Source of the DNA: Frigoriglobus tundricola
GTDB taxonomy: Bacteria; Planctomycetota; Planctomycetia; Gemmatales; Gemmataceae
Direction of reading: 5' to 3'
Assembly: GCF_013128195.2 (NCBI RefSeq)
Contig: NZ_CP053452.2
Coordinates: forward strand, 7,254,001 to 7,318,000
Length of the DNA stretch: 64,000 bases
The translations under genes were made by a program, and so were the position numbers. Under the pieces are notes generated by a model. That model ran no database searches and had not been told where the DNA came from. It worked only from the letters and a program-made list of their open reading frames with translations. Within the stretch, counting starts at the first letter, position 1; every line of letters begins with the position of its first letter. This document shows positions 1 through 64,000 of this stretch, piece by piece.

Positions 1-549
1 CGCCTCGGCCTCCAGTCGGAATCGCTCCACAGCGTGGGCCACGATCGGCCCGTCGATCATCTTCAGCGCCACGACCCGCCCCAGCCCCTTCTGCCGCGCG
101 CGATAAACGACCCCGCACCCGCCCCGGCCGAGTTCGTCCAGCACCTCGTACCCCGGCACCTGTGGTACCGCGTCGATCAGCGGGGCGGTCGGAACACGCA
201 GGAGCGGCGCGCCGGCGGGGGCGAACACCGCATGGACGGCGAACTGCCGGTTTAGGGTCGCCGCGTGGGCGGGAAAGCGGTTCAGGTATTCGTCCGGGTG
301 GGGCGTGTCCCCGGCCTGTTCGCGGAGGAGCACTTCGCCGTAAATCAGATCGATGAGCGCGTCCGGAACTTCGGCGAGCGCCGGGAGGTGCTGCAAGTAG
401 GCTTCAACGAACACGCGCTGGTGGTTCTGCCAGCGGCGCACCTGATCGTCCCGGAGCAGCCGCGCCCAACTCGTCCGGCGCACCGCCGCCACTTTGCACA
501 GGAACACGGGCAGCGGCGGGATCGGCCGGTTCGCGGCACGGTCAGGCAT
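1..549 (-). CDS. Serine/threonine protein kinase, N-terminal part (runs off the window)
   Basis: Reading leftwards from an ATG at 549, the protein has a leader of about 130 residues, then PGYEVLDELGRGGCGVVYRA, which is the glycine-rich ATP loop of Hanks-type kinases, then VALKMI with the conserved lysine. The catalytic loop and everything downstream lie outside the window, so activity and any C-terminal sensor domain cannot be judged. The leader of helical, charged sequence before the kinase domain is usual for planctomycete kinases of this type. The start overlaps the stop of the upstream sigma-factor gene by 8 bases, so the two are probably translationally coupled. ECF sigma factor plus kinase pairs are a recurring arrangement in Gemmata relatives; the signal they sense is unknown. 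Confidence 0.85.
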   Translation of the reverse strand, partial: MPDRAANRPIPPLPVFLCKVAAVRRTSWARLLRDDQVRRWQNHQRVFVEAYLQHLPALAEVPDALIDLIYGEVLLREQAGDTPHPDEYLNRFPAHAATLNRQFAVHAVFAPAGAPLLRVPTAPLIDAVPQVPGYEVLDELGRGGCGVVYRARQKGLGRVVALKMIDGPIVAHAVERFRLEAEA

Positions 550-1137
550 CGCCCACCTCGTCGAGCCCGAGTTCTTGCGAGACGCGATCGAGCGCGCGGG
601 CCAGGCGCTTCCGCACGGTGCCGGCCGGTGCGCCCGTTGCTGCGGCGATCGCGGCCCAGTCCCAGCCCTGTGCCCGCCAGTCCGCCAGCCGGCGCTCGGC
701 CGGGGTCAGTCGGCGAAGCACCTCGGCGAGCAACTCGCGCCCGGCGAGGACGCGGCTCGGGGTGGCCGGCGCGCCCGCAACGCCGTCGAGAGCGGCGGGG
801 CCGTCCGCGGCGAGCGCCGCTGGTCGCGCCGGGCGGCCTGTTGGAACGCGGCGTGGTTCCGGAGCCGGTTTTGCGCCATGACGACCAGGAGCCGAACGAG
901 CTGGTTCGGCTCCTGAAGGTCGAACTGTCCGGCGGCGGCCCGAGCGAAGAACTGGCCGAACACCGACTGGCAGATGTCCACCGAATCCAGCACCCGACGC
1001 AACCGGGGGTCGGTCAACCGCATGCGAATGGCCCGCCGGATTTCCGGTTCGAACTGATCGACCAATTCGGCGGCGGCCTCGGCCTGTCCGGCGCGCACCC
1101 GGCGGATGAGATCGGCAAACTGCGGTTCGTTCGCCAT
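542..1137 (-). pseudogene. ECF-type RNA polymerase sigma factor, frameshifted
   Basis: The first half begins MANEPQFADLIRRVRAG and reads through a sigma region 2 (LRRVLDSVDICQSVFGQFF, then LVRLLVVMAQNRLRNHAAF). In the next frame the protein continues with region 4: LLAEVLRRLTPAERRLADWR, then a helix-turn-helix around WAAIAAATGAPAGTVRKRLARAL, ending at 542. The two halves join only if one base is added near 811-821, within the stretch coding for RRDQRR and LAADG. Together they give a protein of about 197 residues, normal for planctomycete ECF factors. The overlap with the kinase gene is intact, which suggests a recent break or a sequence error rather than long decay. It would direct transcription in response to the linked kinase if functional. 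Confidence 0.8.
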
Positions 1138-1324
1138 GACGGAGCCCGGAGCCGGGAGAAGAGTGCTTACCGAACTCTAGCACACCGGCTGTTCTGGGTA
1201 CCCGCATCGGGCCGCGACCGGCCGGGCGTACCTTCAGGCCATACCGCCTTCGGACGGCTACGGACTATCACACACTGACCCGCTACGCCACTTTTTGAGC
1301 ACCATCGGCGTCGGGGCTCGCGCC

Positions 1325-2112
1325 TCAACCGCCTTCGGTGATTTTGCGGATCGCTTCGGCAGCGGCCCTGCGGACGTCCTCGTCGGTGTCCTTGGCCAGG
1401 GCTCGGAGCGCCGGAAGTGCCGCTTTGGCGCCCGTTCCGAATTCCCCGAGCGCTTCGGCGGCCGATTCACGGACGTCACTGGCGGAATCCTTGAGCGCTT
1501 CGACAAGGGGGGGCACGGCCTTCGGGGCGTCCGTGGCGATCCGGCCCAGGGCATGAGCCGCGGTGCGGCGCACCACCGCGACCGGGTCTTTCAGCGCACC
1601 GGCGAGCGCGGGCACGGCAGTGTGGGCCTCGGAGCCGAGTTCCCCCAGGGCGATCGCGACCTGCTGCCGGACGCGCCAGCTCCGGTCCCGCAGGGCCTCC
1701 GCCAGCGGCTTCGCGGCGGCTGCGGCGTCCGGTCCGAACTCCCCGAGCGTGACCGCGGCCTGGCGGCGGACCTCCAGCTCGTCGTCTTTGAGCAGCCCGA
1801 TGAGCGCCGGGACCGCGGCCCGCGCTTCGGGGCCGATCTCCCCAGCGCTTCGGCCGCGCTGCGGCGGACGCTCGCGACCTTGTCGCGCAGCGCGTCCGTG
1901 AGGGCGGGCACCGCAGAACCGGCGCCGGTGTGCAGCCCCCCGAGCGCTTCGGCCGCGGCTTCGCGCACCCGCGGGTCCGGGCTCTGGAGCCCCTTCACCC
2001 CGTCCTTGACGGCCTTGGGGTCCGCGGCCGGCTGCGCCAAGAGGTGAGCCCGTTCCACTGGCCCGGCCCAGACAATCACCAAAGCGAATCGGATGAGAAT
2101 CGACGAACGCAT
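1325..2112 (-). pseudogene. Secreted HEAT-repeat protein, frameshifted
   Basis: The start at 2112 gives a signal peptide (MRSSILIRFALVIVWAG). It is followed by tandem HEAT/PBS-lyase-type repeats of about 31 residues with the recurring core V-R-x-x-A-A-x-A-L-G, for example VREAAAEALGGL and VRRSAAEALG. After the second repeat the frame is lost at a run of four C on the plus strand (1840-1843). Adding one base restores LGEIGPEARAAVPAL and about five more repeats, ending with VRRAAAEAIRKITEGG at 1325. The whole would be about 262 residues. Such all-helical scaffolds bind proteins; no partner is evident. The single break at a homopolymer makes a sequencing error a real possibility. Confidence 0.75.
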
Positions 2113-2171
2113 GGGAGTTCTCGCTGGTTGGGGAAAATTACACGGCGCACTTCCGCCCCGTGGGGCTCCAT

Positions 2172-2423
2172 TCAGGCCGCGCGGATTTTGGTCCGGTAGC
2201 CCTTCCGATGGTACTTGTGAGCGGCGCGGTGAGCCGCTTTCGCGTTCGGGTACGTGTGGACGAGGTGGAAGTGCTTGTGCTTCTTGGCGACATACAGTCG
2301 GTAGTGCTTGTGCGCGGCGCGCTTGCCCACCGGGGCGAGGTTCGCCGCCCGAGCGGGCGGCGTCCCCATTGGGCAGAGCAAAAGGGCCAGGGCCGCGACG
2401 GCGGCCGCGAATGAGAGGCGCAT
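2172..2423 (-). CDS. Small secreted Lys/His-rich protein, unknown function
   Basis: An 83-residue protein with a clear signal peptide (MRLSFAAAVAALALLLC, cleavage probably after PARA). The mature part is highly basic and rich in His, Lys and Tyr: KHYRLYVAKKHKHFHLVHTY, then a helix-like AKAAHRAAHKYHRKGYRTKI. I do not recognise a named family. The composition would suit binding of metal, nucleic acid or an acidic polymer outside the cytoplasm, but that is inference. It stands alone between the HEAT-repeat gene and the divergent phosphoesterase gene. The reading frame, signal peptide and clean start support a real gene despite its size. Confidence 0.6.
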   Translation of the reverse strand: MRLSFAAAVAALALLLCPMGTPPARAANLAPVGKRAAHKHYRLYVAKKHKHFHLVHTYPNAKAAHRAAHKYHRKGYRTKIRAA

Positions 2424-2681
2424 GAGAACGGCTCCGGTTCGAGGACAGATGAGCGGTCGCAGCCGCTCCACCCGCTTCAACAGCACCGGCGCCGGGCGGG
2501 GACAGAAAACCCAACAGAATTCCCATTTCGGAGGGGCGCCGCTCGGCGGTCCCGACCCGGAGCGGGAGCCCGGGGCGCGCCAGGGGAACATTCGGGACGA
2601 CCCCACACAGAAATTTCAAATCGCTGTGCCGGCAATTCATATAAGCTTTCGGTGAACCACACGGTCCTGGAGCGCTGCCAC

Positions 2682-3932
2682 ATGCGACAGTTCCTATTCG
2701 GCCTCGTCACCGCCGCCGCGCTGTGCGGCGTCGTCGCCCTGTCCCGGTCGGAGTCCGGCCCGGACGCTCGCGCCGCGGCCGACGCGAGCGAACTCAAGAT
2801 CGAGAGCGGCGACAAGAACCCCTGGACGGCTCTGAAGCTCAACAACGACCCGGACCAGTTCACCTTCGCGGTGGTCTCGGACCGCACCGGCGGGCACCGC
2901 GACAAGGTGTTCTCGCAGGCCGTGGCGCGCGTGAACCTGCTCCAGCCGCAGTTCGTGATGTCCGTCGGCGACCTGATCGAGGGGTACACGACCAAGGACG
3001 AGAAGATCAAAGAGGAGTGGGACGAGTTCGACGGCTACGTCAAGAAGTTCGAGATGCCGTTCTTCTACACCGCGGGCAACCACGACCTCGCCAACAAGAC
3101 GATGGTGACCAAGTGGGGCGAGCGGTACGGCAAGAAGTACTACTCGTTCACCTACAAGGGCGCGCTGTTCCTCGTGCTGTGTTCCGAGAACCCGCCGACC
3201 GGCATGGGCACCATCGACAAGGAGCAGAACGAGTGGCTGGCGAAGACGGTGGCGGCCAACAAGGACGCGAAATGGACGTTCGTGTTCCTGCACAAGCCGA
3301 TCTGGACCGCCAAGGACCTGGAGAAGAACGGCTGGGCCGCGGTGGAGAAGACGCTCGCCGGGCGCAAGTACACGGTGTTCTGCGGGCACGAACACGCCTA
3401 CGTCCGGTACGAGCGCAACGGCGCGGAGCACTTCCAGCTCGCGACCACCGGCGGCGGCAGCCTCATGCGCGGGGTCGAGTACGGCGAGTTCGACCACGTC
3501 GCCTGGATCACGATGAAGAAGGACCGGCCGCTCATCGCGAACGTGCTCCTGGACGGCGTGCTCCCGTCGGACCTCAAGGTGCCGGAGAGCGTTGAGAAGG
3601 GGGTGCCGACCAAGAGGAAGCCGACCTTCCCCGTGAGCGGGCGCGTGACCGCGGGGGGCCAAGTGGTCCCGGGGGCGACCGTCACGCTGCACACGTACAA
3701 CCCCGATTCCGAGCGGTACTCCGCGGTCGCGGTGGGGCGCACCGACGACATGGGGCGGTTCCAGATCACCACCTACGCGAAGTTCGACGGCGCCCCGGTG
3801 GGCGAGTACGTGGTGACGGTGACGAAGTCCGAAGCGGTCCCGGCCGCGTTCGCCGCACCGGCCACGTCGTCGTTGAAGCTCCGGATCTTTGAAACGCCGA
3901 ACACGTTGACGCTGGACCTGCCCGCGAAGTAA
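2682..3932 (+). CDS. Secreted calcineurin-like metallophosphoesterase
   Basis: A 416-residue protein with a signal peptide (MRQFLFGLVTAAALCGVVAL); the ATG at 2682 is preferred over one ten codons upstream because it places the signal sequence at the N-terminus. The metal-binding motifs of the calcineurin-like superfamily are in order: SDRTGGH (variant of the first D-x-H), GDLIEG, GNHD and CGHEHAY. The first motif carries Asp but has R-T in place of the usual -x-H spacing. The C-terminal 110 residues, from about FPVSGRVTAGGQVVPGATVT, resemble a carboxypeptidase-regulatory-like beta sandwich. It probably hydrolyses a phosphoester outside the cytoplasm; the substrate cannot be told. No operon partner. 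Confidence 0.85.
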   Translation: MRQFLFGLVTAAALCGVVALSRSESGPDARAAADASELKIESGDKNPWTALKLNNDPDQFTFAVVSDRTGGHRDKVFSQAVARVNLLQPQFVMSVGDLIEGYTTKDEKIKEEWDEFDGYVKKFEMPFFYTAGNHDLANKTMVTKWGERYGKKYYSFTYKGALFLVLCSENPPTGMGTIDKEQNEWLAKTVAANKDAKWTFVFLHKPIWTAKDLEKNGWAAVEKTLAGRKYTVFCGHEHAYVRYERNGAEHFQLATTGGGSLMRGVEYGEFDHVAWITMKKDRPLIANVLLDGVLPSDLKVPESVEKGVPTKRKPTFPVSGRVTAGGQVVPGATVTLHTYNPDSERYSAVAVGRTDDMGRFQITTYAKFDGAPVGEYVVTVTKSEAVPAAFAAPATSSLKLRIFETPNTLTLDLPAK

Positions 3933-3960
3933 AACCGCACGGACGAGTGCTTCTGCTGCC

Positions 3961-3989
3961 GGTCGGCCCGAACGGCGTTCGGGCCGGCC
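3961..3989. terminator. Hairpin between the phosphoesterase and DinB-like genes
   Basis: A 13-base-pair stem (one G-T pair) with a 3-base loop: ggtcggcccgaac pairs with gttcgggccggcc. It lies in the 74-base gap after the phosphoesterase stop. There is no T-run after it, so it may be a weak or factor-assisted terminator, or a structured leader of the next gene. Confidence 0.4.
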
Positions 3990-4006
3990 CCGCGCCGGAG
4001 GGTCCC

Positions 4007-4516
4007 ATGAAGTCGCTGGCCGACCGCTTCCGCACGTGGTACGAGTACGAGCGCGATTGCAACGCGAAATCGCTGACCATGCTCGCGTCCGTTCCGGTCG
4101 AGCGCCGCACGGAAGCCGAGTTCCAAAAGGCCGTTGGCCGGCTGGCCCACCTGGTCGCCGCCCGCCGGCGGTGGTTGTACCGGTTGGGACACTGGTCGGA
4201 ACTGCCGGCCATCTTCCCCCCGGACACCGCTCTGCCGGACCTCCCCGCGCTCGTCGCCGACACCGAGGCGGCGTGGGTCGCGTACCTGGGGCGGTTGGAC
4301 GAGAACGAACTGGCCCGTGTCATCGAGTGGCAGGCCCCCGACGGGCGCCGGTACCGGTGGGACGTCGAGGGGATTTTGACCCAGACGTTCGGGCACGCCT
4401 GGTACCACCGCGGGCAGATCGCCCAACTGGTCGCGGCGCTCGACGGTCGGGCCGTCGATACCGATTACATCTTCTGGTGCAAGTTGCCGCCGATCGACAA
4501 TCCGCCGCCGGCGTGA
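4007..4516 (+). CDS. DinB-family four-helix metal-binding protein
   Basis: A 169-residue protein starting MKSLADRFRTWYEYERDCN. The family signature is the helix with HAWYHRGQIAQLV near residue 130, whose two histidines, together with a histidine in the N-terminal helix (RLAHLVAARRRW), would bind one divalent metal. DinB/YfiT-like proteins include thiol-dependent transferases and DNA-damage-inducible proteins of unknown reaction. The start at 4007 follows a purine-rich GGAGGG stretch. It stands alone between a hairpin upstream and a convergent regulator gene downstream. Confidence 0.8.
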   Translation: MKSLADRFRTWYEYERDCNAKSLTMLASVPVERRTEAEFQKAVGRLAHLVAARRRWLYRLGHWSELPAIFPPDTALPDLPALVADTEAAWVAYLGRLDENELARVIEWQAPDGRRYRWDVEGILTQTFGHAWYHRGQIAQLVAALDGRAVDTDYIFWCKLPPIDNPPPA

Positions 4517-4696
4517 ACGCGGCGTGGGGCCATCGTGCGATGACGCGGGACCGCCGATCCGGGGCGGAGCTGATGAGTTCTCCTCTAAACCCCTGCCGCC
4601 GGTAACGAATTGTCATAATCTGGATCAATTAAATGTTTCGCCCCGTTGGCTGAAAACGAAGCGACATCGACTCTCTCAACCCGGCAACAGTCGCAC

Positions 4697-6151
4697 TCAC
4701 TCCTCGCGCTCGTCGTCCGCGCTCACGCCGCGCTCGATCGTGAGCCCGAGCGCCCGGAGCTTGTGCCGCAGGCTGCCCCGGGTGATCCCCAGGAGGGCGG
4801 CCGCCCGCAGTTGGTTGCCCCCGGTGCGGTCCAGGACGCGGGTCAGGAGCTGACGCTCCATGACGCCGAGGCACTCGGCGTACAACTCCCGCGAGCCGGC
4901 CTCCAGGCGCTCGGCGACGAACCGGTTCCAGTCGAGCATCGGGCGGGCGGGTGCGGCGGGGCCTTCGGCCGGTTCGGGCGCCTGGCCCCTCTGGAGGACG
5001 CCCAGGAAGTCCGGCAGGAGCACCCCGCCGCTCATCTGGAGCAGCCCCTGCTTCAGGGCGCTCTGGAGCTCGCGGACGTTGCCCGGCCAGCGGTACCTGC
5101 GCAGCGCCTCGCGCGTCTCGGGGGGGACGACGGGCACCGGGCGGTCGAACTCGGTCGCGAACCGGGTCAGGTAGTAGTCGGTGAGCAGGTCGATGTCGTC
5201 GCCCCGCTGCCGCAGCGGGGGCAAGTGGATCGTGAACACGTTCAGCCGGAAGTACAGGTCGGAGCGGAACCGGCCGTTCGCGACCAGCTTCTCCAGGTCC
5301 GCGTTCGTGGCCGCGATCACCCGGGCGTTCGTCTGGATCGTCTCGGTGCCGCCGACCCGCTCGAACCGCTGCTCCTGTAACGCGCGGAGCAACTTCACCT
5401 GGGCCAGTAGCGGCAGTTCACCGATCTCGTCGAGGAAGATCGTGCCGCCGTTGCACTGCTCGAACTTGCCGATGTGCTTGCGGTCGGCGCCGGTGAACGC
5501 CCCCCTCTCGTGGCCGAACAGTTCACTCTCGAGGAGCGCTTCGGGAATGGCCCCGCAGTTCACCGCCAGGAACGGCTTGTCGGCCCGTTCGCCGTGCTGA
5601 TAGATCGCGCGCGCGACCAGCTCTTTGCCCGTCCCGGATTCGCCGAGGATCAGCACCGTCGCGTCGGTGCCCGCAACGCGACCGATGGCCTTGTACACCT
5701 CGTGCATCGCCGGGGCACGGCCGACGAGCGCGTCGGCCTTGGCCGGCGCGGCGCCGGACTCGGCCACCACCGTGGGCACGCTCATCAGCCGACTGACCTG
5801 CGCCGCGCGGCCGACCAGTTCGCGGAGCTGGTCGTAAGCCAGTGGCTTGGGCAGGTAGTCGAACGCCCCGCGCTTCATGGCCTGGATCGCCAGTTCGGTG
5901 GTGCCCCGGCCGGTGATGAGCAAGACCGGAACACGGGCGTCGCTCTGTTTGACCCGCTCGAACGTCTGCAAACCGGTCGAATCGGGCAAATTGACGTCGA
6001 GTACGACCACGTCGGGCTTGCGGTCGGCGAACAGCGTCAGGCCCTCGGCCGCGGTCCGAGCCGTGATGGTCTCGTAATCGGGCGGGTGGAAGGCTTTGCG
6101 GAAGGCGTGTTGGATCACCGGTTCGTCGTCGATCAACAGGAGGGTCGGCAT
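4697..6151 (-). CDS. Sigma-54-dependent response regulator (NtrC family)
   Basis: A 484-residue activator. Residues 1-120 form a receiver domain (LLLIDDEPVIQ with the acidic pair, VVVLDVNLPDS with the phospho-acceptor Asp, LLITGRG, and the conserved Lys in LPKPL). The AAA+ domain has Walker A GESGTGKE, the sigma-54 contact motif GAFTGA within FGHERGAFTGAD, and Walker B GGTIFLDEIGEL. The C-terminus is a Fis-type helix-turn-helix (GGNQLRAAALLGITRGSLRHKLRALGL). The start at 6151 is chosen because the receiver begins directly there. No histidine kinase lies beside it, so its sensor must be encoded elsewhere. It would activate sigma-54 promoters when phosphorylated. Confidence 0.93.
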   Translation of the reverse strand: MPTLLLIDDEPVIQHAFRKAFHPPDYETITARTAAEGLTLFADRKPDVVVLDVNLPDSTGLQTFERVKQSDARVPVLLITGRGTTELAIQAMKRGAFDYLPKPLAYDQLRELVGRAAQVSRLMSVPTVVAESGAAPAKADALVGRAPAMHEVYKAIGRVAGTDATVLILGESGTGKELVARAIYQHGERADKPFLAVNCGAIPEALLESELFGHERGAFTGADRKHIGKFEQCNGGTIFLDEIGELPLLAQVKLLRALQEQRFERVGGTETIQTNARVIAATNADLEKLVANGRFRSDLYFRLNVFTIHLPPLRQRGDDIDLLTDYYLTRFATEFDRPVPVVPPETREALRRYRWPGNVRELQSALKQGLLQMSGGVLLPDFLGVLQRGQAPEPAEGPAAPARPMLDWNRFVAERLEAGSRELYAECLGVMERQLLTRVLDRTGGNQLRAAALLGITRGSLRHKLRALGLTIERGVSADDEREE

Positions 6152-7028
6152 CAGGGGGCACCTGCGGAGCGCGCTCAACACGTAAGGCACGGGAAAGTGG
6201 GGCGTTGGTATTTCCCCAGGAGGGCGTGTTGAATTTTCGCCAGGAGCCTCGCCCTCTCAGAAGATGAGGCCCCACCGGCCAGTTCAGGTCTTATTCACCG
6301 TCCGGTTGCGGCCGTCTGATTTCTGTGGCACAGGCTTTCCAGCCTGTGCTTCCTGGCACACAGGCTGGAAAGCCTGTGCCACAAACACAGAAAACAGACC
6401 GCACCCACCCGACCGTGTGTCAGGCGATACTTGACATTCGCAAGCGCGAACACGTCTTCGCCAGGGGTTCCCGAGGGGAACGGCACACAACCCCGCGCAG
6501 TGCGGGGTCAGTAACGAAGGCGCGGCCCGTACGGCGGCCGGCACCGTGCCGGTCCGGGGAACTGGCTTTAAGGAAAGGGGAAAGCAATCGCCGCGCCCGG
6601 GGTTTCATTTCCAGTGCGCTTTTTGCACGCCGCAGGGTTCGAATCCCGGATGGGGGCGTGACGCGATCGTTCCAATCGCCTGGCTGCGTGGCCTTTTTCG
6701 CTGCTTTTGTGCCCGATCGGGCTGCATGAATGGCGGGACCGGTTCTTGGATTCGGATTGCGGAACTGTGCGATTCGTGTCGCGCCACCCGTGCCGGGCGG
6801 CCGGTCCCTTTCGCGCCGATTCGATAATCGGTCGCGAGTGCGGTCGTCGGTCCATCACCTGTTGCGCTTCGTACTTCCGCGCTGGTCGTCGCGTGTTCAC
6901 GATCGGCAGAATGGGGGGACGAGCCCGTTTGTCGCGACCGGTCCGTGCGTTTCCCGTCTGAACAGGTCCCGCGCTGTGCGGGCGAGAGCGGCGAACGGCT
7001 CGTCACGGACCGGCGCTCGGTCGGCCGG
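6152..7028. other. 877-base non-coding stretch with hairpins
   Basis: No convincing gene is seen. Short open frames exist on both strands but overlap each other, lack recognisable domains and have Arg/Ser/Pro-rich compositions typical of shadow frames. The stretch carries a long nested palindrome at 6324-6383 (listed separately), a 7-base-pair hairpin at 6490-6508 and a sequence resembling a tRNA T-arm at 6633-6649 without a matching tRNA body. GC content falls between about 6640 and 6920 compared with the flanking genes, which could mark a decayed gene or foreign DNA. Confidence 0.5.
6324..6383. repeat. Nested palindromic intergenic repeat
   Basis: Two perfect 25-base arms (6324-6348 and 6359-6383) separated by a 10-base loop. 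Each arm is itself a hairpin: cacaggct and agcctgtg around a 4-base centre (ttcc or ggaa). The double-nested design is what dispersed REP/MITE-like elements look like. Whether it occurs elsewhere in this genome cannot be seen from one window. Confidence 0.8.
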
Positions 7029-8084
7029 TTACTGCTTGATCGACGCCATGTCGATGACGAAGCGGTATTTCACGTCTCCCTTGAGCAAACGGTCGTAGGC
7101 TTCGTTGATTTTCTGGATCGGGATCACCTCGACGTCGCTCGCGATGCCCCGCTCGGCGCAGAAATCGAGCATCTCCTGCGTTTCCGCGACCCCGCCGATG
7201 CCCGAGCCGGCGAAGCTGCGGCGCGGCAGGAGCAAGTTGAACGCGGCGACCGGCAGCGGCTTCTCGGGCGCGCCCACCAGGCAGAGCGTGCCGTCCAGCT
7301 TCAGGAGCGACAGGTACGCGTTGATGTCGTGGTCCGCGGACACCGCGTCGAGAACGAAGTCGAAGCTCGAAGCGTGCGCCTTCATGGCGCCCGCGTCCTT
7401 GGACACCACGACCTCGTGCGCGCCCAGGCGCTTGCCGTCCTCAATTTTGCTCGGGGACGTCGTGAAGAGGACGACGTGCGCGCCGAACGCGCGGGCGAAC
7501 TTCACGCCCATGTGGCCGAGCCCGCCGAGGCCGACGATCCCGACCTTCTGCCCGGGGCCGACCCCCCAGTGCCGCAGCGGCGAGTACGTCGTGATCCCGG
7601 CGCACAAGAGCGGGGCCGTCGCCGCGAGGTTCGCCGTCTCGGACACCTTAAGGGTGAACGCCTCGTCCACGACGATCCGCTCGGAGTACCCGCCGTAGGT
7701 GACGCTACCGGAGTGCTTATCCTGGCCGTTGTATGTGAACGTCGGGAAGTGAACGCAGTACTGCTCCAGCCCGCGGGTGCAGCTCGGGCAGGTGCGGCAG
7801 GAATCGACCATGCACCCGACGGCGGCGTAGTCGCCGGCCTTGAACTTCTTCACGTCCTTGCCCACTTTCGTGACGCGCCCCACGATCTCGTGGCCGGGCA
7901 CACACGGGTAGGCGGTGGGGGCGAACTCGTGCCATTCGTCCCGGGCCTGGTGCAGGTCCGAGTGGCACACCCCGCAATAAAGGACGTCGATCTCCACATC
8001 TGTCGCCAGCGGCGCGCGGCGCGTGATCGCGTGCGGGGCCAAAGGACTTTTAGCGGTCGAGGCGGCGTAGGCTCGGGTACTCAA
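7029..8084 (-). CDS. Zinc-dependent NAD(P) alcohol dehydrogenase (cinnamyl-alcohol dehydrogenase-like)
   Basis: A 351-residue medium-chain dehydrogenase. The catalytic zinc ligands are in CGVCHSD (Cys near residue 38) and PGHEIVG; the structural zinc site is the four-cysteine lobe DSCRTCPSCTRGLEQYC around residues 95-111. The Rossmann fold has GIVGLGGLGHMGVKFA near residue 180. Length and motif order match the YahK/AdhC subgroup, which reduces aldehydes with NADPH. The divergent alpha/beta hydrolase gene begins 356 bases away, so they may share a regulatory region, but no operator is obvious. Confidence 0.9.
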   Translation of the reverse strand: MSTRAYAASTAKSPLAPHAITRRAPLATDVEIDVLYCGVCHSDLHQARDEWHEFAPTAYPCVPGHEIVGRVTKVGKDVKKFKAGDYAAVGCMVDSCRTCPSCTRGLEQYCVHFPTFTYNGQDKHSGSVTYGGYSERIVVDEAFTLKVSETANLAATAPLLCAGITTYSPLRHWGVGPGQKVGIVGLGGLGHMGVKFARAFGAHVVLFTTSPSKIEDGKRLGAHEVVVSKDAGAMKAHASSFDFVLDAVSADHDINAYLSLLKLDGTLCLVGAPEKPLPVAAFNLLLPRRSFAGSGIGGVAETQEMLDFCAERGIASDVEVIPIQKINEAYDRLLKGDVKYRFVIDMASIKQ

Positions 8085-8440
8085 GGATGCGGCTCCGGTG
8101 CGGGTACGAATTGAAGCGGTACCGATCGGTGCCAGCGGGGCACCGACCGAGAACAGAAATCGCTACCGGATACCGCCGGGACCGACGGGCGTTACACACG
8201 CTGCCCGAGCCGCCGGATCGGGCGTTCACCGGGGCCCGTAAGATGCTCGGTGCCACTCGGCCGGCAGCCCGAGAGCGCGACACCGCATCCGGTTCGGTCA
8301 GGGTACGTAATGGAAAACTCTCGCGACTGCCTCCGACTCGACAGACGGATCGCCCTCTGACATCGTGCAGACGCTCGAGTATCCGCGCACGGCGGTCGGG
8401 CGCACGAACTTGTCGATACGTGTGCATTCGCTCATGGAGA
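8085..8440. other. 356-base divergent intergenic region
   Basis: Lies between the divergently read alcohol dehydrogenase and alpha/beta hydrolase genes and must hold the promoter of each. I see no clear -35/-10 pair, operator palindrome or RNA element. The hydrolase frame stays open through this stretch, but composition and domain content argue that translation starts only at 8441. Confidence 0.4.
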
Positions 8441-9280
8441 ATGCTGATGCTTCAACCGGTGGATCAGGTGGTTGCGGGCGTCCGGTGCGCGGTTTTCGAC
8501 AGCGACCCCGGCCGGCGGGAGGCCGTGGTGTTCGTCCACGGCAACCCCGGGCCGATGGACGACTGGGAGGACCTGGTCCCGGCCGTCGCGCCGTTCGCGC
8601 GGGCCGTCGCGATGGACATGCCGGGGTACGGGCGGGCCGAACGTCCCAGGAGCTTCGACTACACGATCGAGGGCTACGGGCGGTACCTCGGGGCGCTGCT
8701 CGACCACCTGGGCGTTGACCGCGCCCATCTCGTGCTGCACGACTTCGGGGGCGCGTGGGGGCTTCGCTGGGCACACGACCACCCGGACCGAGTCGCCAGC
8801 CTGACGCTCATCAACTGCGGCGTTTTGGACGGTTACAAGTGGCACTCCTTCGCGCGAATCTGGCAGACGCCCGTGCTCGGTGAACTGGCTCAGTTAACCG
8901 CCACGGCTTGGGGCACGCGCCGCGCGCTCAACCGGATGAACCCCAAACCGCTCCCCGATCGGTTCGTCGATCGGGTCATGAAGTACGCGGACTGGGGGCA
9001 CAAGCGCGCGGTCCTCAAACTGTATCGAGCATCGAAGGAAATTGGGAAATCCGTGGGACCCGGGGTTCCGGTCGCCGAGACGTTGCCGGTGTGTGTGATC
9101 TGGGGGGCCGAAGACCCGTTTATCGCGGTGGAATTCGCGGAGAAACAGAAGCGGTACTTCCCGCGCGCCGAGGTCCACGTCCTACCGGGGCTCGGGCACT
9201 GGCCGTTCATCGACGACGGGGACGCGGTCTGCCGACTGCTGGTGGAGTTCCTGAAACGACACGCGGGCCGGTCCGGCTGA
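8441..9280 (+). CDS. Alpha/beta hydrolase, haloalkane dehalogenase/epoxide hydrolase-like
   Basis: About 279 residues starting MLMLQPVDQVVAG (8447 is an equally possible start). Features of the fold: oxyanion-hole HGNPGPM near residue 33, nucleophile elbow HDFGGAWG with Asp in the nucleophile position, acid in WGAEDPFI and catalytic His in GLGHWPFID. An aspartate nucleophile after His is the mark of epoxide hydrolases and haloalkane dehalogenases rather than serine esterases. The cap domain is poorly defined, so the substrate is open. Stand-alone gene. Confidence 0.85.
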   Translation: MLMLQPVDQVVAGVRCAVFDSDPGRREAVVFVHGNPGPMDDWEDLVPAVAPFARAVAMDMPGYGRAERPRSFDYTIEGYGRYLGALLDHLGVDRAHLVLHDFGGAWGLRWAHDHPDRVASLTLINCGVLDGYKWHSFARIWQTPVLGELAQLTATAWGTRRALNRMNPKPLPDRFVDRVMKYADWGHKRAVLKLYRASKEIGKSVGPGVPVAETLPVCVIWGAEDPFIAVEFAEKQKRYFPRAEVHVLPGLGHWPFIDDGDAVCRLLVEFLKRHAGRSG

Positions 9281-9393
9281 CCGTTCCCCCGGCCGTGTCG
9301 TGTCCCGAACCGTGTCGCGGAAGATGCCACGAACTAGGGCGGGAGGTGAACCGGTCCGAATCGAACCGGACGGAACGGTTCTGCCTTCGATCG

Positions 9394-10461
9394 CTAAACG
9401 GTGATGACGCCGACCGGCACGGTGACGGCGCCCGCCGGCACGTCTTTACCCCCGCGGTTCAGTGCCATCAGCGATAGCTCGACCAGGAGGTGCTCGTGGG
9501 TCCGGCCGATCGCGAGCAGGCCGTTAACGAGTGCCAGACTGTTCAGGTACGGGTTCGGGTTCACCTCGAGGACGTAGAACTTGCCGTCGCCGTCCATGCG
9601 CACGTCGATCCGGGCGTAATCGCGGCACTGCAAGGTGCGGAACGCCCGCTGGGCGATGAGTTCGAGGCGGGCGAAATCGTCGGCCGGGATCTCGACCGGC
9701 GCCCGCAGCGGGGCGGACTTGTACTCGTCGCTCTGTTCGTCCCACTTGGCGGTGAACGTGTACACGGGCCACTTGCCCGGCTGATCGTTCTTGAACGCGA
9801 TCTCCGCGAGGGGCAGGACCAGCGGGGGCGTGTTCGGCGCCGCGTCCCGGTCTTCGATGATGTTGACGTGGAACTCGCGGCCGAACACGAACCGCTCCAC
9901 GAGCGCCGGCGGGCCGTAAGTCGAGAGGACGAACTTGACGCGGTCGTCGAGCTGCTTCTGCGAGGTGACCACGCTGTTCTGATCGATCCCGACACTCGCG
10001 TCCTGGTACGCGGGCTTCACAATTGCGGGCCACGGGCGGCGCCAGCGCGGGACCGGCAGGGCGTCAATAACGGCGTAGTCGGGTGTGGGGATCCCGGCGG
10101 CCGAGAGCACGTGCTTGCTCCGCACCTTGTCCCGCCCGAGCGCGAGCGCCGGGGACGGGCACCCGGTGAACGGAACGTTCAGCCATTCCAGGAGCGCCGC
10201 GGCCGAGACTTCGGTGCCGGTCTGTGTGGCGATGCCCTCGAACAGGTTGAACACCGCGTCCGGCCGGTCCCGCTTGAAAAGGTCGAGGAGCGGTTGCGGG
10301 TCGTAGTTGATGCCGAGGCGGGTGGTCCGAAAACCGGCGGCTTTGAGAACCTTGAAGGTGTCGTTGACGGTGTCCAGAACGTCGTGTTCGGAGCCGGCGT
10401 CCGGGTGGTCGAGCGGGAGAACCGGCTCGTTGTACAGGACGAGTATGGAAGGCGGCGTCAT
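9394..10461 (-). CDS. ATP-grasp ligase resembling D-alanine-D-alanine ligase
   Basis: A 355-residue protein with the Ddl/ATP-grasp layout: N-terminal FNLFEG motif near residue 72, GCPSPALALGRDKVRSKHVL, IPTPDYAV, then IVKPAYQDASVGI for ATP binding, EVNPNPYLN as the metal-binding end of the active site. Canonical Ddl has the D-Ala-specific S-x-G-V-x/omega-loop residues; here VERFVFGREFHVNII and TFTAKWD replace them loosely. It is therefore more likely one of the Ddl-like amino-acid or peptide ligases of unknown substrate than the cell-wall enzyme itself. No cell-wall genes are nearby. Single gene. Confidence 0.8.
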   Translation of the reverse strand: MTPPSILVLYNEPVLPLDHPDAGSEHDVLDTVNDTFKVLKAAGFRTTRLGINYDPQPLLDLFKRDRPDAVFNLFEGIATQTGTEVSAAALLEWLNVPFTGCPSPALALGRDKVRSKHVLSAAGIPTPDYAVIDALPVPRWRRPWPAIVKPAYQDASVGIDQNSVVTSQKQLDDRVKFVLSTYGPPALVERFVFGREFHVNIIEDRDAAPNTPPLVLPLAEIAFKNDQPGKWPVYTFTAKWDEQSDEYKSAPLRAPVEIPADDFARLELIAQRAFRTLQCRDYARIDVRMDGDGKFYVLEVNPNPYLNSLALVNGLLAIGRTHEHLLVELSLMALNRGGKDVPAGAVTVPVGVITV

Positions 10462-11404
10462 GGTGCGGCTCGGCCCATCGCCCGGCGACCGTGCCGGGAA
10501 TTGGAAGTGTATCGGCGTGGCGGGCCGGTGGCGGGAGGTGTTCCGACAAAATCGCGCCGACCCGGCGTGTGTAGGTCAGACAATAAGCCGCACGAACCGC
10601 ACAACCGGTTCTGATCTCGGCGCGTTCTCCGATCGCTCCCCCTGAACGAGTGCCGCGCACCGAGCGATCACGGCACACAACTCAGTCGCGACCAGAACAT
10701 CGAGTGCGACTCGGTTTTCGGGCGTGAAAGGTGGTGCCGGTGCCGCGGGCGGCATACGCCAGTTCGCCATCATCCCGGACACGTGAGCAATTTGCTCGGC
10801 AGTGAAGAACGGGTCGCCACGAGGTGGTTCGGCGCGACTGGGCTCTACGTGCTCCCTCATCACGCGGTCATGGGTTTTGGCCGCTTCGTTCGCGAGTACC
10901 CGATTTCGGTGATATCGGGGGTAAGTGACTCGAGCGTCGCGTTGGGGTTGATCGCCCGCACCATGGGGGCGTCGGGGGCACAGGTTGGTTGCTGGTTTGT
11001 AGAGGGCTTGGCGGAGCCGTTCACGGGGTCCGGTTTGGCCCACTTGGACCACCCGCTCTTCGAGGCGGGCGAAAAGGTCGTGCCCCGCGGTCGTCCATCG
11101 GGTCCGAACAACTTCTCAGCCGAGGCTCGGGCCACCCCTCAAGATACGCGATATTCGATGCGACTTCCGGACGAGCGTCCTGGGGCTGTACCATCTTTGA
11201 TCCCCTGACAGATTGCAAAAGTTGCACGTTTGTTGTTTCTTCGGCCACCTCCTGTCGTTACAACCCAGCCATTGAACCATGTCGTGGGTCCCGCCGGGGT
11301 TCCCGGGCGCGGGTTGGGATTGCCCGTTCTTCCCCCGCGTGATAAACCACTTTTCCTACTCGAATCGATCGACCGCCGGTGCCGACGCCGGGCAGGAGTA
11401 TTCG
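10462..11404. other. 943-base stretch with at most one doubtful gene
   Basis: Between the ATP-grasp gene and the glycosyltransferase gene. Several mid-sized frames overlap on both strands and none has a recognisable domain. The minus-strand frame 10576-11052 is the best candidate and is listed separately. The stretch has a lower GC content and more mixed codon use than the flanking genes, as expected for a decayed or imported segment. Confidence 0.4.
10576..11052 (-). CDS. Doubtful hypothetical protein
   Basis: A 158-codon frame with a GTG start. The second half (from MREHVEPSRAEPPRGDPFF, then TAEQIAHVSGMMANWRMPP and VALDVLVATELCAVIARCAAL) reads like a helical protein; the first half does not. 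An overlapping minus-strand frame (10860-11135) and a plus-strand frame (10783-11208) cover the same DNA with comparable plausibility, so at most one is real. The codon bias is weak for this genome. A shorter form starting at the ATG of MREHVE is an alternative. No family recognised. Confidence 0.25.
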   Translation of the reverse strand: MVQVGQTGPRERLRQALYKPATNLCPRRPHGAGDQPQRDARVTYPRYHRNRVLANEAAKTHDRVMREHVEPSRAEPPRGDPFFTAEQIAHVSGMMANWRMPPAAPAPPFTPENRVALDVLVATELCAVIARCAALVQGERSENAPRSEPVVRFVRLIV

Positions 11405-12904
11405 ATGTCCGAGGTGAAGTTCAGCGTGGTGATCCCGACGCGGGAGCGCGCGGACACCCTCCGGTTCGCGCTGCGCACGTGCCTGGATCAGACGTTCGAC
11501 GACTACGAGGTGATCGTCTCGGACAACTTCAGCTCGCCGGCCACGCGGGCGGTCGTGGACGAGGCCGGGTCGCCCAAGGTGCGGTACGTCCGGACGGCCG
11601 GCCCGGTGGCGATGAGTAGCAACTGGGAGTTCGGCGTCGGGCACGCCCGGGGCGAGTACGTCGTCCTGATCGGCGACGACGACGGCCTGCTGCCGCACGC
11701 CCTGGCCGAGTTGGACCGGCTCACGCGGGCGCACGGCGCGAAGGCGGTCCAGTGGACGGCGGCGTACTACACCTGGCCCACCGTCGCCCTCCCGGGGCAG
11801 GGGAACTACCTGCGGGTGCCGTTCGGGTGCGGGCTGGGCGAGCGCGACGGGGCGGCCGCGATCCGCGACGTGGCCGCGTTCCGCGCGTTCTATACCGACC
11901 TGCCGATGCTCTACAACGCCGCCGTTCACCGCGACGTGCTGGCCGAACTCAAGCGGCGCACGGGGCGCGTGTTCCGCCACCTGATCCCGGACGTGTACTC
12001 GGGGTTCGCGGTCGCCCACGCGGCCGGGCGGTACCTCTCCACCACGGTGCCGATGTCGGTGTCGGGGCAGTCGGCGGCGAGCAACGGGATCGCGACCCTG
12101 TTCCACCACGGGCGGTCCGAGATCGATCGCGAGTTCCACGCGCTCAACGCGCAGGACGGGTTCCGCTCGGACCCCACGGTCCCGGACCTGGCGGTGTTCC
12201 CGCACGTGCCGGTGGCGGACGCGTTCGCGTGTGCCAAGCGGGCGCTGTTCCCGGACCTGCCGGTCGCGGTGGACCGCCGGGCCCTGTCCGCGGCGTGTGT
12301 GGCCGGCGCGCGGGTGGCGGAAGCGGACTGGCCCGCGGCGCGGGCCGCGGTGCGGGCCGCGCTCGCCGACCGGCCCGACCTCCTGGCGTGGTTCGACGCG
12401 GAACTGGGCCCGACGCCGTACCGGCCCCCGGCCCCGGTCCGCCTCCGGCCCGAACACCTCGGGTTCGACGGGGCCACCCTGCACCTGGACGCGGCCGCGT
12501 TCGGGGTCACGGACGTGGCCGGCGCGGCCCTGCTGTGCGAGCGGCTGCTGGACTTCCGCGACCGGCCGGTCCAGTACGCCGGGTCGGCGGACGACCCGCA
12601 CGTCGCGGCCATGAAGATCTCCGACCTCGCGTACCTGTGCGACGAGCGCGAGCGGGCCATTCTCCGGTTGCACCTGGCCACCGCCGAACTCCAGCGGGCG
12701 TGCGACGAGCGCTCCGCGATGATCCACCAGATCAGCCGCACCGCGGGCGCCCAGGTCCGCGAACTCGATCAGCGGCTGCAAGTGGCCGAGGGGCACCTGG
12801 ACAGCGAGCGGCGGTGGTCGCTGAAGCGCCCCGTCCGGGCGGCCAAGAAGTTGCTCGACGTGACCACGTCCACCCTGTTCAAGCGCCCGGCCGGGGCGCG
12901 GTAG
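11405..12904 (+). CDS. Family 2 glycosyltransferase with extended C-terminus
   Basis: A 499-residue protein. Starting MSEVKFSVVIPTRERADTLR, residues 1-230 form a GT-A fold of family 2: VSDNFSS after the second strand and LIGDDDGLLPHALAEL with the metal-binding D-D-D near residue 90. The remaining half is mostly helical, Ala/Arg-rich and unrecognised, ending in a coiled-coil-like stretch (about residues 415-470). It would add a sugar from a nucleotide donor to a lipid- or protein-linked acceptor at the cytoplasmic face. It converges with the CDP-sugar operon at 13084-18461, so it may use that operon's product, but the link is positional only. Confidence 0.85.
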   Translation: MSEVKFSVVIPTRERADTLRFALRTCLDQTFDDYEVIVSDNFSSPATRAVVDEAGSPKVRYVRTAGPVAMSSNWEFGVGHARGEYVVLIGDDDGLLPHALAELDRLTRAHGAKAVQWTAAYYTWPTVALPGQGNYLRVPFGCGLGERDGAAAIRDVAAFRAFYTDLPMLYNAAVHRDVLAELKRRTGRVFRHLIPDVYSGFAVAHAAGRYLSTTVPMSVSGQSAASNGIATLFHHGRSEIDREFHALNAQDGFRSDPTVPDLAVFPHVPVADAFACAKRALFPDLPVAVDRRALSAACVAGARVAEADWPAARAAVRAALADRPDLLAWFDAELGPTPYRPPAPVRLRPEHLGFDGATLHLDAAAFGVTDVAGAALLCERLLDFRDRPVQYAGSADDPHVAAMKISDLAYLCDERERAILRLHLATAELQRACDERSAMIHQISRTAGAQVRELDQRLQVAEGHLDSERRWSLKRPVRAAKKLLDVTTSTLFKRPAGAR

Positions 12905-13083
12905 CGTCTGTGTTTCACGGGTTCCACCGAGAACGGGTGGCGGGCCGGGGTGCGGTCGTTCCGGTGGACACTCACCGAGAAGCCCTGCTCGCGGAGCGAA
13001 CGGACCGCACTGCGGCAGATGACCTGAGCGCGTTCCTTCCGGACCCGGTGCGCGAAGGTCCGGTTGTTCCCCCGGCGGCACGT

Positions 13084-13851
13084 TCAGGCCACGCGGCGCA
13101 GGTACGCGGACGGCCAGTGCGTGACGTGCTCGGAAATCTTCCCCTCGTTGAACAGGAACCCCGGCTCCTCCAGCGCGAACTGCGGGTGGGCGGCCGCGAA
13201 CTCGCGGGCCGCTTCCGACGGGTTGTCCCACTCCCACCCCGGTCGCGCGCCCGGGCGCCCGGCCAGTGCGCCCATGATTCCGTCCGTCGCGACGATGTAC
13301 GACCCGACGCCCACCAGCGGCGCGTACGCCTCCAGTTCGGCCCGCACGTGCGCCTTCGAGTGGTTCGAATCGAGCAGCACCAGCACCTGTTCGCCCGGCC
13401 GGATCAGCCCCGTCACCGTTGCGACCGTGCCCGCGTCGGTCGAACTGCCTTCGACGAGCGTGATGTACCCGGCCAGCGGGTGCGCCTCGATGGCGGTGCG
13501 GTTGTGGGGGCGGATCTCGATGTCCACCCCGATCACCCGGCCCCGGTCGGTCGCCTTACAGAGGCTCGCGTAGTAGACGAGCGACCCGCCGTGGGCGACG
13601 CCGGTCTCCAGAATCACGTCCGGTTTGATGCGGTGGATCACTTCCTGGATGCGGATCATGTCCTCGGGCAACTGGATGATCGGCCGCCCGAGCCAGGTGA
13701 ACCCGTAGATGTACTTCTGCGTCCACCCGACGGTGAGCCAGTGCTCGGTGATGAGTCGGAACGCCTCCGGCGAATCCAGCGGGTACCGATTCGGCCCCTC
13801 GGCAGTTTCGGCGGTCACGGTTCGGGCGTCCGTGTCGATGGTCAGCCGCAT
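13084..13851 (-). CDS. CmcI-like class I methyltransferase (cephalosporin hydroxylase/rhamnosyl O-methyltransferase family)
   Basis: A 255-residue protein starting MRLTIDTDARTVTAETAEG. The SAM-binding core is visible as PDVILETGVAHGGSLVYYAS, GVDIEIRPHN, and the metal/catalytic segment VLVLLDSNHSKAHVRAELEAY, which is characteristic of the CmcI family that also holds rhamnosyl O-methyltransferases. Likely role: O-methylation of a sugar or a related biosynthetic step. It is the last gene of the CDP-sugar operon, and its start overlaps the end of the preceding gene by 10 bases. The hydroxylase name of this family is historical; the sequence supports methyl transfer. Confidence 0.8.
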   Translation of the reverse strand: MRLTIDTDARTVTAETAEGPNRYPLDSPEAFRLITEHWLTVGWTQKYIYGFTWLGRPIIQLPEDMIRIQEVIHRIKPDVILETGVAHGGSLVYYASLCKATDRGRVIGVDIEIRPHNRTAIEAHPLAGYITLVEGSSTDAGTVATVTGLIRPGEQVLVLLDSNHSKAHVRAELEAYAPLVGVGSYIVATDGIMGALAGRPGARPGWEWDNPSEAAREFAAAHPQFALEEPGFLFNEGKISEHVTHWPSAYLRRVA

Positions 13852-14756
13852 TTGGGCACTCCTTGTTCTTCGCCGCGCCACCAGTTGGCGGTCGCGCGCA
13901 AGCCGGTCGCCAGATCGATCCGGGGCCGCCAGCCGAGTTCGTCGCGCAGCCGGGTCACGTCCGCGGTGACCCGGGGCGGTTCGCCCGGGGGCGTCGGCCG
14001 TGCGCCCAGCCGAACGAGGCCCGTTCGCCCGCACGCGCGGGCGACGCCCGCGACCACGTCGCGCACCGCGACGGGCTCGCCGGAGCCGATATTAATGGGG
14101 CCGGACAGGGAGCTGTGCGTGAGTGCCACGAGGGCCGCGGCCACGTCATCGACGTGGAGAAAGTCGCGCTCCTGCGTTCCGGCGGAACACAGTGCCGGTG
14201 CGCCGGCGAGCAGCGACCGCGCGACCGACGGCACCAGTCGCCCGGGGTGTTCGCGCGGGCCGTACGTCCAGAACAGCCGCGCCCACGCCACCCGCACGCC
14301 CCGCGCCCGGCCGAAGGCCGTTGCCCACTCGCTCAGTTCGAGCTTGCACCGGCCGTAGGTCGTCTGGGGGCGCAGCGGCGTGTCGGACTCGCGGCACACT
14401 TCGGCGGCGGTCCAGTCGTATTCGGCGCACGTACCGGCGACGACCGCCCGCCCCCCGCCCGAGCGAGCGAACGCGAGCAGCAAGCGCTTCGACGCGGCCA
14501 CCCACCGGTCGTTGTCGGGTGAAGTCCAGTACGTACCCGGCGTGGCGATCCAGGCCAGGTGCAGGAGGTGCGTCGGCCGCACCTCGTCCATCAACTGCTC
14601 GGCCGCTCCCGGGGCCAGCAGGTCGCAGGGGTGAACGCGCATCACGCCCGGTGCGCCGGGCCGGCGGGCCGTGGCGTACACGTCAAACGTGTCCCGTGCG
14701 GCGCGCCAGGCCGGTAGGCCGATGAACCCCGTCGCACCGGTGATGAGTAGTCTCAT
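13842..14756 (-). CDS. NAD-dependent epimerase/dehydratase (probable nucleotide-sugar 4-ketoreductase)
   Basis: A 304-residue extended short-chain dehydrogenase: MRLLITGATGFIGLPAWRAA is the dinucleotide-binding glycine motif, TTYGRCKLELSEWA supplies the catalytic Y-x-x-x-K, and INIGSGEPVAVRDVV and LGWRPRIDLATGLR are typical of sugar epimerases. In a CDP-6-deoxyhexose pathway a 4-keto reductase is needed after the 4,6-dehydratase and the epimerase; this gene is the only candidate in the operon, so I infer that role. Its start overlaps the rfbC-like gene by 4 bases (ATGA). Confidence 0.85.
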   Translation of the reverse strand: MRLLITGATGFIGLPAWRAARDTFDVYATARRPGAPGVMRVHPCDLLAPGAAEQLMDEVRPTHLLHLAWIATPGTYWTSPDNDRWVAASKRLLLAFARSGGGRAVVAGTCAEYDWTAAEVCRESDTPLRPQTTYGRCKLELSEWATAFGRARGVRVAWARLFWTYGPREHPGRLVPSVARSLLAGAPALCSAGTQERDFLHVDDVAAALVALTHSSLSGPINIGSGEPVAVRDVVAGVARACGRTGLVRLGARPTPPGEPPRVTADVTRLRDELGWRPRIDLATGLRATANWWRGEEQGVPKCG

Positions 14757-15286
14757 GTCGGCAGGTCCGGGAACGCCAGGTCACGGGGCGCGATGACGCG
14801 CGCGTCGCACGGCGGCCACGCAATGCCGAGCGCGGGATCGTCCCACCGCACGCCGCGGGCCGCCTCCGGCACGTAGAACGCGGACATCTGGTAGAAGAGC
14901 TCGGTGCCGTCCGCGAGCGTCTGAAAGCCGTGGGCGAACCCGCCGGGGATGTACACCGCCCGGCGGTTCGCGGCGGTGATCTCCACGGCGATCCATTTCC
15001 GGTACGTGGGCGAGCCGACGCGCAGGTCCGCAACGACGTCGAACGCCGCACCGGCGGTGCAGCGCACCAGTTTCGCCTCTTCGTGCGGGGCCGCCTGCCA
15101 GTGCATCCCCCGGAGCGTGCCCGCACGGGTGTTGAACGACACGTTGCACTGCGGCCACTCGGTACACAACCCGTGCGCCGCGAACTCCTCGCGACAGTAC
15201 GTCCGCCCGAACAGCCCCCGGTCGTCGGGCTTCGGCTCGACGTCGATCACGAACACGCCCGGTAATTCGGTGGGGAGAAAACGCAT
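14753..15286 (-). CDS. rfbC: dTDP-4-dehydrorhamnose 3,5-epimerase-like protein (RmlC family)
   Basis: A 177-residue cupin-fold epimerase. The family signature N-x-S-x-N...G-T-L-R-G-x-H is seen as NVSFNTRAGTLRGMHWQ near residue 60, with the catalytic His, and YIPGGFAHGFQTL follows near residue 113. Length equals RmlC. In this operon the donor is expected to be CDP- rather than dTDP-linked, so the substrate is probably a CDP-4-keto-6-deoxyhexose, as for CDP-specific RmlC homologues. A 150-base gap with an inverted repeat separates it from the methyltransferase upstream. Confidence 0.88.
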   Translation of the reverse strand: MRFLPTELPGVFVIDVEPKPDDRGLFGRTYCREEFAAHGLCTEWPQCNVSFNTRAGTLRGMHWQAAPHEEAKLVRCTAGAAFDVVADLRVGSPTYRKWIAVEITAANRRAVYIPGGFAHGFQTLADGTELFYQMSAFYVPEAARGVRWDDPALGIAWPPCDARVIAPRDLAFPDLPT

Positions 15287-15325
15287 AAGGAGGGCATCCG
15301 GGCCGCACGAAAAATGCCGAAGAGG

Positions 15326-15414
15326 TCACCGCGGGGACCGCAGAGGACGCGGAGAAGACCAGGAGCAATGAATTTCAGATCCAAACGGTTCTTGCTCTGC
15401 GTTCTCTGCGGTGA
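15326..15414. repeat. Imperfect inverted repeat within the sugar operon
   Basis: A 16-base arm cgcagaggacgcggag (15339-15354) faces ctctgcgttctctgcg (15395-15410), 14 of 16 matching. The flanking tcaccgc and gcggtga extend the similarity. It sits in the only large gap of an otherwise overlapping operon and resembles a dispersed intergenic repeat rather than a terminator, since it lacks a T-run. Confidence 0.6.
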
Positions 15415-15436
15415 ACACTGGTTGCCTGAACGCCCT

Positions 15437-16714
15437 TCACGCGACGCGGGGGAGCGGGACGGGCAGGATGAACCGCCCGCCGCGGCGCTGGTACTCGGCC
15501 TGTTGGCGCAGGATCTCGTCCGCGAAGTTCCACGTCAGGAGCAGCGTGTACTCCGGCATCTCCTCGAGCAGCTTGTCCGGTGCGTGGATCTTCAGCCGCG
15601 TGCCGGGCGTGTACTTGCCCTGCTTCACGGTGCTGCGGTCCACCACGAAATCGAGCGTCTCGGACCCGATGCCGCAAAAGTTCAGCAGGGTGCTGCCCTT
15701 CGCGGACGCGCCGTAAGCGGCGATCCGCTTCCCGCTCGCCTTGAGGTCTCCGAGCAGGGCGCGGAGCCCGCGCTTGATTTCGGCCACGCGCCCCGCGAAC
15801 GCCTGGTAGGGGGCCAGGGTGCCGACGCCCCACGCGGCTTCTTCCGCCAGCAGGTCGGCGACCGGCCGGGAGGGTGCCGTGACGGACTCCGCCGGTGCGG
15901 CGAACAGGCGCAGCGTGCCGCCGTGGATCGGGACGCGGGCCACGTCGCGAACGGCCAGCCCGTGCCGGCGGAAGCAGCGGTCCAGCGCCGTGAGCGAGAA
16001 GTAGCACAGGTGCTCGTGGTAGATCGTGTCGAACTCACAGTGGTCGAGCATGTCCTTCACGTAGGGCGCCTCGATCACCGCGACGCCGGTCGGCTTGAGC
16101 AGCGCCCGGATGCCGGCCACGAACCCGTTCAGGTCCGGGACGTGGGCGAGGACGTTGTGCGCGTGGAACACGTCGGCCCGGACCCCCTCGCTCACGAGTC
16201 GGGCGGCGTATTCGTGCCCGAAGAACTCCGTGCGCGTCGGGACGGCGTGGCGCTCGATCGCGACGCGGGCGACGTTCCGCGCCGGTTCGATCCCCAGCAC
16301 CCGGACCCCGGCCGCCGCGTAGTTCTTCAGCAGGTACCCGTCGTTGCTCGCGGCCTCCACAACGAGACTTTCCGGCCCGAGGTTCTCGGCGCGGGTCACG
16401 GACATCGCCAGTTCGGCGGCGTGCCGCAGCATCGTCTCCGAAAACGATGAGAAGTAGACGTAGTCGCGGAACAGGTCGTCCGGCGGCACCTCGGCGGTGA
16501 TCTGGACGAGCGCGCAGTGCGGGCACACCGCGAGGTCGAGGGGAAACGTCGCTTCCGGCGCGGCGCGGTCGTTGTCGGCCCGCAGCGCGTTCGCCAGCGG
16601 CGTGGTGCCGAGAGAGAGCACGGCCGCGAGCGGGGCCGCTCCGCACGAGCGGCACGCCGGGCGGGGCGGGGAACCGGGCCGGAGGGGCTCGCGGTTGGTG
16701 GCGGGTGCGGTCAC
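15437..16714 (-). CDS. Nucleotide-sugar C-methyltransferase (TylC3/NovU-like)
   Basis: A 425-residue three-part enzyme with a GTG start that overlaps the preceding stop (GTGA). The N-terminal zinc-binding part has [16 protein letters not shown] and CPHCALVQ (Methyltransf_13). The middle SAM domain has [15 protein letters not shown] and [14 protein letters not shown], plus the E-H-x-x-Y active-site motif as YHEHLCYFS. The C-terminal part with [15 protein letters not shown] is Methyltransf_14. These enzymes add a methyl group to carbon 3 of a 4-keto-6-deoxy sugar nucleotide. In this operon that predicts a 3-C-methyl branched CDP-hexose. Confidence 0.88.
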
Positions 16715-17697
16715 GCGGCTCCCCGTGTTGCCAGGAATTGGGAGTACCAGGGCACCGTCTTGCGGAGCCCCTCGTCGAGCGTGAACAGCGGGCGCCAGCC
16801 CAGGCGGGCGCGGGCCTTCGCGGCGGAGAGGCTCTGGTGCTTGATCTCGTGACTCGCCTCGTTCCGCACGTCGGGCGTCAGCCGCGATCCGAGCAGGTCG
16901 AGCAGCTTCTGCACGAGTTCGAGGACCGTGACCCGCGTCTCGTTGGAGAAGTTGAACGCCTCGCCGCGGAGCGCCGGGTCGGCGGCCAGCTTCTCCGCGA
17001 GCATGAGGTACGCGGCGGCGCCGTCCTCCACGTAGAAGTAATCCCGGACGTGGGTGCCGTCGGAGCGGATCACCGGGCGCTCGCCGCGCCGCACGGAGCG
17101 GATCGTGCCGGGCACGATGCGGTTCCAGTTCAGGTCGCCGGGGCCGTAAAAGTTGCCGCACCGGGTGATCGCGACCGGCAGGTCGTAGGTGGCCGCGTAG
17201 CTCTGGGCGATGAGGTCCGCGCAGGACTTGCTCACGTCGTAGGGGTGGCGCCCCTGGAGCGGGGTGGTCTCGTCGTAGGGCAGCCTCTCGGCTTCGCCGT
17301 ACGCCTTGTCCGACGAGGCGAGTACGATCTGCTTCACCTTCGGGCTGCGCCGGCACGCTTCCAGGAGCGCCCAGGTGCCAGCAACGTTGCTCTCGAACGT
17401 GGCGACCGGGTTCCGGTTCGCGACGGGCACGAGCGTCTGCGCGGCGAGGTGGATGACGGTGTCGATCTCGTACTCGCCGCACACCCGCTCGAGGGCCGCC
17501 TGGTCGCACACGTCGCCGCGCACGGTCTTCACCTGCTGGAGCAGCCCGGCGCGGACGAACTCGCTCTCGGGCACCCAGTCGCGGACGAGGCACACCACGT
17601 CCGCCCCGGCGCGGAGCAGGCGCCGGACGACCCAGCCCCCGACGAGGCCCGTTCCGCCCGTAACGAGCGTGGGCCGATCCCGCCAGAACCCGCTCAT
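16711..17697 (-). CDS. rfbG: CDP-glucose 4,6-dehydratase
   Basis: A 328-residue extended short-chain dehydrogenase. The NAD motif is [18 protein letters not shown], followed by [24 protein letters not shown] and the Y-x-x-x-K as [12 protein letters not shown], then [19 protein letters not shown], which is diagnostic for CDP-glucose 4,6-dehydratase. It converts CDP-glucose to CDP-4-keto-6-deoxyglucose. It is coupled by 4-base overlaps to the cytidylyltransferase upstream and the methyltransferase downstream. Slightly shorter than the usual 355-360 residues. Confidence 0.9.
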
Positions 17698-18461
17698 GCG
17701 GCCCTCCACGGCGCGCGGCCGTCCTGCCACAGGGCGTCCAGCTGCCGCTTGTCGCGGAGCGTGTCCATGCACTGCCAGAACCGGTCGTGGCGGTACGCGG
17801 CCAGTTGGCCCTCCGCGACCAGGCGCGGGAGGACGTCGTTTTCGAAGCTCTCGGCGTCGCCGCCGATGTAGTCGAGCACCTTCGGCTCCACGACGAAGAA
17901 CCCGCCGTTGATCCACCCCTCACCGGTCTGGGGCTTCTCGGTGAACGCGCGGACCAGGGGGCCGTCGAACTCCAGGCCGCCGAACCGGGCCGGCGGCCGG
18001 ACCGCGGTCACCGTGGCGAGCTTGCCCGTCGCGCGGTGGAACCGGAGCAGGGCCTGGACGTCCACGTCGCTCACCCCGTCGCCGTAGGTGAGCATGAACG
18101 TGTCGTCCTCCACCCACGGGGCGACGCGCTTCACGCGGCCGCCGGTGTTGGTGTTCAGCCCGGTGTCGATGAGGTGAACGGTCCAGTCCACGCCGACCGG
18201 CTCGTGCTGCGTGACCTCGCCGCGCCCGAGGTTCACCGACAGGCTGCCGATGAGTTGCGAGTACTCGACGAAGAACCGCTTCACCACCTCGCTCTTGTAC
18301 CCCAGGGCGACCACGAACTCGGTCACCCAGTGGGCGGCGTAGTGGCTCATGATGTGCCAGAGGATCGGGCGGCCCCCGATCTCGACCATCGGCTTGGGTC
18401 GGGTCTCCGTCTCTTCCGCGAGCCGGGTGCCGAGGCCGCCGGCGAGTATAACCGCGCGCAT
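17694..18461 (-). CDS. rfbF: Glucose-1-phosphate cytidylyltransferase
   Basis: A 255-residue nucleotidyltransferase starting [20 protein letters not shown], the pyrophosphorylase signature, followed by [18 protein letters not shown]. The stretches [10 protein letters not shown] (metal-binding Asp), [14 protein letters not shown] and [18 protein letters not shown] match RfbF. It makes CDP-glucose from CTP and glucose 1-phosphate and is the first gene of the operon that runs left to 13084. The promoter must lie in the about 200 bases upstream, which border a decayed transposase. Confidence 0.92.
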
Positions 18462-18669
18462 AAAGAGTCCCGTCGTCCGTGACGGCGTAGCATTTCGGCA
18501 GTACGAGGGGTCGGATCTTACCCGGTTTGCCGCGCCTGCCGCAAGTCCGACTTGCGCGGCGCGGCGCCGCGAGGCCACGCCGCGGTTTGCAGTGGGCTTT
18601 GCGACGCTGTGCAAGCGGGATAGGAAACGCATGGGGCGCATTCGTCGCAAGTGCAGTGCAGGACGAGTC

Positions 18670-20298
18670 ATGAGCACACCGCGTTTCACAGCCGAGGAAC
18701 TCGACCGGTTGCGGGCGTTGGCGGCCGAGTGGGGCAAAATCGTCTCCAAGCGAGCGTTCGGGGAGGACGGGCCGGGGTTGGACGTCGATTTCCGAACGAT
18801 GGAGCAGATCGCCACCGCGGCGGCACAAGGGCTGACCGAGGGCGCCCTCCAACAGATGCTCCAACAGCAGGCCCAGAAGGTGCCCGACGAGTCCCCGTGT
18901 CCCGTGTGTGGCGAGCGTTGCCCCACCCGCACGCACACTCGGGCACTCGCGCGCAAGGGGCCACGGTTCAACAGGCCGAACGGATCGCCCACTGTCCCGC
19001 CTGCCGACGGGACTTTTTCCCTGCGGGCGACTCTGGGGTTGGATGAGCACGCCTTCAGTTCCTCGGTCATCCAGCCGCATCGTCACGGCCGCCGCACGGT
19101 TCTCCTCGTTCCGTGATGCCACCGACGCCGTGCAGATGACCGGGGTCCACATCAGCGAGAACCAGGTGCGCCGATTGGCTCACGAGGTCGGGCGCGAACT
19201 CATCGCCGCGCGCGACCAGAAGGTGGTCGAGCACCGGCGCCGCCAGTTGGAACCCCGGACCGCGGTGGTGCCCGAGGCCGTGGTGGTCGAGATCGACGGG
19301 GGCGGATTCGGACCCGCGCCGCGGACGCCGGTCCGGGTGTTCACCAGGCCCAGAACAAGGAGGACAAGGTCGCGTGTCTGGCCACGTTGAGCGGTCCCGC
19401 GTTCGCCGCGGACCCGTGTCCCGAGCCGCCCGAATCGTTCCGATGTCCGCGTCGCGTGCAGCGTCTGGTGCAGCTGATGAAGGGATCGGCGGGCGAAGCG
19501 GCGGCCCAAGAAAACCCGGACGAACCGACGCCTCCGGTGCCGCTGGTCGGGGAATCCGAAGGGTCCGAACGTTGGTCCCCGAAGCGGTTGGTGAGGACCT
19601 GTGTGGCGAGCCTGGAGACGAGTGCCTCGTTCGGTCCGATGATGGGTGCGGAGGCCCAAGAGCGGCACTTTTATGAGGCCCCGCGTCGGGCGTTCGTGGC
19701 CGACGGTAGCGCATACAACTGGTCGATCCATCGGGGGTACTTCGGGACCTTCGAACCGATCGTGGATTTCCTGCACGCGGTCTGTTACGTGTTCTCGTCG
19801 GCTACGGCGGTGAGCGCCGATGAGACATCGGGTTGGTCCCAATACTTGGTCTGGATGCGCGCGTGTTGGCAGGGTCGCGTCGGGGACGTGCTGACCGAAT
19901 TGGACCACTGGCAGGAGCGCCTGGGCGAGTCCCCGCCGGGTGAGGCACAGACGGCCGAGGAGCGTCGAGATCCGCGTCGCGTGGTGGCCCAGGCGCGGAG
20001 CTACTTGGGGAACAATCGGGACCGCATGGCGTACCCGCGGTACCGACGGGAGGGATTGCCAACGACGAGCAGTTTGGTCGAATCACTGGTGGGCGAGGTC
20101 AACGCTCGGGTGAAGAGCAAGCAGAAGCATTGGAACCGTCCCGCGGGAGCCGAATCGATCTTGCAACTGCGTGCCGCCGTGCTGAGCCAAGACGACCGCA
20201 TGAGCCGGTTCTTCGCGGAACGGCCCGGGTGCCCGTTCCGCAAACGAGATACACTCTGCCATGAATCAGAGGATGTCCCGGCGCAAACCGCGGCGTGA
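18670..20298 (+). pseudogene. ISKra4-type transposase, frameshifted remnant of an insertion sequence
   Basis: The protein is legible only by switching frames. It begins MSTPRFTAEELDRLRALAAE, then has a zinc-ribbon CPVCGERC and the paired CPACRRDFF, then HISENQVRRLAHEVGREL, VVVEIDGG with the first catalytic Asp, FVADGSAYNWSIHRGYFG with the second, and NARVKSKQKHWNRPAGAES with the likely Glu. The frame changes near 18950, 19010, 19065 and 19305; the first and last occur at G runs and are restored by one added G. About 540 residues once joined. I could not define terminal inverted repeats or a target duplication. It sits immediately upstream of the CDP-sugar operon on the opposite strand. Confidence 0.8.
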
Positions 20299-20400
20299 CC
20301 TCCGGCTCCGCGGAGCGAAACGCACGCGGCGCGTGCCCGCACCGCACCAGTCGATCCGGCGTGAAGCGGAATGGGTGTACCGGTCAGGCTCGGTGGCAAA

Positions 20401-20420
20401 GACTGAAGAATTCTTCGGTC
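20401..20420. repeat. Short palindrome after the transposase remnant
   Basis: gactgaagaattcttcggtc is a 20-base palindrome with one mismatched pair and a perfect 12-base core (gaagaattcttc). It lies in the gap between the transposase remnant and the DUF3050 gene. It could be an operator or part of the element's end. Confidence 0.45.
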
Positions 20421-20463
20421 TTCTCGAGCGATCATGATCGGTTCCACCCAAATGGAATAGACG

Positions 20464-21231
20464 CTACCGGTGAATCGCTTCGCGAATCCCGTCCCACAAG
20501 CCGCGGCGGGCCTCCAAACAGGCCACCGCGGTCTGCTCGGCGCGGAGCCAGCGGGACTCATCGGACCCGCAGAGGGACGCGAGCAGTCGGTGCGCCATCG
20601 GGCCGTGTTCGGCCCCGTCCAGCCCGATGTGGCGGTTCAGGTAGTACACGAAGTCCGACAGGCCGCCGCCCGCTTCGGTGTTCAACTGGTCCACGATCCG
20701 GCGAAAGACCGCGGGCAGCAGGTCCTCCCGACCGAACGTGAAGGCGGAGGCGACGGAGCAGAGGTCCCCGCCGTGAATGACGTCGAACGTCGTCCCGACG
20801 AACTGGCGGACACACGCGGGGATGCGGGGCGATTCGAGGGCGACGGGGACGGGCGAGGCGCGGCGCAGGTCGGTCAAGAAGCCGTCGATGGGGCCGGTGT
20901 CCGCCCCACCGCGGGTCATCGCCCGGTGGTACAACTCGAAGTGGCTGACGTACCCGCCCCGGCCGTCTTCGTCGCTCTCCTCGCCCAAAACGATCTCGTT
21001 GACGAGCCGGCCGCTCAACGGGTCGGCGGCGGGCAGCCACGGAACGGTGGCGCAAGTGAGCCGCTGCTGGAGCGTTTTGAGCAGCGACATGAAATCCCAC
21101 ACCGCGAAGACGTGATGCGTCATGAAGAGTCGAAGGGCGTCGAGCCGGTCGAGGTGTTGATAGAGGGGGTGATCCAGGAGCGCGGCCTTGAGCGGTCGGA
21201 GACGGTCCTCGAGCTGGTGCAGGCGGTCCAC
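20464..21231 (-). CDS. DUF3050 protein (heme-oxygenase-like fold)
   Basis: A 255-residue protein with the family's hallmarks: [20 protein letters not shown], then [20 protein letters not shown] with paired histidines near residue 40, [20 protein letters not shown] with [13 protein letters not shown], and [18 protein letters not shown]. The conserved His/Glu residues are arranged as in heme-oxygenase-like diiron proteins. The reaction is not established. Length is usual. The convergent side borders the palindrome and transposase remnant; the divergent neighbour is the Pro-rich cytochrome gene at 21402. Confidence 0.88.
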
Positions 21232-21401
21232 GGTGGTCTTCCCTGTGAGGTGCGGACAGTTTCAGGCCCTCGGCCGGCGTGCCGGCCGTCCGTTTCCGCC
21301 GTGGCACCGCGGTGCCAGCGAGGCCGGCAAGAGGCGAACGCCAAAGTTCCGCGAAAAAAAGCTTGCTCGCGCGTGGGCCGCTCGGTATTGCGTCCGGCAC
21401 T

Positions 21402-23485
21402 ATGAAAACAAAATACTGGCTCGTTGTCGCCGCGGCCGTCGCCGTGGGCGGGGTAACGGTGTACTCGCGCCTCACGGCGGGTGACCCCCCGCTGCCAAAG
21501 GTGCCGCTGACCGCAGAGGTCGCGCGGGCGGACGCGCCCCAACTGGCGCTGCCGCCGGTGATCCTGCCGCCGGACGAACCGCTCGTGATGCCGCCGGTGC
21601 CGGTGACCGAAGCCGCCGCGGTCCCGCTTCCCACGCAGAAGCTGGACACCAACGCAACTTCGCCGGTCACGCTCGCCTCGGCAAGCGAACCGGTCATCCC
21701 GCCCGTACCAGACGTTCCACCCGTCCCGGTCCCGTCCGCGCCGCCTGTGCCCGTTACCCCACCGCTCCCGACGCCGGGGCCGCTCTCGCCACTGCCGCCC
21801 ATGCCCGCGGCGCCACCCGTAACCCCCGACCCGCCGGTTCCGTCACCGATCACGCCGGTCGAACCACTGGTTGTTCCGACCGTCCCGCCGGTTGCGCCGA
21901 CGCTGCCGACCACTCCAGTGCCCGCCGCGCCCACGCTGCCGACCGCTCCGGTGCCCGCACCCACGCTGCCGCCCGCTCCGGTGTTGCCGTCTCCGGATGT
22001 GACGCCAACGGTGCCCGCGCCTCCGGCGCCGAACGTTCCGGCGCCGTCCGTTACTCCGCCCGTGCCCACGCCGCAGTTGCTCCCGCCCGCGGCCCCGACG
22101 CCCGTACTGCCGTTCGCGCCGGTGCCCGCGAAGCCGGAACTTAAGCCGGTGCCGGCCGACGTGCGGGCGCCCGAGGCGCTGGCCGTGACCGGGCGGTTCG
22201 TCGTGCTACAAGAGAACAAATTGATCGAAGGGGCCGTGAGCGTCAGCGACGATACGGTCTTCGTCAACCAGGGCGCGATTACGAGGAAGTTCCCGAAGGG
22301 GCAGGTGCAGTTCGTTGCGGACAGTCGGGACGAGGTGCACCGGTTCATGGTCGCGAAGGTGCCCGCGGCGTCGGCCGCCGCGCGGCTCCAGGTCGCCCGG
22401 TGGTGCATGTTCAACGGGCTGCGCGAGCAGGCGCTCGCCGAGGCCCGCGCGGTACAGAAGCTCCCTTACGATCAGAGGATCGTGGAACAAACACGCGTCC
22501 ACAACGCCGCGGCCGACCTGGCCCGCTCGCTGGAACTGTCGCTCAAACAGTACCCGGTCGAGACCGCGGCGGTGATGGCCGCACCGGCGGCGCCGACGTT
22601 CCCCGCCGAACTGGCGCCCGCGCGCCCGGCCCCACCGGTCGTCCTCGATCCCGAACCGGACGTCAGCCCGGAAGCGGCCCTCGTGTTCGGCGCGCGGGTG
22701 CAACCGTTCCTCGCGAACCGCTGCACCGAGTGCCACGCCAAGCCCGATCACGCCGGCCCGTTCAAACTCGTTCGCGTCAACCCGACCGACGCCGGCCCGC
22801 AGGCGACGCGGACCAACCTCCCGCCGTGGCCGGCCAGCTCCGCAAGGACGACCCGGCCGCGAGCCCGCTGTTGATGAAGGCGCTGGCCGCCCACGGCGGG
22901 ATGAAGCTCCCGGCGATCGAGAGCCGGCACGCGGTCGCCTACCAGTCGCTCGAAGCGTGGGCGGCCCTTGCGGTCGGAACGCCCCTCGCGGTTCAGCCGG
23001 TGCCTCCGCAGCCTTCCGGGCCACCGGCGCCGCAGGCGGGCGACGCCTCGTTGCCGCTGCCCCCGGTTTACCCGACGCCAGCGACCCCGCTGCCGCCGGT
23101 TTCGCCGACGCCGGTGCCGCCCGTGACACCCGATCCGCTGCCGGTCCCGACGGGCGCCGGTCGTTCCGTTACCGGGTTCGCCCGCGCCCGTCGCCCGCCG
23201 GTTCCCGTGATTCCGCCCGCGACCGATCCGGTTCCGCCGGCGCTGCCGCCCGGCAAGCCGCCCGTACCGAAGTCGGTGCCGCCGATTCCGCCGGCCGACG
23301 CCGGTGTGGTGCCGTTGCCCCCGGTCCCGGCACCGGCGCCCGCTGCACCGCGCCCGCCGGTTCCGTCGGCTCCGGTCGGTGCCACGCAGTTCGGGACGAC
23401 GATCCCGCCGAAGGTTCCGGCAACCGGTCCGACCGGTGGGGATGAGTTCGACCCGGCCGGCTTCAACCAGCAGCCGAAGAAGTGA
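21402..23485 (+). pseudogene. Pro-rich secreted cytochrome-c-like protein, frameshifted
   Basis: The start gives an N-terminal anchor/signal (MKTKYWLVVAAAVAVGGVTV). It is followed by about 230 residues of Pro/Val/Ala-rich sequence of the P-P-V-P and A-P-T-L-P type, then a folded part (ALAVTGRFVVLQENKLIEGA). A c-type heme site follows as NRCTECHAKPDHAGPFKL. At about 22818-22823 the frame breaks in a C run (ctccc). Adding one base restores VAGQLRKDDPAASPLLMKAL, AAHGGMKLPAIESRH and a second Pro-rich tail ending at 23485. Joined, it is about 694 residues. CxxCH proteins ending in a G-G-x-K-x-P loop are common outside the planctomycete cytoplasm. A strong terminator follows. Confidence 0.75.
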
Positions 23486-23508
23486 TTAATGGCATGAGGA
23501 GGCGACAC

Positions 23509-23544
23509 CGACCGGCGGGACCAGTTCCCGCCGGTCGCTTTTTT
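23509..23544 (+). terminator. Rho-independent terminator
   Basis: A perfect 12-base-pair stem (cgaccggcggga against tcccgccggtcg) with a 5-base loop, followed by cttttttc. It lies 23 bases after the Pro-rich cytochrome gene. Confidence 0.9.
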
Positions 23545-23808
23545 CAGGGGCAGCGGATCGCGCGAGGACCGAAGAGCCGCCCTCGCGCGGCGGCGCAACT
23601 CACGGTACGGTTTCGATTTTTGGCCGCGCAAAGCGATGGTCGTACCGGGCGACACATGCGACCCACGGGTACCAGCAGACCGACAGTCCACACACTGAGG
23701 GGCCGACGGCCCGGCGCGGTCCGTCCGGCCTTCCATGAAATCTGTCGCCGGGGTATGACAGCGGGCCGGCCCCAAGACGAACGAGGGGCGCGTGCGGGAG
23801 GAGGCATC

Positions 23809-24291
23809 ATGTCTGACGAAACGCTCGACTTCGAGGAGCTGGATATCGGCCGCGAGTGGGTGTCCGGGGAACGTGTCGTTCTCGCGGACGATGTGGGCGC
23901 GTTCGCGGATCTGACGGGCGACCGTAACCCGGTCCACTTGGACCCCGAATTCGCCCGGACGACCCCGTTCCGGCGCTGCATCGCTCACGGCCTGCTCGGT
24001 CTGGGGCTGGCCGGGGGACTCGTGTGGGACGCCCTGCCGGTTCGACCGGTCGCGCTGCTGGGGCTCCGGGAGTGGAACTTCCGCGCGCCGATCTTCCTCG
24101 GCGACGTGATCCGCACCCGCGTGACGGTGCAGGAAAAGGAACTCCAGGGGCGGGGGCGGCGGGGCGTGGTGGCGTGGCGGGTCGAGATCCTGAGCCAGGA
24201 CGGTCGGGTGGTCCAGGAAGGCGTGATGACCATGCTCATCCCAACGGCCCGACGCGTCGCAAACGGCCAGACGACTGCCGATGCCGCTTGA
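23809..24291 (+). CDS. MaoC-like dehydratase (hot-dog fold)
   Basis: A 160-residue protein starting MSDETLDFEELDIGREWVSG after a strong GGGAGGAGG ribosome site. The hydratase-2 motif is present: FADLTGDRNPVHLDPEFARTTPF with the catalytic Asp and His, followed by RCIAHGLLGLGLAGGL. These are the residues of R-specific enoyl-CoA hydratases and related MaoC proteins. Likely role: hydration of an enoyl-CoA or enoyl-ACP in fatty-acid metabolism. It ends at a bidirectional terminator facing the RND pump gene. No other fatty-acid genes adjoin it. Confidence 0.88.
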   Translation: MSDETLDFEELDIGREWVSGERVVLADDVGAFADLTGDRNPVHLDPEFARTTPFRRCIAHGLLGLGLAGGLVWDALPVRPVALLGLREWNFRAPIFLGDVIRTRVTVQEKELQGRGRRGVVAWRVEILSQDGRVVQEGVMTMLIPTARRVANGQTTADAA

Positions 24292-24334
24292 GGTGTGTGG
24301 ACCGGGGGCATCACCGGCAGGCTTTGAAGCATCA

Positions 24335-24361
24335 GAAGGCCGGGGGGAACCCCCGGCCTTC
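24335..24361. terminator. Bidirectional hairpin between convergent genes
   Basis: An 11-base-pair stem (gaaggccgggg and ccccggccttc) with a loop of about 5 bases in the 76-base gap between the MaoC and RND pump genes. It is GC-rich and has short A/T edges on both sides. Confidence 0.75.
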
Positions 24362-24367
24362 GGCTGT

Positions 24368-27300
24368 TCAGGCCGGTTGAGGTGCGCTCGGCGGGACGCC
24401 CGCGTTCGTTTCGACGTGCGGGGCGAACAGGAAGTACAACACGGGAACGACGAACAGCGTCAGCACGGTGGAACTGCACAGCCCCCAGACGATCACCGTG
24501 GCCAGCGGGCGCTGGACGTCCGACCCCAGGCCGGTCGCCAGCGACGCCGGTAGCAGGCCCAGGATGGCGACGATCGCGGTCATCAGGATCGGCCGGAGCC
24601 GCTCCTGTGCGCCGTCCACGATCGCCCCCCGCAGCCCCAGCCCGGCTTCACGCAGGGCGGTGATCCCGCGGACCATCAGCACCCCGTCCATGATCGCGAT
24701 CCCGAACAGGGCACAGAACCCGACCCCCGTCGAAACGTTGACGTGCATCCCCCGCACCTCCAGAGCGATCACCCCGCCCACGCACGCGAACGGCACCCCG
24801 ACGAGCACCAGCAGGGCGGCCCGGAACGACCCGAACGTCACCATGAGCATCCCGAAGAGGACGAGCACGGTCGTCGGAATCAGATAAGTGAAGTGCTTCC
24901 GGGCGCGGGTGAGGTTCTCGAACATGCCCAGCCAGCCGACCTTGTACCCCGCCGGGACCGACGGCCCGATCTCGGCGTCGAACTTCTCTTGCGCTTCCTT
25001 GACGAACCCGCCCTGGTCCCGGCCCACGATGTCGCACCGGACCGTGACCCGGCGCCGGCCGCCCTCGCGGGCGATCAGCGTTTGGCCGTCCGCAACCGTG
25101 ATCTTCGCGACCGACGACAGCGGCACCGGTTGGCCGTCGGCGGTGTACACCGGGAGCCGGCCGATGGCCGTCACCGATTCTTTCGTCCGCCGGTCCAGCC
25201 GGGCCACGATGTCGAACTTGCGGTCCTCCTTGTACTGCGTTCCGACCGGCTCCCCGCCGATCGCCATGTTCACCAGCTTCGCCACGTCCTCAATGCGCAC
25301 GTTGTACCGGGCGCACAGGAGGCGGTCCGGCTGGATCACGAGCTGCGGTTGCGGACCCTCCTGTTCGATCGCCACGTCCTGCGCGCCCGGCACCCCTTTC
25401 ATCAGTGTGACCGTGCGCCGGGCGAGGTTCAGGAGCACGTCCGAATCGGCGCCGGTGAACTCGACGGCCAGGTTCGCGCTCGTCCCGTTCGTGTCCTCGG
25501 TCACGCTGTCGATAATGGGCTGGGTGAAGTTGAACCGCGTGGTCGGGAACTCCTCCCGGTAGCGCTTCCCGAGGGCGGCAACGAGTTCCTGCTTGGTCTT
25601 GAACTGCGTCCACTCCGAGCGCGGTTTGGGGCCGACCATCATCTCGATCCGGCTCGGCGGGAACGGGTCGGTGTTGTCGTCGTTCCGCCCGGCCTGGACG
25701 ATCACGAACCGCACGTCCGGGAACTCCGAGGCGATCTCCCGCAGCCGCCGGCCGTACTCGCTGGTCTGCTCCAGCGACGTGCCCTCGGGGTAGTTGGCCC
25801 GCACCCAGATCACGCCCTCGTCCATGTACGGCAGGAACTCGATACCGAGCTTCGGCACGACCCGCAGCGCGACCACGGCGACCCCGCACACGACCGCGGC
25901 GACCGTCAGCCACTGGGCGGCCAGGAGCCCGCGGAGCGTCGCCGCGTACAGCGGGCGGGCGAGCTTGAGGGCCGGGTTCTCCCACTCGTGGTAGCCGTTC
26001 CGGAACAGGACGACGGCCAGCACCGGGATCACGAACAGTGCGAACAGGAGCGACCCCGCCAGGGCGTACACCATCGTCAGTGCCATCGGCCGGAACAGCA
26101 GCCCCTCGATACTCGTCAGCGACAGCAGCGGGAGGTACGCGACCCCGATCATCAGGACGGAGAAGAACACCGGCCGCTCCATCTCCTGAGCGGCTTCCAG
26201 CACCACTTTTCGGACGTCCGGCCGCTCGTTCCGCTCGGTCGCGTGGCCCAGCCGCCGGGCGATGTTCTCGGCCACGATCACCGCGCCGTCCACGATGATC
26301 CCGAAGTCGATCGCCCCGATCGACAGGAGGCCGATCGGGATGCCGGTCAGGTACATCAGGAGCAGCGCGAACAGGAGCGCGAACGGGATCGTCGCGGCCA
26401 CCAGCAGGGCCGTCGCCGGGCGCCCCAGGAACAAGAGCAGCACCAGCACCACCAGGGTGACGCCGAGCAGGACGCTGTGGGCGACCGTGTGGAGCGTCGC
26501 GTCCACCAGTTGCTGCCGGTCGTAGTACGAAACGATTTTCACGCCCGGCGGAAGGGCGGGCGAGGCGTTCAGCTCGTCCACCGCGTCCCGCACGCGGTTC
26601 AGCACCTCCGACGGGTTCTCGCCCTTGCGCATCAGGACGATGCCCTCGACCGCGTCGTCGGTGCGGTCCTTGCTGAAGATGCCGTTGGGCGTCTTCGGCT
26701 CCGACCCGATGAGGGCGATGTCCCGGATGTAGATCGGGGTCCCCCCGACGGATTTGACGAACACCCCGCGGAGCTGCTGCTCGGTCTCGACCAGCCCGCC
26801 GCCCCGAACGACCAGCGACATGCTCCCGCGGCGCACCACGCTCCCGCCGGCGGCCGTGTTGTTCTTCTTGACCGCGTCCTCCATGTCCGAGAAGCTGACC
26901 CCGTACCGGTCGAGCTGGGCCGGGTAGAAGGTGACCGCGAGCTGCCGCTCCTGTCCGCCGAAGTTGGCGCACTCGGCCACCCCCGGCACCCGCAGGAGGC
27001 GCCGGGTGACCACCCAGTCGTTCAGCTCCCGGAGCGTCATCAGGTCGTGGGTGCCGTCGGACGCGAGCCGGTAGCGGTACACCTCGCCGTAGGCGGTGGC
27101 CAGCGGGCCGAGTTGCGGCTTCACGCCGTCCGGCAGGTCCACATCGGCCAGCTTCTCGGTCACGCGCTGGCGCGCCCAGTACAGCTCGGTCCCCTCCTCG
27201 AAGGTCAACTGCAGGACCGACAGGCCGAAGATGGTCCGGGAGCGGACGACCTGCACCTTCGGCGTGCCGAGCAGCGCGTTTTCGAGCGGGACCGTCACCT

Positions 27301-27490
27301 GGCGTTCGACCTCTTCGGGCGCCCGCCCAGAGTAGGTGGTGATGACCTGAACGGTGTTCGAGGAGATGTCGGGGTAGGCGTCCACCGGCTGCCGGGTGAA
27401 GGCGTAGGCCCCGGCCCCGGCGAGGGCGGCCGCCAGGAGCAGGACCAGCCACGGGCGGCGGACGGCGGCGGCAATCAGTGCGGCGATCAC
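24368..27490 (-). CDS. Heavy-metal-efflux RND transporter, inner-membrane subunit (CusA/CzcA family)
   Basis: A 1040-residue protein beginning with a GTG start whose GTGA overlaps the stop of the adaptor gene. TM1 is RPWLVLLLAAALAGAGAYAF, then QPVDAYPDISSNTVQVITTY, the hallmark of heavy-metal RND pumps. Two periplasmic halves and two membrane blocks follow; the second block includes VVPKLGIEFLPYMDEGVIWV and STGVGFCALFGIAIMDGVLM. The proton-relay region in the first block is SIGAIDFGIIVDGAVIVAEN, with the Asp pair. It exports a cation or drug using the proton gradient. The precise substrate (Cu, Ag, Zn, Co) cannot be read off. Confidence 0.93.
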   Translation of the reverse strand: MIAALIAAAVRRPWLVLLLAAALAGAGAYAFTRQPVDAYPDISSNTVQVITTYSGRAPEEVERQVTVPLENALLGTPKVQVVRSRTIFGLSVLQLTFEEGTELYWARQRVTEKLADVDLPDGVKPQLGPLATAYGEVYRYRLASDGTHDLMTLRELNDWVVTRRLLRVPGVAECANFGGQERQLAVTFYPAQLDRYGVSFSDMEDAVKKNNTAAGGSVVRRGSMSLVVRGGGLVETEQQLRGVFVKSVGGTPIYIRDIALIGSEPKTPNGIFSKDRTDDAVEGIVLMRKGENPSEVLNRVRDAVDELNASPALPPGVKIVSYYDRQQLVDATLHTVAHSVLLGVTLVVLVLLLFLGRPATALLVAATIPFALLFALLLMYLTGIPIGLLSIGAIDFGIIVDGAVIVAENIARRLGHATERNERPDVRKVVLEAAQEMERPVFFSVLMIGVAYLPLLSLTSIEGLLFRPMALTMVYALAGSLLFALFVIPVLAVVLFRNGYHEWENPALKLARPLYAATLRGLLAAQWLTVAAVVCGVAVVALRVVPKLGIEFLPYMDEGVIWVRANYPEGTSLEQTSEYGRRLREIASEFPDVRFVIVQAGRNDDNTDPFPPSRIEMMVGPKPRSEWTQFKTKQELVAALGKRYREEFPTTRFNFTQPIIDSVTEDTNGTSANLAVEFTGADSDVLLNLARRTVTLMKGVPGAQDVAIEQEGPQPQLVIQPDRLLCARYNVRIEDVAKLVNMAIGGEPVGTQYKEDRKFDIVARLDRRTKESVTAIGRLPVYTADGQPVPLSSVAKITVADGQTLIAREGGRRRVTVRCDIVGRDQGGFVKEAQEKFDAEIGPSVPAGYKVGWLGMFENLTRARKHFTYLIPTTVLVLFGMLMVTFGSFRAALLVLVGVPFACVGGVIALEVRGMHVNVSTGVGFCALFGIAIMDGVLMVRGITALREAGLGLRGAIVDGAQERLRPILMTAIVAILGLLPASLATGLGSDVQRPLATVIVWGLCSSTVLTLFVVPVLYFLFAPHVETNAGVPPSAPQPA

Positions 27491-28788
27491 TTGAAATCCC
27501 CCGCCGCGGGCCCGAAGTCGTTGGAGCCGACCGCCACGACGATGGCCGGCTTGAGCAGGATCGTGCCTTGCCCCAGAACGCGGTCGCCGGGTTTGAGCCC
27601 CTTCACGATCTCGAGTCGCCCCTCGCGCAGCTCCCCGACCTCGACCGGGGTGACGCGCCACACGTCCTGGCTCGGGGTCGCGACGAGCAAATAATCCGTG
27701 CGGCCGACGTGAACCACGCCGTCCGCCGGGGCGAGCAGGGCGTCGCGGGCGTCGGTGCCGAGGCCGATTTCGGCGAACATGCCCGGCCGCAGTTGGTCGT
27801 TGACGTCGTCCACGGTGAACAGAACCCGCAACGACCGGCGCTCGCGGGCGATCACGGGGGCGATACTTTTCACCCGGCCGGCGAAGGTCTGGTCGGGGAA
27901 GCCGAAGAACCGGGCCTCGCACCCGTCCCCGATCTTGACGCGCCCGAGGAATCCCTCCGGCACGTCGGCCATGACCAGGTCCACGTCCGCCGTGACCGAG
28001 CCGAGCAGGGCCGGGTCGAGGCCGGCCTGCTGGAGCTGGCGGGCGGTCGCGGCCTCGTTCCGCTCGGCCACGCGAATGGCCGTCTCCGCCTCGTAAATCT
28101 CCCGCTGCTCTTGAATCTCGTACTGGCGGAGAAGCGCTTGCTCCACGGCCAGCGCCTTCTTGGTTTCCGTTCCGGCCGCCTCCAGCCGCACCATCGTGGC
28201 GACGACGTCCTTTTGAGCGGCGGTCCGGGCGAGGGCCGCTTCGCGGATGCGGGCCGCCTGCATGGTGGAGAACGTGATATCGGCCTTGGCCTTTTGCCAG
28301 TCGGTGAACGAGGACAGTACGTCCGCCGAGTTGAATTGCCAGGCGTCGCTCGATCGCCGGAGCCAGGGGATCGCGGCCCACCCGGTCCGGACACTCTTCC
28401 CGTTCCCGGGACGGAGGCTGGCGACCACCGTACCGGTGACCGTCAGCGAGGGCGTCGTGACGCGGGTCGGGCGGACGTCGGCGGTCTGGAGCTTGGCGGC
28501 CAGCGGGGTGTTCGGCTCGACCCGGACGAGGAACGGTCCGACGACCCGCACCGGTTCCGGTCCGCCCCGGTCCTCCTGGGCCTCGCTCGTCTTGGCCGGG
28601 GGTTCCGAAAGCAGGTGAACGAGGACCGCGACGGTTATGACGAGGGCCACGACGAACTGGCCAACGGACCAGAGTGCGGCGAGCCGGGAGCGCCACGCGG
28701 GAGTGGGGCGTGCGACCCGCGCCGTCGGGCCGGTGGTCGTGTCTCCGGCCGGTGGGGGCGGGGACGGCGGTTGCGGTTGCTGGCTCAT
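27487..28788 (-). CDS. RND efflux periplasmic adaptor (CusB/HlyD family)
   Basis: A 433-residue membrane-fusion protein. A cytoplasmic Pro-rich tail is followed by one membrane segment (VGQFVVALVITVAVLVHLL, about residues 42-60). The beta-barrel/lipoyl half has VTGTVVASLRP, then a coiled-coil hairpin with TFSTMQAARIREAALARTAAQ and ending near RNEAATARQLQQAGLD. The adaptor barrel contains VSSI-like KSIAPVIARERRSLRV, VDDVNDQLRPGMFAEIGL, and VEVGELREGRLEIVKGLKPG near the end. It bridges the RND pump and the outer-membrane channel. Confidence 0.9.
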   Translation of the reverse strand: MSQQPQPPSPPPPAGDTTTGPTARVARPTPAWRSRLAALWSVGQFVVALVITVAVLVHLLSEPPAKTSEAQEDRGGPEPVRVVGPFLVRVEPNTPLAAKLQTADVRPTRVTTPSLTVTGTVVASLRPGNGKSVRTGWAAIPWLRRSSDAWQFNSADVLSSFTDWQKAKADITFSTMQAARIREAALARTAAQKDVVATMVRLEAAGTETKKALAVEQALLRQYEIQEQREIYEAETAIRVAERNEAATARQLQQAGLDPALLGSVTADVDLVMADVPEGFLGRVKIGDGCEARFFGFPDQTFAGRVKSIAPVIARERRSLRVLFTVDDVNDQLRPGMFAEIGLGTDARDALLAPADGVVHVGRTDYLLVATPSQDVWRVTPVEVGELREGRLEIVKGLKPGDRVLGQGTILLKPAIVVAVGSNDFGPAAGDFK

Positions 28789-29025
28789 CGAGTCAGATTG
28801 TGGTTGACCGGGACCGAGGTGCGGGACGCACCCGCGCTAGAGAGGATCGTATCACATCGCGCCGGCGGGGTTCAGAAACCGTCCGGTTTTCCCCGATTCT
28901 CCAAAGTGAAAGTTCGGCCATGTTTGCCGAGGGCCTCGTCCCGCTCAGCACGACGGAACGGATTTTTGACCGGTCGGCTGGCTGGGCAGGGCTCGGCCGT
29001 CGCAATTCGTCATTGCGTGCGGTGC
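28789..29025. other. 237-base gap inside the RND cluster
   Basis: Between the adaptor gene and the upstream membrane-anchored unknown. I see no gene, clear hairpin or promoter that I can support. If the cluster were one transcript, this would be an unusually long untranslated spacer; a separate promoter for the pump genes is equally possible. Confidence 0.35.
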
Positions 29026-29661
29026 TTACGGTGCGAGTGATGCCGAGGGGCGCGTGCCCTTTCTTGCGGCGCTGACAATATGGCATTCGGCGAGATTCAC
29101 GATCCTGACGAGTGCATACGGGCGACTCGTCCGGTCTTCCACCGTGAGGATTTTGAGGACGAGATTTACTATCACCTGAATAACAGGCGACGACGCGGTA
29201 TCGCTACTACTTGTGAAAGTGCCTTCAAGAACATAATCACTCGAATCTTCAATTTGAGGGGAGTAGCTTCCCGGGAAATGGAACATCACTACGAGCGCCT
29301 CCTCATGGACGGCATGAACCAGCGCGAAATAGTGCTGTGGCTTTTCTTCCGACACATCGACGGGCGACGTCCTGCACCGACAACCAGCAGTGGCGATACG
29401 GAGCCGCTTCCCCTTCAACCGAACTTCTCCAAGGCTCCCGCCTTCTTTGTAGACGTCGAAAAGTTCCTGAGGAGCAACGATCAGTGGTTTCTCGGGTACG
29501 AACGTGAACTCGGAAGGAGCCGGCGCGATTGCGTTTTTCGATCCGTCACCGGCGCGCTGTGCGGAAGCGATGCAAAGGAGGATGAGAAGAGCGACGAAGC
29601 CGACAATCACGGCGTAGGAAGCGAACCGGTTCACGACGTTGGCCTCACGCACTGCCCGCAT
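29026..29661 (-). CDS. Membrane-anchored OB-fold-like protein (tRNA_anti-like), unknown function
   Basis: A 211-residue protein with one N-terminal membrane segment (VNRFASYAVIVGFVALLILLC). The rest includes LIVAPQELFDVYKEGGSLGEVRLKGKRLRI, shaped like the start of the tRNA_anti-like OB-fold family, which has a conserved L-x-x-x-Y-x-x-N/G...K-G-K-x-x-x-V pattern, and ends in a long tail with KILTVEDRTSRPYALVRIVN. The identification is tentative. GC content and codon choice are lower than in the RND genes on either side, so it may be a later insertion. It lies between the adaptor and outer-membrane channel genes, but its role in efflux, if any, is unknown. Confidence 0.6.
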   Translation of the reverse strand: MRAVREANVVNRFASYAVIVGFVALLILLCIASAQRAGDGSKNAIAPAPSEFTFVPEKPLIVAPQELFDVYKEGGSLGEVRLKGKRLRIATAGCRCRTSPVDVSEEKPQHYFALVHAVHEEALVVMFHFPGSYSPQIEDSSDYVLEGTFTSSSDTASSPVIQVIVNLVLKILTVEDRTSRPYALVRIVNLAECHIVSAARKGTRPSASLAP

Positions 29662-29803
29662 TGCGCGCTAATTTTGCTCTACGGCGTTACGTTTCGCTCC
29701 GCGCGCGGGGCCCACCACATCCGGATCACGACGTCGGGCACGGCCCGACTACGCGGAGTGTCCGTGTCGGTCGGGCCGTGCCCGACGTCGTTTGTTCGGC
29801 GAC

Positions 29804-31345
29804 TTATCGCGGCGTCTGCTGGCCGATCGCGGCGCGGTAGCGGTACACGGCGCGCCAGTACGCGGCGCGGCTGGAGACGTAAGACCGGTACGTGTCCCGG
29901 AAGGTCCGTTCGGCGTCCAGCAGGTCCACGAGGGGGCGGCCGCCCGTCTGGTACGCCGTGGTAATGGCGTCGAACACGTCGCGGGCCAGTTTCAGCTGGG
30001 CGGCGGCGATATCGGCGGCCGTGGTTTGCGCCGCCGTGTACTCCTGGGCGGCGGTCGTCACCTCGGCCCGGAGCGCGACCACGGCGGCATCGTAGAGGTA
30101 CTGGTTCTGCACAACCGTCGAGCGCGCCTTCGCCCGGTTCCCCTGGTTGCGGTCGAACAGCGGTAGGGTCACGGTCGCGGCGGCCGTCCACGAACTGGCG
30201 TCCGGGAACCCGATCGCCTTCTGCTGGAACTGGCGCGTGTACCCGAACATGGGTGAGACCTGCGGATACCCCGCCCGGTCCGCAGCGATGACGCTCGCCC
30301 GCGCCTGGGACACCTTCCACCGGAGCGATAACAGGTCCGGACGGTTCTGGACCGCCAACTCGAACGCCTCGTTCGGCGGCGGCAGGTTGGCATCGAGGGG
30401 GGCGTCGAGGGTGCCGGCCACGTCGAAATCCGGGTCCGCGTTGGACCGCCCGATGATCGCGCGGAGCCGGGCCTTGGCCGTCACCAGCGCCGTTTCGGCG
30501 TCGCGGACGGCCCGGCGGGCGAGGGCCAGGTCCAGCCGGAGGCGGTTGAGTTCGACCTGCGTCTTCCCGCCGGCTTCGACCGCCTTGACGAGCGCGGCTT
30601 CGATCCGTTCCAGGTTGGTCACGTCCTGGCGGGTGAGGGCCAAAAGTCCCTTCGTTTCCAACACGTCGTAAAACGCCGAAGCCGCCTCGGCCACGCGCTG
30701 CCGGACGGTGTCCTCGAAGTCGGCCTCGGACGACCTGACGCCGCGGGCCGCGACCACCATGTTCGCGGCCCGCTTGCCGAACAGGAACCAGTCGATGGGG
30801 TACGTGACCTGTGCGTCGGTCTGGGGCGGACCGCCCTGGTCGTCCACCGTGAACGGCCGGGTGAGCGGCAGCAGTTGGGCGTCCGCAAACAGGCTCGGAT
30901 TGGGCCGCAGTGACGCCGTCAGGGCGTCGGCGTTCGCCTGGTTGATGAGTTCGAAACCGGCCCGCAACTTCGGATCGCTGACCAGCACGGCGTTGATGAC
31001 CTGATCGATGGTCAGTGCCGTTCCCGTCGGCACTTCGCGTGGCGGCGGAAGGGGCTTGCCGGGCGGATCGGCGGCCGCGGGCGGCGGCTGTTCGCGCAGG
31101 CCCACTTGCTCGATCTTCACCGCGCCGGCGTAAGGGGAGGGGGGCGCTGCGGCCGTTTGGCTCGGGGCGGCGCTCGAATTGCCCCCTGAAGCGCGGGGCG
31201 GTCCCGGCGCTCGGCCCGTCGAGGCAACGGGATCGTCCGGGATGGGGGCGAGCACGGCGCACCCGCTCAACGCGACCAGACAGGCCACGATCGGCCACGG
31301 CACCCGGAGGGCGGCGAGCGCTCGCGACCGTATTCGCACCGTCAC
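29804..31345 (-). CDS. Outer-membrane efflux channel (TolC/CzcC family)
   Basis: About 513 residues from a GTG at 31345, chosen because it places a lipoprotein signal (PWPIVACLVALSGC, lipobox LSGC) at the N-terminus; an earlier GTG at 31468 would overlap the sigma-factor gene. After a Pro-rich linker the two outer-membrane-efflux repeats follow: VINAVLVSDPKLRAGFELIN, LRPNPSLFADAQLLP, and in the second half AVQNRPDLLSLRWKVSQARA, then VTLPLFDRNQGN and ending YRAAIGQQTPR. It forms the outer-membrane tunnel of the tripartite pump. Confidence 0.9.
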   Translation of the reverse strand: MTVRIRSRALAALRVPWPIVACLVALSGCAVLAPIPDDPVASTGRAPGPPRASGGNSSAAPSQTAAAPPSPYAGAVKIEQVGLREQPPPAAADPPGKPLPPPREVPTGTALTIDQVINAVLVSDPKLRAGFELINQANADALTASLRPNPSLFADAQLLPLTRPFTVDDQGGPPQTDAQVTYPIDWFLFGKRAANMVVAARGVRSSEADFEDTVRQRVAEAASAFYDVLETKGLLALTRQDVTNLERIEAALVKAVEAGGKTQVELNRLRLDLALARRAVRDAETALVTAKARLRAIIGRSNADPDFDVAGTLDAPLDANLPPPNEAFELAVQNRPDLLSLRWKVSQARASVIAADRAGYPQVSPMFGYTRQFQQKAIGFPDASSWTAAATVTLPLFDRNQGNRAKARSTVVQNQYLYDAAVVALRAEVTTAAQEYTAAQTTAADIAAAQLKLARDVFDAITTAYQTGGRPLVDLLDAERTFRDTYRSYVSSRAAYWRAVYRYRAAIGQQTPR

Positions 31346-31443
31346 CCCCTGAGCGTTCGTTCTTTGCGAAGAGACGGGCGCATTATCGGCACAATCGATT
31401 CCGTCGGATGACTCCTTCCGAACTCCCCCCCAGAATTTCGGTA

Positions 31444-32301
31444 TCACTCCACCGCGGCGGCCGCCCACCGCGTCAGCTTGTCCGGGTTCAGGGTCATGTA
31501 CACTGCCCGGACCCCGTCCTCAATGCGCAGGGACATCACCTGCATCACCGCCCCACCGGTCGTGAACACGACCCCCGGCGCGCCGTTGACGGTGGCCGGG
31601 TGCATCTCGCAGTGCCACCGGCGCTTGCGGAACACCCCGGCCAGGAACCGGGCGGATCGGCTGCGTCCGTGGATGACGACCCGCGCCGACGTGGCCTTCC
31701 CGCCGCCGTCGGAGTTGACTTCGGCGTCCTCGGTGAGCATCTTCTCCACCAATTTGACGTCGCCCGCACGGCACGCGGCGATGAACCGCTCGGCCAGTCC
31801 GTCCGCTTCGTGTGGCGCCGGGCGGAACCGCGGCTCGTCGTGTCGCAGGTGTTCTCGGGCGCGACTGACGATCTGCCGCGCGTGGACTTCGGACTTGTCC
31901 AGCACCTCAGCGATCTCGGCGTACTCGTAATCGAAGACCGACCGCAGGAGGAACGCCGCGCGCTCGTCGGGCGAGAGGCGTTCCAGCATGAGCAGGAACG
32001 CCTGCTTCAGCGATTCGGCCAGGGCCGCGTTCGGCGCGCCAGCTCGGGTGTCAACGGGCTCGGGCACCCACGGGCCGATGTATTCCTGGCGCCGCCGGTC
32101 CGCGCGCAAGCGGTCGATGCACAAGCGGGTCGTCGTGCGGACCAGGAACCCCTCCGGTGAATCGACCGCGCCGGCCGTCTGGAACCGCACGAACGCGTCC
32201 TGAACGGCGTCTTCGGCGTCCAGGACGCTGCCGAGCATCCGGTACGCAACGGACATCATCCGGGGCCGCAGACCGAGTAGGACCGACGGATCGACATTCA
32301 T
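31444..32301 (-). CDS. SigJ-type ECF sigma factor with C-terminal SnoaL-like domain
   Basis: A 285-residue protein from the ATG at 32301 (8 bases after the upstream gene's stop). Sigma region 2: MMSVAYRMLGSVLDAEDAVQDAFVRF, with LVRTTTRLCIDRLRADRRRQ. Region 4: LERLSPDERAAFLLRSVFDYEYAEIAEVLDKSEVHARQIVSRAREHL. The last about 110 residues, from AERFIAACRAGDVKLVEKML, form a SnoaL-like domain. This domain layout marks the SigJ/ECF41 type, in which the C-terminal domain controls activity. Linked genes (SDR-type epimerase, cupin) fit the usual ECF41 neighbourhood. It may also drive the downstream RND channel gene. Confidence 0.9.
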   Translation of the reverse strand: MNVDPSVLLGLRPRMMSVAYRMLGSVLDAEDAVQDAFVRFQTAGAVDSPEGFLVRTTTRLCIDRLRADRRRQEYIGPWVPEPVDTRAGAPNAALAESLKQAFLLMLERLSPDERAAFLLRSVFDYEYAEIAEVLDKSEVHARQIVSRAREHLRHDEPRFRPAPHEADGLAERFIAACRAGDVKLVEKMLTEDAEVNSDGGGKATSARVVIHGRSRSARFLAGVFRKRRWHCEMHPATVNGAPGVVFTTGGAVMQVMSLRIEDGVRAVYMTLNPDKLTRWAAAAVE

Positions 32302-32309
32302 GGCGGGCC

Positions 32310-33215
32310 TCACGCGTGCAGCCATTCCAGGCGCCGGGGCACGAAGTCGAGCGTCCGCTTCGCCTTCGCGTTCGATGCGCCCCGTAACTTCGTTCCGTAA
32401 TACACGGCGTCTTCACCCGCCGCGACCAGGGCGTCCGCTTCGGTCACTCGTGGGGGCGGCGGAGCCCCGACCGCGCGGGCGAACGCCGGCAACCAGACGC
32501 TCACGGGGGAAGGGGCGTCATCGACGACATGATACACCCCCGGCGGGGCGGACAGCGCGGCGACCGTCGCGAGGGCCGCGTCTTCGATGTGGACCCACGA
32601 CCAGACCCCGGAACCGGCGCCGATGATCGGGATTTCCTGCCGTCGCACCTGATCGGCGCACGCGCCGTCGGGGTTGTACCAGGTGCCCGGTCCGTAATAG
32701 AACCCGTAACGCAGAGCGACGCCCTCCATGCCGTCGGCCGAGACGCGCCCCTCCAATTCGGTGTAGGTTCGCGCGGCTGCCGCCACCCGCGGGCTCGCCC
32801 CCGTGGCCAGCCCTTCGGACTCGTCGGCCAGTCCCTCACCCGGTTGGAGAAAGAAGCCGCTCGACTGCTGCACGTACCGGCGCACGCCGCACGCCCGCGC
32901 GGCCCGGTACAGGTTACCGCCACCCTCCAGCCGGAGCTTCCGATCTCCCGGGGCGGCGTCCGGCATGTCGGCGGGATTTTTGGGCAGGGCCGTCAACTGG
33001 TCGATGACGACCTCGGCCTTCGAGCGCCGCAGGGCCGCTCCGACGCCCTCCGCATCGAACGCGCTCACGTGCGCGACCGCCGCTCCGAGCGCGGCCAGGT
33101 TCTGCGCGCCCGCTTCGGACCGGCTCATGCCCGTGACCGTGTGCCCCCGGCGGATCAACTCGGTGACCAGCGGCAAGCCAATTGCGCCGCTGGCACCGGC
33201 AACAAACACGTTCAT
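32310..33215 (-). CDS. NAD-dependent epimerase/dehydratase family protein
   Basis: A 301-residue extended short-chain dehydrogenase starting MNVFVAGASGAIGLPLVTEL (dinucleotide-binding motif). ALRYGFYYGPGTWY and the segment VEPS-like SWVHIEDAALATVAAL correspond to the substrate region. The catalytic Tyr-x-x-x-Lys is degenerate; no clear Y-x-x-x-K is seen, so it may be an atypical or non-classical member. It lies between the cupin and the SigJ-type sigma factor. ECF41 sigma factors often control such oxidoreductases. Substrate unknown. Confidence 0.8.
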   Translation of the reverse strand: MNVFVAGASGAIGLPLVTELIRRGHTVTGMSRSEAGAQNLAALGAAVAHVSAFDAEGVGAALRRSKAEVVIDQLTALPKNPADMPDAAPGDRKLRLEGGGNLYRAARACGVRRYVQQSSGFFLQPGEGLADESEGLATGASPRVAAAARTYTELEGRVSADGMEGVALRYGFYYGPGTWYNPDGACADQVRRQEIPIIGAGSGVWSWVHIEDAALATVAALSAPPGVYHVVDDAPSPVSVWLPAFARAVGAPPPPRVTEADALVAAGEDAVYYGTKLRGASNAKAKRTLDFVPRRLEWLHA

Positions 33216-33247
33216 GCGTAACTCCTCCGAATGTCTTGCCGACGGCC

Positions 33248-33676
33248 TCACTCTTTCTTGGGCTCCGGGATCGCCAGCATCTTGGCGTCCCGCGGGTGCA
33301 AAACCACCGCGATGACGCGGGTCTTGCCCTTCGCGGCCGGGTTCTTCGACACGCGGTGCAGGCACCCGGTCGGCTCGTAGAACGTCTCACCGGCCTTGAA
33401 CACCTTCGTCGGTTGGTCATCGACCCCGAGTTCGTACTCGCCCTCCAGCACGTACCCGAAGACCGGGCCGGGGTGGCGGTGCGGCGTGCCGGCCTGTCCG
33501 GGTTCGAGTGCCACCTCCACGACCGTCGCCTTCGCGTCCTTGCCGTCCAGCTTCTCTTTGATGTCACGGGCCGAGAGCACCTTCACGGCCTCGGCTTCGT
33601 CGTGGCGAAGGGCGAGGGTCACCCCACTCGCCCCGGCGCCGATCCCGACCGCGAGTGTCAAAAGGGTTCGGATCAT
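33248..33676 (-). CDS. Secreted cupin-domain protein
   Basis: A 142-residue protein with an N-terminal hydrophobic signal/anchor (MIRTLLTLAVGIGAGASGV). The cupin barrel is visible as TPHRHPGPVFGYVLEGEYEL with two metal-binding histidines and a Glu, and the second motif ETFYEPTGCLHRVS with another His. Cupins of this type bind a divalent metal and may act on small molecules or peroxides. It is the first gene of a minus-strand cluster leading to the SigJ sigma factor. Confidence 0.85.
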   Translation of the reverse strand: MIRTLLTLAVGIGAGASGVTLALRHDEAEAVKVLSARDIKEKLDGKDAKATVVEVALEPGQAGTPHRHPGPVFGYVLEGEYELGVDDQPTKVFKAGETFYEPTGCLHRVSKNPAAKGKTRVIAVVLHPRDAKMLAIPEPKKE

Positions 33677-33863
33677 GGTCTTTCCTCCTCGAAATCGAGT
33701 GCCTCAATACCACCCCGCCGGCAACAAGGACGACGGGGCGGCTCAGATTGTGACAGCGCGGCGGGTTTTCTCAAAAAAATCTGTTGGACCCGGATAGAAC
33801 GAACATTCCGGAGTCGGCTGCTGGTTGAACCCACGAATTCGCGTCACATCGAGGGGACGTGTC

Positions 33864-34253
33864 ATGTCCGGTCACTACCTGGTCGCGGTTGTTGTGTTCG
33901 CGTGTGCGGTCTCACTCGCCCGCGCGGACGAGGCGGCGCTGACGCCCGTCGAGGCCCGCAAGAAGGTCGGTTCGAAGATCACCGTTCGGATGGACGTGAA
34001 GGCCGCCAAGGACCGGCTGGAAAAGCGCGGGGAGATCTACCTCGACGCCGCGGAAGACTTCAAGAGCGAGACGAACTTCGCGGTGGTGATCAGCAAGGCC
34101 GGCGCGGCGAGTCTGAAGGAGGCGGGCGTCGCGGACCCGGCCGAGCACTTCAAGGGGAAGTCGATCCGGGCGACCGGCACGGTCAAGGAGGTCGACGGCG
34201 TGCCGCGGATCGAGATCGATAAGGCGGAGCAGATCAAGGTGGCCGAAAAGTAA
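33864..34253 (+). CDS. Small secreted protein with OB-fold-like region
   Basis: A 129-residue protein. The signal peptide is MSGHYLVAVVVFACAVSLAR (the ATG at 33864 is preferred over one 13 codons earlier). The mature part has VGSKITVRMDVKAAKDRLEKR, then NFAVVISKAGAASL and KGKSIRATGTVKEVDGVPRI, which resembles the bacterial OB-fold pattern of small periplasmic nucleic-acid- or ligand-binding proteins (YdeI/BOF-like). No catalytic residues are visible. Divergent from the cupin cluster. Confidence 0.7.
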   Translation: MSGHYLVAVVVFACAVSLARADEAALTPVEARKKVGSKITVRMDVKAAKDRLEKRGEIYLDAAEDFKSETNFAVVISKAGAASLKEAGVADPAEHFKGKSIRATGTVKEVDGVPRIEIDKAEQIKVAEK

Positions 34254-34414
34254 GGGTGCGGCCGATCGTTCCCGGGTTGCTCCCGGCACCACGCCCCCAA
34301 CGGGGCAAGGCCGGTCCGAAAGCCCCCTCCACGATTGGCCCGTCGGGTGCTATCATTTCTGCTTACCCCGGCCCCGGGCCGGCTCACGTACACCACCCCA
34401 TAAAGGGCACCGTT

Positions 34415-34585
34415 ATGGCGAAGTCGAAGGAAGCCCGCAGCACCATCAAGTTGAAGAGCGAGGCGAGCGACCACTGCTACTTCACGCAGAAGAACCGGAA
34501 CAACACCAAGGAGCGGATCTCGCTCCGCAAGTTCGATCCGATCGTGCGCAAGCACGTCATGTACAAGGAAGCCAGCAAGGTGTGA
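34415..34585 (+). CDS. rpmG: 50S ribosomal protein L33
   Basis: A 56-residue basic protein. The pattern YFTQKNRNNTKERISLRKFD and DPIVRKHVMYKEASKV is that of L33. It starts after an AAAGGG ribosome site at 34415. Only one Cys (DHCYF) is seen, so this is the form that lacks the zinc-binding cysteine quartet. Followed by a strong terminator. Confidence 0.9.
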   Translation: MAKSKEARSTIKLKSEASDHCYFTQKNRNNTKERISLRKFDPIVRKHVMYKEASKV

Positions 34586-34647
34586 CCCCGATCGGGGTTC
34601 CGGACCCGGGGGCGCGTTTCCGTCGCAGCAGTCAACCGCGCAAGACG

Positions 34648-34680
34648 AAACCCAGGCCGAACGGCCTGGGTTTGTCCTTT
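34648..34680 (+). terminator. Rho-independent terminator after rpmG
   Basis: An 11-base-pair stem (aaacccaggcc and ggcctgggttt) with a 4-base loop, followed by gtccttttttcg. Confidence 0.92.
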
Positions 34681-34771
34681 TTTCGAGCCGTTCTCGCTCT
34701 CCCGGCGCGCGGCTTCGTTGTATTTTGGTTGTTGGGATCGGTGCGTGCGGCATTTCCCCAAGGGGTTCGTC

Positions 34772-36346
34772 ATGTCCTCGGACCGGGTGCTCGTGGTGAT
34801 CGGCCGGACCCGCCACAAGATGGTGGTGGCCGAGCTCCAGGAGGCGGTGAAGCGCGGGGCGAAGTTCGTCGAGCTGCGGCTCGACTTCCTCGCCAAAGCC
34901 GTGGACTTCAAGCGCCTCACGCCGCTCAAACAGTGCCCGTGGGTCGCCACGCTGCGCCGCCCCAGTGACGGGGGCCGGTACAACGGCACGGAACCCGAGC
35001 GGATGATGATCCTGCGCCAGGCGATCGTGTCCGGGGCGTTCGAGTGGGTCGACCTGGAGACGGACATCGCCGGCTCGGTCCCCCGGTTCGGCCCGGTGAA
35101 GCGCATCATCAGCTACCACAACACCACCGAGACGCCCGCGAACCTGGAGGAGATCTACGCGGCCATGCTGGACCAGGACGGCGACGTGTACAAGGTCGCC
35201 GTCGCCGCCCACACGACCGATGACGTGGCCCGCGTGATCCAGCTCCAGCGCTCCGCGCCGAAGCCGACGGTGGCGTTCTGCATGGGCGACCTGGGCCAGC
35301 CGACCCGGTTCCTGTCGCTGAAGTTCGGCGCCCCGTGGATCTACGCGGCGTTCAACAAGGAGCGCGGCATCGCCCCGGGGCTGCCGAGCTTCGACGAGTT
35401 CCGCACGACGTACCCGGTCAAGTCGATCAGCGCGGACACGAAAGTGTACGGCGTCGTGGGCGACCCGGTGGGCCACAGCCTGAGCCCGCTCCTGCACAAC
35501 CACATGTACAAGAAGCTGGGCGTGGACGCGCTGTACCTGCCGTTCCGCGTGCTCCGCGGGCAGCTCGGGCCCGCGCTGGAGGCGTACGAGAAGATCCCCG
35601 TCCACGGGTACAGCGTCACCATCCCGCACAAGGAAGCGGCGGCGGCCCTGGCCCGCGAGGCCGAGCCCAACGTCCAGGTCACCGGCGCGGCGAACACGCT
35701 GGTGCGGCGCGACGACGGCAAGTTCGTCGCGGCCAACACCGACTACGCGGCGGCGACCGAGTCGCTCAAGGCGCACCTCGTGGACCGGGCCAAGGGCGGT
35801 CCGGTGACGCAGCTCAGCCAGCTCTCGGTGCTCCTGCTCGGGGCCGGCGGCGTGGCCCGCTCGGTCGCGTTCTCGCTGCACCGCGAGGGCGCCCAGATCA
35901 CCATCACCAGCCGCACCTACGAGCGCGCCCAGCGGCTCGCCGAGGACGTGAAGTGCAAGGCGGTGGACTGGCATGCCCGCCACAACGTGACCTTCGACGT
36001 GCTGATCAACTGCACGCCGGTGGGGATGCACCCGAACGTGGACGAGTCGCCGTGCCACTTCAGCGTGCTGAAGCCGGGGACGATCGTGTTCGACACCATC
36101 TACACGCCGGAAACGACCCTCCTGATCCGCGAGGCCCTCGCCCGCGGGTGCGACACCATCACCGGCGTGGACATGTTCGTGCGCCAGGCGGCCCGGCAGA
36201 TCGAGCTGTTCACCGGGCTCCTCCCGGACGTCACCGTCATGCGGCAGATCATGCGCAAGGCGCTGTCCCCGCTCACGAAGGCGTTCGAGGAGAACGAGGG
36301 GGGCGACGTGCCGCACCCCGAGCCGCCGAAAGCGGACGACGAGTAG
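34772..36346 (+). CDS. aroDE: Fused 3-dehydroquinate dehydratase / shikimate 5-dehydrogenase
   Basis: A 524-residue fusion of two shikimate-pathway enzymes. Residues 1-215 are type I dehydroquinate dehydratase: AKFVELRLDFLAKAVD, WVDLETDIAGSV, RIISYHNTTETP with the catalytic His, VYKVAVAAHTTDD with the Schiff-base Lys, and FCMGDLGQPTRFLSL. Residues 230-500 are shikimate dehydrogenase: YGVVGDPVGHSLSPLLHN, VTIPHKEAAAALA with the catalytic Lys, TGAANTLV, VLLLGAGGVARSVAFSL, and NCTPVGM. It performs steps 3 and 4 toward chorismate; fusion is the rule in planctomycetes and plants. The ATG at 34772 follows AAGGGG. Shikimate kinase follows directly. Confidence 0.95.
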   Translation: MSSDRVLVVIGRTRHKMVVAELQEAVKRGAKFVELRLDFLAKAVDFKRLTPLKQCPWVATLRRPSDGGRYNGTEPERMMILRQAIVSGAFEWVDLETDIAGSVPRFGPVKRIISYHNTTETPANLEEIYAAMLDQDGDVYKVAVAAHTTDDVARVIQLQRSAPKPTVAFCMGDLGQPTRFLSLKFGAPWIYAAFNKERGIAPGLPSFDEFRTTYPVKSISADTKVYGVVGDPVGHSLSPLLHNHMYKKLGVDALYLPFRVLRGQLGPALEAYEKIPVHGYSVTIPHKEAAAALAREAEPNVQVTGAANTLVRRDDGKFVAANTDYAAATESLKAHLVDRAKGGPVTQLSQLSVLLLGAGGVARSVAFSLHREGAQITITSRTYERAQRLAEDVKCKAVDWHARHNVTFDVLINCTPVGMHPNVDESPCHFSVLKPGTIVFDTIYTPETTLLIREALARGCDTITGVDMFVRQAARQIELFTGLLPDVTVMRQIMRKALSPLTKAFEENEGGDVPHPEPPKADDE

Positions 36347-36411
36347 ACCCCTCGCCCGCGCGGCCGAGACGAGTCCACCGACCAGGATACTGCTCCGCTC
36401 AACACCCACAC

Positions 36412-36972
36412 ATGGCCCGTAACATCATCCTCGTCGGCTACCGCTGCACCGGCAAAACGACCGTCGGGCGGCGCCTCGCGCAGCTCCTCGGCTGGCCGTT
36501 CGCGGACGCGGACGACCACATCGAGGCGGTCGCGGGGCGGTCCGTCACCGAGATTTTTGCGTCCGAGGGCGAAACGGGGTTCCGCGACCGCGAATCGGCG
36601 GCGCTGGCCGAATTGTGCGCCCGGTCCGGGTGCGTCATCGCGACCGGGGGGGGCGCGGTCCTGCGCGAACCGAACCGCCGGTTGCTGAAGGCGAGCGGGC
36701 TCGTGGTCTGGCTCACGGCCGCGCCCGACACGCTTTGGGGCCGGATGCAGACCGACCCGACCACCGCGGCCCGCCGCCCGAATCTGACCGCCGGCGGCGG
36801 GTGGGACGAGGTGCGGGCGCTCGTTGCCGCCCGCGAAGGGCTGTACCGCGAAGTTGCAGATTTCGTGAGGAATGGCGACTCCCAGTCGCCGGACGAGATC
36901 GCGGCTGCTATTCTCACGGAATGGAATGGTGGTACTACCTCCCGGCCGTCTTCTGGTGCCTGTGGGCCCTGA
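36412..36972 (+). CDS. aroK: Shikimate kinase
   Basis: A 186-residue kinase starting MARNIILVGYRCTGKTTVGR; Walker A is GYRCTGKT. The shikimate-binding residues are seen in FADADDHIEAVAGRSVTEIF, GETGFRDRESAALAE and ATGGGAVLREPNRRLL. It phosphorylates shikimate, the step after the upstream fused AroD-AroE. The last 17 codons overlap the start of the prepilin peptidase gene in another frame, an unusually long overlap of 52 bases. Confidence 0.92.
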   Translation: MARNIILVGYRCTGKTTVGRRLAQLLGWPFADADDHIEAVAGRSVTEIFASEGETGFRDRESAALAELCARSGCVIATGGGAVLREPNRRLLKASGLVVWLTAAPDTLWGRMQTDPTTAARRPNLTAGGGWDEVRALVAAREGLYREVADFVRNGDSQSPDEIAAAILTEWNGGTTSRPSSGACGP

Positions 36973-38087
36973 CCATTGGGCTCATGGTCGGCTCATTTAT
37001 TAACGTCCTCGTTGCCCGTCTCCCCTACGAGAAGAGCATCGTCTGGCCGTCGTCCCGGTGCTTCTCGTGCTACCGCAAGGTGCGGCTCACGGACAACATT
37101 CCGATCCTCGGCTACCTCAGGCTCCGCGGCAAGTGCCGGTACTGCCAGGCGCCGTTCTCCGCCCGGTACCTGTGGGTGGAAGTCGGGACCGGCCTCGCGT
37201 TCCTCGCACTCTTCGTTGCCGAGGTGGGCTGCGACTGGCACGGGCTGCCGGGCGTGAAGTACGACCCGCGCGGGTTCGATGGCGCCTCCCCGACGTTCCG
37301 CGCGTTCGCGGTGTTCTGCTACCACGCCGTTCTCGTCGCCGGCCTCATCGCCGCGGCGGCCATTGACGCCGAACACCGCATCATCCCGGCGCAGATCACG
37401 TACACGGTGATGGCCGTCGGGGTGATCGGCGGCGTGCTGATGCCGTGGCCGTGGCCGCACCCCGCACTGGCGGCGAACGTCATTCCGCCCGCGACGCCCT
37501 GGATTATCGAGGACTACCTCGGGAAGATTCCGCGCGGCGTGCAGCCGTGGCCGTTCTGGGGGCCGACGTTCGGATTCGCCCCGCCCGGCAGTTGGAAGCT
37601 CGGGCTGTTGACCTCTGTGGCCGGTGCGCTGGCCGGGTCGCTCGCGGTCCGCGCGGTCAAGTGGCTGTTCGAGACCGGCCTGGGCCGCGAGGCGCTCGGC
37701 CTGGGTGACGCCGACCTCCTCATGATGGCCGGTGCGTTCCTCGGCTGGCAGATCGTGGTGCTCTCGCTGTTCGTCGGCTCGTTCGCGTCCCTGATTCTGA
37801 AACTGTTGGAAGCCATCGTGCGACCGACGGCTCCTTCTGACTCGGCCGCGGGGACGCCCGTTACCGGCCCGCCGGACGCGAACGAGCTCCCGTTCGGCCC
37901 CGGTCTGGCGATCGGCGTGGTCGCCACCTGGTTCGCGTGGCCGTGGGTCGGCCCGCGGGTCCAGTTCCCGTTCTTCGACGCCACCATGATGGGCGTCCTC
38001 TGTGCCGTCATGGGTATCGGGCTGCTGGCCGCGGCGCTCTTCCTGCGCCGGCCGGTTGAGACCGCGCCCGCCCCGGTGGCGCGGTAG
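36921..38087 (+). CDS. Type IV prepilin peptidase (A24 family)
   Basis: A 388-residue membrane protein. Near the start, GLMVGSFINVLVARLPY is the family's first helix, followed by the paired cysteines CFSCYRK and CRYCQAPF that bind zinc. The two catalytic aspartates are in AAAIDAEHRIIP (residue ~150) and GLGDADLLMMAGAFLGW (the G-x-G-D motif). It cleaves class III signal peptides, matching the DUF1559 prepilin-like protein at 53468. The start is embedded in the end of aroK, so translation may be coupled. About 100 residues longer than the usual PilD because of extra loops between TM helices. Confidence 0.9.
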   Translation: MEWWYYLPAVFWCLWALTIGLMVGSFINVLVARLPYEKSIVWPSSRCFSCYRKVRLTDNIPILGYLRLRGKCRYCQAPFSARYLWVEVGTGLAFLALFVAEVGCDWHGLPGVKYDPRGFDGASPTFRAFAVFCYHAVLVAGLIAAAAIDAEHRIIPAQITYTVMAVGVIGGVLMPWPWPHPALAANVIPPATPWIIEDYLGKIPRGVQPWPFWGPTFGFAPPGSWKLGLLTSVAGALAGSLAVRAVKWLFETGLGREALGLGDADLLMMAGAFLGWQIVVLSLFVGSFASLILKLLEAIVRPTAPSDSAAGTPVTGPPDANELPFGPGLAIGVVATWFAWPWVGPRVQFPFFDATMMGVLCAVMGIGLLAAALFLRRPVETAPAPVAR

Positions 38088-38194
38088 ACTCAGACGCCGA
38101 GCCGAGTTGATCGCACGCCCCGGAGGTGACCGCAGTTTCGAACGACGCGAACTGCGGTTTTCTCATTTACCGGCCGCTCACTCCTGAGGAAATC

Positions 38195-38809
38195 ATGTCC
38201 GAAACGGTGATCGTGGACTACGGGATGGCGAACCTGCGGAGCGTCCAGAAGGCGTTCGAGCAGGTCGGCCATTCCGCCACGATCACCGGAGACCCGAAGC
38301 ACGTGGCCGCCGCCGGGAAGGTGGTGCTGCCGGGCGTCGGGGCGTTTCGGGACGCGGTGGCGCGGATGCGCGACACCGGTCTGGCCGACGCCGTGCGCCG
38401 GCACATCGACGCCGGTCGCCCGTTCCTCGGCATCTGTCTGGGGATGCAGATGCTGTTCGCCCGCGATCACGAGGACGGTCTGCACGAGGGGATGGGCGTC
38501 TTCGGCGGCGACGTGGTGCGGTTCCCCGACGTGGTGGGGCTGAAGGTTCCGCACATGGGGTGGAACACGCTCCGCTTCGCCCGGCCCGGGTGCCCGCTGT
38601 TCGCCGGGCTGCCGGCCGACCCGGCGGTCTACTTCGTCCACTCGTACTATCCGCAACCGACCGCCCGTGAGATCGTCGCCGCCGAGGCCGACTACCCGAC
38701 GCCGTTCTGTGCGGCGGTGTGGAAGGACAACGTGTTCGCGACCCAGTTCCACCCGGAGAAGAGTCAGCGGATCGGCTTGCACATGCTCCGCAACTTTGCG
38801 TCGCTCTGA
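38195..38809 (+). CDS. hisH: Imidazole glycerol phosphate synthase subunit HisH
   Basis: A 204-residue class I glutamine amidotransferase starting MSETVIVDYGMANLRSVQKA. VVLPGVGAFRDAV, the nucleophile GICLGMQMLF and QFHPEKS provide the Cys-His-Glu triad (Cys near residue 85). It feeds ammonia to HisF for the imidazole ring and AICAR. HisF is not in this window, so the usual hisH-hisF neighbourhood is absent downstream, where mutS lies on the opposite strand. Confidence 0.94.
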   Translation: MSETVIVDYGMANLRSVQKAFEQVGHSATITGDPKHVAAAGKVVLPGVGAFRDAVARMRDTGLADAVRRHIDAGRPFLGICLGMQMLFARDHEDGLHEGMGVFGGDVVRFPDVVGLKVPHMGWNTLRFARPGCPLFAGLPADPAVYFVHSYYPQPTAREIVAAEADYPTPFCAAVWKDNVFATQFHPEKSQRIGLHMLRNFASL

Positions 38810-38838
38810 CGCGCTTCCCGCCCCGACCGGGTCGTGAG

Positions 38839-41379
38839 TCAGAACGGCGCGTCCTCGGCCTCGCCGAACAAGCTGGGGCCGCTGATCTGCGGTTTCAGCT
38901 TCGGTTTGCGGCGCGGCGCTTCTGGCGGCAGCACCACGTTCCCCTTCTTCACCGGTGCGTCCGGTGCGGCCGCAGTGACCGGCAGTTCGTGCTGCTTCTC
39001 CAGCGATTCCAGCACCGCCGCCGCGCGGGCGAGGACCGCCTCGGGCACCCCCGCGAGGCGGGCGACGTGGATGCCGTAGCTCCGCTCCGCGTTGCCCGGT
39101 GCGATCTTGTGCAGGAAGACGATTTCGTCCTCCAGTTCGCGCACCAGCACGTTGTAGTTCCGCAGCCGGGGCAGGGCGGACGCGAGCTGGGCGAGTTCGT
39201 GATAGTGCGTCGCGAACAGCGCCCGGCACCCGATCGTGCCGTGCAGGAACTCCGTCATCGCCCACGCCAGCGACACGCCGTCGTAGGTGCTCGTCCCGCG
39301 GCCGATTTCGTCCAGGATCACGAGGCTGCGCGGGGTCGCGTTGTTCAGGATGTTCGCGGCCTCCGTCATCTCCACCATGAACGTCGATTGCCCGCGGCTC
39401 AACTCGTCGCTCGCCCCGACGCGGGTGAAGATGCGGTCCGTCAACCCGATCTTCGCCGACTTCGCCGGAACGAAGCTCCCGACGTGTGCCATCAGCGTGA
39501 TGAGCGCCACCTGCCGCAGGAACGTACTCTTGCCGGCCATGTTCGGACCGGTGACGAGCCAGAACGTGCCGTCGTCGGGGCCGAACGCGGCGTCGTTGGG
39601 GACGAAGGTGCCCGGCGGCAGGATCTGGTCGAGGACCGGGTGCCGGCCGTCGCGGACGTCGAGAACCGGCTCGTCCACGAGGACGGGGCGGACGTAGTTG
39701 CGTGCGGCGGCGAGTTCGGCGAGCGCGGCGAGCATGTCGAGCGCCGCGAGGACGTCGGCGGTGTTGAGCAGGCGCGGGGTCTGGGCCGCGACCTGGTCGC
39801 GGAGCGTGAGGAAGAGCTGGAGTTCCAGCGCCCGGCTCTTGTCCTGCGAGGTGACGACCTTCTCCTCGTACTCGCGGAGCGCCGGCGTGTAGTACCGCTT
39901 CGCGTTCTTGAGCGTCTTCTGGTGCTTGTACTCCGGGGGCGTCTTCGTCTCGTTGGCGTTGGTGATTTCGAGGTAGTAGCCGTCGATCTCGTTGTAGCCC
40001 ACTTTCAGGCTGGCGATGCCGGTGCGGGTGATCTCTTGCGCCTGGTAGCGGGCGATCCAGTTCTTGCCGTCGGTCGCCAGCGCGCGGAGCTCGTCCAGTT
40101 CCGCGCTGTAGCCCGGCCGGATGACTCCGCCCTCCTTCGCGATGTGCGGCGGGTCCTCTTCGATGGCCTTGTCGAGTACCTCGCGGATGTCGGGGCAGAG
40201 TTCAAGCCGCTTTTCAAGGTCTTGTAGGAGCGGCGCCCGGCGCCCGGCCAGTTTGGCCTTTACTGCCGGCAGCTTGCGGAGCGTGCGGGCGATCGCCGAC
40301 AGGTCGCGGGGACCGGCCTTCGCCGTTGAGACGCGGGTGGTGAGGCGCTGGATGTCCGCGCACGATTCGAGGTGGTCGCGGAGGTTGCGCCGCAGCGCGT
40401 GGTCCTTGAGCAGTTCCTCGACCGCGTCGAGCCGACCGTTGATCGCGACGGGGTCCGTGAGCGGGGCCAGGACGCTGTCGTGGAGGAGCCGCGCGCCCAT
40501 CGGGGTCACGCTGCGGTCCAGGACGGAGAGCAGGGAGCCGTCGCGCTGGCTGTCGCGGAGCGTGCGGGTCAGTTCGAGGCTGCGCCGCGTGACCTCGTCG
40601 AGCGTGAGCAGCGCGTCCGACCGGTGCGGGCGCAGCCGGCGGATGTGCTGGAGGCTCGCCTTCAGCGTTTCTTGAAGGTAGATGATGACCGCGCCCGCCG
40701 CCACGAGGCACGGCTGCTCGTCCTCGAACCCGAACCCGCTCAGCGTGCCGACCTGGAAGTGCGTTTTGAGCGCCGCCAGGGCCGTCGAGGGGTCGAACGT
40801 CCAGTCCGGCCGCGCGACGCGGCTTTTCGGCAGGTACGAGCCCGCGGCCTGGGCCACGAGCGCGGTGAGCGATTCGGCGTAGAGGCACTCGGACCCGTTC
40901 AGCCGGGAGAGTTCGTCGGAGAGCCGGGGCGCCGGCACATCGGCCGCGGAGAAGTGGCCGGTCGAGAGATCGACCCACGCGAGGCCGAACACGCCCGGCT
41001 TGCCGACGCCGAGCGCGACGAGGTGGTTCGGCGCGCGGGGGTCGAGCAGCACGTCGTCCGTCACGGTGCCGGGCGTGACGATCCGGTTCACCTCGCGGTG
41101 GATGATCTTCTTCTTCGGGTCCGGCTCCTCCATCTGTTCGCACACCGCGACCCGGTGCCCGGCGCGGAGCAGGAGCCCCAGGTAGTGTTCGAGCTTGTGG
41201 ACCGGCACGCCGGCCATCGGAATGGTGCCGTCGCGCTTGGTGAGGGTGATGCCCAGCACGCGCGAGCCGAGTTCGGCGTCGTCCTCGAACAGCTCGTAGA
41301 AGTCGCCGTTGCGGAACAGGACGATCATCCCCGGGTGCTGGGCCTTGGCGTCGTGGTACTGCTGCATCATGCGGGACAT
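38839..41379 (-). CDS. mutS: DNA mismatch repair protein MutS
   Basis: An 846-residue protein. The mismatch-recognition domain has MIVLFRNGDFYELFEDDAEL with the F-Y-E intercalating motif. The ATPase has Walker A TGPNMAGKST and Walker B SLVILDEIGRGTSTYDG, with the ring-closing HYHELAQLA. The start at 41379 (MSRMMQQYHDAKAQHPGM) fits homologues; the open frame further upstream is unrelated in composition. It recognises base-base mismatches and small loops. Single gene, convergent with hisH. Confidence 0.96.
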   Translation of the reverse strand: MSRMMQQYHDAKAQHPGMIVLFRNGDFYELFEDDAELGSRVLGITLTKRDGTIPMAGVPVHKLEHYLGLLLRAGHRVAVCEQMEEPDPKKKIIHREVNRIVTPGTVTDDVLLDPRAPNHLVALGVGKPGVFGLAWVDLSTGHFSAADVPAPRLSDELSRLNGSECLYAESLTALVAQAAGSYLPKSRVARPDWTFDPSTALAALKTHFQVGTLSGFGFEDEQPCLVAAGAVIIYLQETLKASLQHIRRLRPHRSDALLTLDEVTRRSLELTRTLRDSQRDGSLLSVLDRSVTPMGARLLHDSVLAPLTDPVAINGRLDAVEELLKDHALRRNLRDHLESCADIQRLTTRVSTAKAGPRDLSAIARTLRKLPAVKAKLAGRRAPLLQDLEKRLELCPDIREVLDKAIEEDPPHIAKEGGVIRPGYSAELDELRALATDGKNWIARYQAQEITRTGIASLKVGYNEIDGYYLEITNANETKTPPEYKHQKTLKNAKRYYTPALREYEEKVVTSQDKSRALELQLFLTLRDQVAAQTPRLLNTADVLAALDMLAALAELAAARNYVRPVLVDEPVLDVRDGRHPVLDQILPPGTFVPNDAAFGPDDGTFWLVTGPNMAGKSTFLRQVALITLMAHVGSFVPAKSAKIGLTDRIFTRVGASDELSRGQSTFMVEMTEAANILNNATPRSLVILDEIGRGTSTYDGVSLAWAMTEFLHGTIGCRALFATHYHELAQLASALPRLRNYNVLVRELEDEIVFLHKIAPGNAERSYGIHVARLAGVPEAVLARAAAVLESLEKQHELPVTAAAPDAPVKKGNVVLPPEAPRRKPKLKPQISGPSLFGEAEDAPF

Positions 41380-41401
41380 GGCTTGGCCCAGTTTTGGGAC
41401 A

Positions 41402-41430
41402 GTCGAAAGTCGTCGGGTCGAAAGTCGTAA
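41402..41430. repeat. Short repeat upstream of mutS
   Basis: gtcgaaagtcgt occurs twice (41402-41413 and 41417-41428), the second extended to gtcgaaagtcgtaa. The same 14-mer lies in the hairpin between aceE and aceF at 48597. It is probably part of a dispersed intergenic repeat family of this genome. Confidence 0.6.
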
Positions 41431-41558
41431 TGTCGGCTCACGCCGCGATAGGAGTGTATCGGAATGCGGGAGGTGAGGGAATGAACGAAGTGGGGCTCTC
41501 GGCTTGATGGGGCGGCTGTACGGGCGGTACCATGCGCACGTCCCGAGGGAGTTCGAGG

Positions 41559-42473
41559 ATGGCGAAACCGTTCGACGCGACGCTGAACGCTCTCCTTGCC
41601 GTTCGGCCGGGCGATTGGGCGCGCCACTTCGCCCGGCTGGTCGCGATCCCGCCCGGTCCGGCCGTGTCGCTCGACACCGATCTGGCGACCAGCGTTCAGG
41701 CCGACCGGGTGTTTCGCATCGACGGTCCGCAGCCCGCGCTACTACACCTGGAACTGGAAGCGAACCCGCGGCTCGGCATCCCGCGCGACCTGATGCGGTA
41801 CAATATCCTGCTCGACCACCAGCACGACCTGCCCGTGGAGTCCGTACTGATTTTGTTGCGGCCGAAAGCACTGGCGAGTGATCAAACCGGCCTGTACTCC
41901 CGCCGTGGGGTGACCGGGAGCATCATTGCCGATTTCCGCTATCGTTTGGAGCGGGTTTGGGAGCGCTCGGTCGACGCCTGGCTGAACGGCGGGTTGGGGC
42001 TGGCCCCGCTCGCTCTGCTGACGGACGAAGCGGACGCGGATTTGGAGAAGGCGCTCGAGCGGTTCCGAACGTGTCTGCTCGATCACAAGGCCGACGAAGC
42101 GACCGCGAAGAGCATTCTGGGTTCGTCTTACGTGTTGTGCGGTTTGCGCTACGAACGGGCGCGTATTGCGGAAATGTATCGGAGGTTGAGCATGTTGATG
42201 GAAGACTCGACGACGTATCAGGAGATACTCGAGAAGGGCATGGAAAAGGGGATAGAGAAGGGCATAGAGATGGGCATAGAGATGGGCATAGAGCGAGGAC
42301 AGCTTCAAACGCTCCTGAACCTGCTTTTGCGCCAGGGAACGAAACGGTTCGGCAACCCGACGTCGGAACGGGCTGCGGAGTTAGAGCAAATCACGGACTT
42401 GATCCGCCTCGAACAACTGGTCGATCGCTTGCTCGACGCGACCGGATGGGACGATCTGCTGCGCCCCGAGTAA
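41559..42473 (+). CDS. PD-(D/E)XK nuclease-family/DUF4351-type protein (Rpn-like)
   Basis: A 304-residue protein. The start at 41559 gives MAKPFDATLNALLAVRPGDWA. The nuclease-like core is DLATSVQADRVFRIDGPQPA, then LLHLELEANPRLGIPRDLMR with E-x-E, matching Rpn/transposase-(putative)-YhgA-like proteins. A C-terminal DUF4351 segment follows: LLLRQGTKRFGNPTSERAAELEQITDL, ending LLDATGWDDLL. Between the two lies a short tandem coding repeat (E-K-G-I/M at 42231-42296, listed separately). These proteins are usually thought to act in recombination or as defence-related nucleases. It is followed by a truncated paralogous copy. Confidence 0.8.
   Translation: MAKPFDATLNALLAVRPGDWARHFARLVAIPPGPAVSLDTDLATSVQADRVFRIDGPQPALLHLELEANPRLGIPRDLMRYNILLDHQHDLPVESVLILLRPKALASDQTGLYSRRGVTGSIIADFRYRLERVWERSVDAWLNGGLGLAPLALLTDEADADLEKALERFRTCLLDHKADEATAKSILGSSYVLCGLRYERARIAEMYRRLSMLMEDSTTYQEILEKGMEKGIEKGIEMGIEMGIERGQLQTLLNLLLRQGTKRFGNPTSERAAELEQITDLIRLEQLVDRLLDATGWDDLLRPE
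42231..42296 (+). repeat. 12-base tandem repeat in the DUF4351 gene
   Basis: Units of 12 bases close to gagaagggcata are repeated about five times and translate to E-[KM]-G-[IM], giving a highly charged, helical linker. Two adjacent units (gagatgggcata) are identical. It could expand or contract by slippage without breaking the frame. Confidence 0.85.
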
Positions 42474-42525
42474 CCGCGGCGCGGTCAGGACGCGGCCGAG
42501 CCAGGCGCGGGCACAAATCACGAAG

Positions 42526-42801
42526 GTGTGCCGGAGGTTGATTGTGACGATGGAAGATTCGACAACCTATCAGGAAATCTTCGAAAAAGGCGTACAGATG
42601 GGCTTGGAGAAAAGGATGGCGCAGGAAAACCGTCAGCTATACCAGAAAGTCCTGTTGCGCCAGGGAACGAAGCGGTTTGGCGATCCTACGCCGGAGATTG
42701 CCGCGGCGTTGGAGCAGATCACGGATTTGAATCGCCTGGACCACCTGGCCGAACGAATGCTCGACGCGACCGGGTGGGAGGATCTGCTGCGATCCGAGTG
42801 A
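42526..42801 (+). CDS. Truncated tandem duplicate of the DUF4351 C-terminus
   Basis: A 91-residue protein beginning at a GTG (or at 42550, MEDSTTYQEIFEKG). It matches the last third of the upstream protein: MEDSTTYQEI, VLLRQGTKRFGDPTPEIAAA, LEQITDLNRLDHLAERML and DATGWEDLL. The E-K-G-I repeat block of the parent is nearly absent, and no nuclease core is present. It is a partial tandem duplication that has since diverged; the open frame is intact. Whether it is translated is unknown. Confidence 0.65.
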   Translation: MCRRLIVTMEDSTTYQEIFEKGVQMGLEKRMAQENRQLYQKVLLRQGTKRFGDPTPEIAAALEQITDLNRLDHLAERMLDATGWEDLLRSE

Positions 42802-42813
42802 CGGTGCCCCCGG

Positions 42814-43242
42814 TCAGGACGCGGCCGACTCGCGCACTTTGCACATGCGGACGGTGTTCCCCCGGCCGTGGTACTCGACCTCGGTCATGAAGCCGCGCAT
42901 GAGCAAGAGGCCGCGCCCGCAGGGCCGCTCGATGTTGATTTCCAGGGTCGGGTCCGGCACGTCTTCGGGGTTGAACCCCTCGCCCTCGTCGGTGATCCGG
43001 ATGTCGAACCGCTCCGCGGTGATGCTGTAGTGGACGTAGACCCGCTTATCGGGGTCCATCTGGTTGCCGTGCTTGATCGCGTTGACGAGCGCCTCTTCCA
43101 GGGCCAGCTTGATGGCGAAGATGTCGTGCTCGGTGTAGGCCGACGCCTGAAGGGCCTCTTCGATCTGCTCCTGGACGCGGCGCGCCTCGGCCAGATCGCT
43201 GGCGATGGTGAGTTCGGTGGCCATCTTCTGCGCGACGCCCAT
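42814..43242 (-). CDS. Anti-sigma factor/serine kinase of RsbW type (HATPase)
   Basis: A 142-residue GHKL ATPase: N-box EEALVNAIKHGN near residue 63, G1 box ITDEGEGFNP near 100, and G2-like PCGRGLLLMRGFM near 125. The start at 43242 gives MGVAQKMATELTIASDLAEA; ATG at 43224 is an alternative. Such kinases bind and phosphorylate a STAS anti-anti-sigma partner and hold a sigma factor in check. The STAS gene follows upstream (43329-43697) in the same orientation. No sigma factor is adjacent, so its target is elsewhere. Confidence 0.88.
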   Translation of the reverse strand: MGVAQKMATELTIASDLAEARRVQEQIEEALQASAYTEHDIFAIKLALEEALVNAIKHGNQMDPDKRVYVHYSITAERFDIRITDEGEGFNPEDVPDPTLEINIERPCGRGLLLMRGFMTEVEYHGRGNTVRMCKVRESAAS

Positions 43243-43328
43243 GTGTGTCGGCCGCTGAGGTGGGGACAGGCGGGACGGTCGGCGCACGCGGCGCGGAGCG
43301 AGGGCCGTGCCGCGTGCGGGTGCCGGGG

Positions 43329-43697
43329 TCAGGCGAACGACTGGAGCCCCGACTGTTCGTCCGTGGTGATGGTCAGGATCCGGTCCAGCTTGGTGATCTT
43401 GAACACGTCCAGGATGTCCTTGGCGATCTTGCACAGGACCAGTTTGCCCTGGACGGCCTGGAGCTTGCGGTGCAGCGTGATCAGCTTGCCCAGCGCGGCG
43501 CTGGACATGAACTCGACGTTCCCGAAGTTCAGGAGCACCTTCCGGCGGCCGAGCTCGTCGACCAAACGGAACAGGTCGTCCCCGATCATCTGGATGTTCT
43601 GTTCGTCCAGAATCTTTTTGTCAACGAAGTTGACGACCGCGATGTCCCCGATGTCTTCGACCTCGAGCCGACGACGACGAGGGGTTTGGGACGCCAT
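43329..43697 (-). CDS. Anti-anti-sigma factor (STAS domain)
   Basis: A 122-residue protein with the STAS fold: DIGDIAVVNFVDKKILDEQN, then VLLNFGNVEFMSSAALGKLI, whose first Ser of MSS is the phosphorylation site, and VQGKLVLCKIAKDILDVFKI. The adjacent RsbW-like kinase would phosphorylate it. Start chosen at 43697 (MASQTPRRRRLEVEDI). It is the first gene of the pair on this strand. Confidence 0.9.
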   Translation of the reverse strand: MASQTPRRRRLEVEDIGDIAVVNFVDKKILDEQNIQMIGDDLFRLVDELGRRKVLLNFGNVEFMSSAALGKLITLHRKLQAVQGKLVLCKIAKDILDVFKITKLDRILTITTDEQSGLQSFA

Positions 43698-43851
43698 GGC
43701 GCACCTGATCTGAAAAGGTGAGTGCGGGGCCGTGGGGCGCAGCGGGAGGCGAACCACACGGAATACGGGAAATCATTCTGCCTACGGAGCGCCCTGTCAA
43801 GTGGGGCGGAATGCATTTTAAGGGCCAGACGGGATGTTCGCCTAGCCCGCG

Positions 43852-44379
43852 TTACACGGAATCGGTCGGTTCGGCCGAATCAAGTTTGGCCGCGAGAGCC
43901 AGTTCCGGCGCCAGCGCTTCGACGGCCTTCCGCGCACTGTTCGCGGGGTTCAGGCAGAACAGGTCCCACTGTTCCCCTTCGAGCCCCCACTGGCGGACGA
44001 ACCACGTATTCCCGTCCTTTTCGAGCGGGAACAGCGCGCACTGCGTCGGTTTGTACTGGTAGGAGTCGCCGTCCTCCGTGCCGACGGTATGGAGCACGCA
44101 CCCGCCGTTGAAGAACACGCACCACCCTTTGCTCACCCGTACCATCGGCTGACCGAGTTTCGTGCGGGCACTCGTAAACCCGTCCGCCTCGATCATCTTT
44201 CGCGCCTCGGGGCGCAGGAGCGGTAGAACCCGCGGCATCACCGACCCCATGACCGCGCGCTCCGCGGGGGACACACTCGGGCGCCCGTTCCGACAGCAGA
44301 TGCCCTCGCACCCTCGTCCGAATGAGCAATCGAAAGTCGCCGTGTCGGCGTTAAGGACCGCAAGCGGCAGGCGGGTCAT
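43852..44379 (-). CDS. Cysteine-cluster protein (YkgJ/DUF3109-like)
   Basis: A 175-residue protein starting MTRLPLAVLNADTATFDCSF. It has the clustered cysteines CSFGRGCEGICCRNGRP, later WCVFFNGGCVLH, QCALFPL and LFCLNP, which is the layout of zinc- or iron-sulfur-binding proteins of the YkgJ/DUF3109 group. Function unknown. It faces away from the STAS gene; no operon. Confidence 0.75.
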   Translation of the reverse strand: MTRLPLAVLNADTATFDCSFGRGCEGICCRNGRPSVSPAERAVMGSVMPRVLPLLRPEARKMIEADGFTSARTKLGQPMVRVSKGWCVFFNGGCVLHTVGTEDGDSYQYKPTQCALFPLEKDGNTWFVRQWGLEGEQWDLFCLNPANSARKAVEALAPELALAAKLDSAEPTDSV

Positions 44380-44553
44380 GGAGGGCGGCCTGTCGGGTAG
44401 TGGGGCGACCAAGGTTCAGGGAGAACATACCACTCGGACGGGACCGGCGGGACCGCAAAATGGAGTCGGCGGGGTCACCCGAGCGCCGCGCACCCGGCAG
44501 GATGTGACCGGCGCGGCGCGGACAGGCCCCAGGGGCGAGGTACTCGATGTCAC

Positions 44554-45621
44554 TCACGGCAGCGGGATGTTTTTCAGCTCGAACGGGAGCTTCACTTCGA
44601 CGAGCGGAGCGGGCGTCTCGTACACGAGGGACCAGCCGCTCGCGGTCGGGTTGCCCAGGCCGGTTTTCGGGTCTTCCTTGAACCGGTGGATGACGGTCAG
44701 CGGCCGCGCGTTGTCCGGCATCGGGATTTCGTAATCGTCGATCACGAACGACTTGCCGTTCGGGTCCCGCAATGTGAGTCGGTTGTCGCGCAGCCACCAT
44801 TCGCCTTGAAAACTCTCGAACACCGGCGGGTTGGGCGGGTACGTCACGTCGATCACGATCTCCCAGGTATCGTCCTTTTTCTGCACCCGCTTGAGTGCCG
44901 CGGTGACGCCGGCGCTCTTTTGTGCGGCCGGAAGTTTTCCGCCGGGCGCATCAAAGGTGAAGGCGAGCAGCTTCTCGGCCGCGGTCACGGTGAACGTCCC
45001 GGCCAGACTGGTGATCCGGTCGCTGTCGCGCGTGAGGCCGGTCAGCCGCACTTTCATCTCCGAGGTCGCGTCGAGCGGTAACACTTGGGCTTCGCCGCCG
45101 TCCGCGACGATCTTCGAGCCCGGTACGTCGGTGACTTTGCTGATCGCCGGTATGGCGTCGATGCGGTACACGCGGAGCCGCGGTTCCCAGTTGACGAGCA
45201 GGTACACCTCGTGGACCGTGACGCCCTGGTCGAGGAGCGCCCGCCCGACCACCTGATGCGCGGCGATCCGGAACGCCCCACTGGTCGCCGCGACTTCGCG
45301 CGACCGTCCGCGCGGCACGAGTTCGACTTTTCGGCCGCCGTCGTGGAGCGCGACGCGGCTCCCCGTCGCGTCGGCCGCGAGCTGGAGGGCCGACCAGAAC
45401 GGCACCGCCGGGTGCCCGATATCGCACTTCGCTTTGAGCAAGCCCGGCGCGACGGTGATCGGTACACCCGCCTTGTCCGCGAGGTCGCGGGCCAGTTCGC
45501 CCAGGACGACCGGGGACTTCGTCCGCGCCACTTCGGTCGGTGCGAGCGGGCGGGGCGGTTCGGCCGCGCAGAGTGCGGTAACAGCGCCTAGAATAAGGGA
45601 GGTGACAGCAGTGATACGCAT
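44554..45621 (-). CDS. Secreted protein of unknown function
   Basis: A 355-residue protein with signal peptide MRITAVTSLILGAVTALCAA. The mature part is beta-rich (VHEVYLLVNWEPRLRVYRID, VEVAD-like IVADGGEAQVLPLDATSEMK, FEIVIDVTYPPNPPVFESF) and contains no recognised catalytic motif. The N-terminal ELARDLADKAGVPITVAPGL resembles the small secretin/STN-like domain that several planctomycete exported proteins carry. Start at 45621 is preferred to a codon ten triplets earlier because it gives a clean signal. The aceE promoter region lies upstream on the other strand. Confidence 0.75.
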   Translation of the reverse strand: MRITAVTSLILGAVTALCAAEPPRPLAPTEVARTKSPVVLGELARDLADKAGVPITVAPGLLKAKCDIGHPAVPFWSALQLAADATGSRVALHDGGRKVELVPRGRSREVAATSGAFRIAAHQVVGRALLDQGVTVHEVYLLVNWEPRLRVYRIDAIPAISKVTDVPGSKIVADGGEAQVLPLDATSEMKVRLTGLTRDSDRITSLAGTFTVTAAEKLLAFTFDAPGGKLPAAQKSAGVTAALKRVQKKDDTWEIVIDVTYPPNPPVFESFQGEWWLRDNRLTLRDPNGKSFVIDDYEIPMPDNARPLTVIHRFKEDPKTGLGNPTASGWSLVYETPAPLVEVKLPFELKNIPLP

Positions 45622-45747
45622 GGTTCGGCCCGGTACGGCGGGGCGGGACACTCGTATAGACGAGACGGAAGCCCCCGCCTATCCTACCCTTGCACACCGA
45701 GCCGAGCTACCTGCCACATACCCGCTCGCTCCACGAGGACGCTGTCG

Positions 45748-48576
45748 ATGCTCGTCACACCCGACGTGTTGGCAAACAGTAGCGCCCGGCTGCCCGAGGA
45801 CAACGACCCGCAGGAAACCGCCGAGTGGCTGGAGGCGATGGAGGCGGTTCTCAAGCACGGCGGCCCGGAACGGGCCAAGTTCCTACTCGAGACCCTCATC
45901 GCCGTCGCCGACCGCTCCGGCGCCAAAATGCACGGCGGCATCACCACGCCGTACGTGAACACCATCCCCGCAGACGACCAGCCCGCGTTCCCCGGCGACC
46001 GGGCGATCGAGCGGAAGATCAAGAGCATCGTCCGCTGGAACGCGATGGCGATGGTGCTGAAGGCGAACAAGACAACCAACGTCGGCGGCCACATCGCCAC
46101 CTTCGCCAGCGCCGCCACGCTCTACGAAATCGGCTTCAACCACTTCTTTCACGGCCGGTCGGACAGCCACCCCGGCGACGTGGTGTTCTTCCAGGGCCAC
46201 GCCAGCCCCGGCATGTACGCCCGCGCTTATGTCGAGGGGCGGTTGGACGAGCACAAGTTGGATAACTTCCGGCAGGAGCTGAAGGCCGGGGGCGGCGTGC
46301 CGAGCTACCCGCACCCGTGGCTGATGCCCGACTTCTGGCAGTACCCGACGGTGAGCATGGGCCTCGGCCCGATCATGTCCATTTATCACGCGCGGTACAA
46401 TCGGTACTTGCGCGACCGCGAACTCGCCGACACCGATAAGGCCCGTGTGTGGGCGTTCCTCGGGGACGGCGAGTGCGACGAGCCGGAATCGCTCGGGTCG
46501 ATCAGCCTCGCCGGCCGCGAGAAGCTCGACAACCTCACCTGGGTCATCAACTGCAACCTCCAGCGCCTCGACGGCCCGGTCCGCGGGAACGGGAAGATCA
46601 TTCAGGAACTCGAGGGCGTGTTCCGCGGGGCCGGGTGGAACGTCATCAAGGTGGTCTGGGGCTCCGAGTGGGACGAGTTGCTCAAGAACGACCACACCGG
46701 GGCGCTCGCCCGGCGCATGATGGAAGTGGTGGACGGCGAATACTGTGACTACGTCGGCCGCGACATGCGGACCCCGGACGAGGTCGCGAAGAGCAAGTTC
46801 ATCAGCGAGGAAGAGGACGCGGACCGCCGCGGGGCGTACATCCGGACGGTGTTCTTCAACACGCCGGAACTCAAGTCGCTGGTCGAGCACCTTTCGAACC
46901 AGCAGATCGCGACACTCAAACGCGGCGGGCACGATCCGCTCAAAGTCTACGCGGCGTACAAGGCGGCGACCGAGCATAAAGGGCAGCCGACCGTTATCCT
47001 CGTGAAGTCCGTTAAAGGTTACGGCATCCCGGGTGACGGCGGACAGGGCAAGTTTACGACGCACCAGTTGAAGAAGCTCACGGTGCAGATCGAAGCCGTT
47101 CCCGACATGAAAGCGGAGGAGAAAGCGAAACGCCAAACGCTCGCCGCCCTGCGTCAGTTCCGCGACCGCTTCGAACTGCCCCACGTCCCGGACTCAGAAC
47201 TCGAACACGTTCCCTTCTACCGTCCGGCCGACGACAGTCCCGAGCTCAAGTACATCAAGGCCCGTCGCACCGCCCTCGGCGGCCCGCAGCCGTTCCGCAA
47301 CAACACCTTCGTGCCGTGCAAGCCGCCCGACCGGAAGGGCTTCGAGCGGTTGTACGGGGCCACCGTTGAAGGGAAGACGGCGTCCACCACGTTCGCGTGG
47401 GTCAACTTGATGACCCAGCTCTGCCGCGATCCGAATGTCGGTAAGTTGCTCGTGCCCATCGTCCCCGACGAGGGCCAGACGTTCGGGATGCCGCCGATGT
47501 ACCGGACGTTCGGCATGTACTCCAGCGTCGGGCAGACGTACACGCCGGTCGATAAGGGGTCGCTGTCCGAGTACCGCGAATCGAAGACCGGCCAGATCCT
47601 TCAGGAAGGCATCAACGAAGCCGGCAGCATGGCGAGCTTCATTGCGGCGGGGACCGCGTACAGTACGCACGGCGTCAACACGATCCCGTTCTACATCTAC
47701 TACTCGATGTTCGGGTTCCAGCGGATCGGCGACCTCGCCTGGGCCGCCGCCGACGCCCGCTGCCGCGGGTTCCTCATGGGCGCGACCGCCGGCCGCACCA
47801 CCATCAACGGCGAGGGCCTCCAGCACGAGGACGGGCACAGCCACCTCGTGGCGATGACCATCCCGACGTGCCGCACCTACGACCCGGCCTACGCCTACGA
47901 ACTCGCGGTCATCGTCGAGGAGGGCATCAACGCGATGTACGTCCGCGGCGAGGAGTGCTTCTACTACCTCACCGTTTACAACGAAGCCTATGACATGCCG
48001 GCGATGCCCGGCGAAGCGGTGCGCGAGGGCATCATCCGCGGCCTGTACCCGGTGAAGAGCGTGGCCCCCGCCGGCGCGAAACTCGAAGTGCAACTGCTCG
48101 GCAGCGGCGTCATCCTGAACGAGGCGCTCCGCGCGCAGCAGATCCTGGCCGACAAGTTCGGCATCGGCAGCACGGTCTACAGTGCCACCAGTTACCAGAT
48201 GCTCCGTAAGGACGCGCTCGAGTGCGAGCGGCACAACCGCTTGCACCCCGCTGCGGCCCCGAAGGTGCCCTACGTTCAGCAGGTGCTCGGCAAGACCAAG
48301 GGGCCGGTCGTCGCGACGAGCGATTACATGCGGGCGCTCCCGGAAACGGTCGCCCCGTACCTGAACGGCCGGTTACTCGCGCTGGGCACCGACGGCTTCG
48401 GCCGGTCCGAAACCCGCAAGGCGCTCCGCCGCTTCTTCGAGGTGGACGCCGAACACGTCGCGCTCGCGGCGCTGTGCGCGCTGGTCCAACGCAGCGAACT
48501 GGACCGTGCGGTTCTGGCGAAGGCGATCGCGGACCTCGGCCTCAACCCGGACGCCCCGCCGCCGTGGACGGTTTGA
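45748..48576 (+). CDS. aceE: Pyruvate dehydrogenase E1 component, homodimeric type
   Basis: A 942-residue thiamine-diphosphate enzyme. KMHGGITTPYVNTIPADDQPA and FNHFFHGRSDSHPGDVVFFQ lead into the TPP-binding motif WAFLGDGECDEPESLGSI, and RIGDLAWAAADARCRGFLMG with TINGEGLQHEDGHS marks the catalytic C-terminal half. It decarboxylates pyruvate and acetylates E2 lipoyl groups. E2 follows downstream; no E3 (Lpd) is present in the window. About 50 residues longer than E. coli AceE, partly at the N-terminus. Confidence 0.95.
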   Translation: MLVTPDVLANSSARLPEDNDPQETAEWLEAMEAVLKHGGPERAKFLLETLIAVADRSGAKMHGGITTPYVNTIPADDQPAFPGDRAIERKIKSIVRWNAMAMVLKANKTTNVGGHIATFASAATLYEIGFNHFFHGRSDSHPGDVVFFQGHASPGMYARAYVEGRLDEHKLDNFRQELKAGGGVPSYPHPWLMPDFWQYPTVSMGLGPIMSIYHARYNRYLRDRELADTDKARVWAFLGDGECDEPESLGSISLAGREKLDNLTWVINCNLQRLDGPVRGNGKIIQELEGVFRGAGWNVIKVVWGSEWDELLKNDHTGALARRMMEVVDGEYCDYVGRDMRTPDEVAKSKFISEEEDADRRGAYIRTVFFNTPELKSLVEHLSNQQIATLKRGGHDPLKVYAAYKAATEHKGQPTVILVKSVKGYGIPGDGGQGKFTTHQLKKLTVQIEAVPDMKAEEKAKRQTLAALRQFRDRFELPHVPDSELEHVPFYRPADDSPELKYIKARRTALGGPQPFRNNTFVPCKPPDRKGFERLYGATVEGKTASTTFAWVNLMTQLCRDPNVGKLLVPIVPDEGQTFGMPPMYRTFGMYSSVGQTYTPVDKGSLSEYRESKTGQILQEGINEAGSMASFIAAGTAYSTHGVNTIPFYIYYSMFGFQRIGDLAWAAADARCRGFLMGATAGRTTINGEGLQHEDGHSHLVAMTIPTCRTYDPAYAYELAVIVEEGINAMYVRGEECFYYLTVYNEAYDMPAMPGEAVREGIIRGLYPVKSVAPAGAKLEVQLLGSGVILNEALRAQQILADKFGIGSTVYSATSYQMLRKDALECERHNRLHPAAAPKVPYVQQVLGKTKGPVVATSDYMRALPETVAPYLNGRLLALGTDGFGRSETRKALRRFFEVDAEHVALAALCALVQRSELDRAVLAKAIADLGLNPDAPPPWTV

Positions 48577-48593
48577 TTCAGTCAACAAGTCGT

Positions 48594-48650
48594 AAAGTCG
48601 AAAGTCGTAAAGTCCGGTCCTCACGGCGCGACTTTACGACTTTCGACTTT
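48594..48650. repeat. Perfect hairpin between aceE and aceF
   Basis: Two perfect 21-base arms (48594-48614 and 48630-48650) with a 15-base loop, made of aagtcgaaagtcgtaaagtc-like sequence. The left arm overlaps a 13-base direct repeat (aagtcgtaaagtc at 48586 and 48602). It may reduce read-through from aceE into aceF. A related 14-mer occurs upstream of mutS. Confidence 0.85.
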
Positions 48651-48684
48651 CTGGCCTTTGACTCGAAGGTGAAGCGAGCCAAAT

Positions 48685-50349
48685 ATGGACATCGTGCTAG
48701 CGAACCCCGGTGAGGGGATCGAGGGCGGCACCGTGACGGCGGTGTTCGTGAAGGCGGGCGACGCAGTGAAGGCCGGTCAGGCGCTGGTGGAGGTGAGTAC
48801 GGACAAGGCGTCGATGGAGGTGAACGCCGAGGCGGACGGGACGGTGGAGGCGGTTCACGTGAAGCCCGGCGACAAGGTTCTCGTCGGCGGCAAACTCCTC
48901 ACCGTTTCGGGCGGCACGAAAGCCGCTCAGCCCGCGCCGTCGGCTCCAGCGAAGGCGGCCGCACCCGCCACTTCGCCTCCGCCCGTGCCCAAGCCCGCTG
49001 CCCCGGCGCCGGCCGCGTCCGGGCCGACTGATGTCCTACTGGCGAACCCCGGTGAGGGGATCGAGGGCGGCACCGTGACGGCGGTGTTCGTGAAGGCGGG
49101 CGACGCGGTGAAGGCCGGTCAGGCGCTGGTGGAGGTGAGTACGGACAAGGCGTCGATGGAGGTGAACGCCGAGGCGGACGGGACGGTAGAGGCGGTTCAC
49201 GTGAAGCCCGGAGACAAGGTTCTCGTCGGCGGCAAGCTCCTGACGGTGAGCGGTGGGCGTCAGCCCGCGGCGCAAGCGCCGGCCGAGCCGCAGAACGCCG
49301 AGACGGCGAAGGCGGGTGCAAGCGCCGCGAAAGAGAGCGCAGGGGGCTCGCGCCCCGCTCTCAGAGCGGATTCGCCCGCACCGCAGCCCGTTTCGAGCAA
49401 CGGCACCGCGACCAAAACGCTGATCCCCGCCGGACCGGCGACACGGAAACTCGCCCGCGAACTCGGCATCGCGCTCGCGGAAGTGAGGGGCAGCGGACGC
49501 GCGGGGCGCGTCACCCTCGACGACGTGAAGGGGTTCGTGCGGGCCGAGCGCCAGCGCGTCAAGGAGGGCGGCGGGGCCGCGGTCGCGGCCGACGGCATCA
49601 TCGTGAACAAGTTCGGGCTCCCGCCGCTGCCGGACTTCACCAAGTTCGGACCGGTCGAGGTCACCGACGTGGCCCCGATCCGGCAGACGATCGCCAAGAA
49701 CCTGACCCTCGGCTGGCGCACCATGCCGATGGTGACCCAGCACGACCTCGCCGACATCACCGACCTCGAAGCCGGCCGCAAGCGCATCGTGGACGCCCTG
49801 CCGAAGGGCACCCCGAAGATCACGATGACCGTCCTCGCGGTGAAGGCGTGCGTCGCGGCGCTGAAGGAGTTCCCGCGGTTCAACAGCAGCTACGACATGA
49901 ACGCGGGCAAGCTGGTCCTCAAGAAGTACTACCACATCGGCATCGCGGTGGACACCGAGCGCGGGCTGGTGGTGCCGGTGATCCGCGACGCCGACAAGAA
50001 GAGCATCCGCGACCTCGCCGCGGAGGTCGTGGCGCTCGCCGAGAAGGCGCGGACGAACAAGCTCGCCATCGACGAGATGCGCGGCGGCACGTTCACGATC
50101 ACCAACCTCGGCGGGATCGGTGGCACCGGGTTCACGCCGCTCGTGAACTACCCGGAAGTGGCGATCCTGGGCCTATCGAAGTCGGGGCTCCAGCCGATCG
50201 TGAAGGACGGGCAGATCGTCGCGCGGCTGATGATGCCGCTGTCGCTCACCTACGACCACCGGGTCATCGACGGCGCCGACGGGTGCCGGTTCACCGTCCG
50301 CCTCGCGCAGCTCTTCAGCGATCCGCTCCGGTTGTTGATGGAGACGTGA
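48685..50349 (+). CDS. aceF: Pyruvate dehydrogenase E2 (dihydrolipoamide acetyltransferase) with two lipoyl domains
   Basis: A 554-residue protein. Lipoyl domain 1 (residues about 5-75) has the lipoyl-lysine in VSTDKASMEV; a Pro/Ala-rich linker is followed by a second, virtually identical lipoyl domain (about 118-188). Then a subunit-binding domain (PAGPATRKLARELGI, LDDVKGFVRA) and the catalytic domain ending SLTYDHRVIDGADGCRF, with the H-x-x-x-D motif. It transfers acetyl groups to CoA and forms the core of the complex. It lies 108 bases downstream of aceE. Confidence 0.95.
   Translation: MDIVLANPGEGIEGGTVTAVFVKAGDAVKAGQALVEVSTDKASMEVNAEADGTVEAVHVKPGDKVLVGGKLLTVSGGTKAAQPAPSAPAKAAAPATSPPPVPKPAAPAPAASGPTDVLLANPGEGIEGGTVTAVFVKAGDAVKAGQALVEVSTDKASMEVNAEADGTVEAVHVKPGDKVLVGGKLLTVSGGRQPAAQAPAEPQNAETAKAGASAAKESAGGSRPALRADSPAPQPVSSNGTATKTLIPAGPATRKLARELGIALAEVRGSGRAGRVTLDDVKGFVRAERQRVKEGGGAAVAADGIIVNKFGLPPLPDFTKFGPVEVTDVAPIRQTIAKNLTLGWRTMPMVTQHDLADITDLEAGRKRIVDALPKGTPKITMTVLAVKACVAALKEFPRFNSSYDMNAGKLVLKKYYHIGIAVDTERGLVVPVIRDADKKSIRDLAAEVVALAEKARTNKLAIDEMRGGTFTITNLGGIGGTGFTPLVNYPEVAILGLSKSGLQPIVKDGQIVARLMMPLSLTYDHRVIDGADGCRFTVRLAQLFSDPLRLLMET
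48700..49235 (+). repeat. Near-identical tandem duplication of the lipoyl-domain coding sequence
   Basis: 48700-48893 and 49042-49235 are 194 bases each and differ at only three positions (48765/49107, 48846/49188, 48870/49212), all at third codon positions and silent. Immediately beyond these limits the copies diverge sharply while still encoding similar residues. This indicates recent duplication or gene conversion. Confidence 0.92.
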
Positions 50350-50353
50350 TTCC

Positions 50354-51679
50354 ATGTCCCGTCCGCTCCCCGCCGTCGTTTTCACCGCCAGCGCCTTCGC
50401 GCTGGCGGTCGCATTTCCGAACCCCGACGGCGCGCCCCCGCCCCGCCCGGTTCCCGGCCCCTCGCCGCTCACGACCGCCGCACCGCGGTACTGGAAGGGG
50501 AACCTGCACACGCACACGCTCTGGAGCGACGGCGACGATTTCCCCGAAATGGTGGTCGATTGGTACAAGGGACACGGCTACCAGTTCCTCGCGCTCACCG
50601 AGCACAACGTCATCGCGGAGGGCGACCGGTGGGCGGACGCGGGGGCGCACGCGACCCGCGTCGCCGCTGTGGCGAAGTACGTCCGGCGGTTCGGCGACCG
50701 GTGGGCCGAGTTCCGCACCTCCAACGACAGGCGCCAGGTGCGGCTGAAACCGCTTGCGGAGTTCCGCTCCCTGTTCGAGGAACCGAACCGGTTCCTGCTG
50801 GTGCCGGCGGAGGAGATCACGCACGCCTTCGCCAAGCGCCCGATCCACTTGAACGGCATCAACCTGCGCGACCCGATCACGCCCATCGACGGCCGGGACG
50901 CCCTCGAAACCGTGCGCGTGAACCTGCGCCAGGTGACCGACCAGTGTACGAAGACCAACCGGGTGATGATCGCGTTCCTGAACCACCCGAATTTCGGCTG
51001 GGGCGTCCGCGCCGAGGAACTGCTCCTGGCCGAAGAGCTGAAGTTCTTCGAGGTGTTCAACGGCCACCCGAGCGTGCGGAATTACGGCGACGCCCTACAC
51101 GCGGCAACCGAGCGGGTGTGGGACATCACGCTCGCGCTGCGCCTGGGGAAACACAATTTGCCAGTGGTGTACGGCCTCGCCACCGACGACGCCCACGGCT
51201 ACCACGAGTACGGCGCCGGTCAGGTCAACCCCGGCCGCGGGTGGGCGATGGTTCGGGCGCCGGTTCTCACGGCAGAGTCGATCGTCAAAGGACTGGACGC
51301 GGGCGACTTCTACGCGACGACCGGGGTTGTGCTGAACGAGATCACCCGAGCCGGCAACGTGTTCACGGTCGCCGTTCGGACCGAGCCGGGGGTGACGTAC
51401 AAAACGGAGTTCATCGCGACGATGAAGGGGACCGATCTGACGGCGGTGCCCAAAACGGTCAAGGACAAGGGCGGCAACGAAACACCGGTAACGGGCGACT
51501 ACTCCACGGACATTGGCAAGGTGGCGGCCGTATCGACCGACCCGGCCGCAACCTACACGCTCACCGGGAAGGAACTCTACGTCCGGGCGAAGGTGACGAG
51601 TAGTAAGCCGCACCCGAACCCGTACGCCAAAGGTGACGTCGAAGTCGCCTGGACGCAACCCGTTGTGCCGTCGCGGTGA
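50354..51679 (+). CDS. PHP-domain phosphoesterase-like protein, secreted
   Basis: A 441-residue protein. After a signal-like N-terminus (PAVVFTASAFALAVAF) the PHP metal motifs follow: GNLHTHTLWSDGDDFPEM, LALTEHNVIAEGDR, VPAEEITHAF, FLNHPNFGW and a late YGLATDDAHG. The His/Asp pattern binds two or three metals in PHP phosphoesterases. The final third is a beta-rich region with no known motif. It begins 4 bases after aceF stops, so it may be co-transcribed with the pyruvate dehydrogenase genes, but a metabolic link is not evident. Confidence 0.85.
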   Translation: MSRPLPAVVFTASAFALAVAFPNPDGAPPPRPVPGPSPLTTAAPRYWKGNLHTHTLWSDGDDFPEMVVDWYKGHGYQFLALTEHNVIAEGDRWADAGAHATRVAAVAKYVRRFGDRWAEFRTSNDRRQVRLKPLAEFRSLFEEPNRFLLVPAEEITHAFAKRPIHLNGINLRDPITPIDGRDALETVRVNLRQVTDQCTKTNRVMIAFLNHPNFGWGVRAEELLLAEELKFFEVFNGHPSVRNYGDALHAATERVWDITLALRLGKHNLPVVYGLATDDAHGYHEYGAGQVNPGRGWAMVRAPVLTAESIVKGLDAGDFYATTGVVLNEITRAGNVFTVAVRTEPGVTYKTEFIATMKGTDLTAVPKTVKDKGGNETPVTGDYSTDIGKVAAVSTDPAATYTLTGKELYVRAKVTSSKPHPNPYAKGDVEVAWTQPVVPSR

Positions 51680-51685
51680 GACGCG

Positions 51686-52138
51686 TTACTTCTTCCGGTA
51701 CCGGAAATCGCAGTGCGACGCGCCGCCCATGATGGTCTGCGTGCGCTGGAAGGCGACCCCCGGGTTGAACCCTTCGATCATGGCGGCGTCGCGGGCGCAG
51801 GACAGCAGCCCGCCGAGGTCCGCGAGCCCGAGTCGGGTGTACATCTCCGCGAACCGGCACCGCGTCACGTCGAACTCGAACGCGTCTCCGTCGTCGCGCA
51901 GGACCGTCAGCTCCAGCGCGCCGCCCTCGGTCCACTTGGCCACGGCTTGCTTCAAGTGCGCGAGATCGTTGCCGCCGGCGGCCGCGGCGCACCCGGCTCG
52001 CGTCGCCAGTTCCCGGACGACCGCGCCGACGATCTCGCGGGCGCGGGCTTCGCCCACCTCGGCCGCGAACGCGTGGAACAGCGGCGCGATCACGCCCGCT
52101 TCGATCTCGCGCTGGTGAAGGAGGGGTAGGGGCGTCAT
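51686..52138 (-). CDS. L-2-amino-thiazoline-4-carboxylic acid hydrolase-like protein
   Basis: A 150-residue protein starting MTPLPLLHQREIEAGVIAPL. The pattern FDVTRCRFAEMYTRLGLADL followed by LSCARDAAMIEGFNPGVAFQ and TQTIMGGASHCDFRYR is the signature of the ATC hydrolase family, with conserved cysteines in CRF, SCARD and HCDF. Members act in cysteine metabolism or are of unknown role. Stand-alone, convergent with the PHP gene. Confidence 0.85.
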   Translation of the reverse strand: MTPLPLLHQREIEAGVIAPLFHAFAAEVGEARAREIVGAVVRELATRAGCAAAAGGNDLAHLKQAVAKWTEGGALELTVLRDDGDAFEFDVTRCRFAEMYTRLGLADLGGLLSCARDAAMIEGFNPGVAFQRTQTIMGGASHCDFRYRKK

Positions 52139-52168
52139 GATGGAGCCTTACGCGATCCTGTCGGGTGG

Positions 52169-52189
52169 CCGACTGTCTCCGACAGTCGG
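52169..52189 (-). terminator. Hairpin between the hydrolase-like and GNAT genes
   Basis: A perfect 9-base-pair stem (ccgactgtc, gacagtcgg) with a 3-base loop in the 133-base gap. No strong T-run follows on either strand, so it is a possible weak terminator for the GNAT gene. Confidence 0.35.
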
Positions 52190-52271
52190 TGGTCGCTCCC
52201 CAGGTGTTGCGACGCGGTTGCGGTCGTAGCGATCGGATCCCGCCGCTGTCGGCGACCGGCTCGAGGGGCGG

Positions 52272-52766
52272 CTACGCAATGCGCAGCGCCGCGATCACCA
52301 GCCCGCGGATTTCGCCGTCGAGGTTGGCGATCCGTTCCAGGTGCCCGACCCGCTCGAAGCCGAGCGATTCGCACAGCTTTCCGCTGACGGCGTTGTGGTC
52401 GAAGAACATCCCGAGCAGCGTGGTGACGCCGAGCCGCGGGCACGCGGCGATCATCCGCCGCATCAGATCGCGGCCGAGCCCCTTCGCCTGCACGTGCGGG
52501 GCGACGTACATGCTGGCTTCGGCGGTGGCGTCGTAGGCGGGCCGGCCGCCGTAGAACGAGCTGAGCCCGATCCACGCGACCACTGCGCCGTCGATCTCCG
52601 CCACCCACAGCGGGCGGCGGGCCGGGTCGTGCTGGGCGAACCACGCGCGGCGGCTCTCGACGGTAACCGGTTCGAGGTCGGCGGTGGCGGTGCGGCCCGG
52701 GATCGAAGCGTTGTAGATCGCGACGATGGCGGGCAGGTCGGCTTCCGTGGCGTCGCGGACGATCAC
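52272..52766 (-). CDS. GNAT N-acetyltransferase, phosphinothricin acetyltransferase-like
   Basis: A 164-residue acetyltransferase starting MIVRDATEADLPAIVAIYNA. The acetyl-CoA-binding motif A is VQAKGLGRDLMRRMIAACPR, with FFDHNAVSGKLCESLGFERV after it; RTATADLEPVTVESRRAWFA is typical of the phosphinothricin/N-acyl branch. The substrate is probably a small amine or antibiotic-like compound but is not fixed by sequence. Confidence 0.88.
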   Translation of the reverse strand: MIVRDATEADLPAIVAIYNASIPGRTATADLEPVTVESRRAWFAQHDPARRPLWVAEIDGAVVAWIGLSSFYGGRPAYDATAEASMYVAPHVQAKGLGRDLMRRMIAACPRLGVTTLLGMFFDHNAVSGKLCESLGFERVGHLERIANLDGEIRGLVIAALRIA

Positions 52767-52906
52767 GCTTCCAGCTCCTGAGCCGTTGACATCAAAGAAG
52801 GCTGGGGCACCATGCTTTGTCGAATCAGTGCACCAAAACCAGTGGTGTTAGTGTAGGAACGAGGTCTTGGGCGGCCTGCCTGTAACGGTGGGGCCAGTTG
52901 CCGGGA

Positions 52907-53008
52907 TCAGCGCGAGACCAGTGCGGCGATCAGCACCACCAGCACCGCGGCCAGACCCAGTGCGAAGTTGAAAGGAACGCGGCGGCCGATCGGTCGGTAG
53001 TAACCCAT
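52907..53008 (-). CDS. Possible 33-residue single-pass membrane protein
   Basis: A short frame MGYYRPIGRRVPFNFALGLA followed by AVLVVLIAALVSR: a basic N-terminus and one membrane helix. It has an ATG and a clean stop but no family match that I can recognise, and no upstream ribosome-binding site I would call strong. It lies in a 279-base gap, so it is a candidate small gene rather than a confident one. Confidence 0.4.
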   Translation of the reverse strand: MGYYRPIGRRVPFNFALGLAAVLVVLIAALVSR

Positions 53009-53045
53009 TGCTGCCGTTCGATACGGGTTCAGATGCTGCACAGTC

Positions 53046-53471
53046 CTACGTCCCGCCGAACCGGACCGGGAGCACCACGCCCCACTTCCCGTCCCGGCGC
53101 CGGACGATCACCGCGTCCTTGTATTCCCGTCGGGCGTGACCCGCGCCGGTCAGAACCATGTGCGCCGTCGCTTCGTCGCCCCGCTCCTCACACACCGGCG
53201 CCCGCGCTGTGAAGGCATCGAAGCCGACCCGCTTCAGGTACACCTCGCCCCGCCGCGCAAGCTCATCGCGTGAACACGTTCGGCGGCTGTCCCCATTAAG
53301 GGCGGCGTGCGCGGTGCCCCAGTCGCGCCGGCCGATGGCCTCGAAGAACACCCGCGCCGCGTCCCTGGCCCCGGTGTCGATCGGTCGCTCCTCCGGTGGG
53401 CGCCGGCACCCGGCAAGGAGGGCCACCGCCAGGAGCGTCACCCGCGCGGCGCGCGTCGCGGTTCGGCTCAC
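53046..53471 (-). CDS. Lipoprotein of unknown function
   Basis: A 141-residue protein with a GTG start that overlaps the stop of the prepilin-like gene (GTGA). The signal [12 protein letters not shown] carries a lipobox. The mature part ([20 protein letters not shown], then [10 protein letters not shown] and [20 protein letters not shown]) resembles small NTF2-like folds. It is probably co-translated with the DUF1559 protein. Confidence 0.7.
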
Positions 53472-54259
53472 GGGTAGCTCCCGTCCTGGGTGAGGACGAC
53501 CTTGTCCGGGTACATGTCGGTCACCGCGTCGTCCCAGCGAAGGGCGGCCGCGTGCCCGTCCAGGTACAGGTAGTTCGCCACGCCCGAGTGGCGGTCCCAC
53601 GCCACCCACGGACGAATGATTCCCGTCCCGAGCCAGATGTCGTAATCGTCCTGGCGCGGGTCGCCGCCGTTGGCGAGCGTGAAGGCCAGCGCGTTGCGTT
53701 CGGAGAAACAGACGAACTGCGACGTCCCCACCTCGTTGACGAACCGCAACAGCGTCCAGAGCCCGTACCGCCGCGTCTTGTGGCTCAGGAGCGAGTTCAT
53801 GATGTAACTGGTGCGGTTCTCCACACCGTCCACCGATCCCGTACCCGGGTCCACGAACGGGACCCGCACCGACACGTCCGACGGGCACCGGTAGATGACC
53901 TCGCTGGGCAGAACCACGCCGCGCTTCGAGAGCGATTCGTCCGTCTCGCCGGCGCCGCCGATGTACGGCATCAGCTTGTCCTCCCAGTAAATCTCGGCGA
54001 ACGAGTTGGAGTCGCCGGTGTTCGAGATCACGTCCGCCTCGAACGGGTGGTGGAGGAAGAACCGGCCGTCGTGCGTGTCGTAGTACCCGTGAACGGCGAG
54101 CCCGATTTGTTTCAGGTTGTTCTGGCACTTCATCCGGGCGGCGGCCTCGCGCACCTTCTGAACGGCCGGCAGGAGCAGGCCGATCAGAACGGCGATGATC
54201 GCGATCACCACCAACAGCTCGATCAACGTAAACGCCGATGGGCGCGAGCGGCCGATCAT
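53468..54259 (-). CDS. DUF1559 prepilin-like protein (type II pseudopilin type)
   Basis: A 263-residue protein starting [20 protein letters not shown]. The class III signal ([16 protein letters not shown]) matches the substrates of the prepilin peptidase at 36921. The early [20 protein letters not shown] and the C-terminal [16 protein letters not shown] are DUF1559 features. Such proteins are numerous in planctomycetes and are presumed to form or sit on the cell surface. The ATG at 54259 is the correct start because the signal must be N-terminal. Confidence 0.9.
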
Positions 54260-54591
54260 GTGTTCCGCCGTAAGAGCGTGTGCGAATTCCGCAATCTCCG
54301 CAACACCGAACGGTGTTACGAATGTGTAAAATGTAATATCGCGCCAGGTGGGGCCTGGCGAGGGCACAAATGCGAAAAGGCGCGCCGCCGCGTGAACGCA
54401 TGGCGGCGAGACATCATGGATGCGTAAGGGAAATGGGCGTGAAGGTGCTCGACGTCGTACCGAAGCGAAGATGGGCGGTGTTCGCGAGACGTGATCGACG
54501 CGATATTTCCGTCGTAGTGCGGAGCGAGGCGCACGCCACGGAACCGGGTCGCGGTGTTCTCACCCGAGGGGCAGAGCACCGCGACCCGACT

Positions 54592-55218
54592 TCACGATTC
54601 GTTTGGTCCGGCGGGTGCGTCGGGCGGCGGCCGGTTGACGCCGCCGCTCGGAACGACGTAGAAGAGGAGCTGATTTCGGCCGTACTTACGCACGTCCCAC
54701 GCCGGCGGGTCGGGCAGGCGCTCGATCGGGAACCCTTCTTCCGCCTGGATCGTCAGCACGGACTCGACCGGGGACTTCGACAGGAGCACGTTCACAAACG
54801 CGAGGAACTCGTCGGGCTTCTCGTTCAGGTCCGGAAACGGCGGGCTGAGAAACAGGTTCACCGGTTCCTTCGGCGCCAGCCACCGCTCGGCCCACCGGTA
54901 GGCGTCGGCTTTCAGCACCTGCACCTTGGCGCCCACGCCGAACTGGTCGGCGTGCTTCTGGATATCGGCGACCTGACGCGGGTCCTTTTCGATGAGCCGC
55001 GCCGCCGACGCGCCGCGGCTGACCGCCTCCAGACCGACGACGCCGGTGCCCGAGAACACGTCGTAGAACACGCGGTCGGGAACGGCGTTGCCGAGGATAC
55101 TGAACAACGCTTCCCGCACCATCTGCGGGGTCGGCCGCATCCCCTCGTGAACCACGACGGTGAGCTTGCGCCCGCGGAGCGACCCGGCCACGATCCGAAC
55201 CTGAGTTTTTTCTAGCAT
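54592..55218 (-). CDS. rsmD: 16S rRNA (guanine-966-N2) methyltransferase, RsmD family
   Basis: A 208-residue protein starting MLEKTQVRIVAGSLRGRKLT. RPTPQMVREALFSILG and FYDVFSGTGVVGLEAVSRGA are the RsmD hallmark and SAM motif. The catalytic motif, normally (D/N)-P-P-(F/Y), is here LSPPFPDLN, with Ser in the first position. Motif I and the N-terminal RVREALFS-like helix are intact. It would methylate G966 of 16S rRNA. The substitution of the first residue is unusual and may alter catalysis. Confidence 0.88.
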   Translation of the reverse strand: MLEKTQVRIVAGSLRGRKLTVVVHEGMRPTPQMVREALFSILGNAVPDRVFYDVFSGTGVVGLEAVSRGASAARLIEKDPRQVADIQKHADQFGVGAKVQVLKADAYRWAERWLAPKEPVNLFLSPPFPDLNEKPDEFLAFVNVLLSKSPVESVLTIQAEEGFPIERLPDPPAWDVRKYGRNQLLFYVVPSGGVNRPPPDAPAGPNES

Positions 55219-55431
55219 GGTTTCCGAGACACACGGACTGGCGACGGGTTCGCCGAATCTCCCTCTTTCACTATCCGACCGCGACACGCACGGTACAAGT
55301 CCTCTCATCCGAACATCCGGGCTTTCGCGCTGCGGCTCAGGTTCCGAACGGCCTTTTCCCAATAAGGGGATCGAGCTATAAGGCGATAGCGAGTGCGTTC
55401 GCCCCAGCAAATTCCCCTGGAGATTTCACAC

Positions 55432-56280
55432 ATGCGTTCCGCCGGCTTCACCCTCGCCGCCCTGCTGATCGCCGCGACGGTCGGGCTGGCGCAGCCGCCC
55501 GCCATCACCGGTCAGCCCGTGACGGGACAGCCCATCGCGCCCCCCGCGGCCCCGAAGGCCGATCCGCAGCTCGATCCCCACCTCGTCGCGTGGGAGAAGA
55601 AGATGAAGAACGCCATCAACATGCGGACCGACATCACGCTCAAGCGGACCGATGCCGTGTTCAAGAAGGACACCACCTATTCCGGTTCCGTGCTGTGCAT
55701 GAAGCCGAAATACGCCGTCCTGCGCCTCGACAACCAGGCGGACAAGACGGGGACCGATTACGAAGCGTACATCTGCGACGGGAAAACCATCTTCGCGTAC
55801 AACGGCGTCCAGAAGACGATTACCAAAATCAAGTTGCCGCAGAACCAGGCCGGCGTGGACCACCTGATGCTCGACTTCCTCTCCGGGATGAGCGCGAAGG
55901 ACGTGAAGGAGCGGTTCGACATCAACCTGTTCAAGACGGACGAGCACTATATCTACCTGGACATCAAGCCGCTGCGCCCGAACGACCAGCGCGAGTTCCA
56001 GCACCTGCGGCTGGCGCTCTACGGGCCGGGACCGGCCACGGCCAAGGTCGCGTACCTGCCCGCACAAGTGTACATGCTGAAGCCGGGCGGGGACACCGAG
56101 GTGTGGAAGTTCACCAACCCGCGAGTGGACATCGAGGGTGTCGTGGAGGGGAACTTCCAGTTCGTGCCGATCAAGGGGTGGGACGTGAAGGACGCGCCGC
56201 AGGCGGGCGGCGGCCCGGTGCCGGCCGGCGGTGCGGTGCGGCCCAACGGTGGCCCGGGCATCGGGCTGCCGAACAAGTAG
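55432..56280 (+). CDS. Secreted planctomycete protein of TIGR03009 type
   Basis: A 282-residue protein with signal MRSAGFTLAALLIAATVG. After a short Pro/Gln linker, LDPHLVAWEKKMKNAINMRT and TITKIKLPQNQAGVDHLMLD are typical of TIGR03009 proteins, a family described mainly from planctomycetes and resembling the lipoprotein-carrier (LolA-like) fold; LIKPL-like LDIKPLRPNDQREFQ follows. No catalytic motif. A strong terminator follows. Confidence 0.85.
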   Translation: MRSAGFTLAALLIAATVGLAQPPAITGQPVTGQPIAPPAAPKADPQLDPHLVAWEKKMKNAINMRTDITLKRTDAVFKKDTTYSGSVLCMKPKYAVLRLDNQADKTGTDYEAYICDGKTIFAYNGVQKTITKIKLPQNQAGVDHLMLDFLSGMSAKDVKERFDINLFKTDEHYIYLDIKPLRPNDQREFQHLRLALYGPGPATAKVAYLPAQVYMLKPGGDTEVWKFTNPRVDIEGVVEGNFQFVPIKGWDVKDAPQAGGGPVPAGGAVRPNGGPGIGLPNK

Positions 56281-56302
56281 TCACCGGCACCAGCATCTTG
56301 TG

Positions 56303-56335
56303 AACGCCCGCGGTTTTAACTGCGGGCGTTTCCAT
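56303..56335 (+). terminator. Rho-independent-like terminator
   Basis: A 9-base-pair core stem (aacgcccgc and gcgggcgtt) extendable through a G-T pair, followed by tttccattt. It lies 23 bases after the TIGR03009-type gene. Confidence 0.85.
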
Positions 56336-56450
56336 TTATCGCTTTCTCATTCCCCTTTCACCCTCGCGGCGTAACGATGTGGACAGCCGGCGGTGCGCCC
56401 CGTGCGCCCGGCCGGCGTCCGACTTAACTCTCTCTCCCAGGGGAAAAGCC

Positions 56451-57263
56451 ATGCGGGGAATCCGGTGCGTGTTGGCGGCCGTCCTGGCTGCCGGGATCGT
56501 GACCGTCGTTGCCGCCCAGCCGGGGCGCCAGATGGGCGGCTTCGGCGGCGGGCAGGACACCGTCACGTTGGTTCTGACCAACAAGGCGCTCCAGGAGGAA
56601 GTCAAAGTCACCGACGAGCAGAAGAGCAAGTTCAAGGAGATCGCGGCGAAGCAGATGGAGATGGGCAAAAAGGCGATGGCGGGCATGAAGGACAAGTTCG
56701 AGGAGGCCAAGGGCGACAAGGACAAGATGAAGGAAGTGTTCGAGGAGATGCAGAAGGAGAACTCGAAGACCTCCGCCGAAATCAAGAAGCTCCTCGAGGC
56801 GGAACTGACCAGCGAGCAGAAGACCCGGTTGCACCAGATCGCCGTTCAGGTCCTGGGCGTCGACGCCTTCGCCGACCCGGACGCGAAGACGGGCGGCGGC
56901 TTCGGCGGCGGGCGCGGCTTCGGTGGCGGCTTCAGCGAGGCCCAGAAGGGCATCATCAAGGACGTCGCCAGCGCCCTGAAACTGACCGACGACCAGAAGA
57001 GCAAGATCAAGAGTGCCCTCTCCGAGTACACCAAGGATCGCGATGCGATCCGCAAGGACATTTTCGGGGAGAGCAAGAAGGGCGGGTTCGATCAGGAGAA
57101 GATGAAGGACTTCGCCGAGAAGTCGGGCAAGTTGTCGTCGGAAACGATGGACAAGATCGCCGAGGTCCTCGACGACACGCAGAAGACGGCCTGGAAGGGC
57201 CTGGTCGGCGCGCCGTTCGACACCAGCAAGCTGCGGCCCACCCCGCCGCCGAAGAAGGACTGA
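56451..57263 (+). CDS. Secreted Spy/CpxP-like helical protein with Gly-Phe repeats
   Basis: A 270-residue protein with signal MRGIRCVLAAVLAAGIVTVV. The mature part is mostly charged helix containing L-T-x-x-Q motifs (LTSEQKTRLHQI and LTDDQKSKIKSAL), the marker of Spy/CpxP-like periplasmic chaperones, arranged as two similar halves. A glycine-phenylalanine stretch (GGFGGGRGFGGGF) links them. It may be a periplasmic chaperone or envelope-stress protein. A UUCG-loop hairpin follows. Confidence 0.75.
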   Translation: MRGIRCVLAAVLAAGIVTVVAAQPGRQMGGFGGGQDTVTLVLTNKALQEEVKVTDEQKSKFKEIAAKQMEMGKKAMAGMKDKFEEAKGDKDKMKEVFEEMQKENSKTSAEIKKLLEAELTSEQKTRLHQIAVQVLGVDAFADPDAKTGGGFGGGRGFGGGFSEAQKGIIKDVASALKLTDDQKSKIKSALSEYTKDRDAIRKDIFGESKKGGFDQEKMKDFAEKSGKLSSETMDKIAEVLDDTQKTAWKGLVGAPFDTSKLRPTPPPKKD

Positions 57264-57292
57264 CCGCTCGTTGGGGTCACGGATAAGCTGTC

Positions 57293-57318
57293 AGCCCGTC
57301 CGGTTCGCCGGGCGGGCT
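57293..57318 (+). terminator. Terminator-like hairpin with UUCG loop
   Basis: An 11-base-pair stem (agcccgtccgg and ccgggcgggct, one G-T pair) closed by ttcg. A partial T-run (gttcatttcg) follows. Lies 30 bases after the Spy-like gene. Confidence 0.6.
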
Positions 57319-57364
57319 GCGTTCATTTCGACAGTCCAGCCAATGCTCGTGCCGGGAGGAGCCG

Positions 57365-57805
57365 ATGGCCGACGACACCCCGTTGCCCGACGACGACAGA
57401 CCCCGCCCGCGAAAGAAGTCACCGCCACGCGACGATGATGAGCGTCCGGGCGGCCGCGCGCGCAGGCGGGACCGAGATGAAGAGGATGAAGTCGAGGACT
57501 GGGGAGCAGACGACCGCCCGCGCCGCCGGCGCCGCCGGGAGGAGGAGTACGACCCGGCGCTCAGCATGGTCGTCCCGCTCAACACGTCGGGGCTGGCGAT
57601 TGCTGCCGGTTATCTCGGTCTGGTCTCGGTGCTGTGTGTACCGGCGCCGTTCGCCCTGCTGCTCGGCCTTCTGGCGCTCCGGCACCTGAAAACCCACCCG
57701 AAACTCGACGGCAAGTTTCGCGCGGTTTTTGCCGTCGTCATGGGTGGCATTTTCACCAGCATCATGCTCGTCTTGGGTGTGTTCGTGTTGTTGAAGGGGA
57801 AGTAA
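57365..57805 (+). CDS. Small membrane protein with highly charged N-terminal tail
   Basis: A 146-residue protein. Residues 1-65 are made almost entirely of Asp, Glu, Arg and Lys with Pro. Two membrane helices follow (LAIAAGYLGLVSVLCVPAPF and AVFAVVMGGIFTSIMLVLGV), resembling the DUF4190 arrangement. The long mixed-charge tail is likely disordered and cytoplasmic. No function known. Confidence 0.75.
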   Translation: MADDTPLPDDDRPRPRKKSPPRDDDERPGGRARRRDRDEEDEVEDWGADDRPRRRRRREEEYDPALSMVVPLNTSGLAIAAGYLGLVSVLCVPAPFALLLGLLALRHLKTHPKLDGKFRAVFAVVMGGIFTSIMLVLGVFVLLKGK

Positions 57806-57880
57806 CGAACCGCTGCCGGCTCGCACACACAATGAGATGTAAGAGTCCTGAAGGGTATCAGTGGTGTTTGGTTTTGCTCT

Positions 57881-58028
57881 CTCTCGCAAGGGGAGAGGGT
57901 GGCGAGTCTTCGAGCCGGGTGAGCAGGCGCTTAGCAACGCGAAGAAGGCGAAACGGTTCGGGAACGCTGAGGCTCCCCCCCACCCGGCCGGCGAAGCGCC
58001 GGCCACCCTCTCCCGCAAGGGGAGAGGG
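57881..58028. repeat. Intergenic repeat with inverted ends
   Basis: ctctcgcaaggggagagggtggc (57882-57903) recurs inverted in part as gccaccctctcccgcaaggggagaggg (58001-58028). The ends form long imperfect inverted repeats, with a GC-rich hairpin ggccggcgaagcgccggcc near 57986. It fits a dispersed planctomycete intergenic repeat. Confidence 0.7.
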
Positions 58029-58077
58029 CCGAGACAAGACTATGACCCGCAGTGCCGATTTCGCTCATGACGGCCGC

Positions 58078-59415
58078 TCAACTCAAGCCGCTCAGCTTCC
58101 CCGTACCGTCACCGAGAGCAGACACGTTCAGGTCCATGCGGTCGAGCATCGACAGCCACAGGTTGTTCAGCGGCGTTTCTTTCGTGTAGCGGATGTGGCG
58201 CCCGCTCGTGAGCGTGCCGCACCCGCCGCCCGCGAGCAGGATCGGCAGGTCGTCGTGGTTGTGGGCGTTGCCGTCCGAGTTGCCGCTGCCGTAGGCGATC
58301 ATCGCGTGGTCGAGCAGCGTGCCGTCGCCCTCCTTGATGCCCTTCAGCTTTTCGAGGAGGTACGCCAACTGTGACGTGTGGAACCTGTTGATGTCGCGGA
58401 TCTTCGCCTTCTTCTCCGGCTTGTTGTCGTGGTGCGACAACTCGTGGTGCGCCTCGTTCACGCCCACCATCGGGTACGTCTTGTTGCTCCCCTCGTTTGC
58501 CAGCACAAAGGTCACGACCCGCGTCACGTCGGTCTGGAACGCGAGGGCGATGAGGTCGTACATCATGCGGACGTGTTCGTCGTACTTGGCCGGAACGCCC
58601 TGCGGCACGGCGTAGGCGGGCGATTTCACCGGCGGCAACTTCTCGGCCCGCTCGATCCGCAGTTCGATGTCGCGGACGGCGGAGAAGTACTCGTCCAGCT
58701 TCCTCTTATCGCCGGCGCCGAGTTTGGCTTCCAGGTCTTTTCCGTCCTCGCGGACGAAGTCCAGCACGCTCTTGCGCTTCGCGTCCTGCGCCGCGCGCTC
58801 GGCCGCCGGCTTCGTGGAGAACAGCCGCTCGAAGACCAGTTTGGGGCTGACCTCCTTCGGCAGCGGCTGCGTCGCGGAGCGCCACGACATGGTGGACGAG
58901 TACACGCAACTGTAACCGGAGTCGCAGTTGCCGGCCATCGACCCGTGTTCGCCGCCGAGTTCGAGCGACGGGAGCCGCGTCTTGTCGGCCAGTCGGGCCG
59001 CGGCCACCTGATCGACCGAGATGCCGGCGCGGATGTCGGTGCCGTCGGTCTTCTTCGGCTGCGCGCCGGTGAGGAACGCGCCGAGCGCGCGGGCGTGGTC
59101 GCCGCCGCCGTCGCCGTGCGGCCGGGCCTTATCCGACGTGAGGCCCGTCAGGACGAGAACCTGGTCGCGGACCGCCTTGAGCGGTTCGAGGATCGGCGGC
59201 AGGTCGAACTTCTTGCCCTCGGCTTTCGGCGTCCAGTCGGCCATGTTCTTGCCGTTGGGCACGTACAGGAAGCACATGCGGTTCGGCGCGGGCGCCTTGG
59301 TATCGGCCCCGGCCGCCCAGGCGGTTGCCGGCCCCATCGCCTCCAGCCACGGGAGCGCGAGCGAAACGCCGAGCCCCTTCAGGGCGGTGCGGCGGGAAAT
59401 CGGCGTGCGGGTCAT
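58078..59415 (-). CDS. DUF1552 protein, Tat-exported
   Basis: A 445-residue protein with a twin-arginine signal (MTRTPISRRTALKGLGVSLA). The family pattern is present: LPWLEAMGPATAW, FLYVPNGKNMADWTPKAEGK, SVDQVAAARLADKTRLPSLE, and LLDHALIAYGSGNSDGNAHN. DUF1552 proteins are encoded next to DUF1592 cytochromes in planctomycetes; a hydrolase or processing role is discussed but unproved. Cleavage and export are expected. Confidence 0.92.
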   Translation of the reverse strand: MTRTPISRRTALKGLGVSLALPWLEAMGPATAWAAGADTKAPAPNRMCFLYVPNGKNMADWTPKAEGKKFDLPPILEPLKAVRDQVLVLTGLTSDKARPHGDGGGDHARALGAFLTGAQPKKTDGTDIRAGISVDQVAAARLADKTRLPSLELGGEHGSMAGNCDSGYSCVYSSTMSWRSATQPLPKEVSPKLVFERLFSTKPAAERAAQDAKRKSVLDFVREDGKDLEAKLGAGDKRKLDEYFSAVRDIELRIERAEKLPPVKSPAYAVPQGVPAKYDEHVRMMYDLIALAFQTDVTRVVTFVLANEGSNKTYPMVGVNEAHHELSHHDNKPEKKAKIRDINRFHTSQLAYLLEKLKGIKEGDGTLLDHAMIAYGSGNSDGNAHNHDDLPILLAGGGCGTLTSGRHIRYTKETPLNNLWLSMLDRMDLNVSALGDGTGKLSGLS

Positions 59416-59518
59416 GCGGGGCTCCGAACGGGATTTTTCGAGCGTTTAGCGAGCGGCGCGGCGCCAGCCGGCCGGTGGGGTCGGGCCGAATCGTCGCGTT
59501 TTAGCGGGTGGCGCGGCG

Positions 59519-61978
59519 TCACTGCCCCTTCCCGCGCCTCTTGCGGAACGGGTCGCTCTTCACGATCTCGGTCACGAGCGCGGAGAACTTGTAGTCGTTC
59601 TTCGCGAGCGCGGTTGTGATCGTATCGACGGTGCGGCGGTCGTAGAACTCCAGTCCGCGGCCGAGTGCGTACGTCATCAGCTTCTCTGCCAGGCACCGCG
59701 CGAACAGGTCCTTCTTGTTGAGCAGTACGGCCTTCAGTTCCGCCGGGCCGGTGAACGTGATGTTGCCCGGCAGTTCGCCGGACGAGTCGATGGGTGCGGC
59801 GCCGTCCTTGGTGCGGAAGCCGCCGAGCGCGTCGAAGTTCTCCAGCCCGAAGCCGAGCCCGTCCATCTTCGCGTGGCAGTTCGCGCACGCGGGGTTCTGG
59901 CGGTGCGCCTCCATCTGCTGGCGCAGGGTGCCGGCGTTCACCGCTTTGCCGTCCTTTTCGAGTTCGGGAACGTTCGGCGGCGGCGGGGGCGGGGGCGTAC
60001 CCATCAGTTGCTCGAGCACGTACCGGCCGCGCTTGACCGGCGACGTGCGCCCGGGGTTCGAGGTCACCGTCAGCACGCTCGCTTGTGTCAGCACGCCGCC
60101 GCGGTTGGTGCCCGCCAGGCTCACACGGACGAACTCCTCGTCGTTGTGGAACCGCGGCGCCTTCGGGCCGTGTGCCAGTCCGTAGTGCCGGGCGAGCGGG
60201 GCGTTCAGGTAGGTGAAGTCGGCGTCGAGCACGTCGAGGATCTTGCGGTCCTCGCGCACGATCTCGGTGAAGAACAGCCTCGTTTCGGTGAACATCGCCG
60301 CGCGGAGTTGTTCGTTGAACTGCGGGAACGTCTTCGGGTCCGGGGTGGCGTTCTTCAGCGGTTGGAGCTGGAGCCACTGCATCACGAAGTTGTCAACGAG
60401 CGCCGACGCCTTCGGGTCGCGTAGCATGCGCTTCACCTGCGCCTCGATGTGCGGCGTGAGCTGCTTCTTCGCGGCCAATGCGAACAGCTCCTCGTCGGGC
60501 ATCGTGGCCCAGATGAAGTACGACATCCGCGACGCGAGCTGGAACTCGTCGATCGCGTGCGGCTCCGCGCTGTCGGGGCGGTCGTCGAGTTCGACGCGGA
60601 ACAGGAACTTCGGCGACACGAGTACCGCGGTCATTGCGAACTGCACCGCGGCTTCCCACTTACCGGGGGCTTCGCCCCCGCCCGCTCCCGCCTGGTCCGG
60701 CTTCGCGAGCTGGCGTTCCGCGAGTTTCAGAAGGCGGTCGAGTTCGTCCTTCGTGACCGGGCGCCGGTAGGCGCGAGTGGCGAAGCGCTCCAGCACCTCT
60801 CGCGAGCGCTCCGCGATCGGCTTCTTGGGGTCACAGGCGAGCAGCTTCTTGTGCGTGTTCGGTCGGCTGTCGTGCGGACCGTCGAGCGACATGAACTGCA
60901 TGTAGAGCGTCGGCTCGGGTTCGCCCGCGTCGGGTTTCACGAGCGCGACTGCGATCCGGTGCAGGCCGGGCGTCGGCCCGAGTTTCACACGCGTGTCCTG
61001 CGCCTCTTTCGCGGTGCGGTGCTTCACCTCCACGACCTCGACGATCTTGAACGGCCGGAGCGCGTTCACGGCCGCGCCCGAAAGTGCCTTCACGTCCTCG
61101 TCGGTGGCGACGCCCGGCGCGTTCTTGTCGCAACACACCAGGAACGCGATCTTCACCGGTTTCTTGCCGGTCGTCTCGGCGTACACCTTGGTGCGCAGGG
61201 TGAAGTCGCCGTTGCCCCGGTCCGGCACTTGCACCGGAGTGTGGACCGGCCCCGTGGTGATGCCGTCGCCCGTGCCGACCGTGACGATCCGCCAGTCGTC
61301 GCGCGTCGGCACCTTCGGTCCGGCCGGCTCGGTGAACCACGCGCCCTGCCAGCGCGAGGTGATCGGCGGCGGAACGGGCGTGATCGCCCGCGCCATGATC
61401 GTTTCGGCCGCCGCGAGGTAGCGTTCGAGCAGCACGGGCGGGAGCGTCAGGACGTCGCCGATGTTGTCGAAGCCGTGCCCCACGTCGTCGGACGGGAAGT
61501 CCTCGGCCGGGTTGAAGTCGATGCCGACGAGGTCGCGAACGGTGTTGTTGTACTCGTTGCGGTTGAGCCGCCGCATCGTCACGCGGCCGGGATCGGGCTT
61601 CGCGGTGCGGTCGTGCTTTTCGAACACGTCGCTCACGACCCGTGCGAACGCCGCGCGCTCGGCATCGGTCGGCTGGGGCTTCTGGGGCGGCGGCATTTCG
61701 CCGGTCTTGAGCGTGTCCAGCACACGCGACCAGGTCTTGCGGTCGGCGAGGAGGGCCGCGTCGTCGGCGTATTTGTCGAGGGCGAGATCGGCCTTTGCCT
61801 TTTCGCCGGAGTGGCACGCCAGGCAGTGCTTCTTGAGGAACGCCACGCCGTCCGTTTTGAACACGGGTTCGGCTTTCGTCCCGGCGGCGGCTGGCAGCGG
61901 CCCCGGCGCGTGGAATACACCCGCCGCAAGTGCCACAAGTGGAACGAGAGCGGCAACCGACTCGCGGCGAACGGGCAT
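59519..61978 (-). CDS. DUF1592-type secreted cytochrome-like protein (DUF1587/1595/1592/1588/1585)
   Basis: An 819-residue protein with a signal (MPVRRESVAALVPLVALAAG). An N-terminal c-type heme site (HCLACHSGEK) is followed by DUF1587 (MRRLNRNEYNNTVRDLVGID), DUF1592 (SRMSYFIWATMPDEELFALA), DUF1588 (NRGGVLTQASVLTVTSNPGR, then the Pro-rich loop PPPPPPPNVPEL) and DUF1585 (CANCHAKMDGLGFGLENFDA) with a second CxxCH. It is the partner gene of the DUF1552 protein, separated by 103 bases. The pair is presumed to act outside the cytoplasm, perhaps in polysaccharide degradation, but that is not established. Confidence 0.92.
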   Translation of the reverse strand: MPVRRESVAALVPLVALAAGVFHAPGPLPAAAGTKAEPVFKTDGVAFLKKHCLACHSGEKAKADLALDKYADDAALLADRKTWSRVLDTLKTGEMPPPQKPQPTDAERAAFARVVSDVFEKHDRTAKPDPGRVTMRRLNRNEYNNTVRDLVGIDFNPAEDFPSDDVGHGFDNIGDVLTLPPVLLERYLAAAETIMARAITPVPPPITSRWQGAWFTEPAGPKVPTRDDWRIVTVGTGDGITTGPVHTPVQVPDRGNGDFTLRTKVYAETTGKKPVKIAFLVCCDKNAPGVATDEDVKALSGAAVNALRPFKIVEVVEVKHRTAKEAQDTRVKLGPTPGLHRIAVALVKPDAGEPEPTLYMQFMSLDGPHDSRPNTHKKLLACDPKKPIAERSREVLERFATRAYRRPVTKDELDRLLKLAERQLAKPDQAGAGGGEAPGKWEAAVQFAMTAVLVSPKFLFRVELDDRPDSAEPHAIDEFQLASRMSYFIWATMPDEELFALAAKKQLTPHIEAQVKRMLRDPKASALVDNFVMQWLQLQPLKNATPDPKTFPQFNEQLRAAMFTETRLFFTEIVREDRKILDVLDADFTYLNAPLARHYGLAHGPKAPRFHNDEEFVRVSLAGTNRGGVLTQASVLTVTSNPGRTSPVKRGRYVLEQLMGTPPPPPPPNVPELEKDGKAVNAGTLRQQMEAHRQNPACANCHAKMDGLGFGLENFDALGGFRTKDGAAPIDSSGELPGNITFTGPAELKAVLLNKKDLFARCLAEKLMTYALGRGLEFYDRRTVDTITTALAKNDYKFSALVTEIVKSDPFRKRRGKGQ

Positions 61979-62480
61979 TTCGGATGGTCCGAGTGTTTGA
62001 GAGCGTCGGGCAGGTGCGGTTCGGCAGGTACAACTACAGTATCATCAAAACCGACGCGAGCCAATATCCCGAACTGCGCGTGGGGCACTCGACCGCGCCT
62101 CGATCGAGCCGCCTGCCGGCACGTGGGCTGGAAGCGCTTGCAAAGTTGTCATCAACGACAAGTTGCGGAGCCGTCGAGTCCGCGCGATCTTTGGCATTGC
62201 CGTACTGCGGCTGGTCATACCGGCCACATCCGTTCGGCCCGGCTCGCGCCGGCGAAAGAGGTGCTCACCGGTTCGCAGTTCGTTCCGGCTCTGATCGCCG
62301 GCGAGGTCCCGGGCCGAGACGACTTCAAAGACGGGTTCGCCCGGGGCGTCAACGAGGGGCCGAAGGCCCAGAGGGTCGAACCGCTCGCGGGTGTCGGACG
62401 GTGCGCGCCCGGATGCAGGAACGCCTCCTCCGATCGTGCCGTGCGGACACGGAACGTCGCCGGCACCCGCTCGGCCGCAC
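61979..62480. other. 502-base gap with a possible gene remnant
   Basis: No complete gene. On the plus strand 62228-62420 reads EVLTGSQFVPALIAGEVPGR and DDFKDGFARGVNEGPKAQRV with strong third-position GC bias, but there is no start, domain or flanking support. Minus-strand alternatives are no better. It may be a fragment of a lost gene. The rest is non-coding; no terminator or RNA found. Confidence 0.4.
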
Positions 62481-63860
62481 TCAGTACCGCAGGATGAAGT
62501 CGAGCGTGAACCGGTAGTCGAACAGGTCCCGCTTGCCCGCGAGCGGGAGTTCGAACGCCGCACCGAGCTGCGCGCTTTCGGTGATCTTCACCCGGCCGCC
62601 GAGTGCGATGGTTAGCAGCCCGCTGCCGGAGGCCTGCCCGCCGAAGTTGATCAGGTCGCGGCCCTCGGAGCCGATCGTCGTCGTGCGCCCGTTGGTCGTG
62701 TTCACGAGCCAGTTCAGTTCCAGCAGCGGGTAGAAGCGGTGGAGGCCGGCAACGTCGAAGTCGAGGTGGCCGGACAGGTAGTAGTAGTCGCTCCGGTCGC
62801 GGTTGACGCTGAACGAGTAGCCGGTCGTCGCCATGACGTTGAAGCTGCCCAGGCGGAAGTCCCGCAGGAAGTTCTGAGCGTAGCTGACGTACGGCACCAG
62901 CGAGAGCGTGCCGGTGTTTTGGTACGTGGACTTCGACCCGACCGGGATCTGGAACTGCAACCCGCCGGCCGCGATCGTACCGGCGTCCACGTCGCGATAG
63001 AACGTGTACTTCGGGCTCAACCAGATTTCCGCGAACCCGGTCTGGTTGTGGAACGGCGACGGGTCGTTTTTACCGTTGATGGTGTCGCCGCCGAACTTGT
63101 TGAGGACCAGCGACCAGCGGTCCGTGAACGCGAGCCGCGCCTGGGTGCCGAAGAACGTCGTGTGCCCGCCGCCGAAGTCCGGCTGCTTGGAGGGCACGCC
63201 CTGGTAGATGAAGATCGGCCGCACTTCGGTGAGCGAGCGCGGGTCTTCGAACAGGAACGGGTTGCTGACCGGCGAGATGAAGCTGTCGAGGCAGTGATCG
63301 CTTTTGAACCAGTCGCCGCGTGCGCCGAACGCCTTGTCGAACTGCTCCCCCACGTCGAACTTCCGGGCCGCGAGCGGGTCGTCGGTGCCACTCGCGCTCT
63401 TGCCCGCGGCCCTCCCGTCCCGGTCCTTCAGGTCCGACCGCTTGAACAGGAACTCGTTAACCGGATCGGCCGCGGGCGGCTGGTACGCGGTCTTCGCGCG
63501 GGTGCCGTCCACCCTGGCGGCCGGGACCGGAGCGACGGGGGCCGGGGGATCGACCCCGTCGGAACCCGCGGCGCTCGGTGCGCCGAACGCGGCCGCCCGC
63601 TGCAACGGGGTTCCGGCCGGCGGCGCGGTGAACCCGGCCGGTGCCACCGCCCGTGGGGCGACGTCTTCGACACTGACCGGTGAACCGAGCACCGGTGGCG
63701 GGCGATCAAGATTTCTCGTGGGGGTGACCGGGGTGGACCCGAGTGGGGGCGGGGGCGGCCCGCCGACCGGGGCGCTCGGCGCAAGGGGCTGCGCCGCAGC
63801 CGGGTTGAGAACCCCGGCCGTCAGCAGTGCCACCGCCGCTACCCACGCCGCACGCGGCAT
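62481..63860 (-). CDS. Putative outer-membrane beta-barrel protein (transporter/porin type)
   Basis: A 459-residue protein with a signal (MPRAAWVAAVALLTAGVLNP). A Pro-rich linker and a helical stretch (AARKFDVGEQFDKAFGARGD) precede a barrel region: FLFEDPRSLTEVRPIFIYQG, ARLAFTDRWSLVLNKFGGD, FAEIWLSPKYTFYRD, and a C-terminal YRFTLDFILRY with a terminal aromatic residue, as expected for outer-membrane insertion. It resembles the MetA/phenol-degradation porin-like group. The substrate is unknown. The start at 63860 gives the signal peptide. Confidence 0.85.
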   Translation of the reverse strand: MPRAAWVAAVALLTAGVLNPAAAQPLAPSAPVGGPPPPPLGSTPVTPTRNLDRPPPVLGSPVSVEDVAPRAVAPAGFTAPPAGTPLQRAAAFGAPSAAGSDGVDPPAPVAPVPAARVDGTRAKTAYQPPAADPVNEFLFKRSDLKDRDGRAAGKSASGTDDPLAARKFDVGEQFDKAFGARGDWFKSDHCLDSFISPVSNPFLFEDPRSLTEVRPIFIYQGVPSKQPDFGGGHTTFFGTQARLAFTDRWSLVLNKFGGDTINGKNDPSPFHNQTGFAEIWLSPKYTFYRDVDAGTIAAGGLQFQIPVGSKSTYQNTGTLSLVPYVSYAQNFLRDFRLGSFNVMATTGYSFSVNRDRSDYYYLSGHLDFDVAGLHRFYPLLELNWLVNTTNGRTTTIGSEGRDLINFGGQASGSGLLTIALGGRVKITESAQLGAAFELPLAGKRDLFDYRFTLDFILRY

Positions 63861-64000
63861 GTTACCGACCTCCCTGCCCGGAGAGTGCCAAACGCAAAGT
63901 GTCAAAAGCGTCGCGGCGGGCCATCCGAACCGGGTCGATCCCCGGCCGGATTGGCGTCCCCGGTTTCACATTTTGCTTTGCATTTCCCACTTTCCTCGGA
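63861..64000. other. Upstream region of the barrel protein gene at the window edge
   Basis: 140 bases carrying the expected promoter of the barrel protein gene. It is lower in GC than coding DNA and has direct-repeat-like ttgc/ttt stretches (attttgctttgcattt), but I cannot assign promoter boxes with confidence. Confidence 0.35.

What the first reader, a model, noticed from the sequence alone, without database searches (positions are those of the whole stretch)
24368..33676. SigJ-type sigma factor, epimerase and cupin leading into an RND efflux set with an extra membrane protein
Seen: all genes from 33676 down to 24368 share one strand; cupin, epimerase and sigma gene are 8-32 bases apart, then the efflux channel, an unrecognised membrane-anchored protein, adaptor and pump follow. 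Inference: the ECF41-like factor, which carries its own SnoaL regulatory domain, may control efflux in response to an unknown ligand. The lone OB-like protein could be a new accessory part of the pump.
Basis: partly seen in the sequence, partly recalled or inferred. Interest (0 to 1): 0.55.

Follow-up and report, generated by a model that had tools for sequence, protein, structure and literature searches.

The report
Sigma-factor cassette beside a metal pump
A self-regulating stress-response gene cassette of a known type happens to lie next to a metal-efflux pump whose gene set has been split by an extra, orphan gene, and relatives give no sign that the three belong together.

Summary
The gene layout is as described, but it looks like two ordinary modules side by side. 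Module one is a cupin, epimerase/reductase and ECF41 (SigJ-type) sigma factor cassette. It follows published ECF41 rules: sigma regions 2 and 4, a SnoaL_2 tail, and a TGTCACA-n16-CGTC site ending 52 bases before the cupin start. Relatives keep cupin-(epimerase)-ECF41, mostly with this site, but no fetched copy lies beside a matching RND gene. Module two is a CzcA/ZneA-like heavy-metal RND pump. Eighteen closest pump loci in other genomes carry no ECF41, cupin or epimerase match in the fetched flanks. Two relatives hold both modules, not adjacent. In 14 of 15 loci with both genes, channel and adaptor overlap or nearly touch (most upstream starts). Here they are 1,015 bases apart, separated by a 22-bp perfect hairpin and the "OB-like" gene. 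That gene is low in G+C (56% against 66-71%) and has no credible homologue in 58 other relatives, 391 other genomes of the phylum, a species-level genome collection (close relatives only), plasmids or phages. It is best read as an insertion, not a conserved pump part. Read-through from the ECF41 operon into the channel gene in this organism cannot be excluded. Low novelty.

The parts
33729..33755 (-). ECF41-type promoter site TGTCACA-n16-CGTC, upstream of the cupin gene
   Evidence: Only exact match of TGTCACA-N15-18-CGTC in 64 kb; shuffles give a mean of 0.24, and 21 of 100 have at least one, so the place matters more than the count. Motif reported in PMC3426412. Similar sites stand before related cassettes.
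33248..33676 (-). Small cupin with an N-terminal hydrophobic stretch, probably exported (inference)
   Evidence: Cupin_2, 8.3e-16. 64-80% identical copies beside ECF41 in 7 fetched loci.
32310..33215 (-). NAD(P)-binding epimerase/reductase-like SDR (the E of the ECF41 'COE' partners)
   Evidence: Epimerase 8.8e-16, NAD_binding_10 1.3e-10. 77-79% identical copies in the same cassette order in L062 and L104.
31444..32325 (-). ECF41 (SigJ-type) sigma factor; start probably 32301
   Evidence: SigJ model 298.7 bits above cut-off 271. SnoaL_2 3.6e-6. PDB 5xe7 SigJ 4.9e-41. WVPEP, DGGGK and NPDKL motifs.
29804..31345 (-). TolC-like outer-membrane channel (GTG start 31339 or 31345)
   Evidence: OEP 8e-50.
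29728..29791 (.). 22-bp perfect inverted repeat, 20-nt loop, between the channel and the orphan gene
   Evidence: RNA fold of 29715-29800 -62.8 kcal/mol, z -8.0. No similar copy elsewhere in the own genome.
29026..29661 (-). Orphan low-GC ORF with a predicted N-terminal membrane helix; most likely an insertion splitting the pump gene set
   Evidence: GC 0.561, GC3 0.613 against 0.84-0.97 for the nine other genes measured. No credible homologue. No match in 18 pump loci.
27487..28788 (-). RND periplasmic adaptor (CusB/CzcB-like)
   Evidence: HlyD_D23 1.5e-12; CzcB/NccB family model 3.8e-21, below its cut-off.
24368..27499 (-). Heavy-metal RND pump (CzcA/CusA family); exact start not fixed
   Evidence: TIGR00914 894.5 bits, cut-off 701. 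Best solved relative ZneA 4k0e, 869 bits.

Best explanation
Two independent modules lie side by side. (A) An autoregulated ECF41 cassette: a signal felt by the sigma factor's SnoaL-like tail releases the factor, which directs RNA polymerase to TGTCACA-n16-CGTC at 33729-33755 and so transcribes cupin, epimerase and its own gene (positive feedback). (B) A CzcA/ZneA-type tripartite pump that probably exports divalent metal ions, expressed independently of the sigma factor. The orphan gene and hairpin between channel and adaptor are a later insertion that broke an originally touching gene pair. Shown: gene identities, promoter motif and place, conservation of each module without the other, no detectable relative of the orphan. 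Inferred: signal sensing, substrate, independent expression, the insertion event.
For: ECF41 site before the cupin and, exact, near the ECF41 cassette in 10 of 15 fetched loci, with a one-letter variant in an eleventh. In 80 ECF41 loci from the genome collection, TGTCAC-n15-19-CGTC occurs 52 times against 6 for the reversed control in 967 kb. Cupin-epimerase-ECF41 in L062 and L104, cupin-ECF41 in L061, L063, L069 (ECF41 partial) and L103, and ECF41-CMD-cupin in L064, none with RND matches. After ECF41, L061, L062, L063 and L103 continue with an NAD_binding_10 gene, not a channel. 0 of 18 pump loci have ECF41, cupin or epimerase in the fetched flanks. G008 carries both modules over 2.6 Mb apart, G028 on different contigs. 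Channel and adaptor overlap or lie within 12 bases in 14 of 15 loci (most upstream starts), against 1,015 here. Orphan: GC3 0.61, no credible homologue.
Against: No terminator-like site was listed on the minus strand in the gap between sigma and channel, and no sigma-70-like promoter before channel or adaptor (planctomycete promoters may differ), so co-transcription here is not excluded. 52 of 80 collection loci lack the ECF41 site within 1.8 kb upstream. A site of this kind is found in 21 of 100 shuffles of the window, and the looser TGTCA-n16-20-CGTC is not enriched (2 found, 3.6 expected). Three of the 15 pump loci with a channel had under 2 kb upstream of it (L055, L056, L060). L101 has a channel-adaptor gap of at least 130 bases; if the adaptor began only at the first matched residue, gaps in other loci would reach 174 bases. 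No expression data.
Confidence: 0.82

Rival explanations
1. One extended operon: the ECF41 factor drives cupin, epimerase, itself and, by read-through, the channel or whole pump, coupling metal efflux to the ECF41 signal.
For: Same strand, 98-104-base gap between sigma and channel, and no terminator-like site or separate sigma-70-like promoter found there on that strand.
Against: The adjacency was not seen in any of 18 pump loci, 15 fetched ECF41 loci or 80 collection ECF41 loci (at least four of the 80 repeat records among the 15). No second exact motif before the channel. A very stable hairpin lies after the channel, though without a T-run on that strand.
Confidence: 0.13
2. The orphan membrane-anchored protein is a genuine accessory subunit of this pump in this lineage only.
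For: Same strand, inside the pump set, predicted N-terminal membrane helix.
Against: No match in any of 18 pump loci and no credible one in the collections searched. Foreign-looking composition. No fold or family evidence.
Confidence: 0.04
3. The 29026-29661 ORF is not a gene but a decayed or non-coding insert (compatible with the two-module reading).
For: Stop-free runs this long are not rare in such sequence (623 of 5000 simulations), and the stretch holds a longer one in another frame. No credible homologue.
Against: G+C differs between codon positions (0.62/0.45/0.61), and the N-terminus predicts a clean helix.
Confidence: 0.25

Closest known systems
ECF41 sigma factor / COE modules (Wecke et al. 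2012, PMC3426412; M. tuberculosis SigJ, PDB 5xe7)
   Same: Sigma regions 2 + 4 with SnoaL-like tail, epimerase partner co-directional, TGTCACA-n16-CGTC site before the first gene, cupin partner (reported there in four cases, in the same orientation as the sigma gene), linker motif W-x-PEP.
   Different: Linker reads WVPEP, not WLPEP, here and in the five closest homologues examined. Planctomycetes are not among the ten phyla listed in 2012; later lists were not checked.
CzcA/ZneA heavy-metal RND pumps (TIGR00914; PDB 4k0e)
   Same: Full-length match. The DFGIIVDGA stretch aligns with the same letters in ZneA. Channel-adaptor-pump gene order.
   Different: Channel and adaptor genes separated by a 1,015-base insert. 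Substrate untested.

Membership tests
ECF41 sigma factors | ECF sigma regions 2 and 4 with C-terminal SnoaL-like extension | tested here: met
[quoted passage not shown]
   WVPEP here and in the 5 closest homologues; WLPEP in 13 of the 14 remaining loci, the other (L066) being a truncated match without it
ECF41 sigma factors | Neighbouring carboxymuconolactone decarboxylase, oxidoreductase or epimerase gene, no anti-sigma gene | tested here: met
   Epimerase directly upstream; no anti-sigma family among the nine neighbouring proteins scanned
ECF41 sigma factors | TGTCACA-n16-CGTC promoter before the target operon | tested here: met
   33729-33755; sequence match only
ECF41 sigma factors | Activity controlled by the C-terminal extension | not testable with these tools
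   Needs reporter assays
CusA/CzcA heavy-metal RND pumps | TIGR00914 above curated cut-off | tested here: met
   894.5 bits against 701.45
CusA/CzcA heavy-metal RND pumps | Metal export | not testable with these tools
   Needs sensitivity assays
   No family or PDB match (weak NTR hit E 0.027); model not confident past residue 38; no fold search run

The most novel reading that the evidence does not exclude
In this one lineage the ECF41 cassette has landed upstream of a metal-pump gene set and captured its channel gene by read-through, while an orphan membrane protein inserted into the set, giving a young, lineage-specific link between the ECF41 signal and metal efflux.
Probability: 0.12. Interest if true: 0.35.

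Novelty: new member of a known kind. Interest (0 to 1): 0.18.

Why it matters
It extends the published ECF41 pattern (COE or cupin partner plus TGTCACA-n16-CGTC promoter) to a cassette family in Gemmataceae planctomycetes. It also shows that same-strand adjacency here should not be read as shared function: each module is found in relatives without the other.

Tried and rejected
Extended operon controlling efflux: rejected as the leading reading because adjacency is not conserved and no second exact ECF41 site precedes the channel. Accessory pump part: rejected because none of 18 pump sets from other genomes shows the gene.

OB fold: the structure prediction was too poor for a fold search, so none was run. 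BLASTP against the neighbouring divergent small protein (33825-34253) gave nothing meaningful. Two weak phylum hits for the orphan (E 0.002, 31% over 58 residues; E 0.01, 23% with five stops inside) were taken as chance. The genome-collection scan for the orphan uses a single protein and reaches close relatives only; viral contigs were not scanned for it.

The hairpin as a dispersed repeat: a search of the own genome with the region gave only itself and its own reverse arm. Genome-wide ECF41 regulon: 9 exact motif sites against 5 for the reversed control. Two precede the two cupin-ECF41 cassettes. The other seven were looked at only by ORF listing and show no obvious regulon. The epimerase at E <= 1e-60 was found in 2 of 59 genomes, own and G014. 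A paper search for residues of ZneA gave listings only.

Full report
Observation. Domain scans give Cupin_2, Epimerase/NAD_binding_10, Sigma70_r2 + Sigma70_r4 + SnoaL_2, OEP, no family, HlyD_D23 and ACR_tran. NCBIfam adds the SigJ subfamily and the CusA/CzcA heavy-metal subfamily, each above its cut-off. The only reading not confirmed is 'OB-like': the orphan has no Pfam or NCBIfam match at 0.01, no PDB match, and only a weak sub-threshold NTR hit; the single-sequence AlphaFold2 model gives a usable N-terminal helix only (residues 2-39).

The sigma cassette. A paper on group ECF41 (PMC3426412; passages and section 21 read) reports COE partners, cupins in four cases in the same orientation as the sigma gene, a WLPEP linker motif and the promoter TGTCACA-n16-CGTC. 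The window has such a site at 33729-33755, ending 52 bases before the cupin ATG. It is the only exact match of TGTCACA-n15-18-CGTC in 64 kb; shuffles give a mean of 0.24, with at least one in 21 of 100, and a looser pattern is not enriched. So the weight lies in its place and its recurrence in relatives. In the whole genome nine exact sites exist (five for the reversed control); one is this site and one precedes a second cupin-ECF41 cassette at G000:C1:6262076. A review (PMC8999054; passages read) places SigJ/ECF41 among factors held back by a SnoaL-like tail and suggests activation by a conformational change.

The cassette in relatives. ECF41 homologues at E <= 1e-60 occur in 9 of 95 genomes of the family, the own genome included. 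I fetched 12 ECF41 loci (one of them the own second copy) and 3 more; L068, L069 and L103 are short contigs. Cupin lies with ECF41 in 7 of these 15: L061, L062, L063, L064, L069 (ECF41 match partial), L103, L104. The related epimerase lies between them in L062 and L104. An exact TGTCACA-n-CGTC site (n 16 or 17) precedes the cassette or the ECF41 gene in 10 of 15: L061, L063, L064, L069, L103, L104 and, without cupin, L065, L067, L070, L105. L062 has CGTCACA instead. L066, L068, L071 and L072 showed none; L068 is cut near the gene. Behind ECF41, L061, L062, L063 and L103 carry an NAD_binding_10 gene, and in L064 a CMD gene lies between ECF41 and cupin. L104 has a divergent CMD gene and a second motif on that strand. 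None of the 15 has a channel, adaptor or pump match. TGTCAC-n15-19-CGTC occurs 52 times against 6 for the reversed control in 967 kb, and 28 of 80 have it within 1.8 kb upstream of ECF41 on the same strand; 52 of 80 do not. L109 is titled Gemmataceae bacterium and L113 Zavarzinella formosa; since G014 is given as same genus and G028 as same family, the host is taken to be a member of Gemmataceae (inference).

The pump. Its best solved relative is ZneA (4k0e, 869 bits), ahead of CusA (504 bits), which points to divalent metal ions (the substrate is inference). Close pump homologues (E <= 1e-250) occur in 15 of 95 family genomes, own included. I fetched 18 pump loci of the closest homologues from other genomes, about 60-83% identical. 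None has an ECF41, cupin or epimerase match, and none has a match to the orphan (hits of at least 38 and 32 bits shown). All 18 have the adaptor next to the pump; 15 have the channel too (not L054, L097, L100). Of those 15, 12 have about 2.8 kb or more upstream of the channel and 3 (L055, L056, L060) have less than 2 kb. In 14 of 15 the channel and adaptor frames overlap or lie within 12 bases if the most upstream start is used (for L098 the match itself overlaps); L101 has a gap of at least 130 bases. Counted to the first matched adaptor residue, the gaps in the 14 run from overlap to 174 bases. G008 holds both the ECF41 and the pump over 2.6 Mb apart on one contig, and G028 on different contigs of a draft.

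The insert. In the window the channel and adaptor are 1,015 bases apart. The insert holds a 22-bp perfect inverted repeat (-62.8 kcal/mol, z -8.0) and the orphan, whose G+C (0.561) and third-position G+C (0.613) are below those of the nine other genes measured (0.66-0.71, third position 0.84-0.97). The orphan matched 1 of 59 close genomes, namely the own one, and 3 of 392 genomes drawn from the phylum, namely the own one and two chance-level hits. It gave nothing in the species-level genome collection (close relatives only), plasmids or phages. A gene gained recently by this lineage, or a non-coding insert, fits better than an ancestral pump subunit. That it is coding is likely but not shown.

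Verdict. The arrangement is a neighbourhood of two known modules plus an orphan insertion. Local co-transcription of the channel with the sigma gene remains possible, because neither a terminator-like site nor a separate sigma-70-like promoter was found in the gap.

Noticed in passing
G000:C1:6262076-6263499 (L063): Second cupin-ECF41 cassette in the same genome with its own TGTCACA-n16-CGTC site and an NAD_binding_10 gene downstream.
   Followed up: partly
L104:11276-11303: In G496 a second ECF41-type site lies on the strand of a divergent CMD gene next to the cupin-epimerase-ECF41 cassette: a possible two-target ECF41 regulon.
   Followed up: partly
L061, L062, L063, L103, L104: The five closest ECF41 homologues and the window's read WVPEP where 13 of 14 others examined read WLPEP (the cupin-linked L064 among them; one truncated match has neither).
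   Followed up: partly
window 33825-34253 (+): Small protein divergent from the cupin gene, with no Pfam match; it shares the intergenic region that holds the ECF41 site.
   Followed up: no
window 34718-36346 (+): Looks from sequence (recalled, not scanned) like a fused 3-dehydroquinate dehydratase-shikimate dehydrogenase, followed by a possible shikimate kinase frame.
   Followed up: no
window 6324-6383 and 48594-48650: Perfect inverted repeats of 25 bp (10-nt loop) and 21 bp (15-nt loop); the second is built of AAAGTCG-like units.
   Followed up: no
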